Source: an uncultured Spirochaetaceae bacterium (lineage in GTDB: Bacteria > Spirochaetota > Spirochaetia > Sphaerochaetales > Sphaerochaetaceae). Taken from it: a stretch of 64,000 nt of DNA. Below are positions 1 through 64,000 of this stretch, piece by piece; position 1 is the stretch's first letter, and each line of letters opens with the position of its first letter. Where the stretch lies: contig CALXKS010000016.1 in NCBI GenBank assembly GCA_944389015.1, positions 1 through 64,000 of the forward strand. The letters run 5' to 3'. Position numbers and translations under genes: made by a program. The notes below the pieces were generated by a model. The model saw nothing but the letters and a program-made list of their open reading frames with translations. It had not been told where the DNA came from and did no database searches.

Positions 1-492
1 TGATGCCATCGAGCATGGATCCGTACTTCTCAGTCTCATAGGCGAAGAATGCAGCAGCATCCCCGTCTGTTACGATCGAAGGATAGAGAAGATCGACATA
101 GCCATCTGCAACTACGAATGTCAGCTCGTAGCCCGCAAGCTTATAAGCAATGACTTCAGGAGCTTCTACTTCTGGCTCTGCAATCACAGGCTCGGGTTCT
201 GCTATGGGCTCTGTCTTCTCAGGAGCTGAGAGTGCCATCACATATGCCGTTATATCCTGGAACATCGGCTGCACATACGACCTTGCTGTCTCTCTGTCCA
301 CAGAGGATGGGAGGTTTATCCTCGCCCCACCATCGATGAAGCTGTATGTGATGCCGTCGAGCATGGATCCGTACTTCTCAGTCTCATAGGCGAAGAATGC
401 GGCTGCATCTCCGTCCGTTACGATCGAAGGATAGAGAAGATCGACATAGCCGTCTGCAACTACGAATGTCAGCTCATAGCCTGCAAGCTTAT
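1..492. repeat. Tandem intragenic duplication, 348-bp period
   Basis: Bases 1 to about 144 and 349 to about 492 are near-identical direct copies inside the lipoprotein gene; the offset is 348 bp (116 codons). Over about 140 compared bases I count roughly eight differences, essentially all at third codon positions, so the encoded domain is unchanged over this stretch. This indicates a recent duplication, or sequence exchange between copies under protein-level constraint. Further copies may lie beyond position 1. Confidence 0.85.
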
Positions 493-679
493 AGATAATT
501 GTCTCGGGTCCGCTTTCTGCAACAGTTTCTTCGGAGATACCAGCTTGTTCCTTAACAGGCTCCTCTGCAGGGGGGACTGTTTCCGGAACGGTCTGAGCAG
601 AACTCTGGCATCCGATGATTCCAAACGAAAGGATGAGAACTAAAAGAACGGATGGAAGCATCCTGATTATGCGTTTCAC
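1..679 (-). CDS. Repeat-containing lipoprotein (partial, C-terminus outside window)
   Basis: Predicted lipoprotein of unknown function, cut off by the window edge after 226 codons. The GTG start at 679 is chosen because AGGAGG lies just upstream. The N-terminus is a type II signal peptide: basic start, hydrophobic stretch, then IIGC, so Cys24 would be lipidated and the protein anchored to a membrane facing the periplasm. A Pro/Glu-rich linker follows, then a domain of about 85 residues starting near YKLAGYELTFVVADGYVDLL. After a second Pro/Glu linker the same domain begins again almost unchanged. The domain resembles those of the lipoprotein just downstream in reading direction of the window (833-1627), so the two are paralogues. 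I do not recognise the domain. The lipoprotein call is firm; the function is open. Confidence 0.8.
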   Translation of the reverse strand, partial: MKRIIRMLPSVLLVLILSFGIIGCQSSAQTVPETVPPAEEPVKEQAGISEETVAESGPETIIYKLAGYELTFVVADGYVDLLYPSIVTDGDAAAFFAYETEKYGSMLDGITYSFIDGGARINLPSSVDRETARSYVQPMFQDITAYVMALSAPEKTEPIAEPEPVIAEPEVEAPEVIAYKLAGYELTFVVADGYVDLLYPSIVTDGDAAAFFAYETEKYGSMLDGI

Positions 680-771
680 GTTTTCCTCCTAAAAGAGAGT
701 TTTTAAGAACAATCTCTTAAAATGATAACACCCCATATTCCAGAAGGATACAAAAGAGAACTAAATGAAAG

Positions 772-800
772 CAAAAAAAAGCGGACCGTTTCCAGTCCGC
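772..800 (-). terminator. Rho-independent terminator after lipoprotein gene
   Basis: On the minus strand a 6-bp G/C stem (GCGGAC ... GTCCGC, loop of 8) is followed by a run of eight T. It lies about 30 bases past the stop of the gene at 833-1627 and separates it from the next lipoprotein gene. Confidence 0.85.
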
Positions 801-832
801 CGATGCAAAGTTAATCCTTTCTTAATAAGCTA

Positions 833-1627
833 TTAACCTATATATGCAATAAGATCTGTCACAAAAAGGCTGGTATATGTCAGCACATCGCTGATGCTGA
901 CAGACTCAGGATACGTGAATACCGCATTACCTGCAGCAGGAATTGTATAATGGACAGAGCCAAGTACATCACCATAGGCTGCATTCTCAACAGCAAAGAA
1001 GCTCTCTGCCTCCGCGCTTGTGATGAAATCAGGGAAGAACAGAGCTGCGCTTCCGACATTGATTTCCGCTGTCAGCTCATATCCCTGATAAGAATGAGTA
1101 ACTGCAACAGGCATTGATTCAGGGATGGAGAATACAGATGAAGCCATGGCAATCACGTCGCATGCGAACATATTGGCATACGATCTTCTCTCTGCTTCGC
1201 TGACACCTGCTGGATAATTGATTCTTATTGTTCCATCCTCATAGGAATATGTCACTCCATCGAGCATGCTGCCATAAACAGCGACCTCGTTGGCCATGAA
1301 AGCATCGACGTCAGCCTTTGTCACGATGGACGGAACTGAGATAAGAGCATAGCCGTCAAATGCCTCAATAGTCATTGAATATCCTGAATATTCATATGAT
1401 GAAACAACATTGCACACCTCTTCTGCGGGGGCAGCTTCAGCTGGCTCTTCTGCGACTGCCTCTTCTGCAGGTGCAGGAGCTGGAGCAGGGACCGGAGCTG
1501 CTGGAATTGCTGCGACAGGAGCAGGAGCGATGATTTCCGTGCTTGAGACGGAAGCATTGCTCTGGCAACCTGCAAGAACAGCAAGAGCGACAATGAGCAT
1601 AATGACAATTCTTGAATAACCTTTCAC
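833..1627 (-). CDS. Two-domain repeat lipoprotein
   Basis: Predicted 264-residue lipoprotein. The GTG start at 1627 is preferred over longer frames because AGGAGG lies 9 bases upstream and a type II signal peptide follows directly (hydrophobic VIMLIVALAV, then LAGC). After a low-complexity Ala/Pro/Glu linker there are two diverged copies of one domain, about residues 90-175 and 185-264. Shared marks are an S/T-Y-x-GY start, a PSIVTKADVDAF-like segment, YGSMLDGVTYSY and a closing DVIAMAS or DLIAYIG. The same domain occurs in the gene at 1-679, which would make these adjacent paralogues. It has its own terminator downstream. The name of the domain and its role are unknown; envelope location is inferred from the lipobox. 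Confidence 0.8.
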   Translation of the reverse strand: MKGYSRIVIMLIVALAVLAGCQSNASVSSTEIIAPAPVAAIPAAPVPAPAPAPAEEAVAEEPAEAAPAEEVCNVVSSYEYSGYSMTIEAFDGYALISVPSIVTKADVDAFMANEVAVYGSMLDGVTYSYEDGTIRINYPAGVSEAERRSYANMFACDVIAMASSVFSIPESMPVAVTHSYQGYELTAEINVGSAALFFPDFITSAEAESFFAVENAAYGDVLGSVHYTIPAAGNAVFTYPESVSISDVLTYTSLFVTDLIAYIG

Positions 1628-1703
1628 TGGGATGTTCCTCCTGATATATCCTGAATATAACACAAAGAAAGGCTTTCCTATAGGGAAATAATCAAAACGG
1701 AAA

Positions 1704-1733
1704 TAAAAAAAGCCCATGCCGCCGCATGAGCTT
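1704..1733 (-). terminator. Rho-independent terminator after 56-residue protein gene
   Basis: On the minus strand AGCTCATGC-GGCG-GCATGGGCT forms a 9-bp stem with a 4-base loop, followed by seven T. It begins about 18 bases past the stop of the small gene at 1752-1922, so this gene is transcribed as its own unit. Confidence 0.85.
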
Positions 1734-1751
1734 GCTCTCTTTCCTATCAGA

Positions 1752-1922
1752 TTACATGAGATCCTTTGGCTTTCTTGCTGTATTGCCTGTCTTCTCACAG
1801 TATGCAATATGTCTGAGCTTGCCATTCTCGAAGACGCTCTTCATCTTGATAGCTCCGCCCCATCTGCTTGTAAGAACCTTTGCACCCTCACGATGAGCGT
1901 TCTTTGAAACATTGCCTGCCAT
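1752..1922 (-). CDS. Small basic protein of unknown function (56 aa)
   Basis: The frame codes for 56 residues beginning MAGNVSKNAHREGAKVL and ending KTGNTARKPKDLM. An ATG start is preceded by GGAGG at a good distance and the stop is followed by a strong terminator, so this is a real, singly transcribed gene. The protein is basic (many Lys/Arg), has no signal peptide or membrane segment, and contains one Trp (SRWGGAIKM) and one Cys (AYCEKTG). Size and charge would fit a nucleic-acid-binding or ribosome-associated protein, but I see no known motif. It reads away from glgA, the neighbour on the other strand. Function unknown. Confidence 0.75.
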   Translation of the reverse strand: MAGNVSKNAHREGAKVLTSRWGGAIKMKSVFENGKLRHIAYCEKTGNTARKPKDLM

Positions 1923-2092
1923 ATCTATATCCTCCAGATTTCGATTTCGTTTACTGCAAGATGATACTCATCATTACATTTATTGTCAAATAGCATCTTT
2001 ATCCCTCCGGAAAGGAAAAAAAGGATGCTCATCGTCCAAAACACTAATATAATCTATAGCATAATCATAATGAGAGAAGGGGTCACATAATT

Positions 2093-3550
2093 ATGAAAAA
2101 GGTTCTTTTTGCGGCATCTGAGTGCGTGCCATTCGTTAAGACAGGAGGACTGGCAGATGTCGTAGGAAGCCTTCCTCAGGCTTTCAGCAAAGAAGAATTC
2201 GATGTCCGTGTCATCATTCCTTGCTATCACGCGATCCGTCCTGACTGGAGGGATAAGATGGAAACCATCTATTACTTCCAGATGGATAACAGAATATATG
2301 TCGGAGTAAAGAGACTCGTACATGATGGCATCACATACTACTTCATCGACAATGAGCAGTATTTCTCAGGGATCGTCCCCTACTATGATATGTTCCAGGA
2401 TCTTGAAAGATTCGCCTATTTCTCAAAAGCAGTCCTTTCTGCGCTTCCGCTCATAGGCTTCCGTCCTGACATAATCCACTGCCATGACTGGCAGACTTCG
2501 CTTATCCCTGTGTATCTGAATACCGTATTCCAGGGAGATCCCTTCTTCAGAGGCATAAGGACCGTATTCACGATCCATAACATAAGATTCAAGGGAGAAT
2601 GGGATGTAGGGCATATCAAATGGGTATCAGGACTTCCTGATGAGTGCTTTGAGCCGGGCCTCCTGGTCAGCCCCTACCAGAATAGATCAATACCCCGCAA
2701 TGACTGGAACTGCACGATGATGCGTGGAGGCCTCGTATACTCAGACTATATCACGACTGTCAGCAATAGCTATGCATGGGAGATCCAGACTCCGGCATTC
2801 GGCGAAGGCCTGGATGATATCCTCAAATGGAGACATGAGAGATTATGGGGAATCATCAATGGAATCGACTATAAGGTCTGGGATCCAAAGACAGATAAGA
2901 AGATCGCAAACAACTACGGCATCAACAACTTCGTATCGATGAGGAAGAAGAACAAGGTAGCGCTTCAGAAGGAGCTCGGGCTTCCTGCTGATGACAAGAA
3001 GTTCATGATAGCTATCGTCTCACGTCTTACCGATCAGAAAGGACTTGATCTTGTCGATCAGGTCATGGACAGAATCTGCTCCATGAATGCGAGCATGGTC
3101 GTTCTGGGAACAGGCGCGGAGCACTATGAGAATATGTTCAGATACTATCAGGGAAAATATCCCGATAAAGTCGCAGCATGCATCTGCTACTCGGATGACC
3201 TCGCCCACAAGATCTATTCATCGTGCGATGCGATCCTCGTTCCATCTGCCTTCGAGCCATGCGGGCTTACGCAGCTTATAGCGCTGCGCTATGGAATGGT
3301 ACCTATTGTGCATGAGATCGGAGGTCTGAAGGATACCGTCAAGCCATTCAATGAGTTTGAGGATGAAGGAACAGGGTTCTCCTTCTATAACTACTCTTCA
3401 TCGGATCTGATTGACAGGATCAAACATGCTGAGTGGATATTCTATGAGAGGAGCGATCTCTGGAAGCACATGCAGAAGCGTGGAATGGCTGAAGACTGGT
3501 CCTGGAAGAAGTCAATGGAGATCTACAAGGATCTCTATTCAAGGATGTAG
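2093..3550 (+). CDS. glgA: Glycogen synthase (ADP-glucose type)
   Basis: Transfers glucose from ADP-glucose (or a related nucleotide sugar) to the non-reducing end of an alpha-1,4-glucan during cytoplasmic glycogen storage. The 485-residue length is normal for bacterial GlgA (GT5). The N-terminal K-T-G-G-L (residues 16-20) of the ADP-glucose-binding loop is present, as is the C-terminal GT-B signature region VPSAFEPCGLTQLIALRYG with the catalytic Glu. Both Rossmann-like halves are complete. The start has a GAAGGGG site about 10 bases upstream. The next gene begins 2 bases after the stop, so the two form an operon that ends at the terminator near 3870. Confidence 0.95.
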   Translation: MKKVLFAASECVPFVKTGGLADVVGSLPQAFSKEEFDVRVIIPCYHAIRPDWRDKMETIYYFQMDNRIYVGVKRLVHDGITYYFIDNEQYFSGIVPYYDMFQDLERFAYFSKAVLSALPLIGFRPDIIHCHDWQTSLIPVYLNTVFQGDPFFRGIRTVFTIHNIRFKGEWDVGHIKWVSGLPDECFEPGLLVSPYQNRSIPRNDWNCTMMRGGLVYSDYITTVSNSYAWEIQTPAFGEGLDDILKWRHERLWGIINGIDYKVWDPKTDKKIANNYGINNFVSMRKKNKVALQKELGLPADDKKFMIAIVSRLTDQKGLDLVDQVMDRICSMNASMVVLGTGAEHYENMFRYYQGKYPDKVAACICYSDDLAHKIYSSCDAILVPSAFEPCGLTQLIALRYGMVPIVHEIGGLKDTVKPFNEFEDEGTGFSFYNYSSSDLIDRIKHAEWIFYERSDLWKHMQKRGMAEDWSWKKSMEIYKDLYSRM

Positions 3551-3552
3551 CA

Positions 3553-3837
3553 ATGAAGTTCGCATTCATGCTGATGGGTCCATATGATCCTGAAAAGGAT
3601 GACGTGCTTTTCCAGGATGGGTGCACCAGAATGATCGGGGTTCCGGACATAGCTGCTGCAGAGCGTATTGCCTCCATGCTTGAGAGGCAGGGCTATGAAG
3701 CCATCGAGCTCTGCGGCGCATTCGGGGAAGCAGGGGCCAGACGCATAATCGAGGCGACAGGACACAGAATCGCCATCGGTTTCGTCACCCACTTCCCTGA
3801 GGATGATGAGCTATTCAGGAAGGCTTTCGGGAACTGA
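3553..3837 (+). CDS. DUF6506-like small protein
   Basis: A 94-residue protein starting MKFAFMLMGPYDPEKDD and containing conserved-looking GYEAIELCGAFGEAGARRI and GHRIAIGFVTHFPEDDE. I recall this pattern from the uncharacterised DUF6506 family; the assignment is from memory of the family's start. No signal peptide or membrane segment. The gene follows glgA with only 2 bases between, without its own clear ribosome site, so it is probably translated by coupling. No reaction is known to me. A link to glycogen metabolism rests on position only. Confidence 0.7.
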   Translation: MKFAFMLMGPYDPEKDDVLFQDGCTRMIGVPDIAAAERIASMLERQGYEAIELCGAFGEAGARRIIEATGHRIAIGFVTHFPEDDELFRKAFGN

Positions 3838-3859
3838 TTGATATCAGCTCAAGACAGTG

Positions 3860-3885
3860 AAAAAGAGGCCGGTCGGCCTCTTTTT
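3860..3885. terminator. Bidirectional rho-independent terminator
   Basis: AAAAAGAGGCC-GGTC-GGCCTCTTTTT is a near-perfect inverted repeat with a run of T on each strand. It sits between the glgA operon (plus) and the anti-sigma gene (minus) and can end both. Confidence 0.9.
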
Positions 3886-3913
3886 CCTCTCATCCCTCAT
3901 TCTCTGTAGTACG

Positions 3914-4471
3914 TCATTCAGCATTTCCGCTTTCGGCAGGTATAGATGTTTCAAGCGGCTGAAGACCCTTTATAGATATATCCACGTTGTATCCCTTGCT
4001 ATCGAGATAGTGGAGAATCTCCTCCAATGTGAAATTATCAAGCGAAGCAGAATCAGAGACATATCTCACACTGCCGCTTCCAGCCTGGACTGCAAATGAA
4101 GGCAGGATCTCACCGGTCTGCTCATCTGATGTTCCAAAGAACATGAAGCTTCCGATGAAGATGAACACAACAGCAGCTGCTGCTGTGACAAGAGAAGGAA
4201 GCGATACTTCAAGACGCCGGCGGAAGAAACCGATCTTCCTGCCATTCTGGAAGTACTTCGCATCAAGCATCGAAAGGATCCTGTCCTTGTTCCTGTCAAG
4301 CATTTCTTCCGGATACTCAGTGCTCCTGATTCTCTCTCCAAGATCCTTCATATCCTCAAGGTGATGGCGGCAAGCTGGACAGTGCTCCAGATGCTCCTTT
4401 ACCTGCGTTCTATATGGCTCTGCAAGCTCATTATCAAGATAAGCTGAGAGCATCTGGGCATCAATACACAT
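3914..4471 (-). CDS. Anti-sigma factor with zinc-finger (zf-HC2) domain
   Basis: Predicted single-span membrane protein of 185 residues that holds the partner ECF sigma factor inactive until a signal releases it. Start ATG at 4471 is chosen over an upstream TTG because GAGGAG lies 9 bases before it. The N-terminal cytoplasmic zinc-binding motif H-x3-C-x2-C is present at H27, C31, C34. One hydrophobic span lies near residues 91-113 and a small extracytoplasmic domain follows. The gene overlaps the 3' end of the sigma factor gene by 11 bases, the usual sigma/anti-sigma arrangement. The sensed signal cannot be read from the sequence. Confidence 0.88.
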   Translation of the reverse strand: MCIDAQMLSAYLDNELAEPYRTQVKEHLEHCPACRHHLEDMKDLGERIRSTEYPEEMLDRNKDRILSMLDAKYFQNGRKIGFFRRRLEVSLPSLVTAAAAVVFIFIGSFMFFGTSDEQTGEILPSFAVQAGSGSVRYVSDSASLDNFTLEEILHYLDSKGYNVDISIKGLQPLETSIPAESGNAE

Positions 4472-4994
4472 CCCTGTCTTCTCCTCTGAGAGTCTCTTCA
4501 AGCTTCTTTCTTGCTCTGAATACTCTCACCTTCACATTAGTCTCCGAGATACCAAGCACTTTGGCGATGGACTTGTAATCAAGTCCGGAGAACTCCTTCA
4601 GCTGTATCACCAGCCGGAGATTCTCTGGAAGAGCGTCGATAGCTCTTCTGACCTCCTCACGGTTCTCCCGGTCAATAGCCTCGCTCGCTCCATCCCGCTC
4701 ATCGGCCGCAGCAGAAGGCATCCTCTTCACCTTCTCAACCATCTCTATCTCCCGCTTGTTGCGTCTTATATGGTTGAGCGCAAGATTCTTCGCCACCCTG
4801 ATGAGCCAGTACCTGGCATCATCCTCGGAGGGAAAGGTCATGTTCTTGACATAGAACCTTTCAAAAGCCTCCTGAGTAAGATCCTCCGCGATCTCAAGGT
4901 TGTATACGATATGCATTATCACCTGTACAAGCAGATGGTAATCCGCATCATACACGCGCCTGAAATCATCACGGTCAGTGCTCTTTATCTCCAT
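4461..4994 (-). CDS. ECF-type RNA polymerase sigma factor
   Basis: A 177-residue group 4 (extracytoplasmic function) sigma factor. Region 2 is seen around DLTQEAFERFYVKN and region 4 as LPENLRLVIQLKEFSG followed by the helix-turn-helix DYKSIAKVLGISETNVKVRV. No region 1 or 3, as expected for the class. It is followed by its overlapping anti-sigma gene and lies 28 bases past the stop of cysS, so part of its transcription may come from cysS. ECF factors commonly activate their own promoter; I did not find a convincing one here. Confidence 0.92.
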   Translation of the reverse strand: MEIKSTDRDDFRRVYDADYHLLVQVIMHIVYNLEIAEDLTQEAFERFYVKNMTFPSEDDARYWLIRVAKNLALNHIRRNKREIEMVEKVKRMPSAAADERDGASEAIDRENREEVRRAIDALPENLRLVIQLKEFSGLDYKSIAKVLGISETNVKVRVFRARKKLEETLRGEDRDVY

Positions 4995-5022
4995 CTCTTT
5001 AACACATCACCCATTCTGAAGG

Positions 5023-6423
5023 TTACACATTTTTCTCAAGAACAGGGCCGCTGGGCGTATCCTTCACAATGTACCCACGCTTCAGAAGCTCTGCCCTGAT
5101 CTCATCAGCACGCTGATAATTCCTTTCCTTCTTTGCCTTTGCACGCTCCTCAACAAGAGCCCATTCCTCATCACCGCCGATCTTCTCCTCCTTATATGGC
5201 TCGACGCTTTCAAGGTCAAGGCCGAGGATTCCATCCATATGATAGATTGCAGCGAGTTTATCAGAGGGGGAAATGGGGGACTTGAGAAGCAGATGCAGAA
5301 CAGACAGTGCCTGAGGCGCTGAAAGATCGTTCTCCATAGCGCTGTCAAAATCCGCCATATACTTCCTTGCCTCTTCCGAAGGCTCCGCAGCAGGCGCTGC
5401 AGCGGCTTTCAGCTCAGCGACTTTCTGCACAATACCCTTTCTCGCAGCACGTGCATGATCAAGAGCCTCATAAGAGAACATCAGCTGGCTTCTATAATGG
5501 CCTGAAAGGCAGAAATATCTGTAATCAAGAGGATCATAGCCCTTCTCCTTCAGCAGTGAGAGCGTAAGGAACTCCCCTGTGGACTTGCTCATCTTGCCTT
5601 TGTCATTGACCAGGAATTCCCCATGGCACCAGTAGTTGACCCATGTATGCCCGGTTGCAGCTTCAGACTGTGCGATCTCGTTCGTATGATGCACAGGAAT
5701 CGCATCAATTCCTCCGCAATGGATGTCAAACTGCTCACCAAGATACTTCATCGACATTGCAGAGCACTCAATATGCCATCCTGGATATCCTCTGCCCCAT
5801 GGGGAGTCCCATGTCATCGCCTGATCCTTGAACTTGGAATTGGTGAACCAGAGAACGAAATCCTTCGGATTCCTCTTGTTGGAGTCGACTTCAATCCTTG
5901 CACCGCTCTTCAGATCATCGAGATTCAGCCGTGCAAGCTTGCCATAATCATCAATCGTATCGATTGAGAAATAGACATTCCCGCCGGATGTATATGTATG
6001 GCCTCTGTCCTCAAGCCTCTTGATCAGATCAATCATATCCTGGATGTGATCGGTAGCCTTGCAGATGATATCAGGGCGGATGATATCAAGGTCCTTCTCA
6101 TCTGCGAAAAAGGCTTTAGTATAGAAATCCGCGATTTCCCATACAGACTTTCCTGTCTCCCTCGATCTCTTTCCAAGCTTATCCTCACCATCATCGCCAT
6201 CACCTGTAAGATGGCCGACATCGGTTATGTTCATAACATGGCAGAGATCATAACCTGCACGTATCAGGGTACGGTGAAGAAGATCCTCGAATATATATGT
6301 CCTGAGATTCCCGATATGCGCATAGTTATATACGGTCGGACCGCAGCAATACATCGATACCTTGCCTGGCACTATCGGGACGAACTCCTCAATACGTCTG
6401 GACATTGTATTATAAAGCTTCAT
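5023..6423 (-). CDS. cysS: Cysteinyl-tRNA synthetase
   Basis: Class I aminoacyl-tRNA synthetase that charges tRNA-Cys in the cytoplasm. Length of 466 residues is typical. The N-terminal CCGPTVYNYAHIGNLR carries the HIGH-type motif and the zinc-ligand Cys; a second zinc region is seen at GWHIECSAMS with HCGGIDAIPVHH after it; KMSKS is intact (GKMSKSTGEFL). The start has GGAGGGG 6 bases upstream. The ECF sigma gene follows after 28 bases on the same strand. Divergent from the MurB-like gene. Confidence 0.96.
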   Translation of the reverse strand: MKLYNTMSRRIEEFVPIVPGKVSMYCCGPTVYNYAHIGNLRTYIFEDLLHRTLIRAGYDLCHVMNITDVGHLTGDGDDGEDKLGKRSRETGKSVWEIADFYTKAFFADEKDLDIIRPDIICKATDHIQDMIDLIKRLEDRGHTYTSGGNVYFSIDTIDDYGKLARLNLDDLKSGARIEVDSNKRNPKDFVLWFTNSKFKDQAMTWDSPWGRGYPGWHIECSAMSMKYLGEQFDIHCGGIDAIPVHHTNEIAQSEAATGHTWVNYWCHGEFLVNDKGKMSKSTGEFLTLSLLKEKGYDPLDYRYFCLSGHYRSQLMFSYEALDHARAARKGIVQKVAELKAAAAPAAEPSEEARKYMADFDSAMENDLSAPQALSVLHLLLKSPISPSDKLAAIYHMDGILGLDLESVEPYKEEKIGGDEEWALVEERAKAKKERNYQRADEIRAELLKRGYIVKDTPSGPVLEKNV

Positions 6424-6479
6424 GAAACCCCTCCTATCAGGAAAAGCACAGCGCTTCCTGCTGGGATATTATATGAAGA

Positions 6480-6485
6480 TATTAT
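6480..6485 (+). promoter_or_regulatory. -10 box of probable leaderless promoter
   Basis: TATTAT followed by six bases (AGCCAA) and then ATG at 6492. No Shine-Dalgarno sequence is present. The spacing would place the transcription start at the A of the start codon. Confidence 0.55.
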
Positions 6486-6491
6486 AGCCAA

Positions 6492-7481
6492 ATGATGCAG
6501 TCAAAGACCAGAGCCCTGTTGCATATGATGATTCTCGTGTATCATTTTTCCATGCAGAACAGGAAAAGCGGGGGCATTGCCCTTGCAGAGAATTTCAGCA
6601 TAAGGGAAATAAGCCTCTTCAGGGCTGGCGGAATCGCAGAGCTCTATGCAGAGCCACGCACTACCGATGAGCTGCTGTCTATAATGGAGCTGGCCTCGGA
6701 GAAAGGGCTTAATATCGAGGTGATAGGAGCAGGATCGCATATCCTTGCGCCTGAGAGCGGGATCCCAGGGCTTCTGATCTCAACAAGAAGCATGAAGGGA
6801 ATAACAATACGAGGGGATCTTCTGACAGCAGGGCCGGGGGAGATGCTCGATGGGATAATCAACATAGCCATCGATCATAAGCTCATCGGACTTGAGGAGC
6901 TTGGAGGAATCCCCGGGACAATAGCAGGTGCGCTTTCCATCAATGCTTCTGCCAATGGACGCTCGATATCCGATGCATTCTTCTATGCGGACTATGTCAC
7001 TCCGGATGGCAGAATGCATAGAAGAACATTCTATCCTGACACATTCTCCCTTCAGGACTCCGCATTCTCCCCAGATGAGATCATTGTGAACGTAGCTCTC
7101 CGGCTGAAGCACTCGAAGGCCACAGCAGAGGCTAGGCTGAGAAAGGAGAAATTCGTTGAGCTGATGTTCATTCCCCCCTGCAGACGATGTGCAGGCGAAG
7201 TCTTCAGAGATCTTCCGGACAGGAAAGCAGCGGACCTTATCAGGCAGGCTGGATTCATCAGGGATAAGAATATCAGAGCCGAGTTCTCCGATTACCAGAG
7301 CAATTGCATATTCACATACGATGGATGCACCTCCGATGAGATCTTCACTCTGATTCTCAGAACCGCGGAGAAAGTCCATAAGGAAACAGGCGTTCTCCTG
7401 GAGCCCTCAATCACGCTTCTTGGTTCTTTCAAAGAGCAATGGAAAGAGCTATATCGACAGAGCCATCAGAAGAAAGCCTGA
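6492..7481 (+). CDS. MurB-like FAD-dependent reductase, altered active site
   Basis: Related to UDP-N-acetylenolpyruvoylglucosamine reductase (MurB), the second step of peptidoglycan precursor synthesis. The FAD-binding G-x-G-S segment (VIGAGSHILA, near residue 78) and ELGGIPGTIAGALSINA (137-151) are clear. In typical MurB the catalytic trio is Arg in a Y-R-x-S segment, Ser in G-S-x-F and Glu in L-E-P-E-V. Here the matching places read SLQDS (Gln188), GEVF (Glu236) and LEPSI (Ser306). All three are changed, and Ser and Glu appear exchanged. It may be a paralogue with another role, or a MurB with unusual chemistry. Start 6492 fits a leaderless transcript; a start at 6552 is possible. Confidence 0.75.
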   Translation: MMQSKTRALLHMMILVYHFSMQNRKSGGIALAENFSIREISLFRAGGIAELYAEPRTTDELLSIMELASEKGLNIEVIGAGSHILAPESGIPGLLISTRSMKGITIRGDLLTAGPGEMLDGIINIAIDHKLIGLEELGGIPGTIAGALSINASANGRSISDAFFYADYVTPDGRMHRRTFYPDTFSLQDSAFSPDEIIVNVALRLKHSKATAEARLRKEKFVELMFIPPCRRCAGEVFRDLPDRKAADLIRQAGFIRDKNIRAEFSDYQSNCIFTYDGCTSDEIFTLILRTAEKVHKETGVLLEPSITLLGSFKEQWKELYRQSHQKKA

Positions 7482-8466
7482 GTTCAGCTTCTCTCTGCCC
7501 GCTCATTAGCAGGCGGATCTCTGCATAAACAGCACCATCTTCGTATCCGATCTCAAAGATATCATGGCTGTATGCTAAAACAGGTCCTCCTGATGTATCA
7601 TAACCAGCAGAGAACCCCATGAAATGGAAGACTATCCTATCGCGCTTATAGACGCTGCCACGGGGAGAGAATGAATACTCCATTGACGAATACACCCTGA
7701 GCCCATGAAGCTCCAGCTCTGACCTGATTGATGCCCGGACAGGGCGGAAGGACGAAGTGAAAACAGGATCAGTACCGAAAAAGAGGGAAAAGTCAGATCT
7801 GAATCCAGACTCTCCTATTGAGAATCTCAGCCCCCAGGAGCGCATGCTGCTCCTTTCATACAGCGGAATCGCATCTCCCCCAAGGACAAACAGCGAATAC
7901 CTGCCCCAGTACATGCCAAGCGCCCCGAAAAGCTCAAAGCCTTTTTCAGGGGAAAAGGATGCAATGCCTGCTGCACGGAAGAACTTCCAGCCTCCGCTGA
8001 CAGCCATATACAGCACGGAAGCATCGGCCGGCAGCGTCTCTAGAATAAAATAGCTCTCTTCCACATGATCACCGGGGAATGCAAAGACAACAGCACCTTC
8101 AGCATATTCGTTCCCAGCATACGCGAATGCCAGAGGCCGTCCATCAAGCGAGAAGCCGGCTTTGAATGCATCTACCCCTCCGATAATACCGCTCTGCCTG
8201 CTATTATTCTGATGGATCGAAGCATCAGGACGCAGGCTGAAGGCAGATAAATAAGGATCGGAAACAGTTCTCAGAAGCCCGAAACGGCCTATATCGCCTG
8301 CACTGAAGTACTTTCCATCAATCGATACACGTCCATTGCTGAAAGAAACCGAATATTCCCCACCGGACATGGCAAACTGGCCGGAATCCACCGATAAGTC
8401 CGCAGAGAGCACGGGGATGCCCGATGACAGCAATAGAGAAAGAAGAATAGCCAGAAGTACCTGCAT
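7429..8466 (-). CDS. Secreted protein of unknown function
   Basis: A 345-residue protein with an N-terminal hydrophobic stretch (VLLAILLSLLLSSG) and a likely signal-peptidase site after VLSA. The rest is rich in Ser, Gly and aromatic residues in alternating patterns (for example MYWGRYSLFVLGG and AYSHDIFEIGYEDGAVYAEIRLL), which suggests a beta-rich, perhaps outer-membrane or periplasmic protein. I recognise no family. The signal peptide lacks the usual early Lys/Arg, so the start may be elsewhere; a TATATA box ends 4 bases before this ATG and there is no ribosome site. The 3' end overlaps that of the MurB-like gene by 53 bp. Confidence 0.65.
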   Translation of the reverse strand: MQVLLAILLSLLLSSGIPVLSADLSVDSGQFAMSGGEYSVSFSNGRVSIDGKYFSAGDIGRFGLLRTVSDPYLSAFSLRPDASIHQNNSRQSGIIGGVDAFKAGFSLDGRPLAFAYAGNEYAEGAVVFAFPGDHVEESYFILETLPADASVLYMAVSGGWKFFRAAGIASFSPEKGFELFGALGMYWGRYSLFVLGGDAIPLYERSSMRSWGLRFSIGESGFRSDFSLFFGTDPVFTSSFRPVRASIRSELELHGLRVYSSMEYSFSPRGSVYKRDRIVFHFMGFSAGYDTSGGPVLAYSHDIFEIGYEDGAVYAEIRLLMSGQREAELRLSSDGSVDIALSIAL

Positions 8467-8584
8467 ATATTATATACGCGCCAAAAGGCCTTTTCTGACA
8501 TTGTTTAAATGCAGGAATATGTACTTTTCATTATTTAAGTGATAATCTTAAATCCTGCATAATTTCTGTTACAGGAGAAACAGC

Positions 8585-9949
8585 ATGGTTATTCTAACGC
8601 TGAACTGTGGCAGCTCGTCTGCCAAATACCAGGTCTATGACTGGGAAGAAAAGGACGTTCTATCTGTTGGTGTAGTGGAACGCATCGGACTTGACTACTC
8701 TACAATTGAGCAGAAATCCGCGGGTAAGCCCGTATATGAGGCACGCTTTACATCCCCTACTCACAAAGAAGCCATAGAGCTTATCCTGAAAATGCTCGTG
8801 GATCCGGAATATGGATGCATCAAGTCACTCGATGAGATCGGGGCTGTAGGACACAGGGTGCTCCATGGTGGCGAGCTTTTCAAGAAGTCGACTCTTGTAA
8901 CAGATGAGGTTGTAGAGCAGCTGAAGACCCTTATCCCGCTCGGTCCGCTTCATATGCCGGCCAACATAATGGGAATAGAGGCTGCAAGAAAGCTTATGCC
9001 TGGTGTTCCCAATGCCATTGTCATGGATACAGCATTCCATCAGACAATGCCTGAGGAAGCTTTCATGTATGCTGTCCCATATGAGTGGTATGAGAAATAC
9101 AACGTACGCCGCTATGGATTCCATGGAACAAGCCATCTGTACTGCTCAAAGAGGGCTGCTCTTCTTCTCGGGAAGGAAAGCAAGGATACAAATGTGATCG
9201 TCCTCCATATCGGAAATGGTGCATCAGCCTGTGCTGTGAAGAACGGTGTCTGCATCGAGACATCAATGGGACTCACACCGCTTGAAGGCCTTGTCATGGG
9301 CACAAGATCAGGAGATATCGACCCTGCAATCATCCCATATATCTGCAACAATACAGGACTTACTGCAAAGGATATGGATACATATCTCAACAAGAAGTCA
9401 GGCCTCGTGGGTATCTGTGGCATGTCTGACAGACGCGATGTCCATCAGGCAGCTGACAGCGGAGATAAGAAGGCCGCTCTTGGCGTTGCAATGGAGACAC
9501 ATAGGATCAAGAAGTATATCGGTGCATATGCAGCTCTTCTTGGCCGTGTCGATGCAATCGTATTCACAGCAGGCGTCGGAGAGATGGGAGAGCACATCAG
9601 AAGAGGCGCATGTGAAGGACTGGAAGGACTCGGGATCATGCTTGATGAGGAGAAGAACAACCTCTCGCACTGCCGCAATGCAGAGACCTGCATCTCCAAG
9701 GATGAAAGCCCTGTCAAGATCTTCGTCATTCCAACCGATGAGGAGCTTGTGATCACAGAAGATGCATATGCGCTGATGAATGGCACATATGATGTCCATA
9801 CAAACTTCCACTACACATTCGAGAGCCATGACTATGTCAACAAGGCAAGAGCTCGTGGCCTCAAGGAGAATCTCAAGAAGAAGCCTGAGCTTGAAAGGAT
9901 CATAGCGCTTCCTCCAGGAAAGTCATCCTGCTCTGTATCAGGATGCTGA
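8585..9949 (+). CDS. ackA: Acetate kinase with C-terminal extension
   Basis: Converts acetyl phosphate and ADP to acetate and ATP, the energy-yielding last step of acetate fermentation. The family start VILTLNCGSSSAKYQVY, the middle RRYGFHGTSH segment, HIGNGASACAV and TAGVGEMGEHIRR are all intact. The usual enzyme is about 400 residues and ends after the VIPTDEELVI segment; this one runs 454, adding about 54 residues that are basic and end in SSCSVSGC with two Cys. ACAGGAGAAACAGC before the ATG is a good ribosome site. No phosphotransacetylase gene is adjacent. Convergent with the epimerase gene. Confidence 0.95.
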   Translation: MVILTLNCGSSSAKYQVYDWEEKDVLSVGVVERIGLDYSTIEQKSAGKPVYEARFTSPTHKEAIELILKMLVDPEYGCIKSLDEIGAVGHRVLHGGELFKKSTLVTDEVVEQLKTLIPLGPLHMPANIMGIEAARKLMPGVPNAIVMDTAFHQTMPEEAFMYAVPYEWYEKYNVRRYGFHGTSHLYCSKRAALLLGKESKDTNVIVLHIGNGASACAVKNGVCIETSMGLTPLEGLVMGTRSGDIDPAIIPYICNNTGLTAKDMDTYLNKKSGLVGICGMSDRRDVHQAADSGDKKAALGVAMETHRIKKYIGAYAALLGRVDAIVFTAGVGEMGEHIRRGACEGLEGLGIMLDEEKNNLSHCRNAETCISKDESPVKIFVIPTDEELVITEDAYALMNGTYDVHTNFHYTFESHDYVNKARARGLKENLKKKPELERIIALPPGKSSCSVSGC

Positions 9950-9970
9950 TAGATAATGCTATTTCTACCG

Positions 9971-9996
9971 GAGGCCGTCGCAGAAGCGGCGGTCTT
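9971..9996. terminator. Strong hairpin between convergent genes
   Basis: An 11-bp stem (three G-T pairs) with an AGAA loop, centred between the stop codons of ackA and the epimerase gene. Neither side has a long T run, so termination is likely but not certain. Confidence 0.5.
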
Positions 9997-10029
9997 CTAC
10001 TTTGATTCAAGAATGACTGTGATGATAGA

Positions 10030-10893
10030 TCAGGAAACGGATATTCTGATTGAATATGAATGCTTGTTCCCTGGGCTCAATACGGAGAAATCATCTTTTG
10101 CATTTATATCAATGATCTCATTCTTCATTGCAGGCAGAGATGCCCATGGTTCAATGCAGACAAAAGGAGCATCCTTTCCCACCGTATGCCATAGAGAGCA
10201 ATATCTGAAATCAGGATATTCAATGCATATTGAATGCCTTCCCTTCGGAGAGGAAAGAATGGCCTTTCCTCCTGTGTTCTTAAGGATTATCGCATCATTA
10301 TCGAACAGGGAATGCTCCAACGTCTCAAGGCTTGACTCATCAAAGCTTTCCGAATAACCCAGATCATAGCAATCAGCGGAGAGAACCCTTCGCCGTATGG
10401 ATTCAGAATCAGGAAAGGAAATACTGTAATCCGAAAATGAAAGCCCTTTCTCAATAGGAACAGAAAAACCTGGATGCCACCCTATGCCATATGGCATATC
10501 ATGCACTCCTGTATTCTCAACAATCATATTGAATCCCAAGCTTCTTCCTTCCAGATGATAATCTGCTGTGAATCTGAAGCTGAAAGGCCAGTCAGGGCGG
10601 CCGCAGGAGGAAAACACAAATTCAGCAGAATCACTTTCCATAGCACTGCATTCAAACTCGCAATGGGACAGAAATCCATGGATCTGCATCTCATATGTCT
10701 GACTGCCATATCTGTATACACCTTCTGTCAGTCTTCCCACAAATGGGAAAAGAATCGGTGCATGCCTTTCCCAATATCTGATATCCCCTGTCCAAAGATA
10801 CTCCGTTCCGGTCTCAATATCCCACAATCTGACGAGCTGCGCCCCCAGAAGGTCAATCTCAGCGGCAAGTCCTTTTCCACTTTGTATTATCAT
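10030..10893 (-). CDS. Aldose 1-epimerase family protein (LacX/GalM-like)
   Basis: Predicted cytoplasmic mutarotase-like enzyme of 287 residues acting on the anomeric carbon of a sugar or sugar phosphate. Family marks are GAQLVRLWD, a WERHAPILFPFVGRL segment, IHGFLSHCEFE carrying the catalytic His and GIGWHPGFSVP with the second His, and a late Glu region. The start is set at ATG 10893, which overlaps the upstream stop as TAATG and has GAGGTG before it; longer frames run into the upstream gene. Last gene of the GntR-controlled sugar operon. The exact sugar is unknown. Confidence 0.85.
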   Translation of the reverse strand: MIIQSGKGLAAEIDLLGAQLVRLWDIETGTEYLWTGDIRYWERHAPILFPFVGRLTEGVYRYGSQTYEMQIHGFLSHCEFECSAMESDSAEFVFSSCGRPDWPFSFRFTADYHLEGRSLGFNMIVENTGVHDMPYGIGWHPGFSVPIEKGLSFSDYSISFPDSESIRRRVLSADCYDLGYSESFDESSLETLEHSLFDNDAIILKNTGGKAILSSPKGRHSICIEYPDFRYCSLWHTVGKDAPFVCIEPWASLPAMKNEIIDINAKDDFSVLSPGNKHSYSIRISVS

Positions 10894-12026
10894 TATCTGC
10901 ACCTCGGAGCTTTGCAGAGTATAACCTTCAATCCTTCTGGATGACAACATGACCAGATAGGTTCCCCTATGTCAGCAGGGATAAACCAGTTCTGCCCCCT
11001 CTCAATAGTTACGGAGCCGCCATTGAAATCAAGGCTGCCGCTTCCTTCTTCAACTATTGCATATGCAAATGATCCAGGAGAATACGGCACCGAAACACCG
11101 CAGTCAATTGAAAGGCTTTCAATACTGAAGCAATCGGTCACATTATTGCCAAGCAGACTATCAACAGACCATCCTTTGCCATAAGACAGTCTCCTTTTTC
11201 CTATTCTGTAACGATGGAGAGTGTCCTCCAATGACATTCCATCATAATCGAACTCATCCATCATCCTTGATGAACCAATGCCCATCGTTACAATCTCCTC
11301 AGTCAGATGGGCACCTGTAGGACTGATGAGTTCTGTTCTGTATACCAGATCCGAAGGCTCCTGAACCTCAACCAGAAAACAGCCAGGTCCGATTGCGTGA
11401 GGAACGCCATGATTTACAAAAAGCACATCACCAGTATTCACATAGATCTTGTTCAGAGAAGCTATCATCGCTTCAACATCCTGGTTCTTATAGTATTCTG
11501 ACCAGATTTCCTTTGTTATGCCCTCTTTGAAGCCCAGGAGAACATATGGCCGTTCGCCATCTATTTCCCGCGTTCCCAGAACATACCATGATTCTGTCTT
11601 GCCGAAGTCTGATCCAAAGACCTTCCTGGATGTCTCCTTTGAAGGATGAGCCTGTATCGGAAGGCGAAGGACAGAATCAAGAAGCTTGACAAGCAATCCT
11701 GGATTGGATCCATATATTGCGAAATGCTGTTCACCAAGCGTCTCCCGGCCCGATATGCTGAGATAGTCTTTAAAACCAAGCTTTGCATCAGGATCAACCG
11801 GAGAGCAGATTTCGGAATATCCTTCGATGATATTCTCTCTTCCGGGATTATTTGCTTTGACCGTGGACCCTATCCAGTCTTCTGGGAAGCTTCCATCAGA
11901 AGGATCATCAGATCCTTCGAATCTGTCTATCTCGGCACCGCCTTTGTATGTCCGCCATACTCTGCAAGGGACAAACCTGAAAGGCCATCCCGAAGGAAAT
12001 AAATCATGTATTTCATTCTTGTTCAT
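10893..12026 (-). CDS. Class I mannose-6-phosphate isomerase-like protein
   Basis: Zinc-dependent aldose-ketose phosphate isomerase of the ManA/type I family, 377 residues. The zinc-binding pattern is visible: QAHPSKE (Gln and His), the Glu in KTESWYVL and the His in NHGVPHAIGPG. This family interconverts mannose 6-phosphate and fructose 6-phosphate; related members act on other sugar phosphates. It sits between the permease genes and the epimerase in an operon with a kinase and an aldolase, which fits feeding an imported sugar into glycolysis. One-base stop/start overlap (TAATG) with the next gene. Confidence 0.88.
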   Translation of the reverse strand: MNKNEIHDLFPSGWPFRFVPCRVWRTYKGGAEIDRFEGSDDPSDGSFPEDWIGSTVKANNPGRENIIEGYSEICSPVDPDAKLGFKDYLSISGRETLGEQHFAIYGSNPGLLVKLLDSVLRLPIQAHPSKETSRKVFGSDFGKTESWYVLGTREIDGERPYVLLGFKEGITKEIWSEYYKNQDVEAMIASLNKIYVNTGDVLFVNHGVPHAIGPGCFLVEVQEPSDLVYRTELISPTGAHLTEEIVTMGIGSSRMMDEFDYDGMSLEDTLHRYRIGKRRLSYGKGWSVDSLLGNNVTDCFSIESLSIDCGVSVPYSPGSFAYAIVEEGSGSLDFNGGSVTIERGQNWFIPADIGEPIWSCCHPEGLKVILCKAPRCR

Positions 12027-12029
12027 ATA

Positions 12030-12875
12030 TCATCCTTTGACAGCACCCGCTGTCATCCCCTCAACAAGATTTCTCTGGAATACAAGGAATATGATTACGA
12101 CAGGGATAATTGCTGTCACGGCTCCCGCGGATATCATATCCCATCGTATATCATATTGACCTACCAAAGATGCAAGGGATACAGTCAGCGTCCTGGTTGC
12201 AGAAGATGTGAACATGACTGCAAACAGGTATTCATTCCATGCAGAGATGAATACATAGCTTGCGGTTGCCACAACCCCTGGTTTCAATAAAGGAAATACA
12301 ATCCTTACCAACCGCTGAGGAAGCCCTGCTCCGTCAATTTCAGCAGCTTCCTCCAATTCTTTTGGTATCCCATGGATATAAGTGGTAAGCAGGGAGATGC
12401 TGAAAGGTATCGTAAATGTGCAATTCGATATCAGAAGGCACCATGATGTTCCAAGTATCCCGATCTGGCGGAAGACAAGGAAAAGAGGAGTAAGATACAG
12501 AACCGTCGGGAACATATAGAGAAGCAGTATACCATTCAATATCACATGCCTGCCCCTGAAAGAATACCTGGCAAAGCCATAGGCTGCCAAAGAAGACACG
12601 ATGACTGCTATGAATGCCGTAAGGAATGCGATGACGAGGCTCCGGCCCATTGCAGGGAAGAAATCCGTAGTCGTGAATAGTTCAATATAGTTATCCAGCG
12701 TAGGATCCTTAGGCAAATATGAAACAGTTGTTGAATATAGTTCGTGCGTATCCTTAAGGCTTGTTATGAAAGTCCAGATATATGGAATAACAATAAAAGC
12801 AACTATGAGGATCAATAGAATATAGCTCAGTCTTTCTGCTATGCTTTTCCTTCCAACCATATCACTCCTCCTCAA
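12030..12875 (-). CDS. Carbohydrate ABC transporter permease (MalG type, CUT1)
   Basis: Inner-membrane permease of 281 residues with about six membrane spans, beginning near YILLILIVAFIVIPYIWTF. The EAA loop that docks the ATPase is present as EELEEAAEIDGAGLPQRLVR. It ends in the family pattern FVFQRNLVEGMTAGAVKG-like tail (read as LVFQRNLVEGMTAGAVKG). It overlaps the partner permease gene by 14 bases and forms the heteromeric pore with it. The operon lacks a gene for the ATP-binding subunit, so a shared MsmK/UgpC-type ATPase encoded elsewhere is inferred. Confidence 0.93.
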   Translation of the reverse strand: MRRSDMVGRKSIAERLSYILLILIVAFIVIPYIWTFITSLKDTHELYSTTVSYLPKDPTLDNYIELFTTTDFFPAMGRSLVIAFLTAFIAVIVSSLAAYGFARYSFRGRHVILNGILLLYMFPTVLYLTPLFLVFRQIGILGTSWCLLISNCTFTIPFSISLLTTYIHGIPKELEEAAEIDGAGLPQRLVRIVFPLLKPGVVATASYVFISAWNEYLFAVMFTSSATRTLTVSLASLVGQYDIRWDMISAGAVTAIIPVVIIFLVFQRNLVEGMTAGAVKG

Positions 12876-13746
12876 TGAAACGCTTTGTAATTGAACGATA
12901 AAGAATCATGAAGGCAATCATCATAAGAGTTCCATATACGGCGATTGCCGATCCATATCCGAAATTAAGTGATTTCTGAGCCTGAATATATGCATTGAGG
13001 GAAATGGTCATGGAGTTATATCCCGGTCCGCCCTGCGTCATCAGATAGAGAACCTCAACATTATTGAATACCCAGATGACACGCAGCATGCATGTTGAGA
13101 TTACCGTAGGCAGGATATGAGGCCATGTTATATACCGGAATCTCTGGATAACGGATGTGCCATCTATTACGGCCGCTTCATACAAATCCGAAGGAACTGT
13201 CTGCAAAGAAGCGAGAAGCATAATCATGAAGAAAGGAATTCCCTGCCATACCATCGTGACAATCTGCGAATTCAGGGCTGTATCAGCATTGCTCAGCCAG
13301 GGGATCTTTGCGCTGATCAGGCCAAGCTTGATAAGAATATCATTGAGAACACCGAAATTACCGTTGTATATCCAAGTCCATATAAGCGCTATGACAACAC
13401 CGGGAGTCACCCAGGGAACAAGTGAAAGGCTCCTGACGATTCCCCTGCCTTTGAAAGGTCTATTGAGGAATAAAGCAAGCGTCAATCCGATTATGAACTG
13501 CGAGATAACTGTTGCTGCAACCCATTTGAATGTATTAGGAAGAGATGCGATAAAAGCATCATCGCTCCATACCTTTATGTAGTTATCGAAACCGATGAAC
13601 TTGGTATTGAGTATGTCTGTCAGACGATAATATCTGAAACTCGTTACTACTGCGCTGATAATCGGATAGATGATCACACATACCACAAGGATGAAAGCTG
13701 GAAGAATGAGAATAGCAGGGGTAAGATCTATCTTTTTTTTAGCCAT
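12862..13746 (-). CDS. Carbohydrate ABC transporter permease (MalF type, CUT1)
   Basis: Inner-membrane permease of 294 residues with six predicted spans, starting LTPAILILPAFILVVCVIIY. The EAA loop reads DLYEAAVIDGTSVIQRFRYI. It pairs with the MalG-type permease encoded directly downstream (14-base overlap). The binding-protein gene lies upstream, separated by a 75-base gap that holds a strong stem-loop. Substrate is a mono- or oligosaccharide by family; the sequence does not say which. Confidence 0.93.
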   Translation of the reverse strand: MAKKKIDLTPAILILPAFILVVCVIIYPIISAVVTSFRYYRLTDILNTKFIGFDNYIKVWSDDAFIASLPNTFKWVAATVISQFIIGLTLALFLNRPFKGRGIVRSLSLVPWVTPGVVIALIWTWIYNGNFGVLNDILIKLGLISAKIPWLSNADTALNSQIVTMVWQGIPFFMIMLLASLQTVPSDLYEAAVIDGTSVIQRFRYITWPHILPTVISTCMLRVIWVFNNVEVLYLMTQGGPGYNSMTISLNAYIQAQKSLNFGYGSAIAVYGTLMMIAFMILYRSITKRFIEEE

Positions 13747-13772
13747 AATGATTTAAACATCCACAAGACATA

Positions 13773-13797
13773 GCTGCCATGGATAAAACATGGCAGC
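13773..13797 (-). promoter_or_regulatory. Intra-operon stem-loop after binding-protein gene
   Basis: A perfect 9-bp inverted repeat, GCTGCCATG ... CATGGCAGC with a 7-base loop, lies between the stop of the binding-protein gene and the first permease gene. There is no T run. Such stem-loops often protect the upstream mRNA and raise the ratio of binding protein to permease. Confidence 0.7.
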
Positions 13798-13821
13798 ACC
13801 AATTCAGCTGATAATACTGAA

Positions 13822-15078
13822 TCACACTCCATTCAGAACATCATTGAGATTCTGAAGCATTTCCTCTCCCGTGATTTCCCCAAGAAGAGCTCTCTGGAAA
13901 TTCTGCGGCCAGGCCATATTGGTAAACTGCGACATCGTTGTTGTAATCGGCAGAAGATGGGAATCCGGCAGTGATTCTATTGAGGCCTTGAAGAATACAT
14001 TATCCTGGAACTTATCCATCTTCTGGACTGACTCAAGCCAAGGCACCTGCTGAAGCTCTTCGCAGATTACAGACTGGATCTCAGGAGAATTGATCCATTT
14101 AAGGAAGATAAGAGCAGCCTCCTTATTCTTGGATCCAGAATAAATTCCGAAATTTGTGACTTCCTGAACGCCGAAGACACCACCTTCACCTGCTGGAAGC
14201 GGAACAGCTACCACATTGTCACCCAATGACTCAGTGACGGTCTTTGATGAACCCACGTGATGGTACAGCATTCCTGTTACGCCAGCACGGAAATTCTGCA
14301 GTATCTCATTGAAACCATCAGTCGGCGCTGTAGGAGGAACCCAGCCATTCTTATACATGTCGATGTATTTCTGATTTGCTTCTATGATCGCAGGATCCAT
14401 AAGCTGGGCATTGCCATCTTCATCGAAGTAATCGAATCCAGGCTTTGCATTGAAAACCAGAGAGGACCACATGCTATGTCCATTCGTAGCTCCGCGCATG
14501 CCGAATCCATAGGTATCAATCACACCATCTCCGTCAAGATCGCGTGTAAGCTTCTCTGCAGCTTCATAGAATTCATCCATTGTCTTCGGATAATCCATCC
14601 CGATTTCCTCAAAATAGTCTGTACGGCAATACAGATACATCGTCAGCACAGAGCGTGGGAATGTATACATCCTGTCATAGCCAGCATAGGCAAGGTCAAT
14701 CATATAATCAGGAACTTCATCGATATACTCCCAGTCATCGAACTTCCCGGTAAGGTCCTCAAGTGCCCCAAGACCGACCAGCTCCGGAATCCAATCGGTA
14801 TACATCTGAAATACATCCGGGGCCGTACCAGAACTTACAGCTGTAATGAGCCTGTCATGGAAATTTCCCGCAGGAATCGGCTCAAGGATAAGCTCTATAT
14901 CATCTGTATATTCCTTCCACCTGTCTGCAAGCATCTCAACATGCTTTCCCTGGATATCTTCCCAATACCAGTAAGTTACAGTCGGCTTCTCCTCCTTGGA
15001 TTCGGATGAGCCGGATGCAATCAATGATGTACACATAAAAACTGCCAGAGCAATTAATAAGATCCTCTTCATCTTCAT
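13822..15078 (-). CDS. Sugar ABC transporter substrate-binding protein (family 1)
   Basis: Periplasmic or lipid-anchored binding protein of 418 residues that hands a sugar to the two permeases downstream. Signal sequence MKRILLIALAVFMCTSLIAS is followed by the short GSSESKEEKP linker common in spirochaete binding proteins. Family 1 marks include TVTYWYWEDIQGKHVEML at the mature start, VSSGTAPDVFQMYTDW, a DGDGVIDTYGFGMRG segment and a late LIFLKWINSPEIQ. It follows the aldolase gene by 15 bases. Many aromatic residues in the middle agree with a carbohydrate ligand. Confidence 0.93.
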   Translation of the reverse strand: MKMKRILLIALAVFMCTSLIASGSSESKEEKPTVTYWYWEDIQGKHVEMLADRWKEYTDDIELILEPIPAGNFHDRLITAVSSGTAPDVFQMYTDWIPELVGLGALEDLTGKFDDWEYIDEVPDYMIDLAYAGYDRMYTFPRSVLTMYLYCRTDYFEEIGMDYPKTMDEFYEAAEKLTRDLDGDGVIDTYGFGMRGATNGHSMWSSLVFNAKPGFDYFDEDGNAQLMDPAIIEANQKYIDMYKNGWVPPTAPTDGFNEILQNFRAGVTGMLYHHVGSSKTVTESLGDNVVAVPLPAGEGGVFGVQEVTNFGIYSGSKNKEAALIFLKWINSPEIQSVICEELQQVPWLESVQKMDKFQDNVFFKASIESLPDSHLLPITTTMSQFTNMAWPQNFQRALLGEITGEEMLQNLNDVLNGV

Positions 15079-15093
15079 ATTATTCTCCTTTTT

Positions 15094-16014
15094 CTATTCT
15101 GAAAGTCCTACGACTTCAAATGACTCAAGTGTTCTTATCCTGTTCACAGGCCTTATACCATCGGCTTTGCCTTCGCTTCCCGTCATCGAAATCCATTTAC
15201 CGGCAAGAAGAGAAACGGCCTTTTCCATCCCGGACATCAGCTCGATATATGGGATATCGGGATGAGACGCTGTCTCGTCACGTAAATAATTCCTGGCAGC
15301 AATGAAAAGATCGGTAACAACATTTACCTTGTTTATCCCTGCCTCAACTGCCTTGATTATGTTCTCTTCCCCGGATCCAGAGCCTCCATGAAGCGCAAGA
15401 GGCATTTCCGGGAGCCTGCTGCGTATTTCACTGATGCGTTCAAAGGATATATGAGGGACATACCCTTTTGGGTATTCTCCATGGGCGGTTCCAACTGCTA
15501 CAGCAAGGCAATCGACACCGGTCTCCATTGCAAACCGCTCCGCATCTGCTGGATCGGTATACAGAGAGCTATCACGGCCATCACATGCAGCGGCGATGCC
15601 CACATGCCCCAGTTCTCCTTCGATCCCCATTCCCATCGAATGGACAGCTTCTGCGACCCTCTTTGTATTCTCGATATTCTTCTCAAATGGAAGCAGTGAG
15701 CCATCATACATGATTGATGAAAACCCATTCCTGAATGAATACAGTATCCTTTCCGGATCATTTCCATGATCAAGGCAGGTTGCAATCGGAACAGGAGCAT
15801 ACTCCGCCAAAGTGCGGATCATCGGTATCAGAAGCTCTGCTTTCGCATGCTGACGCATCATATTCTGCCCAAGCAGGAATATTATCGGAGCATTCGCCCT
15901 GGATGCTGCAGATACAATGCCACGGGCCATTTCCATGTTGATTGCACTGCAGGCAACAACCGCATATTTTCTCCTGACCGCATCCTTAAGGATATTACTT
16001 ATAGTTGTATACAT
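15094..16014 (-). CDS. Class II fructose/tagatose-bisphosphate aldolase family
   Basis: Zinc-dependent aldolase of 306 residues that cleaves a ketose (bis)phosphate to dihydroxyacetone phosphate and an aldehyde. Visible marks are CLDHGNDPERIL with the catalytic Asp and a zinc His, GIEGELGHVG, GTAHGEYPKG, ALHGGSGSG and NVVTDL for phosphate and metal binding. ATG 16014 is chosen because GAGAGGAGTGATT precedes it; it overlaps the upstream kinase gene by 20 bases. With the PfkB kinase it would make a kinase-aldolase pair for a ketose 1- or 6-phosphate, as in KbaY/GatY pathways. The exact substrate is inference. Confidence 0.88.
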   Translation of the reverse strand: MYTTISNILKDAVRRKYAVVACSAINMEMARGIVSAASRANAPIIFLLGQNMMRQHAKAELLIPMIRTLAEYAPVPIATCLDHGNDPERILYSFRNGFSSIMYDGSLLPFEKNIENTKRVAEAVHSMGMGIEGELGHVGIAAACDGRDSSLYTDPADAERFAMETGVDCLAVAVGTAHGEYPKGYVPHISFERISEIRSRLPEMPLALHGGSGSGEENIIKAVEAGINKVNVVTDLFIAARNYLRDETASHPDIPYIELMSGMEKAVSLLAGKWISMTGSEGKADGIRPVNRIRTLESFEVVGLSE

Positions 16015-17221
16015 AATCACTCCTCTCATTTATCTCTGGCTCAGAGAACATACCTCTGTCATCTGCGCCTATAAAATACCTGCCTGCATATTTCCAATGA
16101 GAAAGATCTGCATCGATTGCTTCCTGCCTGTATCCTTTCCGCATCCTTTCAACCACTGAATCGAATACAGGTACCCCGAATGCTCTGCTGTCTGAGCCGA
16201 TGCACATCGAAGCAGTCACAGAAGCAGCTTCCAGTGCTTCCTCCGGCCCGAAACCATTCATAACAGCGGCAAGGAAACCGGCAATGGCTGTATCGCCTGC
16301 ACCAGTCGTTGAGACTATATCGTCAACAAAGCACGGAGGCATAAGCAGTTCCCTGTTGCTCCATTTCACGACTGCATCTGAATCGAAGATATCTCCTCCA
16401 ATATTCATCAGCCTCTTCTTCCCTGCCGTTCTCAGATACAGTCCTTTCTTCCCGATCTTCAGGCATACAACTCCAGCCCCCATTCCGATAAGCATGTCCG
16501 CGACTTCAGGGAGCAAACCTATATCCAGGCTATCAATGGGATTCTTCTCGCCTGAAGCTGAAATCAGTCTTCTGTATTCCAGAGGCATCAGCATAAATAG
16601 TGTTTCCTCTATACTTGGAAGTATGAAATCCGTGTACGGCAATGCATTGGAGAGCGCTATCTTGCATTCTTCTGATGAATACCCAAGCCCTGAAGCCATG
16701 CACATATCAAGAGAAGTTGCTATGTGTTTCCCTTTTATGCGGGAAAGCATATCGGTCAGCCCCTTCCCGGAATCGGACCATAGCTGTCTCATTGTCGGAG
16801 GATAACCAAAATGGAAAAGGGAAATATCCTTGAGATCAGAATCCCTGATATCCGAAGAGGAGAATGTCTGCCCCGCTCCCCGGCGATGCAGGATGCTTCT
16901 ATCATGGCCTGGCAGGGATATCACAATCGAAGTCGTGGTTGGAACATGATCGCAGACTGCAAGAGAGACTTCCGCTCCCGATGCCTCCAGAATGGAACGT
17001 ATTATCCCGGATGCTTCATCATTTCCTGTTTTTCCAATCAGCCGGACAGGAATGCCCAGCTTGCTCATTGCTATGCCTGTATTGCCGACACAGCCTCCGG
17101 CAAAATATCTGATGCCATCAAGATCTATCTGCTTTCCTTCACCCAATGAAACCTGCATTCCAGAAGGGAAAACAGGGACGATATCCAGCACAACAGATCC
17201 TGCAACCAATGCTCTTCTCAT
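15995..17221 (-). CDS. PfkB family sugar kinase
   Basis: ATP-dependent carbohydrate kinase of 408 residues. The N-terminal GG signature region (YFAGGCVGNTGIAMSKLG) and the C-terminal catalytic segment STTGAGDTAIAGFL with its Asp base are intact. Members phosphorylate ribose, fructose, tagatose phosphate or 2-keto-3-deoxygluconate. It is longer than the usual 300-330 residues, with extra sequence around residues 190-260 and a tail after the GAGD region. It precedes and overlaps the aldolase gene, consistent with kinase then aldolase action on one sugar. Confidence 0.88.
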   Translation of the reverse strand: MRRALVAGSVVLDIVPVFPSGMQVSLGEGKQIDLDGIRYFAGGCVGNTGIAMSKLGIPVRLIGKTGNDEASGIIRSILEASGAEVSLAVCDHVPTTTSIVISLPGHDRSILHRRGAGQTFSSSDIRDSDLKDISLFHFGYPPTMRQLWSDSGKGLTDMLSRIKGKHIATSLDMCMASGLGYSSEECKIALSNALPYTDFILPSIEETLFMLMPLEYRRLISASGEKNPIDSLDIGLLPEVADMLIGMGAGVVCLKIGKKGLYLRTAGKKRLMNIGGDIFDSDAVVKWSNRELLMPPCFVDDIVSTTGAGDTAIAGFLAAVMNGFGPEEALEAASVTASMCIGSDSRAFGVPVFDSVVERMRKGYRQEAIDADLSHWKYAGRYFIGADDRGMFSEPEINERSDYVYNYK

Positions 17222-17264
17222 TCCTCATTCCATTGAGGAATGATCATCTGGAAGGTCGTTTATA

Positions 17265-17966
17265 TCAGATGCGGGGTGGCTTATAAACAAAACGGGCTAT
17301 GCCGATCCATCCTTCTTTCATAGCTCTCTCAAGAACACCTATATTCTGCATTTTTGCGTTCTCGATATTGCTTCTCAGCGCTTTAATTGCCGTATTGCTG
17401 TCACCTTTCTCGATGGAATCAAGGATAAGAGCATGCTCATTGAAAGCCTTCTGCTCTTCCTGTGCTACGGAGAACGTATTGATTCTGCGCATCTGTTTCT
17501 CTAGCTTTGCATAAAACTGGATAAGCCTTCTGTTTCCTGAAAGAAGCGCAAGAGATGAATGTATTGCGGTATCATATTCCAGTGCTTTGAGAATATCACC
17601 TTGCGCAATGCATTCATCAAGCTTGGAGTTGCTCTCCCTCAGTGAATCCATATCCTTTCCAGATACGCCATTCTGCATCGTAAGCATCAGCATAGCAATT
17701 TCAACAGACTCTCTCGCATCATAAAGATCGATCATATCTTCCTTTGTTATGCCTGCAACACAGAATTTATGCCCTTTCTTCTCAATGAGCCCATCTTCTG
17801 ACAATCGTGCGATAGCTTCACGTATCGGGGTTCTGCTGATTCCTATTTCACGGCTTAGGGTAAAATCAGAGACCGTAGCTCCAGGAGAGAGACTGAATCG
17901 TACAATGCGATCAAGAATCAGATTATATGCCGTCTCCACTAGATTAACGGACTGTTCTTTACCCAT
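17265..17966 (-). CDS. GntR family regulator (FadR/FCD subfamily)
   Basis: DNA-binding transcription factor of 233 residues. Winged helix-turn-helix at the N-terminus (SDFTLSREIGISRTPIREAIARLSEDGLIEK), then an all-helical FCD effector domain (DLYDARESVEIAMLML ... EHALILDSIEKGD). FCD regulators usually bind sugar acids or organic acids. AAAGGAGATGG precedes the ATG. It is the first gene of the sugar operon that runs to 10030; a promoter and a perfect palindrome lie upstream, which suggests it represses its own operon. Confidence 0.92.
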   Translation of the reverse strand: MGKEQSVNLVETAYNLILDRIVRFSLSPGATVSDFTLSREIGISRTPIREAIARLSEDGLIEKKGHKFCVAGITKEDMIDLYDARESVEIAMLMLTMQNGVSGKDMDSLRESNSKLDECIAQGDILKALEYDTAIHSSLALLSGNRRLIQFYAKLEKQMRRINTFSVAQEEQKAFNEHALILDSIEKGDSNTAIKALRSNIENAKMQNIGVLERAMKEGWIGIARFVYKPPRI

Positions 17967-18067
17967 ACCATCTCCTTTCCAGCAGCATCGTTATGCTATT
18001 CTATCACGACTTTTCCAGATAATCATTCCTCCTTTTCAATTTTGAAGACAGATTTTGTATTCAAAAA

Positions 18068-18079
18068 GTGTATACACTT
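18068..18079. promoter_or_regulatory. Candidate GntR operator
   Basis: Perfect palindrome AGTGTATACACT. A GTATAC core is common in FCD-type GntR operators. It lies about 17 bases downstream of the -10 box on the minus strand, a place suited to autorepression of the gntR-led sugar operon. Confidence 0.6.
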
Positions 18080-18095
18080 CATGTCTACAACAGTG

Positions 18096-18123
18096 ATGAT
18101 AACACGGAAAATGTGCTTGTCAA
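18096..18123 (-). promoter_or_regulatory. Sigma70-type promoter of the gntR sugar operon
   Basis: On the minus strand TTGACA (18123-18118), a 16-base spacer and TATCAT (18101-18096). The transcription start would fall near 18090, about 120 bases before the gntR start codon. Confidence 0.65.
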
Positions 18124-18272
18124 CAATAAAATCCGATAAAATGATTTTGTCAAAAGTTATGAACAATAAACTCTGCAGATCTCTGATCATACTCCATATA
18201 GAATCTGCAGTAGAAAGAAAAACAGAATAATTCAAGCATCCTCAGAGAAGAAAAAAGACAACATGAGAGCAA

Positions 18273-19031
18273 TTATATAATCGATTTCATAAGCTCAAGG
18301 GCTTTCTGTTTATCCCCATCAACTGTCTCATAGGATATATCGCCGTCATATCCCATTGATTCAAGGATTGAGAGACCGCTTGCTGTATAGTCAGAGAAAC
18401 CATCAGCAGGGAGGGCTCTGTCTTTTTCCGCGATATGAACATGCTTTATCAGAGGAAGGACTTCTTCCAGGATTGCAGGGTTCTCCCCGTTGTTCTGCAT
18501 ATGCAGAAGATCTGCCATCAGAGAGAATGCTGGGTGGGATACATCAGTGACAAGCCGGCTGCCCTCTTCCACCGTATTTATGATATTGCATTCCCCGGAT
18601 GACAGCGGTTCAATAAGAATCGTGATCCCATTGTCCTCAGCCATTGGAGCAATGATAGTCCTTATCAAAGCGACAAGCATATCATAAGCTTCCTCACATG
18701 ACAAACTGCCAGGGTATGTCCTGGCTTTACCGCTTCCGAAGACTATATGCTTCACTCCTAGGCGGGATGCCCGTGGAAGCATACGGGAAAGGTAATCGAT
18801 GATAGGCTTCCTGCCTGAATAGAGAGAAAGACTTCCTGGAAACAGATTGCACATGACAGGAGCGGTGAACCATGAGGAGAGCGAGATGATATCACTCTCC
18901 TCAGCACTCTCAAGCGCAATGAGCGGAAGCTCTGCGTAGTCATAACCCGATGCGATGACATCCTTGATAAGAGGGATATCAAAAGTGAAGATCGGTGTTG
19001 TCGCGAAGCCTGTGCAGAATCCGTATCTCAC
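18273..19031 (-). CDS. Sugar phosphate isomerase/epimerase family TIM barrel
   Basis: A 252-residue protein of the xylose-isomerase-like/AP endonuclease 2 fold. Marks: HIVFGSGKARTYPG, ITILIEPLSSGECNIINT with the metal-binding Glu, LMADLLHMQNNGE with Asp and His, HVHIAEKDRALPADG and a final SYETVDGD. These fit a divalent-metal isomerase or epimerase for a sugar, polyol or keto acid such as IolE/IolI or hydroxypyruvate isomerase types. Start is GTG overlapping the upstream stop by four bases (GTGA). Last gene of the LacI-Tct operon, next to two Gfo/Idh/MocA dehydrogenases, which often act with such isomerases. Confidence 0.85.
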   Translation of the reverse strand: MRYGFCTGFATTPIFTFDIPLIKDVIASGYDYAELPLIALESAEESDIISLSSWFTAPVMCNLFPGSLSLYSGRKPIIDYLSRMLPRASRLGVKHIVFGSGKARTYPGSLSCEEAYDMLVALIRTIIAPMAEDNGITILIEPLSSGECNIINTVEEGSRLVTDVSHPAFSLMADLLHMQNNGENPAILEEVLPLIKHVHIAEKDRALPADGFSDYTASGLSILESMGYDGDISYETVDGDKQKALELMKSII

Positions 19032-20074
19032 AGCTTTACAGTCTTACCTTCACGGGCACTTCTGTATACAGCCTCGATAACCTCGACAGCCTTTCTTGCC
19101 TCTCTGCCCGTAATCGCAGGATCCCTTCCTGTGTTCAGCGCATCAATGATATCGGCGAATTCACTGGCATGACCATGGAAACCGATTGCCTTCGGATCCC
19201 CTGCGCCACCACCGGTGGAAGTGAAATCCGCATATTTTGCCCTGATCTCAGCATCTTCTGGACGTTCATCCTTGAACTGCCAGAACTTCAGGCTTTCCTC
19301 TTCGATTACCGCAGACCCCTCACTGCCACAGATCTCTATACGCTTCAGGAATCCGGGGTATGCAGCTGTGGATCCTTCGATTATCCCTATTGCTCCGTTC
19401 TTGAAAGAGATCACGGCACCGGCTGTATCCTCAACTTCGATTCTCTCATGGGCAAGAGTCGCTGTGCGCGATGAGATATCAGCTACATCGCCGCCGAACC
19501 ACCTCAGAAGATCGATAGCATGGATCCCCTGGTTCATAAGCGCACCGCCTCCATCCATCTTCCATGTCCCATGCCAGCTGATATCATCATAATAGGACTG
19601 TGTACGGAACCATTTGATCTGGGCATCGATGAGAGTAATCCTGCCGAATCGACCCTCATCTATGGCCTTTCTGACAAGCCTTGGAGCGTCATGGAATCTG
19701 GACTGGAAGACGCATGAAAGCATCACGCTGTTCTCATCTGCGGCTTTTATCAGCTGGTCGCAGCGTTCGGTGGTGATCTCAAGAGGCTTCTCGATTATCA
19801 CAGCCTTCTTCTTTGCCCTGATGGCCGCAAGCGCAGGCTCAAGATGCGCTCCGGAGGGAGTCGTTATAGTGACGATATCAATATCAGGATCGGACAGGAA
19901 GCCCTCGATATCATGATAGCTCCTGATACCATGGATGGAGGCAAACTCATCAGAGCGTGAGCCATTGAGATCATAGCAGGCAATGAGCTTTGCATTATCA
20001 AGCGACCCGATTGCCATTGCATGGGTCTTCGCTATTCCCCCCGTTCCTATAATCCCGAATCCATACTGCTTCAT
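19028..20074 (-). CDS. Gfo/Idh/MocA family oxidoreductase
   Basis: NAD(P)-dependent sugar or inositol-type dehydrogenase of 348 residues. Rossmann start YGFGIIGTGGIAKTHAMAIG, then TITTPSGAHLEPALAAI and the catalytic-loop motif IIEKPLEI (E-K-P). GGGALMNQGIHAIDLLRWFGG carries the conserved D-x-x-x-H-like active-site region. A GGAGGAAGATA ribosome site precedes ATG. It touches the previous dehydrogenase gene by one base and overlaps the isomerase gene by four bases, so the three are co-translated. The substrate is unknown. Confidence 0.92.
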   Translation of the reverse strand: MKQYGFGIIGTGGIAKTHAMAIGSLDNAKLIACYDLNGSRSDEFASIHGIRSYHDIEGFLSDPDIDIVTITTPSGAHLEPALAAIRAKKKAVIIEKPLEITTERCDQLIKAADENSVMLSCVFQSRFHDAPRLVRKAIDEGRFGRITLIDAQIKWFRTQSYYDDISWHGTWKMDGGGALMNQGIHAIDLLRWFGGDVADISSRTATLAHERIEVEDTAGAVISFKNGAIGIIEGSTAAYPGFLKRIEICGSEGSAVIEEESLKFWQFKDERPEDAEIRAKYADFTSTGGGAGDPKAIGFHGHASEFADIIDALNTGRDPAITGREARKAVEVIEAVYRSAREGKTVKL

Positions 20075-21162
20075 TATCTTCCTCCTAATAACTCTGCTTT
20101 GCTGTCAGCTTCTATCGCAAGCCTCATGCTCTCAAGGACATGATCCTCATCCATAGCATTGTCCGTACCATTGAGGCAGTCAAGGATGAATGCCCCGAAG
20201 AACGGGAAGCCGACCTTGCCGGTAACCTGCTCATGGTACTCACCGGTACCATCGACGATGAAGACATGGTCCCCAAGTTTATCAGAAGCAACATTGATGT
20301 ACTTCCTTATCTCAATCGTACCCCTCGTTCCGATGATGAAGACCCGGCCATCGCCCCATGCCCCAAGACCATCTGGAGTGAACCAGTCCACCCTGACAAA
20401 GCAGGAAGCCCCACTCTCAGTCTCGATCACTGCCTCTCCGAAATCCTGGAATCCCGGATGATTCTTCGCGGCTATATTCCCTTTGGCGCTGTATCGCACA
20501 GATGCTGTCCTGGAGCCTGTATAGGACAGGATCTGCTCAAACTGATGCGATCCGATATCGACAAGGATACCACCATTCTTCTCAGGATCAAAGAACCAGC
20601 CAGGGCGTGTCGACGGATTGAGACGGTGCGGAGCCATGATGTTTATGGCAACGACATCCCCTATCCGTCCTTCCTTTATCAGCTTTTCGGCATATACTGC
20701 CCCTTCGACATGGACACGCTCTCCGAAATAGATCATATACTTCTTACCCGTACGTTCACAGGTCTTCCGTACATTCCCGATCTCATCGAGCGTAAGCATA
20801 CCTGGCTTATCAGCAAAGAAATGCTTTCCTCTCTCCATAGCCTCAATGCCAAGAGGAGCACGCTTATCGGGTCTGATCGCGCTGGCAATCAGCTGGATGG
20901 AATCATCGGACAGAATCTCCTCCCTGTCCATGATCCTCACACCCGGATAACGCTTCTCGAAACTCTCGGCCTTCTCACTGTCACTATCATATACACCGAC
21001 GAGCTCAGCTCCAGCCTCGATCAGACCATTGGTCATGGCGAATATATGCCCATGATCAAGCCCGATCACAGAAAAGCGGAACTCCCCCGGCCCCACAGCT
21101 TTCACCGCGGTTCCGGAGAATACCGGTGCATAGTTCATTCCATCCATCTTATCAGTCGGCAA
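20074..21162 (-). CDS. Gfo/Idh/MocA family oxidoreductase (second)
   Basis: Second dehydrogenase of this family in the operon, 362 residues, clearly diverged from its neighbour. Rossmann start FRFSVIGLDHGHIFAMTNG with an unusual G-L-D-H-G nucleotide loop, and HFFADKPGMLTLDE in which the usual E-K-P is D-K-P. GGILVDIGSHQFEQILSYTG is the active-site helix. TTG at 21162 is the chosen start because AAGGGGAAGAG lies upstream; ATG at 21147 or 21138 is possible. It overlaps tctA by 11 bases. Two such enzymes plus an isomerase suggest oxidation, epimerisation and re-reduction of one compound. Confidence 0.87.
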   Translation of the reverse strand: MPTDKMDGMNYAPVFSGTAVKAVGPGEFRFSVIGLDHGHIFAMTNGLIEAGAELVGVYDSDSEKAESFEKRYPGVRIMDREEILSDDSIQLIASAIRPDKRAPLGIEAMERGKHFFADKPGMLTLDEIGNVRKTCERTGKKYMIYFGERVHVEGAVYAEKLIKEGRIGDVVAINIMAPHRLNPSTRPGWFFDPEKNGGILVDIGSHQFEQILSYTGSRTASVRYSAKGNIAAKNHPGFQDFGEAVIETESGASCFVRVDWFTPDGLGAWGDGRVFIIGTRGTIEIRKYINVASDKLGDHVFIVDGTGEYHEQVTGKVGFPFFGAFILDCLNGTDNAMDEDHVLESMRLAIEADSKAELLGGR

Positions 21163-22654
21163 TTCTCTTCCCCTTTAAGAACTTAAACACACCAAGCTGC
21201 GCAAGGATCATGCAGATGATGAGGATAAGGAAGAATATGCAGATCGGACGTGTAAAGAGCGGAACGAATGATCCATCAGAGAGCTTCAGGGCTCTTCTGA
21301 GATTGGAATCAAGCATAGGTCCGAGGATCACACCGAGAAGGAACGGAGCTGCAGGGAACTTAAGAGAAGTCAGTACAACTCCCAGCAGTCCGAATACGAA
21401 CATGACCTTCACATCGAAAAGGTTGTAATTGATAAGATACGAACCGATCACGCAGAGCACATAGACAATCGGCATGAGGTACTTCTTATTCACCCCGAGG
21501 ATGCGGACAGTAGCCTTCGAGAGTATGAGAGCTATGACCCACATCGTAAACGATGCAAGCGCAAGGTAGATGCAGACATTGTACAGGAACTCCGGAGACT
21601 CAGTCATAAGAAGCGGACCTGGTCTATAGCCATGCATCAGGAATGCTGCAAGAAGAACAGCAGCAGGGGCAGATCCTGGCACAGCCAGTGAGAGAACAGG
21701 GATTATAGCTCCGCCGATACATGCATTGTTTGCAGTCTCAACAGCTATGACTCCATGAGGATTTCCCTTTCCGAACTGATCCTTCTCCTCATTCGGCGAG
21801 AGGCTCTTCGTTGACCAGTAAGAGAGCCATCCTGCAGTATCCTCACCAACTCCTGGGATGATACCGACACCGACACCGATACATGCGCCGCGGATAACCG
21901 TTCCGATCCACTTTCCGATAAGCTTGAAGCCATTCTTCACTTCGAATTTCGAAGCTCTTGTGATCTCCTCATCAAGCTGTCTCTTGAATACCCTCACGAT
22001 CTCAGGGAAACCGAAGAGTCCGATCATGACAGGGATAAGCTGTATACCTGACATCAGATTCACATTCCCATAGCTGAAACGTGGAATCGTATCAACGGTA
22101 TCGAGGCCTATCATTGCGACTATAAGGCCGAGAATACCGCTTATCCACCCCTTGATAGGTTCAGCCTGCGCTGTAATCGTACCGCAGATAAGGATTCCGA
22201 ATATCGAGAGGAGGAAGAACTCCCAGCTTGTGAACTTAAGCGCGAGTGATGTGAGAAGCGGGGTAAGGGTAAGAACGAATACCACGCTCAGCAGCGTACC
22301 TATGCAGCTGCATGTTGTTGCCAGGAAGATCGCAAGTCCGCCCTTTCCCTGGATTGCCATCGGATGGCCATCAAGGGCGGTTGCAGCAGATGCCGGGGTT
22401 CCCGGGATGTTCAGAAGAATTGCAGACTGGCAGCCTCCTGAGATTGACCCTACATAGATCGACAGAAGCGAAAGGATAGCAGTCTGCGTCGGGAAGTTAT
22501 ATGTGAGGCCTGTCAGAAGCGCTATAGCCATTGTTGCGGAAAGACCGGGGAGGACTCCCATCACAAGACCTACAAGCGTCGACAGGAACATTACAACCAG
22601 ATTGAACGGCTGAAGTGCCGTCATAAAGGCAGTGCCTATATATTCAAAAGCCAT
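21152..22654 (-). CDS. tctA: Tripartite tricarboxylate transporter, large membrane subunit
   Basis: Inner-membrane protein of 500 residues with about twelve spans, the channel-forming subunit of a Tct-type secondary importer. Two inverted halves show the family G-x-x-P-G-L/I motifs: VMGVLPGLSATMAIALL near the start and GVGIIPGVGEDTAGWLSYW in the middle. SAILLNIPGTPASAATALDG is a further hallmark. AAGGAGG precedes ATG. It lies between tctB and a dehydrogenase gene. Ligand is an organic anion by family; this operon's sugar-type enzymes point to a sugar acid, by inference. Confidence 0.93.
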   Translation of the reverse strand: MAFEYIGTAFMTALQPFNLVVMFLSTLVGLVMGVLPGLSATMAIALLTGLTYNFPTQTAILSLLSIYVGSISGGCQSAILLNIPGTPASAATALDGHPMAIQGKGGLAIFLATTCSCIGTLLSVVFVLTLTPLLTSLALKFTSWEFFLLSIFGILICGTITAQAEPIKGWISGILGLIVAMIGLDTVDTIPRFSYGNVNLMSGIQLIPVMIGLFGFPEIVRVFKRQLDEEITRASKFEVKNGFKLIGKWIGTVIRGACIGVGVGIIPGVGEDTAGWLSYWSTKSLSPNEEKDQFGKGNPHGVIAVETANNACIGGAIIPVLSLAVPGSAPAAVLLAAFLMHGYRPGPLLMTESPEFLYNVCIYLALASFTMWVIALILSKATVRILGVNKKYLMPIVYVLCVIGSYLINYNLFDVKVMFVFGLLGVVLTSLKFPAAPFLLGVILGPMLDSNLRRALKLSDGSFVPLFTRPICIFFLILIICMILAQLGVFKFLKGKRIAD

Positions 22655-22669
22655 CAGACATCCTCCTTA

Positions 22670-23182
22670 TCATGGCAATGCAGCGTTGAAGCAGTACTGG
22701 AAGATAATGACAATAGCAACCACGCCAAGAACTGCGATTATGAGATTCTTCCACCACTTTCCAGACCGCAGGTAGCAGAATATAGCTGCAAGGAAGATTA
22801 TCGAAGCTGCCCAGAAAGGCAGGATTTCCATAAGAACATAGGTATATATACCCATGATGATCACAGCACCGATTGTGAATGCGATGTCCATGTTCTTCGA
22901 ATTCGCCTTGATCCATGATACGAACTCGCTCCACTGCATCTTCAGAACATCAGCCTTACCATGCCCTTCCCTTTTCAGGGTAGTGAACAGGAAGAGAATG
23001 CTGAAGAAGATCAATGCCGCACCGAGGATTGTCGGGATCAATCCAGGGGAAACAGAGAATTCCGTAATGAAATATGGTGCGCTGGCTGCACGGAGGTAGA
23101 TCCGGATGCCTTCTATCATGACATAGATACCTGCAATGATCAGCGCAAATGAGAATACCATCTCTTTTGTCTTGCTTTCCAT
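22670..23182 (-). CDS. tctB: Tripartite tricarboxylate transporter, small membrane subunit
   Basis: A 170-residue membrane protein with four predicted spans, starting VFSFALIIAGIYVMIEGI. Size and position between tctC and tctA identify it as the small subunit, which stabilises the large subunit. AAGG lies before the ATG. The upstream gap to tctC holds a stem-loop. Confidence 0.88.
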   Translation of the reverse strand: MESKTKEMVFSFALIIAGIYVMIEGIRIYLRAASAPYFITEFSVSPGLIPTILGAALIFFSILFLFTTLKREGHGKADVLKMQWSEFVSWIKANSKNMDIAFTIGAVIIMGIYTYVLMEILPFWAASIIFLAAIFCYLRSGKWWKNLIIAVLGVVAIVIIFQYCFNAALP

Positions 23183-23199
23183 ATATCTAACCTTATCCA

Positions 23200-23223
23200 G
23201 GAGTCCCCCGGAAGGAGGACTCC
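23200..23223 (-). promoter_or_regulatory. Intra-operon stem-loop after tctC
   Basis: A 7-bp inverted repeat, GGAGTCC ... GGACTCC with a 10-base loop, lies between the stop of tctC and the start of tctB. No T run. It matches in position the stem-loops after the other two complete binding-protein genes. Confidence 0.6.
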
Positions 23224-23233
23224 ATATTCATGA

Positions 23234-24244
23234 CTACAGTCTCTCGATACCGAACTCTGCTGGATCGATAGGAGCTGCACCTGCATCATAGAGAATGTAG
23301 CAGGCCTTCGATGCGAATTCCTCAAGGTAAGCCTGGCTGTCAGCTCTGCCGACAGGTGTCACATCAAAGCTTCTGGATTCACAGAAATCGAGGAATGCCT
23401 GATCCTGGACGGCAAGCTCGAACGCATGATCAAGCTTCTGGAGGGATGCTTCATCAAGCCCCTTCGGGATGAGGATAGCTGTTACCTCGCCCATCGGAAG
23501 AAGATCGGAAACCTCAGGATAGAATTCCTTGATTGATGGAATCGTGATTCCCTCAGCAATTGTGATAGGCTCATCGGACAGTGTGCAGAGCGCCTTCACA
23601 TCTCCGGAGATGATTGCATCTTTGTACTCAGCGAGAAGCTGCGGACAGAAATCGACTTCGCCGGAAAGAGTTGCTGTGAAAGCCGGCCCACCACCTGCGT
23701 ATGTGATGTGCTTGTAATCCACACCTGCAGCCTTCTTTATGATCTCCGCTCCGAAATGGCCACCGGATCCGATGCCAGCTGTTCCAGCTGTGATCTGTCC
23801 GGGATTCGCTCTCATTGCCTCGATGAGATCGGTGATTGTGTTATACGGGGAGTCCTTAGGAACAACGACTACATTCGGTGCATATGTTGCAACCCATACA
23901 TCCCAGTCGCGGAATGTCTTATCGGTATATCCGTTGATTGGCAGTGTTACAAATGAGAGCATACCATTTGCAAGAAGCGAATAGCCATCGACCTTTGCAT
24001 TCTGGACATTGAGTGTTCCAGCGCTACCGCCAGCTCCAGCTGTATTGACGATATTGATCGTAACACCAAGATCCTTGCCCATAGCGTTGGCAAGAGCTCT
24101 TGCTGTCAGGTCGGTTGTACCGCCTGCTCCATACGGAACAGTCATGTTGATGTTCTTGTTCGGGTACTCCTGCTGTCCCTGGGCGAATACCGCAGTTGTG
24201 ACAAGAGCGAGAACAAGCAGAATTGACAATGCTTTCTTCATCAT
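23234..24244 (-). CDS. tctC: Tripartite tricarboxylate transporter, substrate-binding protein
   Basis: Periplasmic binding protein of 336 residues (Bug/TctC family). Signal peptide MMKKALSILLVLALVTTAVFA ends near QGQQ. Family marks are INMTVPYGAGGTTDLTARAL, VVVPKDSPYNTITDLIEA, GTAGIGSGGHFGAEI and GEVDFCPQLLAEYKDAI. The start overlaps the lacI stop as ATGA with GGAGG just before; the second ATG at 24241 is equally possible. In this family the ligand is usually a carboxylate held by two loops around the PYGAGG segment. Confidence 0.93.
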   Translation of the reverse strand: MMKKALSILLVLALVTTAVFAQGQQEYPNKNINMTVPYGAGGTTDLTARALANAMGKDLGVTINIVNTAGAGGSAGTLNVQNAKVDGYSLLANGMLSFVTLPINGYTDKTFRDWDVWVATYAPNVVVVPKDSPYNTITDLIEAMRANPGQITAGTAGIGSGGHFGAEIIKKAAGVDYKHITYAGGGPAFTATLSGEVDFCPQLLAEYKDAIISGDVKALCTLSDEPITIAEGITIPSIKEFYPEVSDLLPMGEVTAILIPKGLDEASLQKLDHAFELAVQDQAFLDFCESRSFDVTPVGRADSQAYLEEFASKACYILYDAGAAPIDPAEFGIERL

Positions 24245-25260
24245 CTTTCCTCCTTCTGTATTTTCCTGACTGACGATCCTTCTACGAGGACGCAGTCCTG
24301 GATTACCCTGTTAGGCTCCGGAGAGCCATTCCTTATGAGCTCAAGGAGAAGAGCTGCGGCTTTTCTGCCAAGCTCAAGCTCCTCCATGTCCAGATGGGCA
24401 AAATCATTGTTGCCGGTATTGGCCCACTCTGGAGAGCCGATGAGCATCACGGAGATATCCTTCCCTATCGACAGCCCTTTTTCCCTGAACGCATTCACGC
24501 CACCCTTGGCCTGTATATTGAAACCGAAGAAGACGGCGGTAGCATCGGGATGCTCATCAAGAGCCTGCACTGTTATCCTGAAGCCTGCCTCGGGAGAGAA
24601 ATCCGCGTAATATGGATAGATCTCAGAATCAGGGGATGAGGCAGCCCTGAGGCCGGTTTCCCTGGCATCGAGATCCGCGATCCCCGATTTCCATCCGATG
24701 TATATGATCTTCCTATGACCGCATTCCCGCAGGTACTCACCGCCGGAGAATCCACAGCCATAGTTATCCGTCGTAACCCAGTGATATCCCTCCATTCCCT
24801 CAAGGGGCCTGTCAACGACGACCATATTGATGCCTACATCACGGACTATCCTGGTATTCTCCGCACCCTTCACCGTCGGAGTGATTATTATCCCATCGAC
24901 ACGCTGGGAAAGAAGACGATGGATTATATCCTTCTCCCTTGCTGGATCATCGAATGTGTCGCAGATTATGAGATCGTAGCCATATCTGACAAAGACATCC
25001 TCTGCGGCAAGACAGATCCTTGTAAAGAACTGATTCTCAAACTGTGGAATAAGGATGCCGATAAGCTTTCTGTCCATCCCTTTCAGCGATGATGCGCCAT
25101 TGCACTTTATGTAATGCAGCTCAGAAGCCGCTTCGAGAACCTTTTTCCTCAGTTCATCGCTGATATACCGTCCCTTCCTGTCATTGAGCACATAGCTGAC
25201 AGTACCGATAGTCGTACCGGCTTTCTCTGCTACATCTTTCAGCGTCACGAAACGGGACAT
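24241..25260 (-). CDS. LacI family transcriptional regulator
   Basis: Repressor of 339 residues. The helix-turn-helix VTLKDVAEKAGTTIGTVSYV is at the N-terminus, followed by the hinge helix region and a periplasmic-binding-like effector domain (IGILIPQFENQFFTRI onward). ATG 25260 is chosen because GGAGGTCCTG stands just before it; a longer frame lacks a site. It is the first gene of the operon with tctCBA, two dehydrogenases and the isomerase. Two GCAAACGTTTGC-type palindromes upstream are its likely operators, implying autoregulation and control of the whole operon. Confidence 0.93.
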   Translation of the reverse strand: MSRFVTLKDVAEKAGTTIGTVSYVLNDRKGRYISDELRKKVLEAASELHYIKCNGASSLKGMDRKLIGILIPQFENQFFTRICLAAEDVFVRYGYDLIICDTFDDPAREKDIIHRLLSQRVDGIIITPTVKGAENTRIVRDVGINMVVVDRPLEGMEGYHWVTTDNYGCGFSGGEYLRECGHRKIIYIGWKSGIADLDARETGLRAASSPDSEIYPYYADFSPEAGFRITVQALDEHPDATAVFFGFNIQAKGGVNAFREKGLSIGKDISVMLIGSPEWANTGNNDFAHLDMEELELGRKAAALLLELIRNGSPEPNRVIQDCVLVEGSSVRKIQKEER

Positions 25261-25279
25261 CAGGACCTCCACGGAATAG

Positions 25280-25291
25280 GCAAACGTTTGC
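25280..25291. promoter_or_regulatory. Candidate LacI operator 1
   Basis: Perfect palindrome GCAAACGTTTGC with the central CG typical of LacI-family operators, 20 bases before the lacI start codon. Confidence 0.75.
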
Positions 25292-25318
25292 ATACCGGTG
25301 AAGATAACTCTTTGATAT

Positions 25319-25330
25319 GCAAACGTTTAT
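25319..25330. promoter_or_regulatory. Candidate LacI operator 2
   Basis: GCAAACGTTTAT, ten of twelve bases shared with operator 1. The two centres are 39 bp apart, so looping or cooperative binding is possible. Confidence 0.65.
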
Positions 25331-25433
25331 CACATCCTTCTTAATATCTATAAAACCACGGAGAGATGGCCTTGTCAATAAAAATTTATCAAATAAACAA
25401 AATAGCGGAAAACATCGCGTTCTCCTGCTGTGC

Positions 25434-25439
25434 TATTAT
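25434..25439 (+). promoter_or_regulatory. -10 box of probable leaderless promoter
   Basis: TGC-TATTAT (extended -10) followed by seven bases and ATG 25447. No ribosome site is visible. Confidence 0.5.
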
Positions 25440-25446
25440 CATGGAT

Positions 25447-26226
25447 ATGAAGTATACAAAGGCCAACAGCAAAGCATGGGACTGGGAAGCAGAGCACGGA
25501 AGCGGATGGGCAAGGATCGTTGATGAAGAACAGATCAGGAAGGCAAGGAACGGCCATCCGGAAATCTCTGTGACAGTGAATAAGGCTGTACCTGAGACAT
25601 GGCTTCTGCCACATAAGGGGAAACATGTCCTTTCGCTTGGAGGGGGCGGAGGACAGCAGACCCCTACCCTTGCAGCCTTCGGATGCGATACAGAGTCTGC
25701 AGACATAAGCCGCGTGATGATAGAAAGAGATAACGAAGCGCTCCGGCGCTATAATCTTGAAGCGAAGACACATATCATGGACATGAACGATCTCTCGGCA
25801 TTCCCGGAAAGCTCCTTTGATGCCGTTATATCCCCGGTCTCAATGAATTTCATCGAGGACATATCCAAGGTATTCGGCGAGGTATACAGGATACTTAGGC
25901 CTAATGGGACTTTCATATTCGGTATCGCAAACCCCGCAATATACATGTTCGATGATGAAAAGCTTGCACAGGGAAAGATGAAGGTCAAATATACCCTCCC
26001 GTTCGCCGATCCTGTGAGTCTTTCAAGGAAAGAGCTTAAGAAGAGACTGAAACGAAACGATACAATTGAGTACTCCCATACTCTTGAGAGCATAATCGGC
26101 GGTTTGACGGCAAAAGGATTCGTAATCAATGGATTCTACTCCGATGGTTCGGATTTCGAGCCTATCGATTCATTCCTCCATGACTGCTATCTCGCCTTCC
26201 GCGCTATCCGTATCGATAACCGCTGA
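25447..26226 (+). CDS. Class I SAM-dependent methyltransferase
   Basis: Cytoplasmic methyltransferase of 259 residues, acceptor unknown. Motif I reads HVLSLGGGGGQQTPTLAAFG; the acidic residue after the second strand is in TESADISRVMIERD; motif post-II is NDLSAFPESSFDAVISPVS. A Methyltransf_11/25-type fold is expected. Start 25447 is preferred since it fits a leaderless transcript (extended -10 box ending 7 bases before); ATG 25441 is an alternative. Its last 57 bases overlap the end of apbE on the other strand. Confidence 0.83.
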   Translation: MKYTKANSKAWDWEAEHGSGWARIVDEEQIRKARNGHPEISVTVNKAVPETWLLPHKGKHVLSLGGGGGQQTPTLAAFGCDTESADISRVMIERDNEALRRYNLEAKTHIMDMNDLSAFPESSFDAVISPVSMNFIEDISKVFGEVYRILRPNGTFIFGIANPAIYMFDDEKLAQGKMKVKYTLPFADPVSLSRKELKKRLKRNDTIEYSHTLESIIGGLTAKGFVINGFYSDGSDFEPIDSFLHDCYLAFRAIRIDNR

Positions 26227-27129
26227 CTCATCAGTAAGCGCTATTGCCCTGACTCCATACTCATCGGCGATTCTGCCGGCTGCAGAGCTTCCCATGGCGA
26301 ACAACGCCGTTGAGAGCATATCACACAGAGTACCGTCAGGAGAGATTATCGTCGCGGAGACAAGATCTGTCTCTGCAGGATATCCCGTTGCGGAAGAGAG
26401 GATATGATGGTAGATGACCCCATCCTTCTCTATATACCGCTGATACCCCCCGCTTGTCACGATTGCCGTATCAACGGCTTCCAGAAGCATGAAATATGCC
26501 CCGGCTTCCGCTCCTGGCCGCTGGATGCCGATCTTCCAGGGCCTTCCATCATGGCTTCCTATCACAACGATATTCCCGCCAAGATTCACAAGAGCGCTCT
26601 CTATACCTTCATCGACAAGATAATCCCGGACAAGATCCGATGCCCATCCTTTTCCCACTGCTCCAAGATCGATTGCCATACCACGCTCAGGAAGGAACAC
26701 GGACCTCTCCTCATCATCCAGGATGGCTTTCCGGAAATCAAGAAGAGGCAGGACAGCGTCTATCTCACTCTGCTCAGGAACCCTCGCATTCTCTGTCCCA
26801 AGTCCCCATAATGATGATAGTGGTCCTATCATGGGATTGAAGACGCCATCTGTATCATAAGCCATTGTGAATGAACGCTTTATCAATTCATATATATCTT
26901 CAGGAACATTGACAGGCTTGATGCCGGCATTCTCATTTATCTTCCATACCCAAGAGCCCTCGGTGAATCGCGATATGGCTCTGTCAGCGCTGTATATAAC
27001 GTCAAAAGCTCCATCAAGGATCTCCTCATCCCCGCATATACTGGCATATACGACGGTTCCAAGAGCAATCCGCGAGTCAGAGACATAACGCTCCGAGCAT
27101 GATGCAAGGAAAACGAGAAGGATAAGCAT
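26170..27129 (-). CDS. apbE: FAD:protein FMN transferase (ApbE), lipoprotein
   Basis: Transfers FMN from FAD onto a Thr of target flavoproteins such as Rnf or Nqr subunits, outside the inner membrane. The 319-residue protein starts with a short lipoprotein signal (MLILLVFLASC). Family marks: ISRFTEGSWVWKINENAG, DGVFNPMIGPLSSLWG, AIDLGAVGKGWASD, ALVNLGGNIVVIG and the late HHILSSATGYPAETDLVSATI. Start 27129 is inferred from the lipobox; there is no ribosome site. Divergent from the HAD gene with only 36 bases between. Confidence 0.9.
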   Translation of the reverse strand: MLILLVFLASCSERYVSDSRIALGTVVYASICGDEEILDGAFDVIYSADRAISRFTEGSWVWKINENAGIKPVNVPEDIYELIKRSFTMAYDTDGVFNPMIGPLSSLWGLGTENARVPEQSEIDAVLPLLDFRKAILDDEERSVFLPERGMAIDLGAVGKGWASDLVRDYLVDEGIESALVNLGGNIVVIGSHDGRPWKIGIQRPGAEAGAYFMLLEAVDTAIVTSGGYQRYIEKDGVIYHHILSSATGYPAETDLVSATIISPDGTLCDMLSTALFAMGSSAAGRIADEYGVRAIALTDESAVIDTDSAEGEIAVMEE

Positions 27130-27130
27130 A

Positions 27131-27159
27131 TTCACGATTAACCGCAGCTTTGGTAGAAT
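27131..27159 (+). promoter_or_regulatory. Probable leaderless promoter of the HAD phosphatase gene
   Basis: TTCACG, 17-base spacer, TAGAAT (27154-27159), then six bases and ATG 27166. The -35 lies almost on the start codon of the divergent apbE. Confidence 0.55.
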
Positions 27160-27165
27160 CGGATT

Positions 27166-27969
27166 ATGTACTCCATCATTTTCACTGACATTGACGGAAC
27201 GCTTCTTCATGACGACCTCACAATCGGAAAAGATACCATTTCAGCGCTTTCCAGGGCAACAGAGAAAGGGATCATCACAGCTCTTTGCTCCGGGCGATAT
27301 ATGAAATCATTGGACAGGATCGAAAGCATGACCGGGCTTAAGATGATGAAGATAGCGTTCAATGGTGCCCTTGTTGAGCATAAAGGAAGGCTTATCAGGG
27401 ATATAAGGATATCAAAGAAAGCCTTTGAGAAGGCAGTTGGCTTCCTGAAGGGAAAGACAGAGGCCATTATCGCATTCACACCATCCAGCTATGCAATCAT
27501 GGCAGACAGCTTCTGGGTCAATGAGCAGTACCGCATACTCGGGGAATACGGAATCGAGATGGATCTCTCCGATCATAAAAAGGTATGTGAAGTGGCAGGA
27601 GACGCACCATGCAAGCTCCTTGCGAAGGATAATGACCACAGTAAGATAGCAAGGCTGAAGACCGAGCTCGGCAATCTCCTTGAAGGAGAGGCGGAGGTAT
27701 TCAGCTCCTTTCCTAACAATATCGAGATAATCCCGGCAGGCATAGATAAAGGCAGTGCATTGGAAGCTGTATCGGAACTGCTGTCGATACCGCTCAGCCA
27801 GATGATTGCATTCGGGGACTGGGACAATGACGCACCGATGCTCCGCGCTGCGGGAATGGGCATATGCATGGCCAATGGCTCTCCCTATGCCAAGGAGTCT
27901 GCGGATATGATAACAGCTTCCAATAACGAAGACGGGATAGACAAGGCTCTGCATAAGCTTGGGATTTAG
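27166..27969 (+). CDS. HAD superfamily phosphatase (Cof/YidA type)
   Basis: Cytoplasmic sugar-phosphate or nucleotide phosphatase of 267 residues, subclass IIB. Motif I FTDIDGTLLHDD carries the nucleophile Asp and acid/base Asp; motif II is in TALCSGRY; motif III Lys is in GIDKGSALEAV; motif IV reads MIAFGDWDNDAPMLRAAG. Complete length for the Cof family. The actual substrate cannot be predicted. The start codon is six bases after a -10 box. Confidence 0.92.
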   Translation: MYSIIFTDIDGTLLHDDLTIGKDTISALSRATEKGIITALCSGRYMKSLDRIESMTGLKMMKIAFNGALVEHKGRLIRDIRISKKAFEKAVGFLKGKTEAIIAFTPSSYAIMADSFWVNEQYRILGEYGIEMDLSDHKKVCEVAGDAPCKLLAKDNDHSKIARLKTELGNLLEGEAEVFSSFPNNIEIIPAGIDKGSALEAVSELLSIPLSQMIAFGDWDNDAPMLRAAGMGICMANGSPYAKESADMITASNNEDGIDKALHKLGI

Positions 27970-27994
27970 CATTGAACAAGGGTGTGATGAAAAA

Positions 27995-28525
27995 CTATTT
28001 CAGGAATTCCTGAATCTCATTCCTATTGTCAGATACAATCATGGGCCGTCCTGCATCCTTTAGCATGGAAATGACCCTGTCATATATAGGACCACCATAC
28101 TCAGGAAGATCGGTATATACTGCTATCTTCCTTATCTGGGGAGCAAATGAGACAGCATCAGCTATCGCATCGGCAGATGGATTGACCGACAGAAGGGATG
28201 CAGAGAGGACCGCTCCATCTATCTCTGGATGTCTGGAAAGAACATCTATTAGGTCCTCAGCCCTGATCCCCGTTGGAGCGCTTAGTTTCAGAAGGACATC
28301 CTCTCCGATATGGAAGGCGGAATGAAGCGTGGATTCCATCATCTCCACCTTTCTCCCTTCTGCTTCCAGTTCCTCCTTCATATCCTGTCCTGCAGCATCA
28401 TCTGACAATGCTGTAATGAGCAGAAAGCCGGGAAAATCCATGCCCGTTCCTGTGAATGAATGGGAATACAGCCCATTTTCCGCTTTCATATATGCTGAGA
28501 ATATCTCACCGATTGCAGCCTGCAT
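27995..28525 (-). CDS. Protein of unknown function
   Basis: A 176-residue soluble protein with no signal peptide or membrane span. The C-terminal half has a Rossmann-like rhythm (strand IDGAVLSASLLSV, helix, strand KIAVYTDLPEYGG, helix, strand PMIVSDNRNE). No family recognised. It has a leaderless-type start: TATGAT ends six bases before ATG. It faces away from another unknown gene across a 34-bp gap, and the two may be co-controlled. Confidence 0.65.
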   Translation of the reverse strand: MQAAIGEIFSAYMKAENGLYSHSFTGTGMDFPGFLLITALSDDAAGQDMKEELEAEGRKVEMMESTLHSAFHIGEDVLLKLSAPTGIRAEDLIDVLSRHPEIDGAVLSASLLSVNPSADAIADAVSFAPQIRKIAVYTDLPEYGGPIYDRVISMLKDAGRPMIVSDNRNEIQEFLK

Positions 28526-28559
28526 GGAGAAATCATAGCAGATTGCTTATAATGAATCC
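28526..28559. promoter_or_regulatory. Compact divergent leaderless promoter pair
   Basis: The whole 34-bp gap between two start codons holds TATGAT for the minus gene (28537-28532) and TATAAT for the plus gene (28548-28553). Each ends six bases before its ATG, with 10 bp between the boxes. Each -35 position would fall on the start codon of the opposite gene (TGGATT and TGGAGA). Confidence 0.6.
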
Positions 28560-28973
28560 ATGAATACGAAAAAAGCGGTATGGATAGGACGGCCGGAAAA
28601 GCTGAGGACTACGCTGCACTCCTATGAGTTCGAGGCAGATGGAAGCAATTCCGTATTCTTCACTGTCGGAGAAGCTGGAACGATTGAACTCATGAAGGAA
28701 GGTAGCGCAGAGAGCGTATTCATGCTTCTTCACTCCCCTTCTGATTTCATTATTTTCAAGAAGGACATGATAAGGATATCATTCGCGGGCCTTGCTGCTG
28801 ATATCCCACACAGCACTGGCAGCAGAATCACCATGCAGAAGGAAGGGAAAAGGATTGTATTCAAGAATGGGGATGAAACAATACTTGAGCTGGAAAAGGA
28901 TGCCTTCTATTCCTCCGCATCATTCGGAATAGCTGCAGAAGGCCCTGGTTCTGTCTATATTGAGGTTTTCTAG
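28560..28973 (+). CDS. Protein of unknown function (beta-rich)
   Basis: A 137-residue protein starting MNTKKAVWIGRPEKLRT. It has no signal peptide. Alternating hydrophobic and polar segments (TLHSYEFEADGSNSVFFTV, KRIVFKNGDETILELEKD, FGIAAEGPGSVYIEVF) suggest a beta sandwich or concanavalin-like domain. No family recognised. It is a single gene with a leaderless-type start, followed by glnS on the same strand after 64 bases. Confidence 0.65.
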   Translation: MNTKKAVWIGRPEKLRTTLHSYEFEADGSNSVFFTVGEAGTIELMKEGSAESVFMLLHSPSDFIIFKKDMIRISFAGLAADIPHSTGSRITMQKEGKRIVFKNGDETILELEKDAFYSSASFGIAAEGPGSVYIEVF

Positions 28974-29037
28974 AATCATTCATGGTGATATAGTTGCTAC
29001 TATCTAAAATCCCCTTTGGAAGGGACGGAGGAATACT

Positions 29038-30729
29038 ATGGAAAACAAAGAAGAAAGGCCTCTCAATTTCATTGAGAAGATCGTCGAGGAGGATCTCCGG
29101 GAAGGACGTGTACCAGACAGCACTGTCGTGACGCGCTTTCCACCAGAGCCCAATGGCTACCTCCACATCGGACATATCAAATCGATATGCATCAACTTCG
29201 GCATAGCTGAGAAATACGGCGGCAGATGCCATCTCAGGCTTGATGATACAAATCCAGAGAAAGAGGATCAGGAATACATTGATTCAATAAAGAGCGATAT
29301 CCACTGGCTCGGCTTTGACTGGGGCAAGTATGAGTACTATGCATCGGATTACTACGATCAGCTTTTCGATATTGCAGTCAATCTCATAAAGGAAGGCAAG
29401 GCATATGTCGATTCCCTCTCTCCCGAGGAGATGAAGGAGTACAGGGGAACACTGACCGAACCGGGAAAGAACTCTCCGGACAGGGATAGATCCATAGAGG
29501 AGAATCTCGATCTTTTCATGAGGATGAAGAACGGCGAGTTCCCTGAAGGAAAGTATACGCTCAGGGCAAAGATCAATATGGCAAGCCCGAATATAAATCT
29601 CCGTGATCCAGCGCTCTATAGAATCAAATATGCAGAGCATCCGCGAACAGGAAACAAGTGGTGCATCTATCCGATGTATGACTTCACCCACCCTATCTCA
29701 GATGCTATTGAGGGAATAACCCACTCCATCTGCACCCTTGAGTTCGAAGACCACCGGCCTGCATATGACTGGGCCACATCGATTGACGGGATCGATCACA
29801 CCCCGCATCAGTATGAGTTCGCAAGGCTGAACATAAACTATCTTCTCATGAGCAAGAGAAAGCTTCTTTATCTTGTGAACAATCATCTCGTTGATGGCTG
29901 GGATGACCCGAGAATGCCTACAATCGCAGGAATAAGAAGAAGAGGCTACTCTCCTGAAGCGATGAAGGACTTCGTACAGCGTGTAGGAGTCGCGAAGGTC
30001 GAGTCCGTTGTCGATTACTCGCTTATGGAATTCTGTGTCAGGGAAGATCTCAACAAGAGAGCCCGGAGGCTTATGGCTGTGCTCGACCCGCTGAAGATCA
30101 TCATAGACAACTACCCGGAGGGACAGATCGAATACTTCGAAGCGGAGAACAATCCCGAGGATGAGAATGCAGGAACTCATAAGGTAGCATTCACAAAGGA
30201 ACTCTACATCGAAAGTGAGGACTTCATGGAAGTTCCTGTCAAAGGATATCACAGGCTCTATCCGGGGAATGAGATAAGACTGAAGCATGCATACTATGTC
30301 ACAGCTGTCTCTGTCGACAAGGATGAGAATGGGAACATCACTGCAGTGCATTGCACATATGATCCTGAATCAAAGGGCGGTACAACAGCTGATGGCAGGA
30401 AAGTCAAGGGAACAAGCCACTGGGTATCAGCAACCGAGTCTGTCGGATGCGAAGTTCGTCAATACGACAAGCTCTTCAAGGCAGAGAATCCAGGCGCTGC
30501 GACCGGAAACTATCTTGACGATCTCAATCCTGAATCTCTTGTTGTGATCAGGAATGCACGCATCGAAAAGGAAGGAGAGAACGCAAAGCCAGGCGATTAT
30601 CTTCAGTTCATAAGAAATGGATACTATATGGCAGACAGCCATGACAGCTCCCCAGAGCATCTCGTCTTCAATCGTACTGTGACACTCAAGGACTCATGGT
30701 CGAAGATGAAAGCCAAGATGGGAATCTGA
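29038..30729 (+). CDS. glnS: Glutaminyl-tRNA synthetase
   Basis: Charges tRNA-Gln directly with glutamine; class I synthetase of 563 residues, the normal length for GlnRS. The HIGH region is FPPEPNGYLHIGHIKSICIN, followed by DDTNPEKEDQEYIDSI as in GlnRS rather than GluRS. The KMSKS counterpart reads LMSKRKL. The C-terminal anticodon-binding beta barrels are complete. GACGGAGGAATACT gives a clear ribosome site. The stop is immediately adjacent to the stop of the convergent gene, with no spacer. Confidence 0.96.
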   Translation: MENKEERPLNFIEKIVEEDLREGRVPDSTVVTRFPPEPNGYLHIGHIKSICINFGIAEKYGGRCHLRLDDTNPEKEDQEYIDSIKSDIHWLGFDWGKYEYYASDYYDQLFDIAVNLIKEGKAYVDSLSPEEMKEYRGTLTEPGKNSPDRDRSIEENLDLFMRMKNGEFPEGKYTLRAKINMASPNINLRDPALYRIKYAEHPRTGNKWCIYPMYDFTHPISDAIEGITHSICTLEFEDHRPAYDWATSIDGIDHTPHQYEFARLNINYLLMSKRKLLYLVNNHLVDGWDDPRMPTIAGIRRRGYSPEAMKDFVQRVGVAKVESVVDYSLMEFCVREDLNKRARRLMAVLDPLKIIIDNYPEGQIEYFEAENNPEDENAGTHKVAFTKELYIESEDFMEVPVKGYHRLYPGNEIRLKHAYYVTAVSVDKDENGNITAVHCTYDPESKGGTTADGRKVKGTSHWVSATESVGCEVRQYDKLFKAENPGAATGNYLDDLNPESLVVIRNARIEKEGENAKPGDYLQFIRNGYYMADSHDSSPEHLVFNRTVTLKDSWSKMKAKMGI

Positions 30730-31365
30730 TCATATCATCACAGCGGCGGATACCAGTGCGATATTCGCCGCTATATATGTCCACATTATCTCAAAATCCG
30801 ATGTATCCGCATGGTGAGCCCTGTTATATGCGATTCTCGAGTCCGAATATCCGAAAAGCACTACTCCTGCAATGGCAAGCAGCGAGGGAGCAGGGACTTT
30901 GAGAGAGAACGAGGCGCCTATCCCGATTCCGAAGACATAAATCATCGCTCCGTATGCAATATACCCCCAGAAATCATCAGCTCCGCTTCTTCTGATCTTC
31001 CGGATATATATTCCAAAAGGAACAGCGAAGACCGCTGCCGATACAAGAAAAAATGGCAAGGAGAATGAATATCCGGCAAAATACGCAATATAGGAAATGT
31101 GCCCTAGCATGAACGAGACAATCCCGGAAAGGAATATTCTCCTGTGCTTCTTGAATATGAGGCAGACATCACCGAAGGTATAGAACATGCAAGCCGCTGC
31201 AACGGGAATCATTGATGAGGAGAATACCGGGGAAAGGACTGCATAATAAAGCAAAGGCATGAGGAAAGGCTTTGTAATAGCAGCGGCTGAGATCTTATCT
31301 GCCCATCTGGCATAAAGATGGATGATCGCCAGAGATATAAAAAGCGATAATGCTATGCTTCCCAT
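30730..31365 (-). CDS. YhhN/TMEM86 family membrane protein (lysoplasmalogenase-like)
   Basis: Integral membrane protein of 211 residues with about seven or eight spans. The family signature appears as FGYSDSRIAYNRAHH near the C-terminus and as FYTFGDVCLIFKKHR in the middle. Animal TMEM86 members hydrolyse the vinyl ether of lysoplasmalogens; bacterial YhhN members are less studied, and plasmalogens are known in some anaerobes. The enzymatic role here is inferred from family. TAGAAT ends six bases before the ATG and there is no ribosome site. Confidence 0.83.
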   Translation of the reverse strand: MGSIALSLFISLAIIHLYARWADKISAAAITKPFLMPLLYYAVLSPVFSSSMIPVAAACMFYTFGDVCLIFKKHRRIFLSGIVSFMLGHISYIAYFAGYSFSLPFFLVSAAVFAVPFGIYIRKIRRSGADDFWGYIAYGAMIYVFGIGIGASFSLKVPAPSLLAIAGVVLFGYSDSRIAYNRAHHADTSDFEIMWTYIAANIALVSAAVMI

Positions 31366-31371
31366 ATGGAT

Positions 31372-31377
31372 ATTCTA
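31372..31377 (-). promoter_or_regulatory. -10 box of probable leaderless promoter
   Basis: TAGAAT on the minus strand followed by six bases (ATCCAT) and ATG 31365. Confidence 0.55.
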
Positions 31378-31411
31378 GCATAATGCACTTCACAGGACAG
31401 AGCATGAGGTC

Positions 31412-31417
31412 TACAAT
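31412..31417 (+). promoter_or_regulatory. -10 box of probable leaderless promoter
   Basis: TACAAT followed by six bases (CACAGC) and ATG 31424. AGCATGAGGT occurs twice, at 31401 and 31421; the first copy opens a frame that stops after seven codons. Confidence 0.55.
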
Positions 31418-31423
31418 CACAGC

Positions 31424-32719
31424 ATGAGGTACTTCTCCGATTGCCATTTCCACGTAATGACGCTTGAACAGCCCAATTTCGCATCTTTCTTCAGTTCCTT
31501 ATATGACTCTGCTGGAAGGCTTATCTCGGCCAATATGACTCAGGATTATATACTCACAGCGGAAATGCTGAGAGGAGATACCTTCCTCCGCACCCTCACG
31601 AACACGCTTATGGCATTCGACAGGCCGATCGGGGATACATTCACAATGATGGAAGATGACCTCAGAGGAGCCTTCTCATCAAAAGAGAAAGACAGCTACG
31701 CTCCGATAGAGCCATATATACATGACGGTAAGCTTCATATCAGAGGAATGGAATTCGATAAGATGATAATGATCCCTCTTCTGATGGATTTCTCGCAGGA
31801 CCAGAAGGAGCTTGACAGGCTCTACTACTCATTCCCTGCAGAAGACAAGATTACACCATATATACATGACACTATAGAAGGAATGAATGCATATTACAGG
31901 AAGAATCCCGATGGATTATTTGAGTTCTATCCCTTTGCAGGCATCGATCCCAGACTTCACTCAATGCGTTTTCTTGAGGATTTCCTTGAGAAATACATCA
32001 ATACGTCCCACAGGCCACACAAGAACCATGCAATACCGATCAAACCTTTCTATGGTGTGAAGATATATCCACCTCTCGGCTTCAGGCCCTGGCCCGATGA
32101 CAGGGAAACCCTTGAGAAGCACAGGTATCTATACTCTTTCTGCGAAAAGCACAGAGTCCCTATCATCACGCACTGCGATGATCAGGGATTCAGGGGAGTA
32201 TCCGCAGAAGAAGCCTGGAAGAACACCGATCCGGCTTCATGGAGGACGGTGCTGGAGAACTACCCATCGCTGATCATAGATTTTGCCCATTTCGGCAAAC
32301 AATACGCATTCACGGAGCGGAATAATATCGCAAGCATGGCAATGAGGCTTAAAAAGCAGCCGGACAGTCCATGGTTTACCTCGCTTATCGGACTGATGAA
32401 GGACTTTGAGAATGTCTATGCTGATATGTCATTCTCCGGCTGTTCGGAGGAATTCTATTCTGAGCTTCTGAATTTCCTTGGGAATGAGACTGCTGATAGC
32501 AGGGAGAAGCTCCTTGACCACATACTATTCGGCTCTGATTTCTCCGTTAATCTCCTGAAGGTCGAATCCTATACGCAATACTGGTCGGTATTCGAACGCT
32601 CCCAGTTCTCTGATGATGAGATAATGAGGATCGGAGGAGACAACGTCCTCCGATTCCTTGGATTCACCTCAAAGGAAATTGAAGAGAAGCGCTACGGAAA
32701 CCCTCGTATCAGCCCATGA
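31424..32719 (+). CDS. Amidohydrolase family metal-dependent hydrolase
   Basis: A 431-residue TIM-barrel hydrolase of the amidohydrolase 2 type. Metal-site pattern: SDCHFHVMTLE (H-x-H) at the start, VPIITHCDDQGFRG in the middle with a further His, LIIDFAHFGKQYA, and a late HILFGSDFSVNLL with the catalytic Asp. The close match of the C-terminus (IMRIGGDNVLRFLGF) supports the family. Substrate unknown; members include decarboxylases and lactonases. The last 51 bases overlap the beta-barrel gene on the other strand. Confidence 0.82.
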   Translation: MRYFSDCHFHVMTLEQPNFASFFSSLYDSAGRLISANMTQDYILTAEMLRGDTFLRTLTNTLMAFDRPIGDTFTMMEDDLRGAFSSKEKDSYAPIEPYIHDGKLHIRGMEFDKMIMIPLLMDFSQDQKELDRLYYSFPAEDKITPYIHDTIEGMNAYYRKNPDGLFEFYPFAGIDPRLHSMRFLEDFLEKYINTSHRPHKNHAIPIKPFYGVKIYPPLGFRPWPDDRETLEKHRYLYSFCEKHRVPIITHCDDQGFRGVSAEEAWKNTDPASWRTVLENYPSLIIDFAHFGKQYAFTERNNIASMAMRLKKQPDSPWFTSLIGLMKDFENVYADMSFSGCSEEFYSELLNFLGNETADSREKLLDHILFGSDFSVNLLKVESYTQYWSVFERSQFSDDEIMRIGGDNVLRFLGFTSKEIEEKRYGNPRISP

Positions 32720-33235
32720 TGGCATGCCGTTGAAGCTCTGGAAGTTACCTTCCATCGGTACAGATGCAGATGCACCAACGCTCAGGAATCCGAAGTTGAG
32801 AGTCAGAGCAAGCCTGTATGCGAGCGTTGCGCCCATGAAAGCATTGCTGAACTTATCAACAGCCTCTCCATTGATATACCAGGCTTTTGAGCCCTGGTCA
32901 TACTGGAAATCAAAGTTCATGGCCAGTCCAAGAGCTATATCGATGAAACCTGCTGCCGGGATGTTTAGGTTAAGCGATGGAGATGTTCCTATTGTATGCA
33001 CCCCATCTCCATACGAGTACACCGCAGGAACATCGATTGAAACCCAGTCAAAGAGATTCACACGTGCATCGGCTCCAAACCCATAGCTGTTTATATTCAG
33101 CACTTTATCCTCATCTGCCAGATCAAGAGCGCTATGCTTATATGCCACAAGAGGGCCGACCTGGAACAAAGGAGTGGCAGATATCCCACTCAGGGCTGCT
33201 ATCATAAGCATAACAACCAGTATTTTCTTCTTCAT
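32669..33235 (-). CDS. Predicted outer-membrane beta-barrel protein
   Basis: A 188-residue exported protein. Start ATG 33235 is chosen because GGAGG precedes it and a signal peptide follows (KKKILVVMLMIAALSGISA). The mature part shows alternating aromatic/polar strands (PLFQVGPLVAYKHSALDLAD, INSYGFGADARVNLFDWVSID) and ends TRVSVALLFNFL, a barrel-type C-terminal strand with a terminal hydrophobic residue. Similar small barrels are frequent in spirochaetes. A TATGAT box lies about 22 bases before the start codon. Role unknown. Confidence 0.72.
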   Translation of the reverse strand: MKKKILVVMLMIAALSGISATPLFQVGPLVAYKHSALDLADEDKVLNINSYGFGADARVNLFDWVSIDVPAVYSYGDGVHTIGTSPSLNLNIPAAGFIDIALGLAMNFDFQYDQGSKAWYINGEAVDKFSNAFMGATLAYRLALTLNFGFLSVGASASVPMEGNFQSFNGMPSWADTRVSVALLFNFL

Positions 33236-33302
33236 ATAAGCCTCCGCCGGTAGTATATCATAGCTTTCCAACACAGGCTTCGTTGATAATTGTGTATTTT
33301 TC

Positions 33303-34511
33303 ATGCATCATGGCCACATGTTCTCATTGCTTCTGGCAGCTGTAATATACATATCATTCATCTCATTGGGTCTGCCTGACTCGATGCTTGGCGCCGCTTG
33401 GCCGATGATGTATTCCGATCTGGGAGTCCCTGTCTCATATGCGGGATTCATCAGCATGACAGTCTGCGGAGGGACTGTGGTCAGTTCAATACTCTACTCG
33501 AGGTTATCGAGGCGTATTCCTACAGGGATAATCACAGCTGTTTCCGTTCTGCTGACAGCATTGGCCCTGCTTGGATTCTCCTTCTCCAGTTCTTTCTGGA
33601 TGATGATCGCACTGGCAGTCATCCTCGGGCTCGGAGCAGGAGCTGTCGATGCGGGTCTGAATAATTACGTTGCCCTTCATTTCAAGGCAAGGGCGATGAG
33701 CTTTCTGCATGCATTCTGGGGACTGGGAACGACAATCGGCCCATTCCTTCTCTCATTCCTCCTCTCCCGAGGATATGGCTGGCATGAAGGATACAGAGTT
33801 CTAGGGACAATGCAGCTCATCGTCTGCATAATGCTTTTCGCAACGCTCCCGCTATGGAAAATCGCAGGAAAAGCAGATAATGCAGAGCAATCCTCATCCC
33901 TGCCTGAAAACAATTCCTTCTGCAGGAAAGCAGTGATCCCTGCCATAATCGGCTTCTTCGGGTACTGCTCTATGGAAAATACTGCGATGATCTGGTCTGC
34001 GACATTCCTGGTAGAAACAAGGGGCTTCTCCGAGAGCCTGGCTGCGATCTCCGCAGGAGTATTGTTCTGGGGAATGACAGCAGGACGTCTGTTCTCAGGG
34101 ATTGTCAGCGACAGACTCGGAGACAGGAAGATGCTACTGATCGGAGAAACCGCATCACTCATCGCCATACTTCTTATAGCATTCATGCCTGCCAGATTAT
34201 CCGTAATCGCCCTTTTCCTTCTCGGATTCGGATTCGGTCCGATATACCCTGCGATGATCCATCAGACACCGGAGTACTTCGGGATTGAGAGATCCTCAGA
34301 GATAATGGGACTTGAGATGGCATCAGCCTATGTCGGCTCGATGTTCATTCCTCCTGTATTCGGAATGATAGGAAGAAGGTTATCAATGGATATATTCCCT
34401 GCATTCGCCCTGTTCTTCCTCATCCTCCATACAGGAGCGATAGCAACGAAGCGCAGGATGCTGGAACATCAGAGGATAGCTTCTGTGACAGAAGGCAGAA
34501 GCGAGGAGTAG
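33303..34511 (+). CDS. MFS transporter
   Basis: Integral membrane protein of 402 residues with twelve predicted spans in two halves. First-half marks are DSMLGAAWPMMYSDLGVP and LSRRIPTGIITAVSVLL (loop 2-3 motif); FSGIVSDRLGDRKMLLIG is the matching loop in the second half. The pattern AVDAGLNNYVALHF with ARAMSFLHAFWGLGTTIGP is typical of FucP/YfkF-like sugar or drug MFS proteins. Substrate unknown. The gene starts close to a TATTTT box; no ribosome site is seen. Its end overlaps argH by 43 bases. Confidence 0.85.
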   Translation: MHHGHMFSLLLAAVIYISFISLGLPDSMLGAAWPMMYSDLGVPVSYAGFISMTVCGGTVVSSILYSRLSRRIPTGIITAVSVLLTALALLGFSFSSSFWMMIALAVILGLGAGAVDAGLNNYVALHFKARAMSFLHAFWGLGTTIGPFLLSFLLSRGYGWHEGYRVLGTMQLIVCIMLFATLPLWKIAGKADNAEQSSSLPENNSFCRKAVIPAIIGFFGYCSMENTAMIWSATFLVETRGFSESLAAISAGVLFWGMTAGRLFSGIVSDRLGDRKMLLIGETASLIAILLIAFMPARLSVIALFLLGFGFGPIYPAMIHQTPEYFGIERSSEIMGLEMASAYVGSMFIPPVFGMIGRRLSMDIFPAFALFFLILHTGAIATKRRMLEHQRIASVTEGRSEE

Positions 34512-35836
34512 ATCTTTGAAAGACGCTCCATTTCGCTGCTGCTTCTTTCCATGAGCTCGCCAAGCCACTCCCTGTCCTTATCGATCATAAGATTACCTGT
34601 AGTTCCGGCAGATGTCCTTTTCCTCAGTGATTCGACAGGATCCTCGCTCTGCACCTTATCAAGATTCAGTCCTACATTCCTGTAACTATCACGGAAATTG
34701 CCTCCTGAGAGAACCTTCTCCATTACCCTGTCTGTCGCATAGAGCTCCGGAGTGCATGCTTTGATCAGATTATCAGGATGAACCTCAAGTCCCTGGATCA
34801 TCTCATCAGTGATCATGACAAGCTCAAGCGCTGTGCGGAAACCTTCAATGAAAGGTTCCTTAGTATCCTGGAAATCCCTGTTATAGCCTGAAGGAAGCGC
34901 TCTGATGATCGATTTGATCCTCATTGAGCATGAACCTATGAGCGAAGTACGGGAACGCGCAAGCTCAAGCCCGTCAGGATTCTTCTTCTGCGGCATTATC
35001 GAGGAACCGGTACAGAGTTCTCTTGGCAGTGAGAAATATCCGAACTCGGGAAGAGTGAAAAGCATCAGATCCTGGGCAAGCTTCGAAATCGTAAGAGCGA
35101 TATACTCAGCATGATCCAGGAAGAAAGCCTCGAACTTGCCTCTGGAGTTATTGGCATAAAGCACATTGTTCTGTACCTTCCTGAACCCCATGAGAGAAGC
35201 TGTGTACTCCCTATCCAAAGGAAGCGTGACGCCATATGAGGCAGCAGAGCCCAGCGGAGACTGATCAATAACGGCATAAAGCGAAAGCAGCATTCCAGTC
35301 TCTTCAAGAAGCTCTTCTGCAAATGACAGAGCCCAGAGAGCAACTGAAGATGGCATCGCTATCTGCATATGGGTACGCCCTGGCATCGGGACATCCTCAT
35401 TCTTTTCAGCAAGCGCAATAAGCGATGAAGCAAGTGAAAGAGATGCGGAACTGAGCTTGAGAGAAGCCTCTCTCATATAGATTCTCAGCGCTGTCTGCAC
35501 CTGATCATTCCTGCTTCTTCCTGTATGGATCTTCTTGCCGGCCTCCCCAAGCTCCTTTGTCAGATATTCTTCGATTGCTGTATGGCAGTCCTCATCTGAA
35601 ACAGTTAGCGGAAATGCATTCTCCTGCCGAAGACATGCAATGCGATCCAGCACTGAAATGAGATCCCTGCATTCCTCATCTGTGATGATCCCTATCCTAT
35701 TCAGGCCCTTTGCCTGCGCAACAGACCCCAGAGCATCGGATATAATCAGCTCCTCATCATATACGTAATCGTTCCGAACCGTGAAATGCTCCATCATGGA
35801 GTCAAGCGTATAATTCTTCTGCCAGAGTTTTGCCAT
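34469..35836 (-). CDS. argH: Argininosuccinate lyase
   Basis: Splits argininosuccinate into arginine and fumarate, the last step of arginine synthesis. Length of 455 residues is normal. The family signature with the catalytic Ser loop is GSSIMPQKKNPDGLELARS; the HTGRSRNDQVQTALR segment and the PGRTHMQIAMP segment are intact. No argG or other arginine genes are near, so it stands alone. No ribosome site precedes ATG 35836; a weak TAATCT ends six bases upstream and a better TATATT sixteen bases upstream. Confidence 0.95.
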   Translation of the reverse strand: MAKLWQKNYTLDSMMEHFTVRNDYVYDEELIISDALGSVAQAKGLNRIGIITDEECRDLISVLDRIACLRQENAFPLTVSDEDCHTAIEEYLTKELGEAGKKIHTGRSRNDQVQTALRIYMREASLKLSSASLSLASSLIALAEKNEDVPMPGRTHMQIAMPSSVALWALSFAEELLEETGMLLSLYAVIDQSPLGSAASYGVTLPLDREYTASLMGFRKVQNNVLYANNSRGKFEAFFLDHAEYIALTISKLAQDLMLFTLPEFGYFSLPRELCTGSSIMPQKKNPDGLELARSRTSLIGSCSMRIKSIIRALPSGYNRDFQDTKEPFIEGFRTALELVMITDEMIQGLEVHPDNLIKACTPELYATDRVMEKVLSGGNFRDSYRNVGLNLDKVQSEDPVESLRKRTSAGTTGNLMIDKDREWLGELMERSSSEMERLSKIYSSLLPSVTEAIL

Positions 35837-35902
35837 GGAAGAAGATTAGCAGAATATAGCGAGAATGTCGTCAGAAAAGGCTATTCAGAGCGTATATATT
35901 AT

Positions 35903-36850
35903 ATGAAAGCTTTATATCTATTTTTTGCTGCAAGTCTTCTTCTCTCCTCTTGTCCTGACCGAGGAGGCAGGATCTATGATTCCTTCCAGGGAAAAGACAG
36001 AACACCTCCGAAGGTCATCGACTATGAGCTCCTGTCCTCAGAGAAATTCCGGATAGCATATGATGAGGAAGTCGCTCTGATAGATATGGAACTTAATGGC
36101 AGGACATTCGGAAGCCTTTTAGAGGGGTCGGTCTTCACGATAGGATTCCCTGCGCCTCTTGAGCGCGGCGAAAGCGCAGTATTATCCATCACTGCAGAGG
36201 ATCTGGCAGGAAACACATCACGTTCATCTTTTCCCATAACAGGTCCGAATGATGAAATTCCACGATCTCTGATAAATGAGATATCAATCAAGGGAACAGC
36301 AGCCTCTCCGGACAGAATCGAGATCCTGATCACAGAAGATGGGAATACCGCAGGTATGACCATCAAAGATGGAGACAGGTCGAACTACAGCCATTCCTTC
36401 TCTCTCCCGGATCTGGAAGTCAGGAACGGGGACATCATCCTCATATATTGGGATACTGATATCAAAGGAAGCGGGATACAGGAGGAAGATGGGTACTTCG
36501 TATACAGTTTCGCAGCGGAAAGCGAGACAACACTATCAGGAACAAATGGTGCAATCGTTCTGCTAAGCGATCCAGAGGGAGAAATAATCGATGGAATAAT
36601 ATATACAACAGGAGAATCGGAACTCTGCAATGAATATGGGAATACGAAAACCGAGGATGCAGCATTCATGCTCATCCAGGAGGGTGAATGGACAAGCGAG
36701 CCAATATCCTCAGTTGATGTGACAGCAAGCAGAGTCATCGCAAGATATCCAGGAGGCATCGACAGCAATGCTGCGGATGATTTCTTCATCACAGCAGCAA
36801 GGGCCTCCACATTTGGCGCTCCGAATGAATTTATACCATATGAAGAATAA
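35903..36850 (+). CDS. Lipoprotein with lamin-tail-like domain
   Basis: A 315-residue lipoprotein. ATG 35903 begins a signal peptide MKALYLFFAASLLLSSC with a lipobox; longer frames lack one. Residues up to about 120 look like an Ig-like adhesion or cell-wall domain (PPKVIDYELLSSEKFRIAYD, GESAVLSITAEDLAGN). From about residue 125 the pattern INEISIKGTAASPDRIEILI ... GDIILIYWDTD ... SGTNGAIVLLSDPEGEIIDGIIY resembles a lamin-tail (LTD) beta sandwich, found in many secreted bacterial proteins and nucleases. Location outside the cytoplasm is inferred from the lipobox. Confidence 0.7.
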   Translation: MKALYLFFAASLLLSSCPDRGGRIYDSFQGKDRTPPKVIDYELLSSEKFRIAYDEEVALIDMELNGRTFGSLLEGSVFTIGFPAPLERGESAVLSITAEDLAGNTSRSSFPITGPNDEIPRSLINEISIKGTAASPDRIEILITEDGNTAGMTIKDGDRSNYSHSFSLPDLEVRNGDIILIYWDTDIKGSGIQEEDGYFVYSFAAESETTLSGTNGAIVLLSDPEGEIIDGIIYTTGESELCNEYGNTKTEDAAFMLIQEGEWTSEPISSVDVTASRVIARYPGGIDSNAADDFFITAARASTFGAPNEFIPYEE

Positions 36851-36905
36851 TCATTCTTTATTTGGAATATTATTATGATTATTATTTAAATTCTCACATT
36901 ATATC

Positions 36906-36928
36906 GGCAGGGGGATATTCCCCCCGCC
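36906..36928. terminator. GC-rich hairpin between convergent genes
   Basis: GGCAGGGGG and CCCCCCGCC form a stem of about eight pairs (one base bulged) around ATATT. It lies just past the ssb stop and 56 bases past the lipoprotein stop. There is no clean T run on either strand, so the call is tentative. Confidence 0.5.
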
Positions 36929-36934
36929 ATTGGA

Positions 36935-37369
36935 TCAGAAAGTATAAAGGACTTCAGGTTCTCCTAGTCTCTCCCTTTCCTCTTCGCTGCTTTCAAGAAT
37001 CTCGATAGCAGGGTCTGGGCGACCCTTGGCTCTTGGTCTGCGGAATTCCACATGATCCGCAACCAGCTCAATCGACTTTCTGTTGCCTCCCTCAGCTGAT
37101 TGCCATTTGCAGAGCCGCAGCCTGCCTACGATTCTTGCGGTCATTCCCTTAGACATCAGGTCAATGCATCTGTCTCCGAGATTCCCCCAGCACTGGACAG
37201 AGATGAACAAGGTCTCCACAGCCTTTTTCCCGCTTCTGTCCATGTAATAACGATCCGAAGCCATATCGAACTTCACAAGCCGGCATCCATCAGGAGCATC
37301 GCATAGATCGATACGCTTGGGATCCGCTACGATAACGCCCTCCAGAAGGGCACTGTTCAAATGATTCAT
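36935..37369 (-). CDS. ssb: Single-stranded DNA-binding protein
   Basis: OB-fold protein of 144 residues that coats single-stranded DNA in replication and repair. The start MNHLNSALLEGVIVADP and the core TLFISVQCWGNLGDRCIDL, MTARIVGRLRLCKWQSAEG are typical for SSB. The usual acidic C-terminal tip (a D-D-x-x-P-F type) is absent: the tail ends LGEPEVLYTF. That tip is the docking site for partner proteins in most bacteria, so partners here may bind differently. A GGAGG site precedes ATG. This may be a secondary SSB. Confidence 0.88.
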   Translation of the reverse strand: MNHLNSALLEGVIVADPKRIDLCDAPDGCRLVKFDMASDRYYMDRSGKKAVETLFISVQCWGNLGDRCIDLMSKGMTARIVGRLRLCKWQSAEGGNRKSIELVADHVEFRRPRAKGRPDPAIEILESSEEERERLGEPEVLYTF

Positions 37370-37447
37370 ATGAATCCTCCTTTATATCTATACGCGCTAG
37401 GTAGGCTTTTCTGCCAATCAGGTGCTAAAATATTTTCGGAGGAATCA

Positions 37448-38140
37448 ATGGCAATCACTGTAATATCCGCAGGTGGATCGATAATCGTCCCGGACAAACC
37501 AGATCCGGACTTCCTTTCTCTTTTCAGGAACAGCATGGCTGATTACCTTTCGCGCCATAGCGATGATAAGCTTATTTTCGTAATCGGCGGCGGTGCGACC
37601 GCAAGGATGTATCAGGAGGCGGCAAAGAAAGCCCTTGGCAATGCTGATCCTGATATCCTTGACTGGATCGGAATACGTACGACGCACCTCAATGCAACCT
37701 TTGTCAAAGCTGCATTCTCAGACCTCGCACCTGATGATATCGTAACAGATCCTACAGACGAAAATCTTCAGTTCACAGGGCGGGTTCTCATTGCAGGAGG
37801 ATGGAAGCCCGGATTCTCGACAGATACCGATGCTGTATATCTTGCAAGGCGCTTCGGAGCCAATAGGGTCATAAATCTTTCGAATATCAGGAAAGTCTAT
37901 ACAGATGATCCGAGGAAGAATCCGGAGGCAAAGCCGATCGATTCGATATCATGGAAGGATTTCAGGAAGATAGTCGGAGATGAGTGGGTTCCAGGGAAGA
38001 ACACACCATTCGACCCTATAGCTTCCAGGCTTGCTGAAGAGGCAGGGATACAAGTAATCTGCGCAGAAGGCCACAGCATAGAGAACACAATCGCAATCCT
38101 TGAAGGAAAACCTTTCGAGGGAACTACGATCGGTGCTTGA
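37448..38140 (+). CDS. pyrH: UMP kinase, archaeal-like type
   Basis: Phosphorylates UMP to UDP in pyrimidine nucleotide synthesis; amino-acid-kinase fold of 230 residues. Marks: ISAGGSIIVPD, KLIFVIGGGATARMYQEAA, GWKPGFSTDTDAVYLARRFGA and NLSNIRKVYTDDPRKNPEAKPI. Gene start ATG 37448 has GGAGG 5 bases before. In my judgement the pattern (VIGGGATAR, the GWKPGFSTD loop) is closer to the archaeal form of UMP kinase than to the common bacterial PyrH; a tree is needed to prove this. Its last 17 bases overlap the radical SAM gene on the other strand. Confidence 0.85.
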   Translation: MAITVISAGGSIIVPDKPDPDFLSLFRNSMADYLSRHSDDKLIFVIGGGATARMYQEAAKKALGNADPDILDWIGIRTTHLNATFVKAAFSDLAPDDIVTDPTDENLQFTGRVLIAGGWKPGFSTDTDAVYLARRFGANRVINLSNIRKVYTDDPRKNPEAKPIDSISWKDFRKIVGDEWVPGKNTPFDPIASRLAEEAGIQVICAEGHSIENTIAILEGKPFEGTTIGA

Positions 38141-39059
38141 TTGAAAGGAATGCAGGGTCAGGGTCAGCAAATGGCTGAGGAAATGGAACGTCCTTTCTGA
38201 AGTCAGGTATCCATAATATGTCATCATCACTCTGATCCTGCATGAATCCGTTATCTATTCCAAGATCCTCCATTAAGTAAACGAGGCTATCATATTCATC
38301 CTCAGTCAGTCTTGGGAAATCCACATCTCCAAGCGGTGGAACGAATTGCGTCATCAGCGATAAAAAGAAGGAGTCCTTATAATCCTTTGCAAAGACCCGG
38401 AGGAACTCGTAAGTGCTGTCAAGCTCACCAGGGAATACAAGATGGCGAAGCAGTGTTCCCCTGAGATTATCTATATCCGTATATGGATGATGATTCTTTA
38501 TCCAGTCCATCACAGGGACTATCGCATCGGCATAGCGCGGAGTACGGCAGAAGGCCTTTGCCGTTGAAGGGGAAAGAGTCTTGCAGTCCAGAAGGTACAG
38601 ATCGACATATGGATCTATCAATTCAAGTCCATGGATGCTCTCATACCCAGAGCTGTTCCAGACAACAGGAAGAGAGAAACCTTCTGCCCTTGCAATTCCG
38701 AGAGCAGTTATTATCGAAGGAATGAAGTGAGTACCCGTTACAAGATTCAGAGTGTGTGCTCCTATGTCCTCAAGGGAGAGCATTATCCCCGAAAGCTCTT
38801 CATCTGTGGCTTCCACACCATAATTCTCCCCGTCGCTCCCAGATATCTGCCGGTTCTGACAGAACTGGCAATGCAGAGGACACCCTGTGAAGAAGATCAT
38901 CCCTGCCCCCTTCTCTCCCGATACGGGGGGCTCTTCACCCCTATGGAGGCCAGCCCAGGCTATCTTCACAGTATCGCCCTGACGGCATATGCCCTTCGAT
39001 ATTCCTCTATCGACGCGGCAGTCATTCGGACATAATCTGCAGTCTCTGTATTCATCCAT
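38124..39059 (-). CDS. Radical SAM protein (PflA-related, COG1313-like)
   Basis: Iron-sulfur enzyme of 311 residues using S-adenosylmethionine radical chemistry. The cluster motif C-x3-C-x2-C is in FFTGCPLHCQFCQNRQIS, and an N-terminal pair of Cys clusters (CRLCPNDCRVDRG ... GICRQG) may hold another metal. The order and the TGTHFIPSIITAL and LYLLDCKTLSPS segments match the uncharacterised PflA-like group COG1313 as I remember it. It could activate a glycyl radical enzyme, but none is encoded nearby. Divergent from the patatin gene. Confidence 0.83.
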   Translation of the reverse strand: MDEYRDCRLCPNDCRVDRGISKGICRQGDTVKIAWAGLHRGEEPPVSGEKGAGMIFFTGCPLHCQFCQNRQISGSDGENYGVEATDEELSGIMLSLEDIGAHTLNLVTGTHFIPSIITALGIARAEGFSLPVVWNSSGYESIHGLELIDPYVDLYLLDCKTLSPSTAKAFCRTPRYADAIVPVMDWIKNHHPYTDIDNLRGTLLRHLVFPGELDSTYEFLRVFAKDYKDSFFLSLMTQFVPPLGDVDFPRLTEDEYDSLVYLMEDLGIDNGFMQDQSDDDILWIPDFRKDVPFPQPFADPDPAFLSIKHRS

Positions 39060-39101
39060 AATACGATGAATATACCCTTTTCCCTTTCCCTTGGAAATGA
39101 T

Positions 39102-39107
39102 TATCCT
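39102..39107 (+). promoter_or_regulatory. -10 box of probable leaderless promoter
   Basis: TATCCT followed by six bases (GAAGTT) and ATG 39114. Four of six bases match the consensus; no ribosome site is visible. Confidence 0.4.
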
Positions 39108-39113
39108 GAAGTT

Positions 39114-40265
39114 ATGGGATTATTCAGGAAAGAAGAGAAGAAAAAGGAGATACGCTATATCCTCTCAATCGACGGCGGAGGGATAAGGGGTATAATTCCT
39201 GGATACATTCTCGGGGCGATGGACCGCATACTCAAAGAAAGCGGAAACAGCAGACCACTTTATTCGTACTTTGACATGGCAATAGGGACAAGCACTGGAG
39301 CGCTGCTGGCTTTCGCTCTTACCGCAGATCCTGAGGACACTGCCCTGAAAAGGGAGGAAGGAAAGCCTTTCCGGGTTGTACAGAGAGAGAAGCAGGGTCT
39401 GATTTTCAGGAAGACAGTCATCATAGATAAAGGCCTGCTTGAACGAGGTACGGATCCCTCATCGCTGGAAGATCTGTATATAAGCCACAGAAATGAGATT
39501 TTCCCTCAGAGAAATGGAATAAAGAACCTGCTCTATCCTATATTCCAGGATAAATATGATGCAGAAACGATTGAGGGCTTTCTTGATCGGATGATCGGGA
39601 GCAGAAAGCTCTCAGAGACATTCATTCCCACAGCAGCTGTCAGCTTCTCTCTAGATCAGGGAGGACTATATGTCCTCAGAAGCTGGGATAGCCATAGTCT
39701 TCTGATGAAGGAAGCGCTGAGAGCTACCACCGCAGCTCCAATGTACTTTCCGCCTATGCATATCACAGAGCATGATACAGGAGCGGAGCATATGCTTGCA
39801 GATGGAGGGCTAGGCGCAAATAATCCAGCCCTTATCGGCTATGCCGAAGCCCGTAAGCTCTATCCTGATGCGGATGAGTTCAGGATACTGAGCCTTTCGA
39901 CATGCAAGATGCAGTACAGGGCGGATCTTTCTGGTCCGCAGGGAGGCATTGCGGCATGGGCAAAAGAGTATACAAGAATCTCCGATGATGCTGAGATCCA
40001 CACAGCCGATACAGTGCTTCCTTCAATTCCCGGTGTGAAATACACAAGGATATGGGCTCCGGTGCTTACCGAGAGAATCAAGCTGGATGCAACCGCAGAA
40101 CCATCGATCAGCCAGCTCCAGAAAGCCGCACGTGAAGCCTATGCGATGGAGGAAGGAAAGATACGGGAGTTCATGAATGATATGACTGCGGAGAATGTTC
40201 ACGACTCAGTGAGGATCAGAGTGCCGCAACCTCTTCCAGAACCATCTCCGGCAGCTTTGCCCTGA
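39114..40265 (+). CDS. Patatin-like phospholipase
   Basis: Serine lipid acyl hydrolase of 383 residues. The oxyanion loop ILSIDGGGIRGIIPG, the nucleophile elbow AIGTSTGALLA (G-x-S-x-G) and the Asp of the catalytic dyad in LADGGLGANNPAL are all present, so it should be active. No signal peptide, so it acts in the cytoplasm or at the inner membrane face. This domain layout is close to plant patatins and bacterial CapV-like proteins, but there is no nucleotide cyclase beside it, so a CBASS role is not supported. Start 39114 is inferred from the promoter spacing; 39066 is possible. Overlaps the nucleosidase gene by 50 bp. Confidence 0.85.
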   Translation: MGLFRKEEKKKEIRYILSIDGGGIRGIIPGYILGAMDRILKESGNSRPLYSYFDMAIGTSTGALLAFALTADPEDTALKREEGKPFRVVQREKQGLIFRKTVIIDKGLLERGTDPSSLEDLYISHRNEIFPQRNGIKNLLYPIFQDKYDAETIEGFLDRMIGSRKLSETFIPTAAVSFSLDQGGLYVLRSWDSHSLLMKEALRATTAAPMYFPPMHITEHDTGAEHMLADGGLGANNPALIGYAEARKLYPDADEFRILSLSTCKMQYRADLSGPQGGIAAWAKEYTRISDDAEIHTADTVLPSIPGVKYTRIWAPVLTERIKLDATAEPSISQLQKAAREAYAMEEGKIREFMNDMTAENVHDSVRIRVPQPLPEPSPAALP

Positions 40266-40785
40266 TCTCATTAAGTCTCTTCCTGTAATCGCCAAGATCG
40301 GTCTTCTCCCCCACGATATCCGTAATAGCCTTCACAGCAAGACATGGAATCGATTCCAGATAAGCCGAGTAAGCAACACCGTAAGCTTCCATATCAGCGG
40401 CAGAGGCATTGAAGGATGAATATCTTTCCCTGCTGGAAGCGAAGGCTGCAGACGTCGCAAGAATATGCTCTGATGATGAGGCCATCCGGATTGACGAGAA
40501 TGTCCTCCTGTCAGGGGTAAGGGAAGTACCTACCCGGAGATGATACGCACTCAGATCGATATCGGCATAGACAACTGAGCCAAAAGAGACACAATCACCT
40601 ATATCAAGCTTCCCGAGACTGCCTGCGCTTCCTGCAGATACCACGACATCTGGCCTGTACCTGATGATTGAATCAGCCGCAGCTGCCGCAGCGAACACAG
40701 GGCCGATTCCCGAAACAGTCTTTATGAATCGGTCATCGAATGCAGCAAGCTCAGCCCTATCGGAGACAACGACCAGGATTTTCAA
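40216..40785 (-). CDS. Phosphorylase superfamily nucleosidase (MTA/SAH type), short
   Basis: Predicted purine nucleosidase cleaving methylthioadenosine or S-adenosylhomocysteine. Marks are VVSAGSAGSLGKLDIGDCV, the purine-site ADMEAYGVAYSA with its Glu, and AVKAITDIVGEK with the catalytic Asp. At 189 residues it is about 40 shorter than common MtnN, missing part of the region between the first strand and the IGPVFAAAAA helix. The start overlaps the upstream pdxK stop (ATGA). A purine phosphorylase activity is an alternative. Confidence 0.82.
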   Translation of the reverse strand: MKILVVVSDRAELAAFDDRFIKTVSGIGPVFAAAAAADSIIRYRPDVVVSAGSAGSLGKLDIGDCVSFGSVVYADIDLSAYHLRVGTSLTPDRRTFSSIRMASSSEHILATSAAFASSRERYSSFNASAADMEAYGVAYSAYLESIPCLAVKAITDIVGEKTDLGDYRKRLNEIRAKLPEMVLEEVAAL

Positions 40786-41600
40786 AGCATTCTCCTTGAA
40801 ATCTCCCGGAGAGCGGGATAGAGCTCTATTCCAAGACGCCTCTCACGGCCATTCCTAAGACTCGACTGAACAGCATATGAAGCAATCTCCTGAGCATGAA
40901 GAGCCGAACCGAAGAAACTATCCCCACGGATTGTCAGAGCATAGAGGACCGAAGCGAAAAGATCTCCGGCGCCAGGGAATGAAGAGCCCAGATCATCATA
41001 GCTGAAGAGTCTTATCTCATTCCCGTCCCAGGCTGCATTCCCGAGACCTCCCGCAACAAGAGGGATAGATGTTATGACACCCTGTCTGGGGCCAAATGAA
41101 CGCAGGACATCAATAAGGTCCTTTATATCCCGCTGTCCAAGCTTTCTTATTCCATCGTCCAGACCGGTAAGCATCATTGCCTCGGTAAGATTAGGAGTTA
41201 TTATATCTGCCTTTTTCACAAGCCTGAGCATATGGGAGGGGAGATCCTCGGAAAGCGAAGGATATAGCTCGCCATCATCCCCCATTACAGGATCGACAAG
41301 CACAGGATGACCAGATGACTCAATGGCTTTCAGTGCGATATCAACACGGCGGTTATCGCCAAGATACCCTGTATAGACACCATCGAAAGCAATACCAAGA
41401 TGGCTGAAGGCAGCAAGGATGCGCTCCATGCCTTCTGTATTGTCAACAGCAGCAACATCATCAAAACCATCGGTCTGTGTCGAGAGAACGGAGACAGGAA
41501 GAACAGCCGTCTCAACCCCAAGAGCCTCCATTACAGGAATGACCACTGTAAGGGAGGACTTTGAATAGCATGAAAGATCATGTATAGCAAGAACAGCCAT
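40782..41600 (-). CDS. Pyridoxal/pyridoxamine kinase
   Basis: ATP-dependent kinase of 272 residues in vitamin B6 salvage, of the PdxK/PdxY type. Marks: LAIHDLSCYSKSSLTVVIPV at the start, GVYTGYLGDNR, PVLVDPVMGDDGELY, DIITPNLTEAMMLTGL and the C-terminal anion-hole motif FPGAGDLFASVLYAL. It overlaps the nucleosidase gene by four bases and abuts the hexokinase stop (one-base overlap), so the three genes form an operon. Confidence 0.9.
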   Translation of the reverse strand: MAVLAIHDLSCYSKSSLTVVIPVMEALGVETAVLPVSVLSTQTDGFDDVAAVDNTEGMERILAAFSHLGIAFDGVYTGYLGDNRRVDIALKAIESSGHPVLVDPVMGDDGELYPSLSEDLPSHMLRLVKKADIITPNLTEAMMLTGLDDGIRKLGQRDIKDLIDVLRSFGPRQGVITSIPLVAGGLGNAAWDGNEIRLFSYDDLGSSFPGAGDLFASVLYALTIRGDSFFGSALHAQEIASYAVQSSLRNGRERRLGIELYPALREISRRML

Positions 41601-42889
41601 CAGACGGAAAGACCTGCTATGGCAGCCCCGAGGACTGGAGAGGAATCGCAGCTTACAATGCTGAAGTAGCGTCCATGCTTCTTCTCAAGGATCGAATCAA
41701 GATAGAGCCTTGTATAGAATTCGAGGAACTCCGTCTTGTAGAATGTCGTGCCATCGGCATTGATGACCGCAGGATACCTTGGCTCCTTTCCCCCGCCAGA
41801 GCGTATGACTGCAGCTGCAAGATTTATAGCTGTAAGCTTGCCGGCTCTCTCAATGATTGCCTTGAGGATCCTGTAAAGTGCTGTGGCATCTTCCTCAAGC
41901 CCATCAACACACTTCACCAGGTCATATTCATTGTTGTGGCACATCTCAAGATAGTGGCTCATCCTTGTCGTATTGAGTTTATCAATCAAATGATAGCGAT
42001 CAGCAAATGCATCTGAGAGCACGCCCTCTTCTATTGCCTTCTCTATCACCTTTGCCGAGAAAAGACCGAGATAGGCCCCGGATATCATCTTCTCAAACCA
42101 ATATGAACCGGGATCCTTTGTCGAATCGATGAACTCCCTGTCTATGTCCCCAAGCGAAAGTGCGAGACAGCCGGATTCAACATTGACAATCTGGCGGCCA
42201 TCCCCTTTGCCTCCTATCTTCGATATATTCCCGTTTTCCTCTGCATAGGCCGTATTCGTACCTGTCCCGAGTATGAATCCGATATATGAAGAGGCATTAT
42301 CCGGATACGCGGCTTTAGCAGCAAGAAGAGTAGCAACTGTATCATTGACTACAGACACTTTCTTCCCGGAAATATCATGGCCCCGTCTTCCAAGCTCTGC
42401 AAGAAGTTCCTTTCCCAGCCTCTTCCCAATGACTTCCGGAGCCTTTATCTCTTTGGAGAAAATGAGAGGAATACCATCATGGTCCTCCGTTATAGAAGCC
42501 GCATATGAGAAACAGAATCCGATACGGTCACTCTTCTCGATAAGGCGCTCTGTATTATCTGCAAGGATTGAGAAGAACTCAGCAGCGGATACTTCCCTGT
42601 CGGAACCAGGCATCGGAACCTTCCTGAAATCCGTTATCTCAGGCTTGCCATTATGGAATGTCACAAGACATGTACGGAAGTTCGTGCCGCCGGCATCAAG
42701 CACTATGACGCTCTTCCCTTCCTCGATTACCGCATCGGTGCCGATATATGTGGGTATCATCTGAAGGGAACTCTCCCTGCCCTCCAGGCCCTTATCCATC
42801 TCGCTCATGAAAAACGACAGTACTTTATCATCATCGATTTCCGATGCATTGATCATATGACGCTCAAGAAACGCGCTGCATCTGTCCAT
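41600..42889 (-). CDS. Hexokinase, eukaryote-like family
   Basis: Phosphorylates glucose or another hexose with ATP. The 429-residue protein belongs to the large hexokinase family found in eukaryotes and some spirochaetes rather than to bacterial glucokinases. Marks: phosphate loop VLDAGGTNFRTCLVTF, sugar-site VVNDTVATLLAAKA with the catalytic Asp, GFILGTGTNTAYAEE and NVESGCLALSLGDID. A GGAGGGG ribosome site precedes ATG. It could supply glucose 6-phosphate to glycolysis and glycogen synthesis (glgA lies in this window). Confidence 0.9.
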   Translation of the reverse strand: MDRCSAFLERHMINASEIDDDKVLSFFMSEMDKGLEGRESSLQMIPTYIGTDAVIEEGKSVIVLDAGGTNFRTCLVTFHNGKPEITDFRKVPMPGSDREVSAAEFFSILADNTERLIEKSDRIGFCFSYAASITEDHDGIPLIFSKEIKAPEVIGKRLGKELLAELGRRGHDISGKKVSVVNDTVATLLAAKAAYPDNASSYIGFILGTGTNTAYAEENGNISKIGGKGDGRQIVNVESGCLALSLGDIDREFIDSTKDPGSYWFEKMISGAYLGLFSAKVIEKAIEEGVLSDAFADRYHLIDKLNTTRMSHYLEMCHNNEYDLVKCVDGLEEDATALYRILKAIIERAGKLTAINLAAAVIRSGGGKEPRYPAVINADGTTFYKTEFLEFYTRLYLDSILEKKHGRYFSIVSCDSSPVLGAAIAGLSV

Positions 42890-43514
42890 ACTCCCCTCCG
42901 AAAACTGCTATTGTGAATACCGTAGGATCCACACCGATTGTTTCACCATCGATCATTATAGTACTTCCAGGGGCAACAGATACAGTACGTCCGTTGCCAC
43001 CAAGGAGAATGACATCACCTTCAAGAACCACACCATCACCTGCAAGATTTCCTGTCACGACAAGGGATATGGAGACAGCAACGGAAGCTCCGCTGAGATC
43101 GGAAAGCGATGCATAGTGCTCCGGACCCTCTTCTGAAAGCCATGTGAACCTGACCACACCATCCACAATGAGATCGCCTGGACCTATGGAGACAGAACTG
43201 AGATGCTCCATGATGTATTGGGGCATCAGAAGCCGGAAGAAAGCCTCTGCGCTTGAACCAGAGGAGAAGAACTGGAAAGACATCGGATAAGTGGAGATGT
43301 CAGAACGTGAGAAGGAGATCATCGAAGGGAATATATCCATCCCTTCTGAATAGCCCACTCCCTGGAGAGCTGGATGCTCAGGAGCCGAATACGAAGCGAA
43401 TGCTGCTGCAGTTGCAGCATATGCGCCCTCTGCTGCGATATCAGCGCCGATGAGAGGGAAAAGCGATAAAGCAGCTATGGCAAATGATAGTACCTTAACA
43501 AGCTTTCTTGGCAT
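42864..43514 (-). CDS. Exported protein of unknown function
   Basis: A 216-residue protein with a signal peptide (MPRKLVKVLSFAIAALSLFPLIGA). The mature part is rich in Ser, Ala and Val with beta-type alternation and includes VVLEGDVILLGGNGRTVSVAPGSTIMIDG, a pattern seen in beta-helix or surface-repeat domains. No family recognised. Start 43514 is preferred over a longer frame because it gives the signal peptide and lies seven bases after TGC-TAAAAT. Its last 26 bases overlap the start of the hexokinase gene. Confidence 0.65.
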   Translation of the reverse strand: MPRKLVKVLSFAIAALSLFPLIGADIAAEGAYAATAAAFASYSAPEHPALQGVGYSEGMDIFPSMISFSRSDISTYPMSFQFFSSGSSAEAFFRLLMPQYIMEHLSSVSIGPGDLIVDGVVRFTWLSEEGPEHYASLSDLSGASVAVSISLVVTGNLAGDGVVLEGDVILLGGNGRTVSVAPGSTIMIDGETIGVDPTVFTIAVFGGEYGQMQRVS

Positions 43515-43521
43515 ATTAAGG

Positions 43522-43527
43522 ATTTTA
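43522..43527 (-). promoter_or_regulatory. -10 box of probable leaderless promoter
   Basis: TGC-TAAAAT (extended -10) followed by seven bases (CCTTAAT) and ATG 43514. Confidence 0.5.
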
Positions 43528-43580
43528 GCAACCCCGCGGTCCTGATTCAAGGAAATTCAGCCCATGTCGGTTCTCGTATT

Positions 43581-44864
43581 TCATCCTTGCTGCCGATCAA
43601 TGAAAGCTGCCGCTTCTGTCTTTGCCTTCTCCTCATCAACCCTTCTGAGAAGCACGAAACCAAGGATGAAGAGGATTATAAGGGAAAGTATCCCGTATCT
43701 CTGCTCGCCTGTTATCACGGACATAATGCCGACAAGAACAGGACCGATGATCGCAGCGAACTTGCCGAGCATGTTGAAGAATCCATAGAACTGAGAGGAA
43801 TGGCCTTCAGGAATGAGGCGTGAGAAATACGACCTTGATAGCGCCTGTATTCCTCCCTGGAAAAGGCCTATGCATACCGCCAGAAGATAGAAATGGATCT
43901 CCTTTGTCATGAAGAAACCGAGAATCGCAATGACAATATATGCACCGATTGCTGTCAGCAGAGCCTTTTTTACACCTATCCTCTTTCCGAACATCCCGTA
44001 TGCAATTGCAGAGGGAAATGCAACGAACTGCGTTATAAGCAGAGCTACGATGAGACTGGAAGAGGAAAAGCCCAGCGCTGTGCCATAATCAGTTGCCATC
44101 CTGATGATGGTGTCCACACCATCTATGTAGCACCAGTAAGCAACAAGGAACATTGCAGTGTTGCGAAGGCTACCAAGTGCGGAGAGAGTGCTGGCTATAT
44201 CTGAAAAGCCTTCCCTGATAGCGCGTCCAAGCGTTATGCTCTCCCCCTGTGGTTCTTTGACAAAGACTGCAAGGGGAATAGTGAAGACCACCCACCATAT
44301 TCCGACCATCATGTATGAAGCCTTCACAGCAGCAACTCCATCGGCAAGCCCGAATGCAGCGGGGAAAAGGAACATGATGACATTTACAAGGAATAACAGT
44401 CCTCCTCCGATATACCCAAGCGCATAACCGAGCGAGGAAACAGCATCGATCTTCTTCTCTGAGGCTATCGATGGCAGAAGCGAATCATAGAGTGTAGTCG
44501 ATCCGGAGAATCCTATGTTCGCAAGGATATAAAGGAGAATCGCTACAGGCCACATTCCCATCTGGACAAATGCCAGAGAGAATGTCATTGCAGCTCCCAG
44601 AAACGCAAAGAGAATCAAAAGCTTCTTGCGATAGCTCCCCTTATCTGCAATTGCTCCGATTATCGGGGCTATCACAGCAAGGATGACCGAGGCAAGGGAA
44701 TTTCCAAGCCCGAGATAGAATGTGCTTGCCGTACTCGCAGCACCATACGACCAGTACTGTGAGAAGAATATGGGGAAGAATGCCGCCATAACGGTTGTCG
44801 CGAAAGAGCTGTTCGCCCAATCATAGAATGCCCATGATATTATTTCCTTCTTTGAATCCTGCAT
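43581..44864 (-). CDS. MFS transporter, UMF1/Atg22-like family
   Basis: Integral membrane protein of 427 residues with about twelve spans. The start EIISWAFYDWANSSFATTVM is the hallmark of the UMF1 (Atg22-like) family; SLGYALGYIGGGLLFLVNV and AIADKGSYRKKLLI follow in the usual order. Start ATG 44864 fits this pattern, as the family sequence begins a few residues later. Members export or recycle amino acids or other small solutes; the substrate here is unknown. The following gene on this strand starts 67 bases past its stop. Confidence 0.87.
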   Translation of the reverse strand: MQDSKKEIISWAFYDWANSSFATTVMAAFFPIFFSQYWSYGAASTASTFYLGLGNSLASVILAVIAPIIGAIADKGSYRKKLLILFAFLGAAMTFSLAFVQMGMWPVAILLYILANIGFSGSTTLYDSLLPSIASEKKIDAVSSLGYALGYIGGGLLFLVNVIMFLFPAAFGLADGVAAVKASYMMVGIWWVVFTIPLAVFVKEPQGESITLGRAIREGFSDIASTLSALGSLRNTAMFLVAYWCYIDGVDTIIRMATDYGTALGFSSSSLIVALLITQFVAFPSAIAYGMFGKRIGVKKALLTAIGAYIVIAILGFFMTKEIHFYLLAVCIGLFQGGIQALSRSYFSRLIPEGHSSQFYGFFNMLGKFAAIIGPVLVGIMSVITGEQRYGILSLIILFILGFVLLRRVDEEKAKTEAAAFIDRQQG

Positions 44865-45006
44865 GTTCTCTGATACTCCAATACTACTGTAAACTCCAGA
44901 TTGCATGGATGTTAACACCTTGGCAATATCTCAATGGGCAAAAGACAGCATAGACCTTTTCCCTGCGAGTGCTGGGTGCTATATTCATAATATAGGAGAG
45001 CAGAAT

Positions 45007-45411
45007 ATGGTTATCGCTGTAACATACAATAAGGATGATGGCACGATCTTCGGCCATTTCGGAAGGACAGAAGCATTTAAGCTCTATACAGTTGAAGATG
45101 GGAAGATCACATCAAGCGAAGTGGTATCTTCCGCTGAGACAGGAGGACATAGCGCTCTGGCCCCATTTCTCAAGGAGAGAGGCGTTGATACCCTGATTGC
45201 TGGAGGAATGGGCATGGGAGCAAGGAATGCCCTCGATGCCATGGGAATCAGAGTCTATCCGGGAGCGGAGGGAGATGCGGACAGTGCTGTAAAGGCATTC
45301 ATTTCAGGCACGCTCAGCTATGATCCGGATGCTACCTGCCACCATCATGATCACGAGCATGGAGAGAGCTGCGGCCATCACCACGAAGACGGACATCACT
45401 GCTGCCATTGA
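45007..45411 (+). CDS. Dinitrogenase cofactor-type (NifX/NifB-C) protein with His/Cys tail
   Basis: A 134-residue soluble protein of the dinitrogenase iron-molybdenum cofactor biosynthesis family. The start VIAVTYNKDDGTIFGHFGRTEAF and GHSALAPFLKERGVDTLIAGGMGMGARN are typical. It is not evidence of nitrogen fixation; small members occur widely in anaerobes, often near Fe-S assembly genes. The last 25 residues are extraordinarily rich in His, Cys, Asp and Glu (CHHHDHEHGESCGHHH onward), a likely metal-binding or storage tail. AGGAGAGCAGAAT precedes ATG 45007. sbcB follows 11 bases later. Confidence 0.88.
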   Translation: MVIAVTYNKDDGTIFGHFGRTEAFKLYTVEDGKITSSEVVSSAETGGHSALAPFLKERGVDTLIAGGMGMGARNALDAMGIRVYPGAEGDADSAVKAFISGTLSYDPDATCHHHDHEHGESCGHHHEDGHHCCH

Positions 45412-45422
45412 CCGGAGATGAG

Positions 45423-46817
45423 ATGAGAACGATTCTGTGGTATGACCTTGAGACATTCGGCCTGAATCCGCGTTATGACAGGATTGCACAGGCCGCTGCT
45501 ATCCGCACCGATATGGATCTGAATCCTATCGGTGAGCCGATTGTGCTCTATGCAAAGCTTTCATCGGATTATCTTCCAAATCCATCATCCTGCCTTATAA
45601 CAGGCATAACCCCGCAGGAAGTGAATGAGAAGGGAATATGCGAAGCTGAATTCATAAAGAAGCTGCGGGCTGAATTCATGATGCCTGGAACAATCGCAGC
45701 TGGTTACAACTCAATCGGATTCGATGACGAGGTCATACGCAATACGCTCTACAGGAATCTCTATGATCCCTATGAAAGAGAATACAGGAATGGATGCTCA
45801 AGATGGGACATAATAAATCTTGTAAGGGCGACAAGGGATCTCAGGCCTGAAGGCCTTGTTTTCTCCAAGCTCAATGAGGAGACAGGTGCACCGTCATTCA
45901 AGCTTACAGATCTCACGGAAGAGAATGGAATCGAGCAGATAGGAGCTCATGATGCGCTTGTAGATGTCAGGGCAACGATTGCAGTTGCGAAGCTCATAAA
46001 GGAGAAGCAGCCCAATCTCTACGCATGGGCAATCGGACACAGGACTAAGAATGATATAACAAAGGAGATCAACGTCCTCTCCCATCAGCCATTCCTGAAC
46101 ACCCAGCCTATGTTCGTCTCGGAGCGCGGCAATACACGCCCCCTCCTCCCTCTCTTCTATGAGGCGGAGAAGTCATCGGCACTGTACTGCTTCGATCTGA
46201 CAAGGGAGATTCCGGAAAGCGCAGAAGGAGGCTATCAGGAAACAGGTATCGTAAGGCTGATGGTAAACCGCTGCCCCTTTGTCGCACCGCTGAGCGTTCT
46301 CGACAGTGAGAGCGAGAAGCGCCTTGGGTTCACAAAGGAGGAGATAAGAAGAAAAGCCTCAAAGGCAATTGCTGCTCCTGCTCTTTCGAAGAAATCAATA
46401 CTCGGAGCGAAGGAGGAAAGACTGGATCAGAACACGGATCCAGACCTCACCATCTACCAGAGCTTCCCCTCCGATCACGATAAAGGCGTGATGGAGAGCA
46501 TAAGGGCGATGAATCCTGAGGACAGACTCCGTAAGGGTGAGCACCTCTTCGACAACGATAAATACCACAAGCTCTTATGGAGGCAGGTGGCAAGGAACTG
46601 GCCAGAGGCTCTGTCAGAGAAGGACAGGGCAAGCTGGAAGAACTTCTCTGCCCTGAGACTGATAAACCCTCCTGTAGAGGGAGCTCTCTCATACGAGCAC
46701 TACATGCGCACAGTCGATGAGCTTCTGCAGTCACTGGATACAACAGGCAAGGAGAAAGAAATCCTGATGAAGCTCAGGGAATACGGGCAGCAGCTCTATG
46801 ATGAAGTGATTGCATGA
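45423..46817 (+). CDS. sbcB: Exodeoxyribonuclease I
   Basis: Degrades single-stranded DNA 3' to 5' in repair and recombination. The 464-residue length matches E. coli ExoI. The DEDD exonuclease start is LWYDLETFGLNPRYDRIAQAA, with the second acidic segment GYNSIGFDDEVIRNTLYRN and the third around GAHDALVDVRATIAVAKLI. The SH3-like and C-terminal helical domains follow (PSDHDKGVMESI ... RNWPEALSEKDRASW). ATG 45423 has GGAG 5 bases before; a TTG 15 bases earlier is possible. Confidence 0.92.
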   Translation: MRTILWYDLETFGLNPRYDRIAQAAAIRTDMDLNPIGEPIVLYAKLSSDYLPNPSSCLITGITPQEVNEKGICEAEFIKKLRAEFMMPGTIAAGYNSIGFDDEVIRNTLYRNLYDPYEREYRNGCSRWDIINLVRATRDLRPEGLVFSKLNEETGAPSFKLTDLTEENGIEQIGAHDALVDVRATIAVAKLIKEKQPNLYAWAIGHRTKNDITKEINVLSHQPFLNTQPMFVSERGNTRPLLPLFYEAEKSSALYCFDLTREIPESAEGGYQETGIVRLMVNRCPFVAPLSVLDSESEKRLGFTKEEIRRKASKAIAAPALSKKSILGAKEERLDQNTDPDLTIYQSFPSDHDKGVMESIRAMNPEDRLRKGEHLFDNDKYHKLLWRQVARNWPEALSEKDRASWKNFSALRLINPPVEGALSYEHYMRTVDELLQSLDTTGKEKEILMKLREYGQQLYDEVIA

Positions 46818-46889
46818 CATCCGGATACGATGTCATGCCCCATTCTGAGCATGGATTCTCCCCCGATAGAAAGAATATCCCTGTATTGA

Positions 46890-46895
46890 TATACT
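46890..46895 (+). promoter_or_regulatory. -10 box of probable leaderless promoter of prfA
   Basis: TATACT followed by six bases (ACCCAT) and ATG 46902. Five of six bases match the consensus; no ribosome site is seen. Confidence 0.55.
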
Positions 46896-46901
46896 ACCCA
46901 T

Positions 46902-47966
46902 ATGACAGAAAAACTCCCTGAATATAAAAAGCAGCTGGAAGAGCTTGATGCAAAGCTTGCAACCGATGCTGTCCTCTCTGATATGAAGCAATACAAAGCC
47001 CTCATGCAGGAAAGATCCCATCTTGCTCCTGTAATTGAGAAGATGGAGGAGATCCTGAAGCTTGAGGAGGAGATTGAAGGCTCGAAGGAGATGATCAAGA
47101 GCGAATCAGACCCTGAGCTGGTGGAGATGGCAAAGGAAGAGATCGCAGAGCTCGAGGAAAGGCATGCGAAGGCTGAGAAGGAATGCAGAATGCTTCTCAT
47201 ACCGCCAGATCCTCTTGAGGGGAAGAATATCATCATGGAGATCCGTGCAGGTACCGGCGGGGAGGAAGCGGCTCTCTTTGCTGCTGACATCTTCCGTATG
47301 TATACACGCTATGCAGAGAAGATGCATTGGAAAATGGAGATAATGAATCTCAATGAGACAGGCATCGGAGGATATAAGGAGATTGTTGTATCTATATCAG
47401 GGAAGGATGTCTATGGATCGCTGAGATTCGAGTCTGGCGTGCATAGGGTCCAGAGAGTTCCGGAGACTGAATCTGGAGGAAGGATCCATACATCGGCTGT
47501 CACTGTCGCAGTTCTTCCTGAAGCAGAGGAAACCGATATCGAGATAAAGCAGGAAGATCTCAGGATCGATGTCATGCGCGCAGGAGGCCCTGGCGGCCAG
47601 TGCGTCAACACAACAGATTCCGCTGTTAGAATCACACATATCCCTTCCGGCATAGTGGTAATCTGCCAGGATGAGAAATCACAGATAAAGAACAGGGCAA
47701 AGGCTATGCGTGTCCTCCGTTCAAGGCTTTATGAGGCAGAGGAGTCAAGGAAAAGGCAGGAAAGAGCCGATGCAAGGAAGAACATGGTAGGATCAGGAGA
47801 CCGCTCAGAGCGTATCCGCACCTACAATTTCCCTCAGAACAGACTTACCGACCACAGAATCAACCTGACTCTCTACAAACTTGATCTGATCATGGAAGGC
47901 GAGCTTGGCGAAGTGATTGATGCCCTGAAGCTTGCTGCTGGCGAGAAGGCGCTTGAGGAAGCGTGA
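46902..47966 (+). CDS. prfA: Peptide chain release factor 1
   Basis: Ends translation at UAA and UAG codons. The 354-residue length is normal. The stop-codon reading tripeptide P-x-T is PET (187-189, in [13 protein letters not shown]) and the peptidyl-hydrolysis motif GGQ is at 231-233. First gene of a prfA-prmC-relA/spoT cluster; prmC methylates the GGQ Gln, so the pairing is functional. prmC starts inside its last bases (GTGA). Confidence 0.97.
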
Positions 47967-48787
47967 GGATAGATGAAGCAAGGAGAATGCTCCTTGAAAA
48001 GCTTGACAGCACAGATACAAGGATAATCCTCCGTCTCGCGACAGGTCTTGATGATATTCATCAGATCACCGAAGGCGGCATGGAGATCCCGGCAGATACG
48101 GAAGCAAGAATCCTGGCCTTTATGGAAAGAAGGCTCAATGGGACTCCTATGGCCTACATAATGGGAGAGAAGGAGTTCTATGGGCTGCCGTTCAGAGTAT
48201 CTGAATCCGTATTGATTCCACGGCCCGATACAGAAACTCTTGTTGATACAGCAATTGAGCTCGCATCTGGCTTCAATGATCCAAGGATCCTTGATTTATG
48301 CACAGGAAGCGGCGCAATCGGCACAGCCATTGCCCATATGCTCTCCAATCCTGTAGCGCTATCAGATATCTCAGAAAACGCCATAGCCATTGCAAAAGAG
48401 AATTACAGAATCAATACAGGAATGGAAGCCGATGCGAGAATCGGCAATCTCTTTGATCCCTGGACCGGCTCTCATTTTGATATAATCGCGTCAAATCCTC
48501 CATATCTGACAGATATCTGGTATGAGGAGACTGATAAAGATGTAAAGGCAGAGCCCATCGGCGCATTCATCGGTGGCGGGGACGATGGACTGGATATAAT
48601 AAGGGAAATCATAAGAAGATCGCCGGAATATTTATCCCCCAGTGGCTATCTTGTGCTCGAGTGCGACTATCGGCAGATAGAGATATGTGGTAGACTTCTC
48701 GAAACAGCAGGTTTTTCCGATATAACATCGAGAAAGGACCTTGCAGGCAAGGAACGGGTAGTCTATGGCAGAAGAAATTCCAAATAA
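47963..48787 (+). CDS. prmC: Release factor glutamine methyltransferase
   Basis: Methylates the Gln of the GGQ motif in release factors with S-adenosylmethionine. The protein has 274 residues. RPDTE (87-91), motif [15 protein letters not shown] (111-124) and the catalytic NPPY (178-181) are intact. It starts with GTG overlapping the prfA stop by four bases, and its end overlaps the next gene by 23 bases, so the three are translationally coupled. Confidence 0.95.
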
Positions 48788-50783
48788 AGAACTTGTCGAC
48801 AAATTCGTGAAGAAGATCATCAGGTACTCCGAGGAGGACAAGGCAAAGATTTCCGCAGCAGCGGTCTTTGCAGCAAGAAAGCACGGAGACCAGCGGAGGA
48901 AGACGAATCAGCCATACCTGACCCACCCTATTGCTGTCGCAGAGATACTCATGCAGATCGGAATGGATGCTGATACGGTCGCAGCCGGACTTCTCCATGA
49001 TACTATCGAGGATACGGACACGACAGAAGAGGAGATCTCCACGATCTTCGGCCGCGAAGTCGGAGAGATGGTACAGGCTGTCACCAAGATCTCCCGGATA
49101 ACAGATGAGAAATCGATCCAGGAAGCGGAGACGATAAAGAAGATGTTCTTCGCGATGTCCCGCGATCTCAGGGTAATACTCATAAAGCTGGCAGATAAAC
49201 TCCATAACATGAGGACCATCTCAGGTCTCTCACCCGAAAGGCGGAGGACTTTTGCCCAGGACTGCCTCGATATTTTCGCACCGATTGCTGATAGTCTGGG
49301 TATGCAGACGATAAAGAGCGAACTGGAGGATCTGTCCCTCAAGGCCCTGAAGCCGGAGTCATATGATTATATCAACAGCTATCTTCTTGAGAAGAAAAGC
49401 GAATACACCGCATATATCAAACAGGTATCGAGGGCAATTGCCGAAGCTTGCAGGAAGGCTGGGATAACCGATATCGAGATCACTGGCAGAGTCAAGCATG
49501 CTTATTCAATATACCAGAAGATAAAGAAGAGGAAGAAGGAGATCGATGAAATCTACGACATCCTCGGGATAAGGGTAATCTGCCAGACAACAGTTGAATG
49601 CTACACGATACTTGGCATCATACATTCGACATGGATTCCTATCGAGGGCCGCTTCAAGGACTATATTGCGATGCCGAAAGCGAACAACTACCAGTCCCTT
49701 CACACGACTGTCCTCGGTCCTCAGAACAGACATCTTGAAATACAGATCAGAACTCAGGAGATGCATAAGACTGCCGAGGAAGGTGTTGCAGCGCACTGGG
49801 CATATAAAGCAGCCTCGGGTTCGGAATCCGGAACATGGAAAGCTGTCGATTCAATAAACTATCAGAAGATCATCAAGAAGATCAGATCATGGTCAAAGGA
49901 AATCCAGGAATCAGAGGATTTCATGGATGAGATCAAGAATGAGCTTCTGAAGGATTCGATAGTGGTGTTCACCCCGCAGGGCCATGTCATAGAACTGCCT
50001 GTAGGTTCCACTGCCCTCGACTTTGCATACAAAGTCCACACGGAGATCGGAAACCACTGCTCGGGAGCAAGAGCAGATGGTTCGATAATCCCTCTCAACA
50101 AGCCCCTTGGAAATACGCAGATCGTAGAGATCATGACAAGTCCCAATGCCCATCCGAACCAGCAGTGGCTTGACTATGCACAGACTACATCCGCAAAGAA
50201 GAAGATAAGGGCATGGCTGAATAAGAATGCATCATCAAATATCCCGATAGCTCAGGAGACAGCCCCAGAGAAGAAGAAACCTCAGACCCCGATGGAAAGC
50301 ACAAGGGCAATCATTCCTCTTATGCAGGGGCTGAAGTTCACCTCCAGTGACCGGAAAGGGTCTGTAGTCATCGGCGATAACAGCAATATACTCTTCGACT
50401 TTGCAAAATGCTGCAATCCTGTCCATGGCGACAAGATCGTTGCATACATCACCAGAGGAAGAGGATATGTCATTCATAGGGCTGATTGTCCAAACCTGAG
50501 GAATATGAGTGAAGCAGATGAGCGCATAGTGCCTGTAGAATGGGATAATCAGGAGCTTGTAAGGCGATTCTCAGTAATAGCGAAGTTCAATTCAGAGCTC
50601 TTCGGCGAGATTGATAAAGCTGTAAGGAAGCATGGTGGCCATCTGATCCAGGGCGCACTCGATGTTGCTCCGGAAGGTCTCGTCGGGACCTTCACGATAA
50701 GTGCCGACAGCGATGATGCAATGAAGAAGACAACTCAGGCAATCAGGCAGATACCATCGATCATAAGAATCCAGGGAGTCTGA
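48765..50783 (+). CDS. relA: (p)ppGpp synthetase/hydrolase (RelA/SpoT, Rsh)
   Basis: Makes and probably degrades the alarmone (p)ppGpp. Layout of the 672-residue protein: HD hydrolase domain about 30-190, with the metal motif LLHDTIEDT (H78, D79, E82, D83) intact; synthetase domain about 220-340 (RVKHAYSIYQKIKKRKKEID, MPKANNYQSLHTTV); TGS domain about 390-450 (IVVFTPQGHVIELPVGSTALD); ACT domain at the C-terminus. An intact HD motif supports a bifunctional enzyme. Single Rsh enzymes are usual in spirochaetes. It ends exactly next to the stop of the convergent pyrophosphatase gene. Confidence 0.95.
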   Translation: MAEEIPNKELVDKFVKKIIRYSEEDKAKISAAAVFAARKHGDQRRKTNQPYLTHPIAVAEILMQIGMDADTVAAGLLHDTIEDTDTTEEEISTIFGREVGEMVQAVTKISRITDEKSIQEAETIKKMFFAMSRDLRVILIKLADKLHNMRTISGLSPERRRTFAQDCLDIFAPIADSLGMQTIKSELEDLSLKALKPESYDYINSYLLEKKSEYTAYIKQVSRAIAEACRKAGITDIEITGRVKHAYSIYQKIKKRKKEIDEIYDILGIRVICQTTVECYTILGIIHSTWIPIEGRFKDYIAMPKANNYQSLHTTVLGPQNRHLEIQIRTQEMHKTAEEGVAAHWAYKAASGSESGTWKAVDSINYQKIIKKIRSWSKEIQESEDFMDEIKNELLKDSIVVFTPQGHVIELPVGSTALDFAYKVHTEIGNHCSGARADGSIIPLNKPLGNTQIVEIMTSPNAHPNQQWLDYAQTTSAKKKIRAWLNKNASSNIPIAQETAPEKKKPQTPMESTRAIIPLMQGLKFTSSDRKGSVVIGDNSNILFDFAKCCNPVHGDKIVAYITRGRGYVIHRADCPNLRNMSEADERIVPVEWDNQELVRRFSVIAKFNSELFGEIDKAVRKHGGHLIQGALDVAPEGLVGTFTISADSDDAMKKTTQAIRQIPSIIRIQGV

Positions 50784-52409
50784 TCACTCCCCGGATATGA
50801 CTCTGAGGATCTCAGGCAGAAGCTGCTTTTTGCGCGAAAGCACTCCAGGAAGGCTTAGCATCCCATCTGAGATCTTTTCATAAGCAAGCTTCTGGACAAG
50901 AGGATAATCAGTAGTAAGAAGAACCGAGGATCCGCGGATGACATCGGTAATAAGAAGCATGCACCAGTCAAGTCCGCCCCGCGCTCTGACAGCTTCCAGG
51001 GCCTCAATATACTTATCCTTTATCCCATCAGCCTCCTGTATATTCGTAACCTCCACCTGCCCGATTGCAAAGCTTGTCTTTCCTTCCTTATAGGTCTTCA
51101 TATCGGAACGTATGATGCTCTCTGCATCCTTTTCCGCAAGTGATATATCGTTTGAGAAAAGCTCCTCTGAGAATCTGCCGATATCCACACCTGCAATCGC
51201 AGATAGCTTCTCCGCAACATGCCTGTCATAATCTGTCGTTGTTGGGCTTTTAAGCATTACAGTATCTGATACAAGACCCGCAAGCAGGACTTTTGCCGTC
51301 ATGGCATCGAGATCCACACCCCACTTCCTGAACTGCTCATAAACTATAGTGCAGGTTGATCCAAGAGGCTCAGAGCAGATATAGATCGGCGTTCTCATTC
51401 TCGGAGCCGCAAGCCTGTGATGATCAAGTATCTCTACGATCTCCCCATCCTCAATGCCTGGAACGGACTGCTCTATCTCGTTATGATCCACAAGTATGAA
51501 TCTCTTCCGGGGCTTGTCGAGGAAGCATCGTCTGGTGACAAAACCGGACCACTTTCCATCGGTATATACAGACAATCCCCTGTACTCACTCTCCTGCAGT
51601 GTCTTCTTCGCATCATCGAACAGCATATCGGAATCAAGCTTCACATCCTCACTCTGCATGATATCGGAAAGCGGAGTTGAAAGACGCATCAGACGCAGAG
51701 TCTCAGCGGTATCCATTGCAGAAACATACACAAACCCGCTGAAAGAAGAGAAATCGAAATCGAATTCATCCAGCCGCTCTATCCCCGTAAGCACAATACC
51801 GGGAAGCGACCGTGATATAGCAGCCTCAAGATGCTTTCTCCTGTCACCTATGATGAGCACTGGCTTTATCTGGCACTTATCAAGCCGGGAAAGGAATACG
51901 CCATACTCCATCGCTCCGACCATATAAGGAGCTTTCACATCCTTTCCGCTTCCATGCTTAAGGAATGTCCCCTTGATTACCCTTCCTATATTCTCCTCGG
52001 AGAGCGTATAGCTCATTCTCTCACCATGCCTGCTCTCCCGGAGAAAGAAATTGTTGATATCATCGGATGAGAGAAGGCACCTGTATTCACCGTTATCTAT
52101 TACAGGAACGACTGTCGGACGCATCCTGGAATAAAGATCCATCAGAAGATATATCGGGTCGGATGACGTCATGGAATATGTAGGAGATTTCTTGACTTCC
52201 CCTACCCTTGGCTTTGCATCATGCATGAAATCAGGCAGGTCGAGCGAGTTTGAAACAAAGAACTGCTTTGTGTTGCTGTTTGCAGCCCCTAGCATTATAG
52301 GCTTATAGATGTTTCCATCATCCAGTTTGTTCTTGAGAATGGAGTATGCCCAGGCAGAGCATACTGAATCCATATCGGGATTGCGGTGTCCTGTAATGTA
52401 GATTTCCAT
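50784..52409 (-). CDS. ppaC: Manganese-dependent (family II) inorganic pyrophosphatase with CBS/DRTGG insert
   Basis: Hydrolyses pyrophosphate in the cytoplasm. The DHH catalytic start TGHRNPDMDSVCSAWAYSIL and the later FILVDHNE and EILDHHRLAAP hold the metal ligands; DHHA2 forms the C-terminus. Between them lie two CBS segments (around 70-130 and 245-290) with a DRTGG domain between, which in known enzymes of this class bind adenine nucleotides and regulate activity. The 541-residue length fits the regulated class. TATCAT ends seven bases before the ATG; no strong ribosome site. Confidence 0.93.
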   Translation of the reverse strand: MEIYITGHRNPDMDSVCSAWAYSILKNKLDDGNIYKPIMLGAANSNTKQFFVSNSLDLPDFMHDAKPRVGEVKKSPTYSMTSSDPIYLLMDLYSRMRPTVVPVIDNGEYRCLLSSDDINNFFLRESRHGERMSYTLSEENIGRVIKGTFLKHGSGKDVKAPYMVGAMEYGVFLSRLDKCQIKPVLIIGDRRKHLEAAISRSLPGIVLTGIERLDEFDFDFSSFSGFVYVSAMDTAETLRLMRLSTPLSDIMQSEDVKLDSDMLFDDAKKTLQESEYRGLSVYTDGKWSGFVTRRCFLDKPRKRFILVDHNEIEQSVPGIEDGEIVEILDHHRLAAPRMRTPIYICSEPLGSTCTIVYEQFRKWGVDLDAMTAKVLLAGLVSDTVMLKSPTTTDYDRHVAEKLSAIAGVDIGRFSEELFSNDISLAEKDAESIIRSDMKTYKEGKTSFAIGQVEVTNIQEADGIKDKYIEALEAVRARGGLDWCMLLITDVIRGSSVLLTTDYPLVQKLAYEKISDGMLSLPGVLSRKKQLLPEILRVISGE

Positions 52410-52416
52410 GCCTTAA

Positions 52417-52426
52417 ATGATATAAT
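52417..52426. promoter_or_regulatory. Overlapping divergent -10 boxes
   Basis: ATGATATAAT contains TATCAT for ppaC (minus, 52422-52417, seven bases before its ATG) and TATAAT for rpiB (plus, 52421-52426). The boxes share two base pairs, so polymerase should not occupy both at once. Confidence 0.55.
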
Positions 52427-52446
52427 GAGTCAAAGGAGTTTTGAAG

Positions 52447-52890
52447 ATGTCAAAAGCGGTCATGGCAAATGATCATGGTGCTGTTGAGCTTGCAGCAAGG
52501 CTTAAGAAGCACCTTGAAGGGAGAGGAATCGAGGTTGTATATCTCGGAACGGATAAAGAAGAAAGCGTTGATTATCCAGACAAGGCAGAAGAAGCAGTAA
52601 ATGAATTCAGGAAGGGTGGTTACGATTTCGGTGTTCTTCTCTGTGGAACAGGAATAGGAATATCTGTAGCAGCGAATAAGATGGACGGTATCAGATGCGC
52701 ACTGCCGCAGACAGCATATTCTGCAGAGATGACAAGACGGCACAACAATCCGCAGTTCATAGCTTTCGGAGGACGCGTTGACTATGCTGAGGATCCAGAG
52801 AAGATCCTTGATGCATTCATCGATGCCACATTCGAAGGCGGACGCCATCAGAGAAGAATAGACAAGATGATGGCATTGGCCGGAAAGTAA
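52447..52890 (+). CDS. rpiB: Ribose 5-phosphate isomerase B
   Basis: Interconverts ribose 5-phosphate and ribulose 5-phosphate in the pentose phosphate pathway. Of 147 residues, normal for the RpiB/LacAB family. The catalytic Cys loop reads LLCGTGIGISVAANK and the substrate His/Arg residues are in MANDHGAVEL and MTRRHNNPQ. ATG 52447 is chosen because AGGAG stands 8 bases upstream; TTG two codons earlier is weaker. Confidence 0.94.
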   Translation: MSKAVMANDHGAVELAARLKKHLEGRGIEVVYLGTDKEESVDYPDKAEEAVNEFRKGGYDFGVLLCGTGIGISVAANKMDGIRCALPQTAYSAEMTRRHNNPQFIAFGGRVDYAEDPEKILDAFIDATFEGGRHQRRIDKMMALAGK

Positions 52891-52893
52891 GCA

Positions 52894-52920
52894 ATCAGGG
52901 GGCTCAGAAGGCCCCTTGAT
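52894..52920. terminator. Hairpin after rpiB
   Basis: ATCAGGGGGC ... GGCCCCTTGAT forms a stem of about nine pairs with a short loop directly after the rpiB stop. There is no strong T run, so it is a weak or rho-assisted terminator. Confidence 0.55.
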
Positions 52921-52973
52921 CCATCTTCGGCAAATAAGAGATCAATCTGAAAGATCAGGGAAGAACTTATCAG

Positions 52974-53735
52974 ATGAACATCAAATGGAATGCGGATAAA
53001 TATAACAGGGATTTCTCTTTTGTGCATCAGTATGGACAGGGTGTAATCGATCTCATTGATTTCAATGGCAAATCAACTGCAATAGATCTTGGCTGTGGCA
53101 ACGGAGTTCTTACGAAAGCACTCAAGGAAAAGGGTCTCTCGGTTACCGGAATCGATTCATCTGAAGAACAGCTCCGCATTGCAAGAGAGCTCTATCCGGA
53201 TATCTCCTTCATTGCAGCTGATGCAGTATCTCTCTCCGTTCGGAATCCTGTCGATATAGTTTTCTCGAATGCTGTATTCCACTGGATTGACAAGGACAAG
53301 CAGCAGACAATGCTCTCAAGCATTTCACGTTCCCTTAAGGAAGGAGGACAGCTTGTCTTTGAAATGGGAGGACATGGCAACAACAGTCTCATCCACAGTG
53401 CTCTCAGCGATGTCTTTGAAAGACATGGATACATATACATAATGCCGTTTTACTTTCCCAGCATAGGCGAATACTCTGCGATGCTGGAAGCTGCAGGAAT
53501 GGAAGTCACCTATGCAGTCTTGTTTGAACGCCCTACAGAGCTGAAGGGAGATAACGGCCTTGCAGACTGGATACGGATGTTCATACGTACACCATTCTCC
53601 ATAATCGGGGACAAAGAAGAAGAGAATACCATAATCCTTGAAGCTGCAGACATTCTCAGAAAAAATCTGTTCAAAAATGGAAAATGGTATTTAGACTATG
53701 TACGGTTAAGGATGAAAGCAATAAAATCCAATTAA
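52974..53735 (+). CDS. Class I SAM-dependent methyltransferase
   Basis: A 253-residue methyltransferase resembling trans-aconitate 2-methyltransferase. Motif I is AIDLGCGNGVLTKALKEKG, the acidic residue follows in VTGIDSSEEQL, and VFSNAVFHWIDKDKQQ carries the post-II motif with the F-H-W typical of Tam-like enzymes. The C-terminal half (PTELKGDNGLADWIRMF) also fits. The acceptor is not known. The start has GGGAAG about 10 bases upstream. Confidence 0.85.
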   Translation: MNIKWNADKYNRDFSFVHQYGQGVIDLIDFNGKSTAIDLGCGNGVLTKALKEKGLSVTGIDSSEEQLRIARELYPDISFIAADAVSLSVRNPVDIVFSNAVFHWIDKDKQQTMLSSISRSLKEGGQLVFEMGGHGNNSLIHSALSDVFERHGYIYIMPFYFPSIGEYSAMLEAAGMEVTYAVLFERPTELKGDNGLADWIRMFIRTPFSIIGDKEEENTIILEAADILRKNLFKNGKWYLDYVRLRMKAIKSN

Positions 53736-53751
53736 GGATATATCCTGCATA

Positions 53752-53787
53752 TTCTCTGCTAATGCAAATCAATTAATTAGCAGAGAA
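53752..53787. terminator. Perfect 12-bp inverted repeat between convergent genes
   Basis: TTCTCTGCTAAT and its exact reverse complement are separated by 12 bases. It lies between the stops of the methyltransferase gene and the island's last dehydrogenase gene, at the edge of the AT-rich operon. It could be a bidirectional terminator without a T run, or a boundary mark. Confidence 0.55.
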
Positions 53788-53818
53788 ATGGCATTGATTA
53801 CTTCAAATCCAAAAAGAC

Positions 53819-54766
53819 TTAAAGGATTATATTCTGCTGTCGACCATCCATCCATGCAGCAAGATTATCAAATACAATCTTCGCCCTAAGAGACATGGAT
53901 TCCTTTGTAGCAAAAGCAACATGAGGAGTTAAAATACAATGTGGAGCTTTTAGTATTGGTGAATCAATTCCTAAAGGTGGTTCTATATCAAAAACATCAA
54001 TACAGGCCCCTGCTATAGTTCCATTCTCCAAAGCATTTATTAAATCTGATTCAACAACGACTGGTCCTCTTGCGACATTTATCAGAAGCGATGTTTTCTT
54101 CATTTTTTCCAAATTCGCTTTATCCATAAGGCCTTTCGTAGAATCATTGAGAGGGCAATGAAGTATTACAATATCAGATCTTCTTAAGAGTTCATCAAGT
54201 GCAACTTGGTTTATATAAGATGGGGCATTATTATGGTAGCTTCTGGAATTAGCAAGAATATCAGCACCAAGCGCATGAAACAACTCCGCTGTTCGTGTCC
54301 CGATTCTCCCTAATCCTATAATACCAACTATCTTATCCTTTATTTCCCATCCCAATAAACCGGATTTATCCTTACCTTCACGGCACCGATTATCCAATTG
54401 ATGTATATTTCTCGCAAAAGAAAGTGCCATTCCAATAACCAATTCAGATACTGCTTCATTTGAATAACCAGATGCATTGCTTACTTTTACATCATTTTCT
54501 TCAGCAGCAGTTAGACCAACATGATCTACACCTGTAAATGCGACGTCTATGAATTTCAATTTCTTGCATCCTCTTATGACGTCATCCGGCATAGGCATAT
54601 TGGCAATTATAATTACATCAGCATCAGAACCTTCCTCAATAAGCTTGTTTTTATCAGTAGTTTTCTCATATTCAACGAATTCAACTCCATTCTCAATAAA
54701 AGGCTTCTCAAACTCGCGGAGTTCACATGGTGATATACCAAGATCCTCCATAATCACAATCTTCAT
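53819..54766 (-). CDS. D-2-hydroxyacid dehydrogenase (second)
   Basis: NAD(P)-dependent dehydrogenase of 315 residues interconverting a 2-keto acid and a D-2-hydroxy acid. The Rossmann loop is VGIIGLGRIGTRTAELFHALG; the active-site Arg is in INVARGPVV, the Glu in the IDVFDIEPP region and the His in LTPHVAFATKES. It is diverged from the neighbouring dehydrogenase. Last gene of the AT-rich Tct operon, 27 bases after its neighbour. Confidence 0.9.
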   Translation of the reverse strand: MKIVIMEDLGISPCELREFEKPFIENGVEFVEYEKTTDKNKLIEEGSDADVIIIANMPMPDDVIRGCKKLKFIDVAFTGVDHVGLTAAEENDVKVSNASGYSNEAVSELVIGMALSFARNIHQLDNRCREGKDKSGLLGWEIKDKIVGIIGLGRIGTRTAELFHALGADILANSRSYHNNAPSYINQVALDELLRRSDIVILHCPLNDSTKGLMDKANLEKMKKTSLLINVARGPVVVESDLINALENGTIAGACIDVFDIEPPLGIDSPILKAPHCILTPHVAFATKESMSLRAKIVFDNLAAWMDGRQQNIIL

Positions 54767-54793
54767 TTCAATCCTCCATAATAAATCATGAAC

Positions 54794-55750
54794 CTAATTG
54801 ACAACATTAGTCGGAGCTCCTTCAATATACGCTCTGAGGTTTTCTACCGCTGTCTTCATAAGACGCTCCCTGCTTTCCTTTGGAGCCCAGGAAATATGAG
54901 GAGTTATAAGGCAATTGTCAAATTTCAATAACTGATTATCTGGTTGTATCGGTTCAGTCGCAACGACATCCAAAGCAGCAGCACCTACTTTACCAGAAGA
55001 AAGAGCTTCTGCAAGAGCATCTTCATCTATCAATTGTCCTCTGCTGTTATTAATAATAATCACTCCATTCTTCATCTTCTCCAAAGTAGTTCGATTGATG
55101 ATCTTCTCGGTATCAGGCAAAAGCGGACAATGCAACGCTATAACATCACACACAGGCAACATATCATTTAATTGCATATAACGATACCCGTCAGATTCTT
55201 TTTCCGCAGATCTTATTTTGTCGTTATATACGATTTTCATCCCCAAAGCTTTTGCAATTTCACCGGTACGCTGCCCTATACGTCCGAATCCTATTATTCC
55301 CATGGTTTTCCCAGCCAATTCCATCAATGGATAATCCCAGAAACACCATTCTCCTGAAGAAGCCCAGCGTCCTGCTTTAACTGCATCATTATGGTGACCA
55401 ACTCTTCCTGTTACCTCTAACAGCAGCGATATAGCATATTGAGCAACAGCATCCGTACCATATGATGGAATATTTGTTACAGTAATTCCTCGTGATTTAG
55501 CATATTCAACATCGACGATATTGTATCCTGTTGCAAGGACCCCTATGTATTTCAAATTACATGATCCTGAAAGATTGCCTTTATTCAGATTAACTTTATT
55601 TACGATAACTGCATCGGCCGCAGCTATTCGATCAGCCACATCTTCCGGATCCGTATTATCATAAACAATCAGATCACCTAATTCTGAAAACCCTTCCCAG
55701 CTGAGATCGCCTGGATTCTCCTTTGCGCCATCAAGAATAACAATCCTCAT
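54794..55750 (-). CDS. D-2-hydroxyacid dehydrogenase (first)
   Basis: A 318-residue enzyme of the glycerate/phosphoglycerate dehydrogenase family. Rossmann loop MGIIGFGRIGQRTGEIAKALG; active-site Arg in INNSRGQLIDED, Glu in DVVATEPIQ and His in ITPHISWAPKES. The S-W-x-P after the His is common in hydroxypyruvate (glycerate) dehydrogenases. Start overlaps the FAH-family stop by one base. Together with the next dehydrogenase it points to a 2-keto/2-hydroxy acid in this pathway. Confidence 0.9.
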   Translation of the reverse strand: MRIVILDGAKENPGDLSWEGFSELGDLIVYDNTDPEDVADRIAAADAVIVNKVNLNKGNLSGSCNLKYIGVLATGYNIVDVEYAKSRGITVTNIPSYGTDAVAQYAISLLLEVTGRVGHHNDAVKAGRWASSGEWCFWDYPLMELAGKTMGIIGFGRIGQRTGEIAKALGMKIVYNDKIRSAEKESDGYRYMQLNDMLPVCDVIALHCPLLPDTEKIINRTTLEKMKNGVIIINNSRGQLIDEDALAEALSSGKVGAAALDVVATEPIQPDNQLLKFDNCLITPHISWAPKESRERLMKTAVENLRAYIEGAPTNVVN

Positions 55751-56631
55751 TACTTAACTCCATTAATCATATGACCAATACCTTCAATACTTACCTCAAC
55801 AATATCTCCCTTTCGAAGGAACCTTGGAGGATCGAACCCTTGCCCAACTCCTGCAGGCGTACCAGTGGCAATAATATCTCCTGGCTCCAAGGTAATACCC
55901 CGGGATAACTCATAAAGCAAATCACCAACATTCATCCTCATCAACCGTGTATTTGAATGCTGTCTAAGATCTCCATTTACACGACTCTCGATATCATATC
56001 CGCCATTGAACGCAATCATATCTGAAGATACAATCCAAGGTCCCATGACAGAGAATGTATCAAGGCTTTTCCCCAAATACCATTGGGCATGGCTGCTTTG
56101 CAGACTTCTAGCACTGATATCGTTGAAAATAGAATATCCAAAAATATGACCACTTAATTCATTGTATCCAACAGAAGAATCAATAGCTTTGCCGATAATA
56201 ACAGCAAGCTCAACTTCGTAGTCTAAACAGCTATCAATATCGAGATGGCCATAAATATCTTCATTAGGACCTGTAATAAAAGATGCGCGTTTTCCAAAAT
56301 AGACGGTTTCCTCAGGGGATTCGAATCTACCACCAAAGAAATGCTTCTGAGTTTCTTCAAGGTGAGATACATAATTCACACCTACGCAGATTATATCATG
56401 CTTTGCCCTAGGTATTGGCGCCATTAATCGTACATCCTCAAGAGGTATCCCTTTTTGACTTTCAGACGCTTTAAGCAAAGATCTTTCCTGCTCAACGGTC
56501 CTATTCTCAATAAAAGCCATTATAGATCCGAAATCAGAATCTAATACTTCGTCAATGATCAGGACTCTTTTGCCATCAGCGGATATTATTCCTGCTTTCT
56601 CACCATTCCATTCAACTGTGACATATTTCAT
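55750..56631 (-). CDS. Fumarylacetoacetate hydrolase (FAH) family protein
   Basis: A 293-residue metal-dependent enzyme; members hydrolyse, decarboxylate or hydrate beta-diketo or keto acids, and some act on 2,4-diketo sugar acids. Marks: IICVGVNYVSHLEETQ, YFGKRASFITGPNEDI, metal-site DYEVELAVIIG (E-x-E) and GYSIFNDISARSLQ, then TLEPGDIIATGTPAGVG. ATG 56631 with GGAGG before it is used; a much longer frame upstream only runs antisense-like sequence within the nitrilase gene. A sugar-acid derivative as substrate is inference from the neighbouring genes. Confidence 0.88.
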   Translation of the reverse strand: MKYVTVEWNGEKAGIISADGKRVLIIDEVLDSDFGSIMAFIENRTVEQERSLLKASESQKGIPLEDVRLMAPIPRAKHDIICVGVNYVSHLEETQKHFFGGRFESPEETVYFGKRASFITGPNEDIYGHLDIDSCLDYEVELAVIIGKAIDSSVGYNELSGHIFGYSIFNDISARSLQSSHAQWYLGKSLDTFSVMGPWIVSSDMIAFNGGYDIESRVNGDLRQHSNTRLMRMNVGDLLYELSRGITLEPGDIIATGTPAGVGQGFDPPRFLRKGDIVEVSIEGIGHMINGVK

Positions 56632-56635
56632 AAGT

Positions 56636-58168
56636 TCAATCCTCCAACAAGCGTGAATATGCGGATGGTATACGTCCCGTGATAATCTCAGTACCCGGAA
56701 CCACGGTTTTATTTCTTGCCAAGGAGATATCCAGCAGGCATGTAACAAGCATGTTTTGATCAATAAAAGTAGATGCATAAACATTCCCATCAGGATTAAT
56801 GGAACATGATCGACCCAAAAGAGAACTGCAAATCGTAAAAATCTTGTTCTCCGCAGCTCTTGTACGGATAGCTCGCATTTCCTTATCGGAAATATCACGA
56901 TTCATCCATATAATGCATTCCGCTCCATCCAGCATAAGACATCTGGAAATTTCTGGTACAAACAATTCATCCCCAAAAATGAATCCTAGCCTTATTCCAT
57001 TGCAATCAACAGCAGAAATATAATCATTGCCAGAATCCAGATGAGTCGGTAAAATCTGTCTGACTCCTTCACAATCCATGATATAAGCAACTGCGTTATT
57101 CTCTGTATAAGAAGAAAATATCACTATCTTACCAGAAGGAAGGCTATATCCAAAACTCTCAAAAACAGTATCAGGATCTATTTTATAGCCACAGGGTGAT
57201 AACACGGAAATATCAGCATGCTGCATTTCCGCATTCTTGATAAAGAATGAACTCTTGTCCAAATATTCAGATTGCAAGCAATTTCCAACTCTGATTAGTG
57301 CAATGAATTTATGCAGATCCTGAAGTCGACAGGGAGAATCAAATCTTTTTTGCAAAAAACTGGGTAAACTGGCATCGGCAATCCTTGCATATAGAGATGA
57401 TTTTCTACGAAGAGGAACATTGTCGGAGGATAATTCTACATCAGCATATAAAATCTCCTCTTGATCAACAGATGCCTGAGAAATCAGTGTTCCCTCCTTA
57501 TCAACCACAAAACTCTGCCCGGCAAAGAAAATCGAATCATATTCACTGCCGCATTTATTGGCCAGAACTATCGGAATCCTATTCTCTGCAGCTCTCGTAG
57601 CCACAATAAACTGCAACTGCTGATTAGTCAGAAGAGATTTTTCCGGAGCGTTGCTTACAAGGTTAGCAGAATCGACTATAACCTGAGCACCATTTAATTT
57701 CAGGATTCTTGCAATCTCAGGAATACGGGCATCAGCACATATCATTACTCCGATTCTTCCAAAAGGAGAATCAAAAACACAGTATTCTTTACCTGGAGTA
57801 AACAAATCCCGATCGATATGCCACATATTCGATTTATCAGCTTTTGCAACTATCTGCCCATCAGGACCAAAAACAATAACACTATTGAAGAGTTTTCCGG
57901 CGTCTTCACGTATACATCCCATTGCAATATAGACAGAGTTTTTTGCAGCTATCTCACCAATAGAATCCAAATACTCAGAATTCCTGATATATTCCATGCA
58001 CTTATCTATAGAAGGAGAAATATAATATCCAGGAATTGTGCATTCTGGAAAAACAATCATATCAGCCCCTTCTGAAGCTGCTGTTTGAATCATTTCAATA
58101 AGATCAGCTGCATGCGAAGAATACTCTTCGCAATCGAATCCACATGTTTGTACAATTGCAAATTTCAT
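56636..58168 (-). CDS. Tandem carbon-nitrogen hydrolase, second domain inactive
   Basis: Two nitrilase-superfamily domains in one 510-residue chain. Domain 1 (about 1-255) has the full triad: Glu42 in VFPECTIPGYY, Lys112 in KADKSNMWHIDR and Cys144 in VMICADARIPEIAR, so it should hydrolyse an amide or nitrile. Domain 2 (about 315-505) repeats the fold; its matching segment LGFIFGDELFVPEISR has Gly399 in place of the Cys, and no clear Lys. It is probably a dead, structural or regulatory copy. The gene touches tctA upstream by one base. Confidence 0.82.
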   Translation of the reverse strand: MKFAIVQTCGFDCEEYSSHAADLIEMIQTAASEGADMIVFPECTIPGYYISPSIDKCMEYIRNSEYLDSIGEIAAKNSVYIAMGCIREDAGKLFNSVIVFGPDGQIVAKADKSNMWHIDRDLFTPGKEYCVFDSPFGRIGVMICADARIPEIARILKLNGAQVIVDSANLVSNAPEKSLLTNQQLQFIVATRAAENRIPIVLANKCGSEYDSIFFAGQSFVVDKEGTLISQASVDQEEILYADVELSSDNVPLRRKSSLYARIADASLPSFLQKRFDSPCRLQDLHKFIALIRVGNCLQSEYLDKSSFFIKNAEMQHADISVLSPCGYKIDPDTVFESFGYSLPSGKIVIFSSYTENNAVAYIMDCEGVRQILPTHLDSGNDYISAVDCNGIRLGFIFGDELFVPEISRCLMLDGAECIIWMNRDISDKEMRAIRTRAAENKIFTICSSLLGRSCSINPDGNVYASTFIDQNMLVTCLLDISLARNKTVVPGTEIITGRIPSAYSRLLED

Positions 58169-59694
58169 CAGTCTGCCTCTATAACAATTTCATCTTCTTT
58201 TCCACTTCTGGTCTTCTGAATAGATCTGAATACTGTCCAAAGGATAGAAAGAATCATAATTACAGCCATTGTTCCTGCAATTGGACGCGTAAAAACAAGG
58301 CCGATATTACCATCAAACATCGAAAGCGATTGCTTCAGGCTACTCTCAAATTGAGGCCCCAGGAACATTCCAATAGCAACGGGAGCCAATGAGAAACCGC
58401 CTTTTGCAAGAAACCATCCTGCGATGCCGAATAAAACCAGCATCGACAAATCGAAAATGCTATAATTCAATGCATAAGCCCCTGTAAAGGTTATAAGAGC
58501 AACAATCGGCATCAATATCTTCATAGGAACTTTAAGGATTTTAGCAAAAGCTGGCACTAGTGGAAGATTAAGAATCAGACATATAAGGTTGCCGATATAC
58601 ATACTTGCTACGAGTCCCCAGAACAATGCAGGATACATTGTCATGAGCCTTGGCCCAGGAACGATTCCATGAATTCGGAAACCACTGACCAATAGTGCCG
58701 CAGAAGAACTGAATGGAAGACCTAAGGCCAGCAAAGGAATCATCTGAGCAGTTGAAGCTGCATTATTTGCGGATTCAGGACCAGCAACGCCTTCAATAGC
58801 ACCATATCCATCCCACTCATCCTTATGCTTTGACAACTTCTTTTCCAATGAATATGACACATAAGTTGAAAGGGACATCGCAGGGCCTGGAAGCAATCCC
58901 ATTATGAATCCTATGATAGTACCTCTTCCGATTGGACATACAGATCGTTTTGTTTCTTCTTTATTGGGGTATAAATCCCTTAAACGGACTTTCTGTTTGA
59001 CTGAAGTATCAACGGGATGAATCATAGTATCCATAATTTCCCCTAAACCAAAAAGCGCCATTATTACAATTATGAAATCCAATCCCTCCAGAAGATTCAG
59101 ACTACCAAATGTGTATCTTGCAATAGAACCGGTAGCATCCATTCCAACACTCCCAAGCATCATTCCAAGAAGAACCATAATGTAGCTTTTCACTTTTGAT
59201 TTTCCAGTCATATTTGCAAGGAGAATCAATCCTAATGCTGCTATCATCATGTATTCAGGTGGACCGAATTTCAGAGCCCATCGAGATAAAACAGGAGCAA
59301 AGAAAGTCAATCCGATGACACCAATAGTGCCAGCAAAAAATGATCCCATGGCACAAACGCACAATGCAGCACCAGCCCTACCTCTCTTTGCCATAGAATG
59401 TCCCTGCAGACAAGTGACAACAGAGGCTCCCTCTCCTGGTACATTGACGAGAATTGAGGTTGTAGAACCTCCATACATAGCCCCATAATATATACCGCTG
59501 AACATTATTAAAGCAGTTAATGGCTCCATTCCATAACTTAAAGGAAGCAATAAGGCAATAGAACCGGAAATACCTAAACCAGGAAGAATCCCTGCCAATG
59601 TTCCAACAAGAGCGCCTGCAAATGCTGCTGCTATGTTTTTCAGAACCAAAGCTTCACTAAAACCAGATAAAAGCATAGTAACGCTTTCAAGCAT
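58168..59694 (-). CDS. tctA: Tripartite tricarboxylate transporter, large membrane subunit
   Basis: Second TctA of the window, 508 residues, about twelve spans. Family motifs are GTLAGILPGLGISGSIALLL near the start and FIMGLLPGPAMSLSTYVSYS in the middle, with TSILVNVPGEGASVVTCLQG between. It is diverged from the copy at 21-22 kb. Directly upstream is tctB and directly downstream the nitrilase gene, so the transporter and hydrolase are made together. Confidence 0.92.
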   Translation of the reverse strand: MLESVTMLLSGFSEALVLKNIAAAFAGALVGTLAGILPGLGISGSIALLLPLSYGMEPLTALIMFSGIYYGAMYGGSTTSILVNVPGEGASVVTCLQGHSMAKRGRAGAALCVCAMGSFFAGTIGVIGLTFFAPVLSRWALKFGPPEYMMIAALGLILLANMTGKSKVKSYIMVLLGMMLGSVGMDATGSIARYTFGSLNLLEGLDFIIVIMALFGLGEIMDTMIHPVDTSVKQKVRLRDLYPNKEETKRSVCPIGRGTIIGFIMGLLPGPAMSLSTYVSYSLEKKLSKHKDEWDGYGAIEGVAGPESANNAASTAQMIPLLALGLPFSSSAALLVSGFRIHGIVPGPRLMTMYPALFWGLVASMYIGNLICLILNLPLVPAFAKILKVPMKILMPIVALITFTGAYALNYSIFDLSMLVLFGIAGWFLAKGGFSLAPVAIGMFLGPQFESSLKQSLSMFDGNIGLVFTRPIAGTMAVIMILSILWTVFRSIQKTRSGKEDEIVIEAD

Positions 59695-59708
59695 ATTGCC
59701 CTCCTATT

Positions 59709-60170
59709 TCAATACAGTAATGCTTCCAAAACGATTCCTTCAGGAAGCCCAACGTTGAGAATGATCTGAAAAATAATAAAGAATACTGCTGTTACTGCTA
59801 TTGACAGAATGAATTTCTTGATAAAGGGTTTTACATCAGTAACTGTAAATAGCACAAAAAGAAATACAATACTCGCAATTATGTATCCCAGAAGATATAG
59901 AAGAAAAACATAACCAGCAAAAACAAGAATTATCTTTGCAAAAACAAAGAGTTCTCGGATATCAAATCCATTATCTTCCTTATCCGGATGTCTGATCTCA
60001 AAAAGGAGATCAAGTATACACATAGCAATTGCCAGCAACCCTATGCATCTTGGAAGAAATCCACCTTTCGGATTTGCAGCCTCGCCCGCAGGCATTCTAA
60101 CGAATGCCAAGAAAGTATAAATCAAAGCCAAAATAAGCAAAGTCCCAGATACAATTATTTTCTTCTTCAC
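59709..60170 (-). CDS. tctB: Tripartite tricarboxylate transporter, small membrane subunit
   Basis: A 153-residue membrane protein with four predicted spans (ILALIYTFLAFVRMP, GLLAIAMCILDLLF, IILVFAGYVFLLYLLGYIIA, FILSIAVTAVFFIIFQI). It overlaps the TIM-barrel gene by four bases and is followed by tctA after 14 bases. Assigned by size, topology and position. Confidence 0.85.
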   Translation of the reverse strand: MKKKIIVSGTLLILALIYTFLAFVRMPAGEAANPKGGFLPRCIGLLAIAMCILDLLFEIRHPDKEDNGFDIRELFVFAKIILVFAGYVFLLYLLGYIIASIVFLFVLFTVTDVKPFIKKFILSIAVTAVFFIIFQIILNVGLPEGIVLEALLY

Positions 60171-61897
60171 TTGAAGATCTCCTTTGCAATTCCTGCCTCT
60201 TCGATGCTTTCCTTTATTTTTTCAATAGCGCAGTCAATCCTGTCCTGATCAAGAACAATATAGATTATGTAATACCAATCAGTAGTCCTGAAAATCTCAC
60301 CTATTCTGTAATCATCATCCTTCAAAGCCCCAAAAGCTTCCCTCAATTTCAGCTTTGCTTCTTCATCAAAGCTTCTATCCCGTGTATCTTCTTTAAAAAA
60401 CTTTGCAAGCAGAATGCAATAAACAAGATCTCTATAAGTTTTCGTATAAAGATAATCAGCCTTCACAAATGAATCCAAGAACTTACAGCAGGCAGCATTA
60501 AGGCCCGGATCATATGAAGAAAAATGCGAAACAATATGATTCATCAGATCCAAAGCCATATCCTTCTCGGAAAGATTCTTTCTAAGGATTCCAAGGTCCT
60601 TAACAGAAAGCGCATCCTCTTTGCTTTTATCCCAATCCTTAAGACTATTCTTTTCTTCAGCTAGCCAAAATGCATGCTCAATGCTTGATGGAAATTCTGA
60701 GGAATCATTGAATACACAATCATTTACAAATGCTGTTCTGGAAAGAACAGGCCAAGTCATGTCCAATCCCTTCGCAACAAAAGCTGCAGCTCTATCTTTC
60801 TCCTGTGAAGAAATTCCTTTTTTGAAGAAATTTTTATACTCCAGCCAAGAACGATATATTTCTATTTTATCCACATCAGCATTCTTATCTATTGCAGCAA
60901 CAGCAAAAAGATTGATTAAATTCGGTGTTTCAAATACTGAATGACCATCTATGGCTTCCCAATCTGTTCGTACAAGAATCCCGGAAACACCCTTTGACTT
61001 TGCATTCTCAATCCTATGCCGTATATCCTCGTCCATGATGGATATGCCAACACCTAGGCCGTAATACTGCCCCATAGTATCATATTCAATCCATTGCTCA
61101 TGCCCTTTGGATTTCCCAATCCTTGGATTATCAGGGAATGTCGGATAATAATCATGAGGAGTATTCTTTAATGAATAGATTATGTCAGAAGGGAGCTTTT
61201 CCATTGCATCTGATATATCTTTATGAGCATCGGAATTGAATACAAAATCCCTTACTATCAACTTGGACCCAGCGGCTTTTATGGGTTCATACATAGCCAT
61301 TATCACATCTGTATGCCATTTCTCTGCACTATAATCCTGACAACGTTCACATTGGCATCTGTTCGCTGTTATACTTGCCTTGCTTTCTCCTGTAGCGGTA
61401 GAGGTGATAATTCCAGCCACTCCATGATATAACCTGAAGAATTCCTGATATTTGTATTTTACATAATCAAGCAGAAAAGGATTTGTTACACAAACAGCTC
61501 CATTCTTCCTAAGTTCAGGATAAAGCTCATCTATACAATCAAGATAATTTATCTCCTTATTCTCAATATAAACTTCAAGCCCCCTTTTCGCTGCTTCTCT
61601 GAGAATATATCTGAAATATAATCCTTTCTTATATGGAACATCTCTTCGAGTTGGATCATATTTGTACATCTTCCTATACAGCTCATCATATATTTCTGAA
61701 ATGTTTGAATACTCATTCCTGCTCATTGGAGCAATATAATTTGATGGAAAAAGAAGCTGATCTACGAAATCATTTCTATGAAAAGATACCCCTGTCATTT
61801 CATTTGCGACAGCGAAGTCCATTGCCCTGAGAGTCTTCTCTGCATCCCAGGCATAATTACTGTGAATTTCAATAAGGCTATGTGTGAATTTTTCCAT
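60167..61897 (-). CDS. Predicted TIM-barrel hydrolase-like protein, family unknown
   Basis: A 576-residue cytoplasmic protein without signal peptide. The first 330 residues look like a (beta/alpha)8 barrel of the glycoside-hydrolase kind: IEIHSNYAWDAEKTLRAMDF, LEVYIENKEINYLD, ANRCQCERCQDYSAEKW (C-x-C-x2-C, perhaps a metal site), KLIVRDFVFNSD, QWIEYDTMGQYYG, ILVRTDWEAIDGHSVF. The rest is helical. The R-C-Q-C-E-R-C-x-D type motif occurs in several GH-like barrels that process uronates or chitin. I cannot name a family. Its place between tctB and tctC is unusual and ties it to the imported substrate. Confidence 0.7.
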   Translation of the reverse strand: MEKFTHSLIEIHSNYAWDAEKTLRAMDFAVANEMTGVSFHRNDFVDQLLFPSNYIAPMSRNEYSNISEIYDELYRKMYKYDPTRRDVPYKKGLYFRYILREAAKRGLEVYIENKEINYLDCIDELYPELRKNGAVCVTNPFLLDYVKYKYQEFFRLYHGVAGIITSTATGESKASITANRCQCERCQDYSAEKWHTDVIMAMYEPIKAAGSKLIVRDFVFNSDAHKDISDAMEKLPSDIIYSLKNTPHDYYPTFPDNPRIGKSKGHEQWIEYDTMGQYYGLGVGISIMDEDIRHRIENAKSKGVSGILVRTDWEAIDGHSVFETPNLINLFAVAAIDKNADVDKIEIYRSWLEYKNFFKKGISSQEKDRAAAFVAKGLDMTWPVLSRTAFVNDCVFNDSSEFPSSIEHAFWLAEEKNSLKDWDKSKEDALSVKDLGILRKNLSEKDMALDLMNHIVSHFSSYDPGLNAACCKFLDSFVKADYLYTKTYRDLVYCILLAKFFKEDTRDRSFDEEAKLKLREAFGALKDDDYRIGEIFRTTDWYYIIYIVLDQDRIDCAIEKIKESIEEAGIAKEIFK

Positions 61898-61911
61898 TTT
61901 CTCACTCTATA

Positions 61912-61935
61912 TTCTGCCCCAAGGACGGGGCAGAA
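61912..61935 (-). promoter_or_regulatory. Intra-operon stem-loop after tctC
   Basis: A perfect 9-bp inverted repeat, TTCTGCCCC ... GGGGCAGAA with a 6-base loop, lies between the tctC stop and the next gene. No T run. Same position as the stem-loops after the other binding-protein genes. Confidence 0.7.
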
Positions 61936-61964
61936 CTAAAATCTCAAGGCGAATCCTATATTTC

Positions 61965-62984
61965 TCAGTTTCTCTGAGACATTATCTCATCCCAGATGCC
62001 GCTTTCATGCATTGATGAAACATATTTGTCAGTTGTGTCTTTAATAAGCTGAGTAAAATCATCACCAATTACAGGAGTTACAACAAAACCAAGCTTTTCT
62101 ATTTCAGCCTGCACCTCAGGATCATTGAGCATCTCTGTAAATTTCTCGCAATAATATTGATAAATATTATCCGGCATTTCAGCTGAACAGATTATGCCCT
62201 GCCAAAGAGAATCAGTGACATCGATTCCGAATTCAGTAATAGCAGGCACATTCTCAAAACCTTCTATATCACACCGCTCGTCAGAGAATACAATAACGCA
62301 CTTAAACTCTCCGGCCCTAACATACTCACCTGCATCAATAACATTTGAATAGAGAATATCAATATTTCCACCAAGCATTGCAGTGACAGCCTCTCCGCCA
62401 GAGCCAAAAGCAACAGATCTCATTTCTATTCCTGCAGCTCTTGATAATCTGCTCATCATGATATTCTCATTTCCAGCCAAACCTGTAATACCATATGTCA
62501 GTTCTCCTGGATTCTCTTTTGCAAAATTGATTATATCTTCCAGAGAATTGAATGGGCTATCATTTCTAACCGCGAGAATCCTAGGAGCATCCCCACCTTT
62601 TGCTATTCCTATTACCTCATTTTCAAAATCATATTTCAGCTTTGTGGTAGAAAGAACAACATTCAGCATAACACCACTGGACATACTTCCAATTGTATAA
62701 CCATCAGGCCTAGCATCAAGAAGCGCTGTAAGACCAAGGATATTATTTCCTCCCGCTTTGTTCTCAACCACAAGAGGTACTCCAAAATACTTCTCGCCGA
62801 ACTGAGTGAATACCCTAGCAAACATATCAGATGAACCACCAGCACTGAATGGAACAACAATAGTGATAGGCTTGCTGGGCCTCCATTCACCATTATCGGC
62901 AGATGAAGATTCTCCTGATCCATTCGCAAAAATCGGTGCAGCAACCAATGCAATGAGAATAAGAGATACAATTAACTTCCTCAT
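61965..62984 (-). CDS. tctC: Tripartite tricarboxylate transporter, substrate-binding protein
   Basis: Exported binding protein of 339 residues, first gene of the AT-rich operon. ATG 62984 has AAGGAGG before it and starts a signal peptide (MRKLIVSLILIALVAAPIFA) followed by a GSGESSS linker. Family marks: ITIVVPFSAGGSSDMFARVF, VVENKAGGNNILGLTALLDA, ILAVRNDSPFNSLEDI and GGNIDILYSNVIDAGEYV. Ligand probably an organic acid. A LacI-type palindrome and promoter lie upstream. Confidence 0.93.
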   Translation of the reverse strand: MRKLIVSLILIALVAAPIFANGSGESSSADNGEWRPSKPITIVVPFSAGGSSDMFARVFTQFGEKYFGVPLVVENKAGGNNILGLTALLDARPDGYTIGSMSSGVMLNVVLSTTKLKYDFENEVIGIAKGGDAPRILAVRNDSPFNSLEDIINFAKENPGELTYGITGLAGNENIMMSRLSRAAGIEMRSVAFGSGGEAVTAMLGGNIDILYSNVIDAGEYVRAGEFKCVIVFSDERCDIEGFENVPAITEFGIDVTDSLWQGIICSAEMPDNIYQYYCEKFTEMLNDPEVQAEIEKLGFVVTPVIGDDFTQLIKDTTDKYVSSMHESGIWDEIMSQRN

Positions 62985-63012
62985 TGGCTTCCTCCTTTTT
63001 ATTCTTATCCAA

Positions 63013-63041
63013 AGCATAAAAGCTCATTTCAAATAATGCAA
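63013..63041 (-). promoter_or_regulatory. Candidate promoter of the AT-rich Tct operon
   Basis: On the minus strand TTGCAT (63041-63036), 17-base spacer, TATGCT (63018-63013). Transcription would start near 63006, about 20 bases before the tctC start codon. Confidence 0.45.
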
Positions 63042-63050
63042 CAATAATTT

Positions 63051-63064
63051 TTTGAACGTTCAAA
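63051..63064. promoter_or_regulatory. Candidate LacI operator of the AT-rich operon
   Basis: Perfect 14-bp palindrome TTTGAACGTTCAAA with central CG, just upstream of the predicted -35 box of the tctC operon. Confidence 0.7.
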
Positions 63065-63325
63065 TTAACATTATTTGCTCTTCTCAAACTTAAATAAATT
63101 TCATCATCTCTTTAAATATTGAATTCCCAACCTATTCGCGGAATCCGCTCTCGCAAGAAATTTATTCTTAACTGTATATATATTTCCTTATTGTTTAAAT
63201 AAATAATATTAATTATTGAAACTATATGTAAAATAGGATACAAATTTCATTCTTTCCACTACGTCAAAAGAGCATAATTATCAATATCATTTGTACTTTC
63301 AGAAAACTTGTTAAAAAAATAAAAT

Positions 63326-63339
63326 TTTGAACGTTAATA
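63326..63339. promoter_or_regulatory. Second LacI-type operator near lacI
   Basis: TTTGAACGTTAATA matches the first half-site and core of the palindrome at 63051-63064. It lies 50 bases before the lacI start codon, 275 bp from the first site, which suggests autoregulation and possible looping. Confidence 0.55.
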
Positions 63340-63389
63340 TTATTTTTATTGCAGACTTTACGGTTCATAATTAAGATAATGAGGTAAGA

Positions 63390-64000
63390 ATGGCTACAAT
63401 TAAAGATATAGCAAGGCTTACAGGGTTATCGCATACTACCGTTTCAAATGTTATCAACAAGAACGGTAATGTAAGCATTGAGAAAATACGTATTGTTGAG
63501 GAAGCAGCTATAAAGCTTGGATATTCTCAGAATATAAAAGCAAAGCTCCTCCGGAATAGCAAATCAAAGCAAATAGCTATAATTGTTCCTAATCTGGAAA
63601 TACCGGAATATCTGCATCTATACCTTTCGGCAAAATCATATATCGAAGACAATGGATTTGAATGCGAGCTTTTTCTTACTGATGATATTGTCAGAAAGGA
63701 AAAAGATGCTATAGCAAGGATAGCTGGATTTGAGATGGCTGGAGTCATCGCAATATCAACTCTTGATCATGCAAATTTGGAAAGTATTCCCGATTCAATA
63801 CCTATTCTATACGTTGAGAGGAAAAACAGTGATATTTCCGGCAGAGCATTTATTGGATTTGACTATACAGTTGCATCAGAAGAAATCGCAGAATATATAA
63901 AAAAAGAAAAATTCCGGAATATTGCATTCCTTTCTGGCGGAACAGGCTTTTCGAATAACTCTGAATTGTTCATGAATCTTCAATCACATTGCATAAATTC
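63390..64000 (+). CDS. LacI family transcriptional regulator (partial)
   Basis: N-terminal 203 residues of a LacI-type repressor; the gene continues past the window. The helix-turn-helix IKDIARLTGLSHTTVSNVIN is typical, followed by the start of the effector domain (IAIIVPNLEIPEYLHLYLSA, YVERKNSDISGRAFIGFDYT). GAGGTAAGA precedes ATG. Divergent from the AT-rich Tct operon and flanked by matching palindromes, so it most likely controls that operon and itself. Confidence 0.9.
   Translation, partial: MATIKDIARLTGLSHTTVSNVINKNGNVSIEKIRIVEEAAIKLGYSQNIKAKLLRNSKSKQIAIIVPNLEIPEYLHLYLSAKSYIEDNGFECELFLTDDIVRKEKDAIARIAGFEMAGVIAISTLDHANLESIPDSIPILYVERKNSDISGRAFIGFDYTVASEEIAEYIKKEKFRNIAFLSGGTGFSNNSELFMNLQSHCIN

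Follow-up and report, generated by a model that had tools for sequence, protein, structure and literature searches.

The 34 bases that separate the start codons of two divergent genes at 28526–28559 of the window (the whole 64,000-nucleotide stretch analysed here, from an uncultured Spirochaetaceae bacterium) very likely hold two sigma-70-type promoters that face away from each other and overlap fully, with transcription in each direction beginning on the A of the respective ATG and both mRNAs leaderless. The pair is genuine and conserved, and promoter types already described account for it well; the first-pass annotation went too far in calling it near-minimal in length and in holding that the two genes must fire mutually exclusively.

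Read directly, the gap consists of ggagaa, ATCATA, gcagattgct, TATAAT and gaatcc, in that order. CAT at 28523–28525 is the start codon of the minus gene and ATG at 28560 that of the plus gene; by the sequence and the ORF list, both open reading frames begin there. The box identities, their distance from the start codons and the 10 bp between them are all as the first-pass annotation described. The features of the region are:

27995–28525, minus strand: minus gene, 176 aa, a truncated, degenerate PfkB-family (ribokinase/fructokinase-like) protein, from the ORF and the genus profile
28525–28530, plus strand: plus −35-like hexamer TGGAGA, 17-bp spacer, first base within the minus start codon
28532–28537, minus strand: minus −10 box TATGAT (ATCATA on the forward strand), six bases before the minus ATG
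28538–28540, minus strand: TGC directly before the minus −10 box (extended −10 pattern TGn), read from the sequence
28548–28553, plus strand: plus −10 box TATAAT, six bases before the plus ATG
28555–28560, minus strand: candidate minus −35-like hexamer TGGATT, 17-bp spacer, weak (3/6 to TTGACA)
28560–28973, plus strand: plus gene, 137 aa, predicted concanavalin/galectin-like β-sandwich
29038–30729, plus strand: glnS, preceded by a Shine-Dalgarno sequence; it follows the plus gene in most of the genus's genomes

The −35 regions had been expected inside the opposite gene, overlapping its start codon. At 17-bp spacing (28525–28530 for plus, 28560–28555 for minus) there is indeed a one-base overlap with the start codon, the outermost base of the minus hexamer pairing with the A of the plus ATG, but the hexamers themselves sit in the gap. 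Their matches are weak (4/6 and 3/6). In a simple promoter scan, the plus promoter TGGAGA-17-TATAAT was the best site in the region at 10/12; taken as a whole, the region held no more promoter-like sites than shuffled sequence (4 vs 6.0).

Both start codons are well fixed by where the proteins begin and by stop codons a short way upstream. Throughout the genus the first codon of the plus protein is the same (MNTKK or MQIKK), and the plus frame is closed 7 codons upstream, giving an open frame of 144 codons for 137 aa. Eight codons ahead of the minus ATG there is a TAA, with no intervening start codon, and the M(I/Q)AVIGE-like N-termini of the gene's relatives begin at this position. No Shine-Dalgarno sequence was read at either start in the window; across the genus, a loose pattern found SD-like words at 9/47 plus starts and 1/25 minus starts. 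Given fixed starts that lack a Shine-Dalgarno sequence, both mRNAs are therefore probably leaderless and the promoters of sigma-70 type. A box at −12 to −7 with six-base spacing would place +1 on the A of each ATG, and the predicted start points of the two directions are then 35 bp apart. Among 47 genomes the plus start codon is ATG in 42 and GTG in 5, with no others; these are the codons that leaderless initiation requires in mycobacteria, where a leaderless ATG or GTG suffices (PMC4633059).

All 48 genomes of the genus carry the plus gene. Its start is preceded at 6–7 bases by a TAnnnT box in 45 of 47 genomes, against a mean of 2.2 and a maximum of 6 in shuffles; for the minus start, the box occurs at that distance in all 25 genomes that could be tested (shuffles: mean 1.3, maximum 6). 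These figures come from related genomes and so are not independent-sample probabilities. The plus box is a perfect TATAAT in 25 of the 47 and is missing in two (L018 and L045). When a shifted minus start is allowed, the table count for the minus box is 27/28; in farther genomes the protein match stops short of the minus start, and these were left out of the count, with CAT and the box visible in several. Most spacer columns carry approximately 0.1–0.5 bits and box columns 0.6–2.0 bits. The boxes at conserved positions are not due to chance. The reading of the gap as two back-to-back leaderless-type promoters, kept at the same place in related genomes, is thus borne out; conservation extends to the box positions but not to the distance between the genes.

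Four genomes (G000, G009, G018 and G013) have a 34-bp gap, and their sister G020 has one of 62 bp; most others have 50–57 bp and two have 78–79 bp. One genome scored 114 bp, from a partial minus match. In the plus-protein tree, rooted at the midpoint, the 34-bp forms make a single clade (support 99/82) with the 62-bp form as sister (94/87). In the long form, found in most of the genus, the −10 boxes are approximately 26–33 bp apart, compared with 10 bp in the window, and both −35s lie between them. The long-form minus promoter has TTG at −35 with a spacing of 17–18 bp in 22 of 23 cases, and the other spacings between 15 and 23 show no such signal; the plus −35 is weaker, with only TGGAT at 17–18 bp. 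The long form thus has the −35 and −10 elements interleaved in both directions, which matches the pattern of overlapping divergent sigma-70 promoters, and the short form is a weaker example. We considered whether a TTGC-N5-GCAA repeat of the long form could be an operator and rejected this, because the minus −35 makes up the right half of the repeat and the spacing of the left half is unusable for a plus −35.

In the short form, the long-form minus −35 is gone from between the boxes, and the TGGAT-like hexamers, at 17 bp, are made up of the gap edge plus a single base, the first, of the opposite start codon. They are perfectly symmetric in L004 and L005 (CATGGATT...AATCCATG). The words gcagat and TATAAT are common to L004 and L006; these shared words and the 62-bp sister form suggest that approximately 28 bp were probably lost in the short-form clade. 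The weak minus −35 of the short form is partly offset by the TGC before the −10 box, which is present in L002–L006.

We therefore picture an arrangement that, in most of the genus, places each −35 between −10 boxes some 26–33 bp apart. In the window's clade, a deletion of approximately 28 bp would have drawn the boxes to 10 bp and removed the old minus −35. After this the minus promoter would lean on its better −10 box with the upstream TGC, and each weak −35 would abut the opposite start codon. RNA polymerase has a footprint of about −55 to +20, and two polymerases cannot occupy either the short or the long form at once. With polymerase holding one direction at a time, the genes could interfere only if one promoter were strong.

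That the short form evolved as a regulatory switch, for mutual exclusivity of the two genes, is unlikely in our view. The footprints of polymerases on the two promoters would nearly coincide, and both families stay paired head to head throughout the genus and, for the most part, in the sister genus, which speaks for a switch. Double occupancy is, however, already excluded in the long form; neither of the two genes encodes a regulator; and a deletion that one clade has tolerated would be enough to explain the short form. The first-pass annotation had proposed that this geometry forces mutually exclusive firing, which is correct in that simultaneous occupancy is sterically impossible, but five E. 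coli bidirectional promoters of tighter geometry show no measurable basal competition, and compete only when activity is raised (PMC12825309). Quite unlikely, too, is a broader, genus-wide version, in which the overlapping leaderless pair would use polymerase exclusion to balance a lectin-like protein, and the glnS that follows it, against what remains of a sugar kinase, one clade having shortened the arrangement until each −35 overlaps the opposite start codon and comes partly under coding constraint.

The E. coli promoters also provide a model for a strict bidirectional promoter, with one pseudo-symmetric −10 region shared by both directions. Such promoters are common in prokaryotes, and they resemble the present pair in transcribing divergently from a short stretch (here AT-rich) to which polymerase cannot bind both ways at once (PMC12825309). 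Their −10 is shared and their start points are commonly 10–23 bp apart, whereas here there are two separate boxes, 10 bp apart in the window and approximately 26–33 bp apart in most of the genus, with predicted starts at least 35 bp apart and no 5′ leader, so that a shared −10 is very improbable. We give equally little credence to the idea that the plus promoter alone is real, the minus gene being a kinase fragment in decay whose box arose by chance: the minus protein is indeed truncated and degenerate, but its box is at 6–7 bases in 27/28 genomes, the TTG −35 is at 17–18 bp in 22/23, and its reading frame stays open across the genus. The preferred reading remains two separate, overlapping, leaderless-type promoters.

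The genus profile of the minus gene matches fructokinase 3hj6 (E 1.4e-5) and, weakly, other PfkB kinases; one of 12 family members matches PF00294 (E 0.0015), and the window's protein alone gave no family match. In the window's part of the genus the proteins end at approximately 176–188 aa, and the C-terminal, nucleotide-binding half with the GAGD motif of PfkB sugar kinases is missing. The longer relatives (242–267 aa) likewise had no GAGD in the sequences read. We note that this truncated frame stays open throughout the genus without its catalytic half; longer versions have approximately 250 aa in deeper relatives and 230–245 aa in most of the sister genus. The plus family was found in this genus and in one sister genus of the family, and family searches with the plus protein gave no match. 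Structure models were built from three close sequences and are of low confidence (pLDDT 63 and 56); the plus-protein model (pLDDT 63), which was used for the structure search, resembles galectin and CBM66 β-sandwiches. The plus protein may therefore be a lectin-like β-sandwich, which we treat as a lead only, and a sugar-related link between the two genes is only a guess.

We then consider how the pair compares with other starts in this genome, which is a draft metagenome assembly; genome-wide counts come from a 355-kb sample of stretches. In this sample a strong box (5–6 of 6 matches) lies 6–7 bases before 14 of 97 divergent starts, compared with a mean of 1.3 and a maximum of 5 in 500 dinucleotide shuffles. 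A strong box is rare at genes that closely follow a neighbour on the same strand. A genome-wide leaderless-type peak was seen in counts at called gene starts; raw TATAAT-Nd-ATG counts over all positions gave no clear peak. Leaderless-type starts are common in this genome, and the divergent promoter pair is not special in kind. Nor is it close to the smallest divergent promoter possible, as had been suggested: the sample contains divergent gaps of 16, 19 and 26 bp, between computed gene starts, and the start points of E. coli bidirectional promoters are 10–23 bp apart (PMC12825309). The 16- and 19-bp gaps (L059 10286–10303 and L069 13607–13627) have a leaderless-type box on the plus side.

The gap between apbE and the HAD gene (27130–27165) had been suggested as possibly built in the same way, with a weaker minus box. 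On the HAD side this is so, with TAGAAT at six bases (27154–27165); counting duplicates, 23 of 25 loci keep the box. Before the apbE ATG, however, no TAnnnT box occurs at 5–7 bases, either in the window or in L033, a relative with 75% identity. In many relatives the HAD hydrolase gene also has a recurrent GCAAC..CTT word approximately 35 bases upstream. A second head-to-head pair occurs at 31366–31423 (minus gene from 31365, plus gene from 31424), with leaderless-type boxes on both sides, TAGAAT and TACAAT at six bases each, and so is built like the pair at 28526–28559. These boxes are kept in relatives that have both genes head to head; orthologues of the 31424 gene that lie behind glnS on the same strand mostly have no box, which provides a natural contrast. 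Elsewhere in the window, G+C drops from approximately 0.48 to 0.37–0.41 over 52001–64000, with a stronger GC skew, and this segment is possibly acquired DNA.

Members of the two families also lie mostly head to head in the sister genus, approximately 50–62 bp apart, but there the minus gene in many cases has an SD-like sequence; a pair with both starts leaderless therefore appears to be a trait of the window's genus. This box position has been described for leaderless genes in 207 of 953 bacterial genomes, among them 6 of 18 Spirochaetes, with a mean of 3.9% of genes (PMC3160421). The pair has the features of these TA-led genes, namely a TAnnnT box approximately 10–12 bp before the start codon and no Shine-Dalgarno sequence, and differs in that two of these starts are arranged back to back over a common 34–57 bp; a term search of the main text of that survey found no mention of divergent genes. 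M. tuberculosis lysG/lysE (PMC5648196) similarly has overlapping −10/−35 motifs in a short intergenic region, and one lysE transcript is leaderless; however, that region is 108 bp long, with a dedicated LysR-type regulator and an inverted repeat, whereas here there is no regulator gene and both starts are of leaderless type. A partial literature search found no prior report of this pair, nor any paper describing leaderless transcripts in start-site maps of Treponema.

The forms of 62, 50–57 and 34 bp make up a natural series, which bears on how close leaderless divergent promoters can come and on whether polymerase exclusion then matters. More generally, leaderless-type starts are indicated as a regular feature of this uncultured spirochaete genus, and gene-start annotation there should therefore make use of the −10 box.
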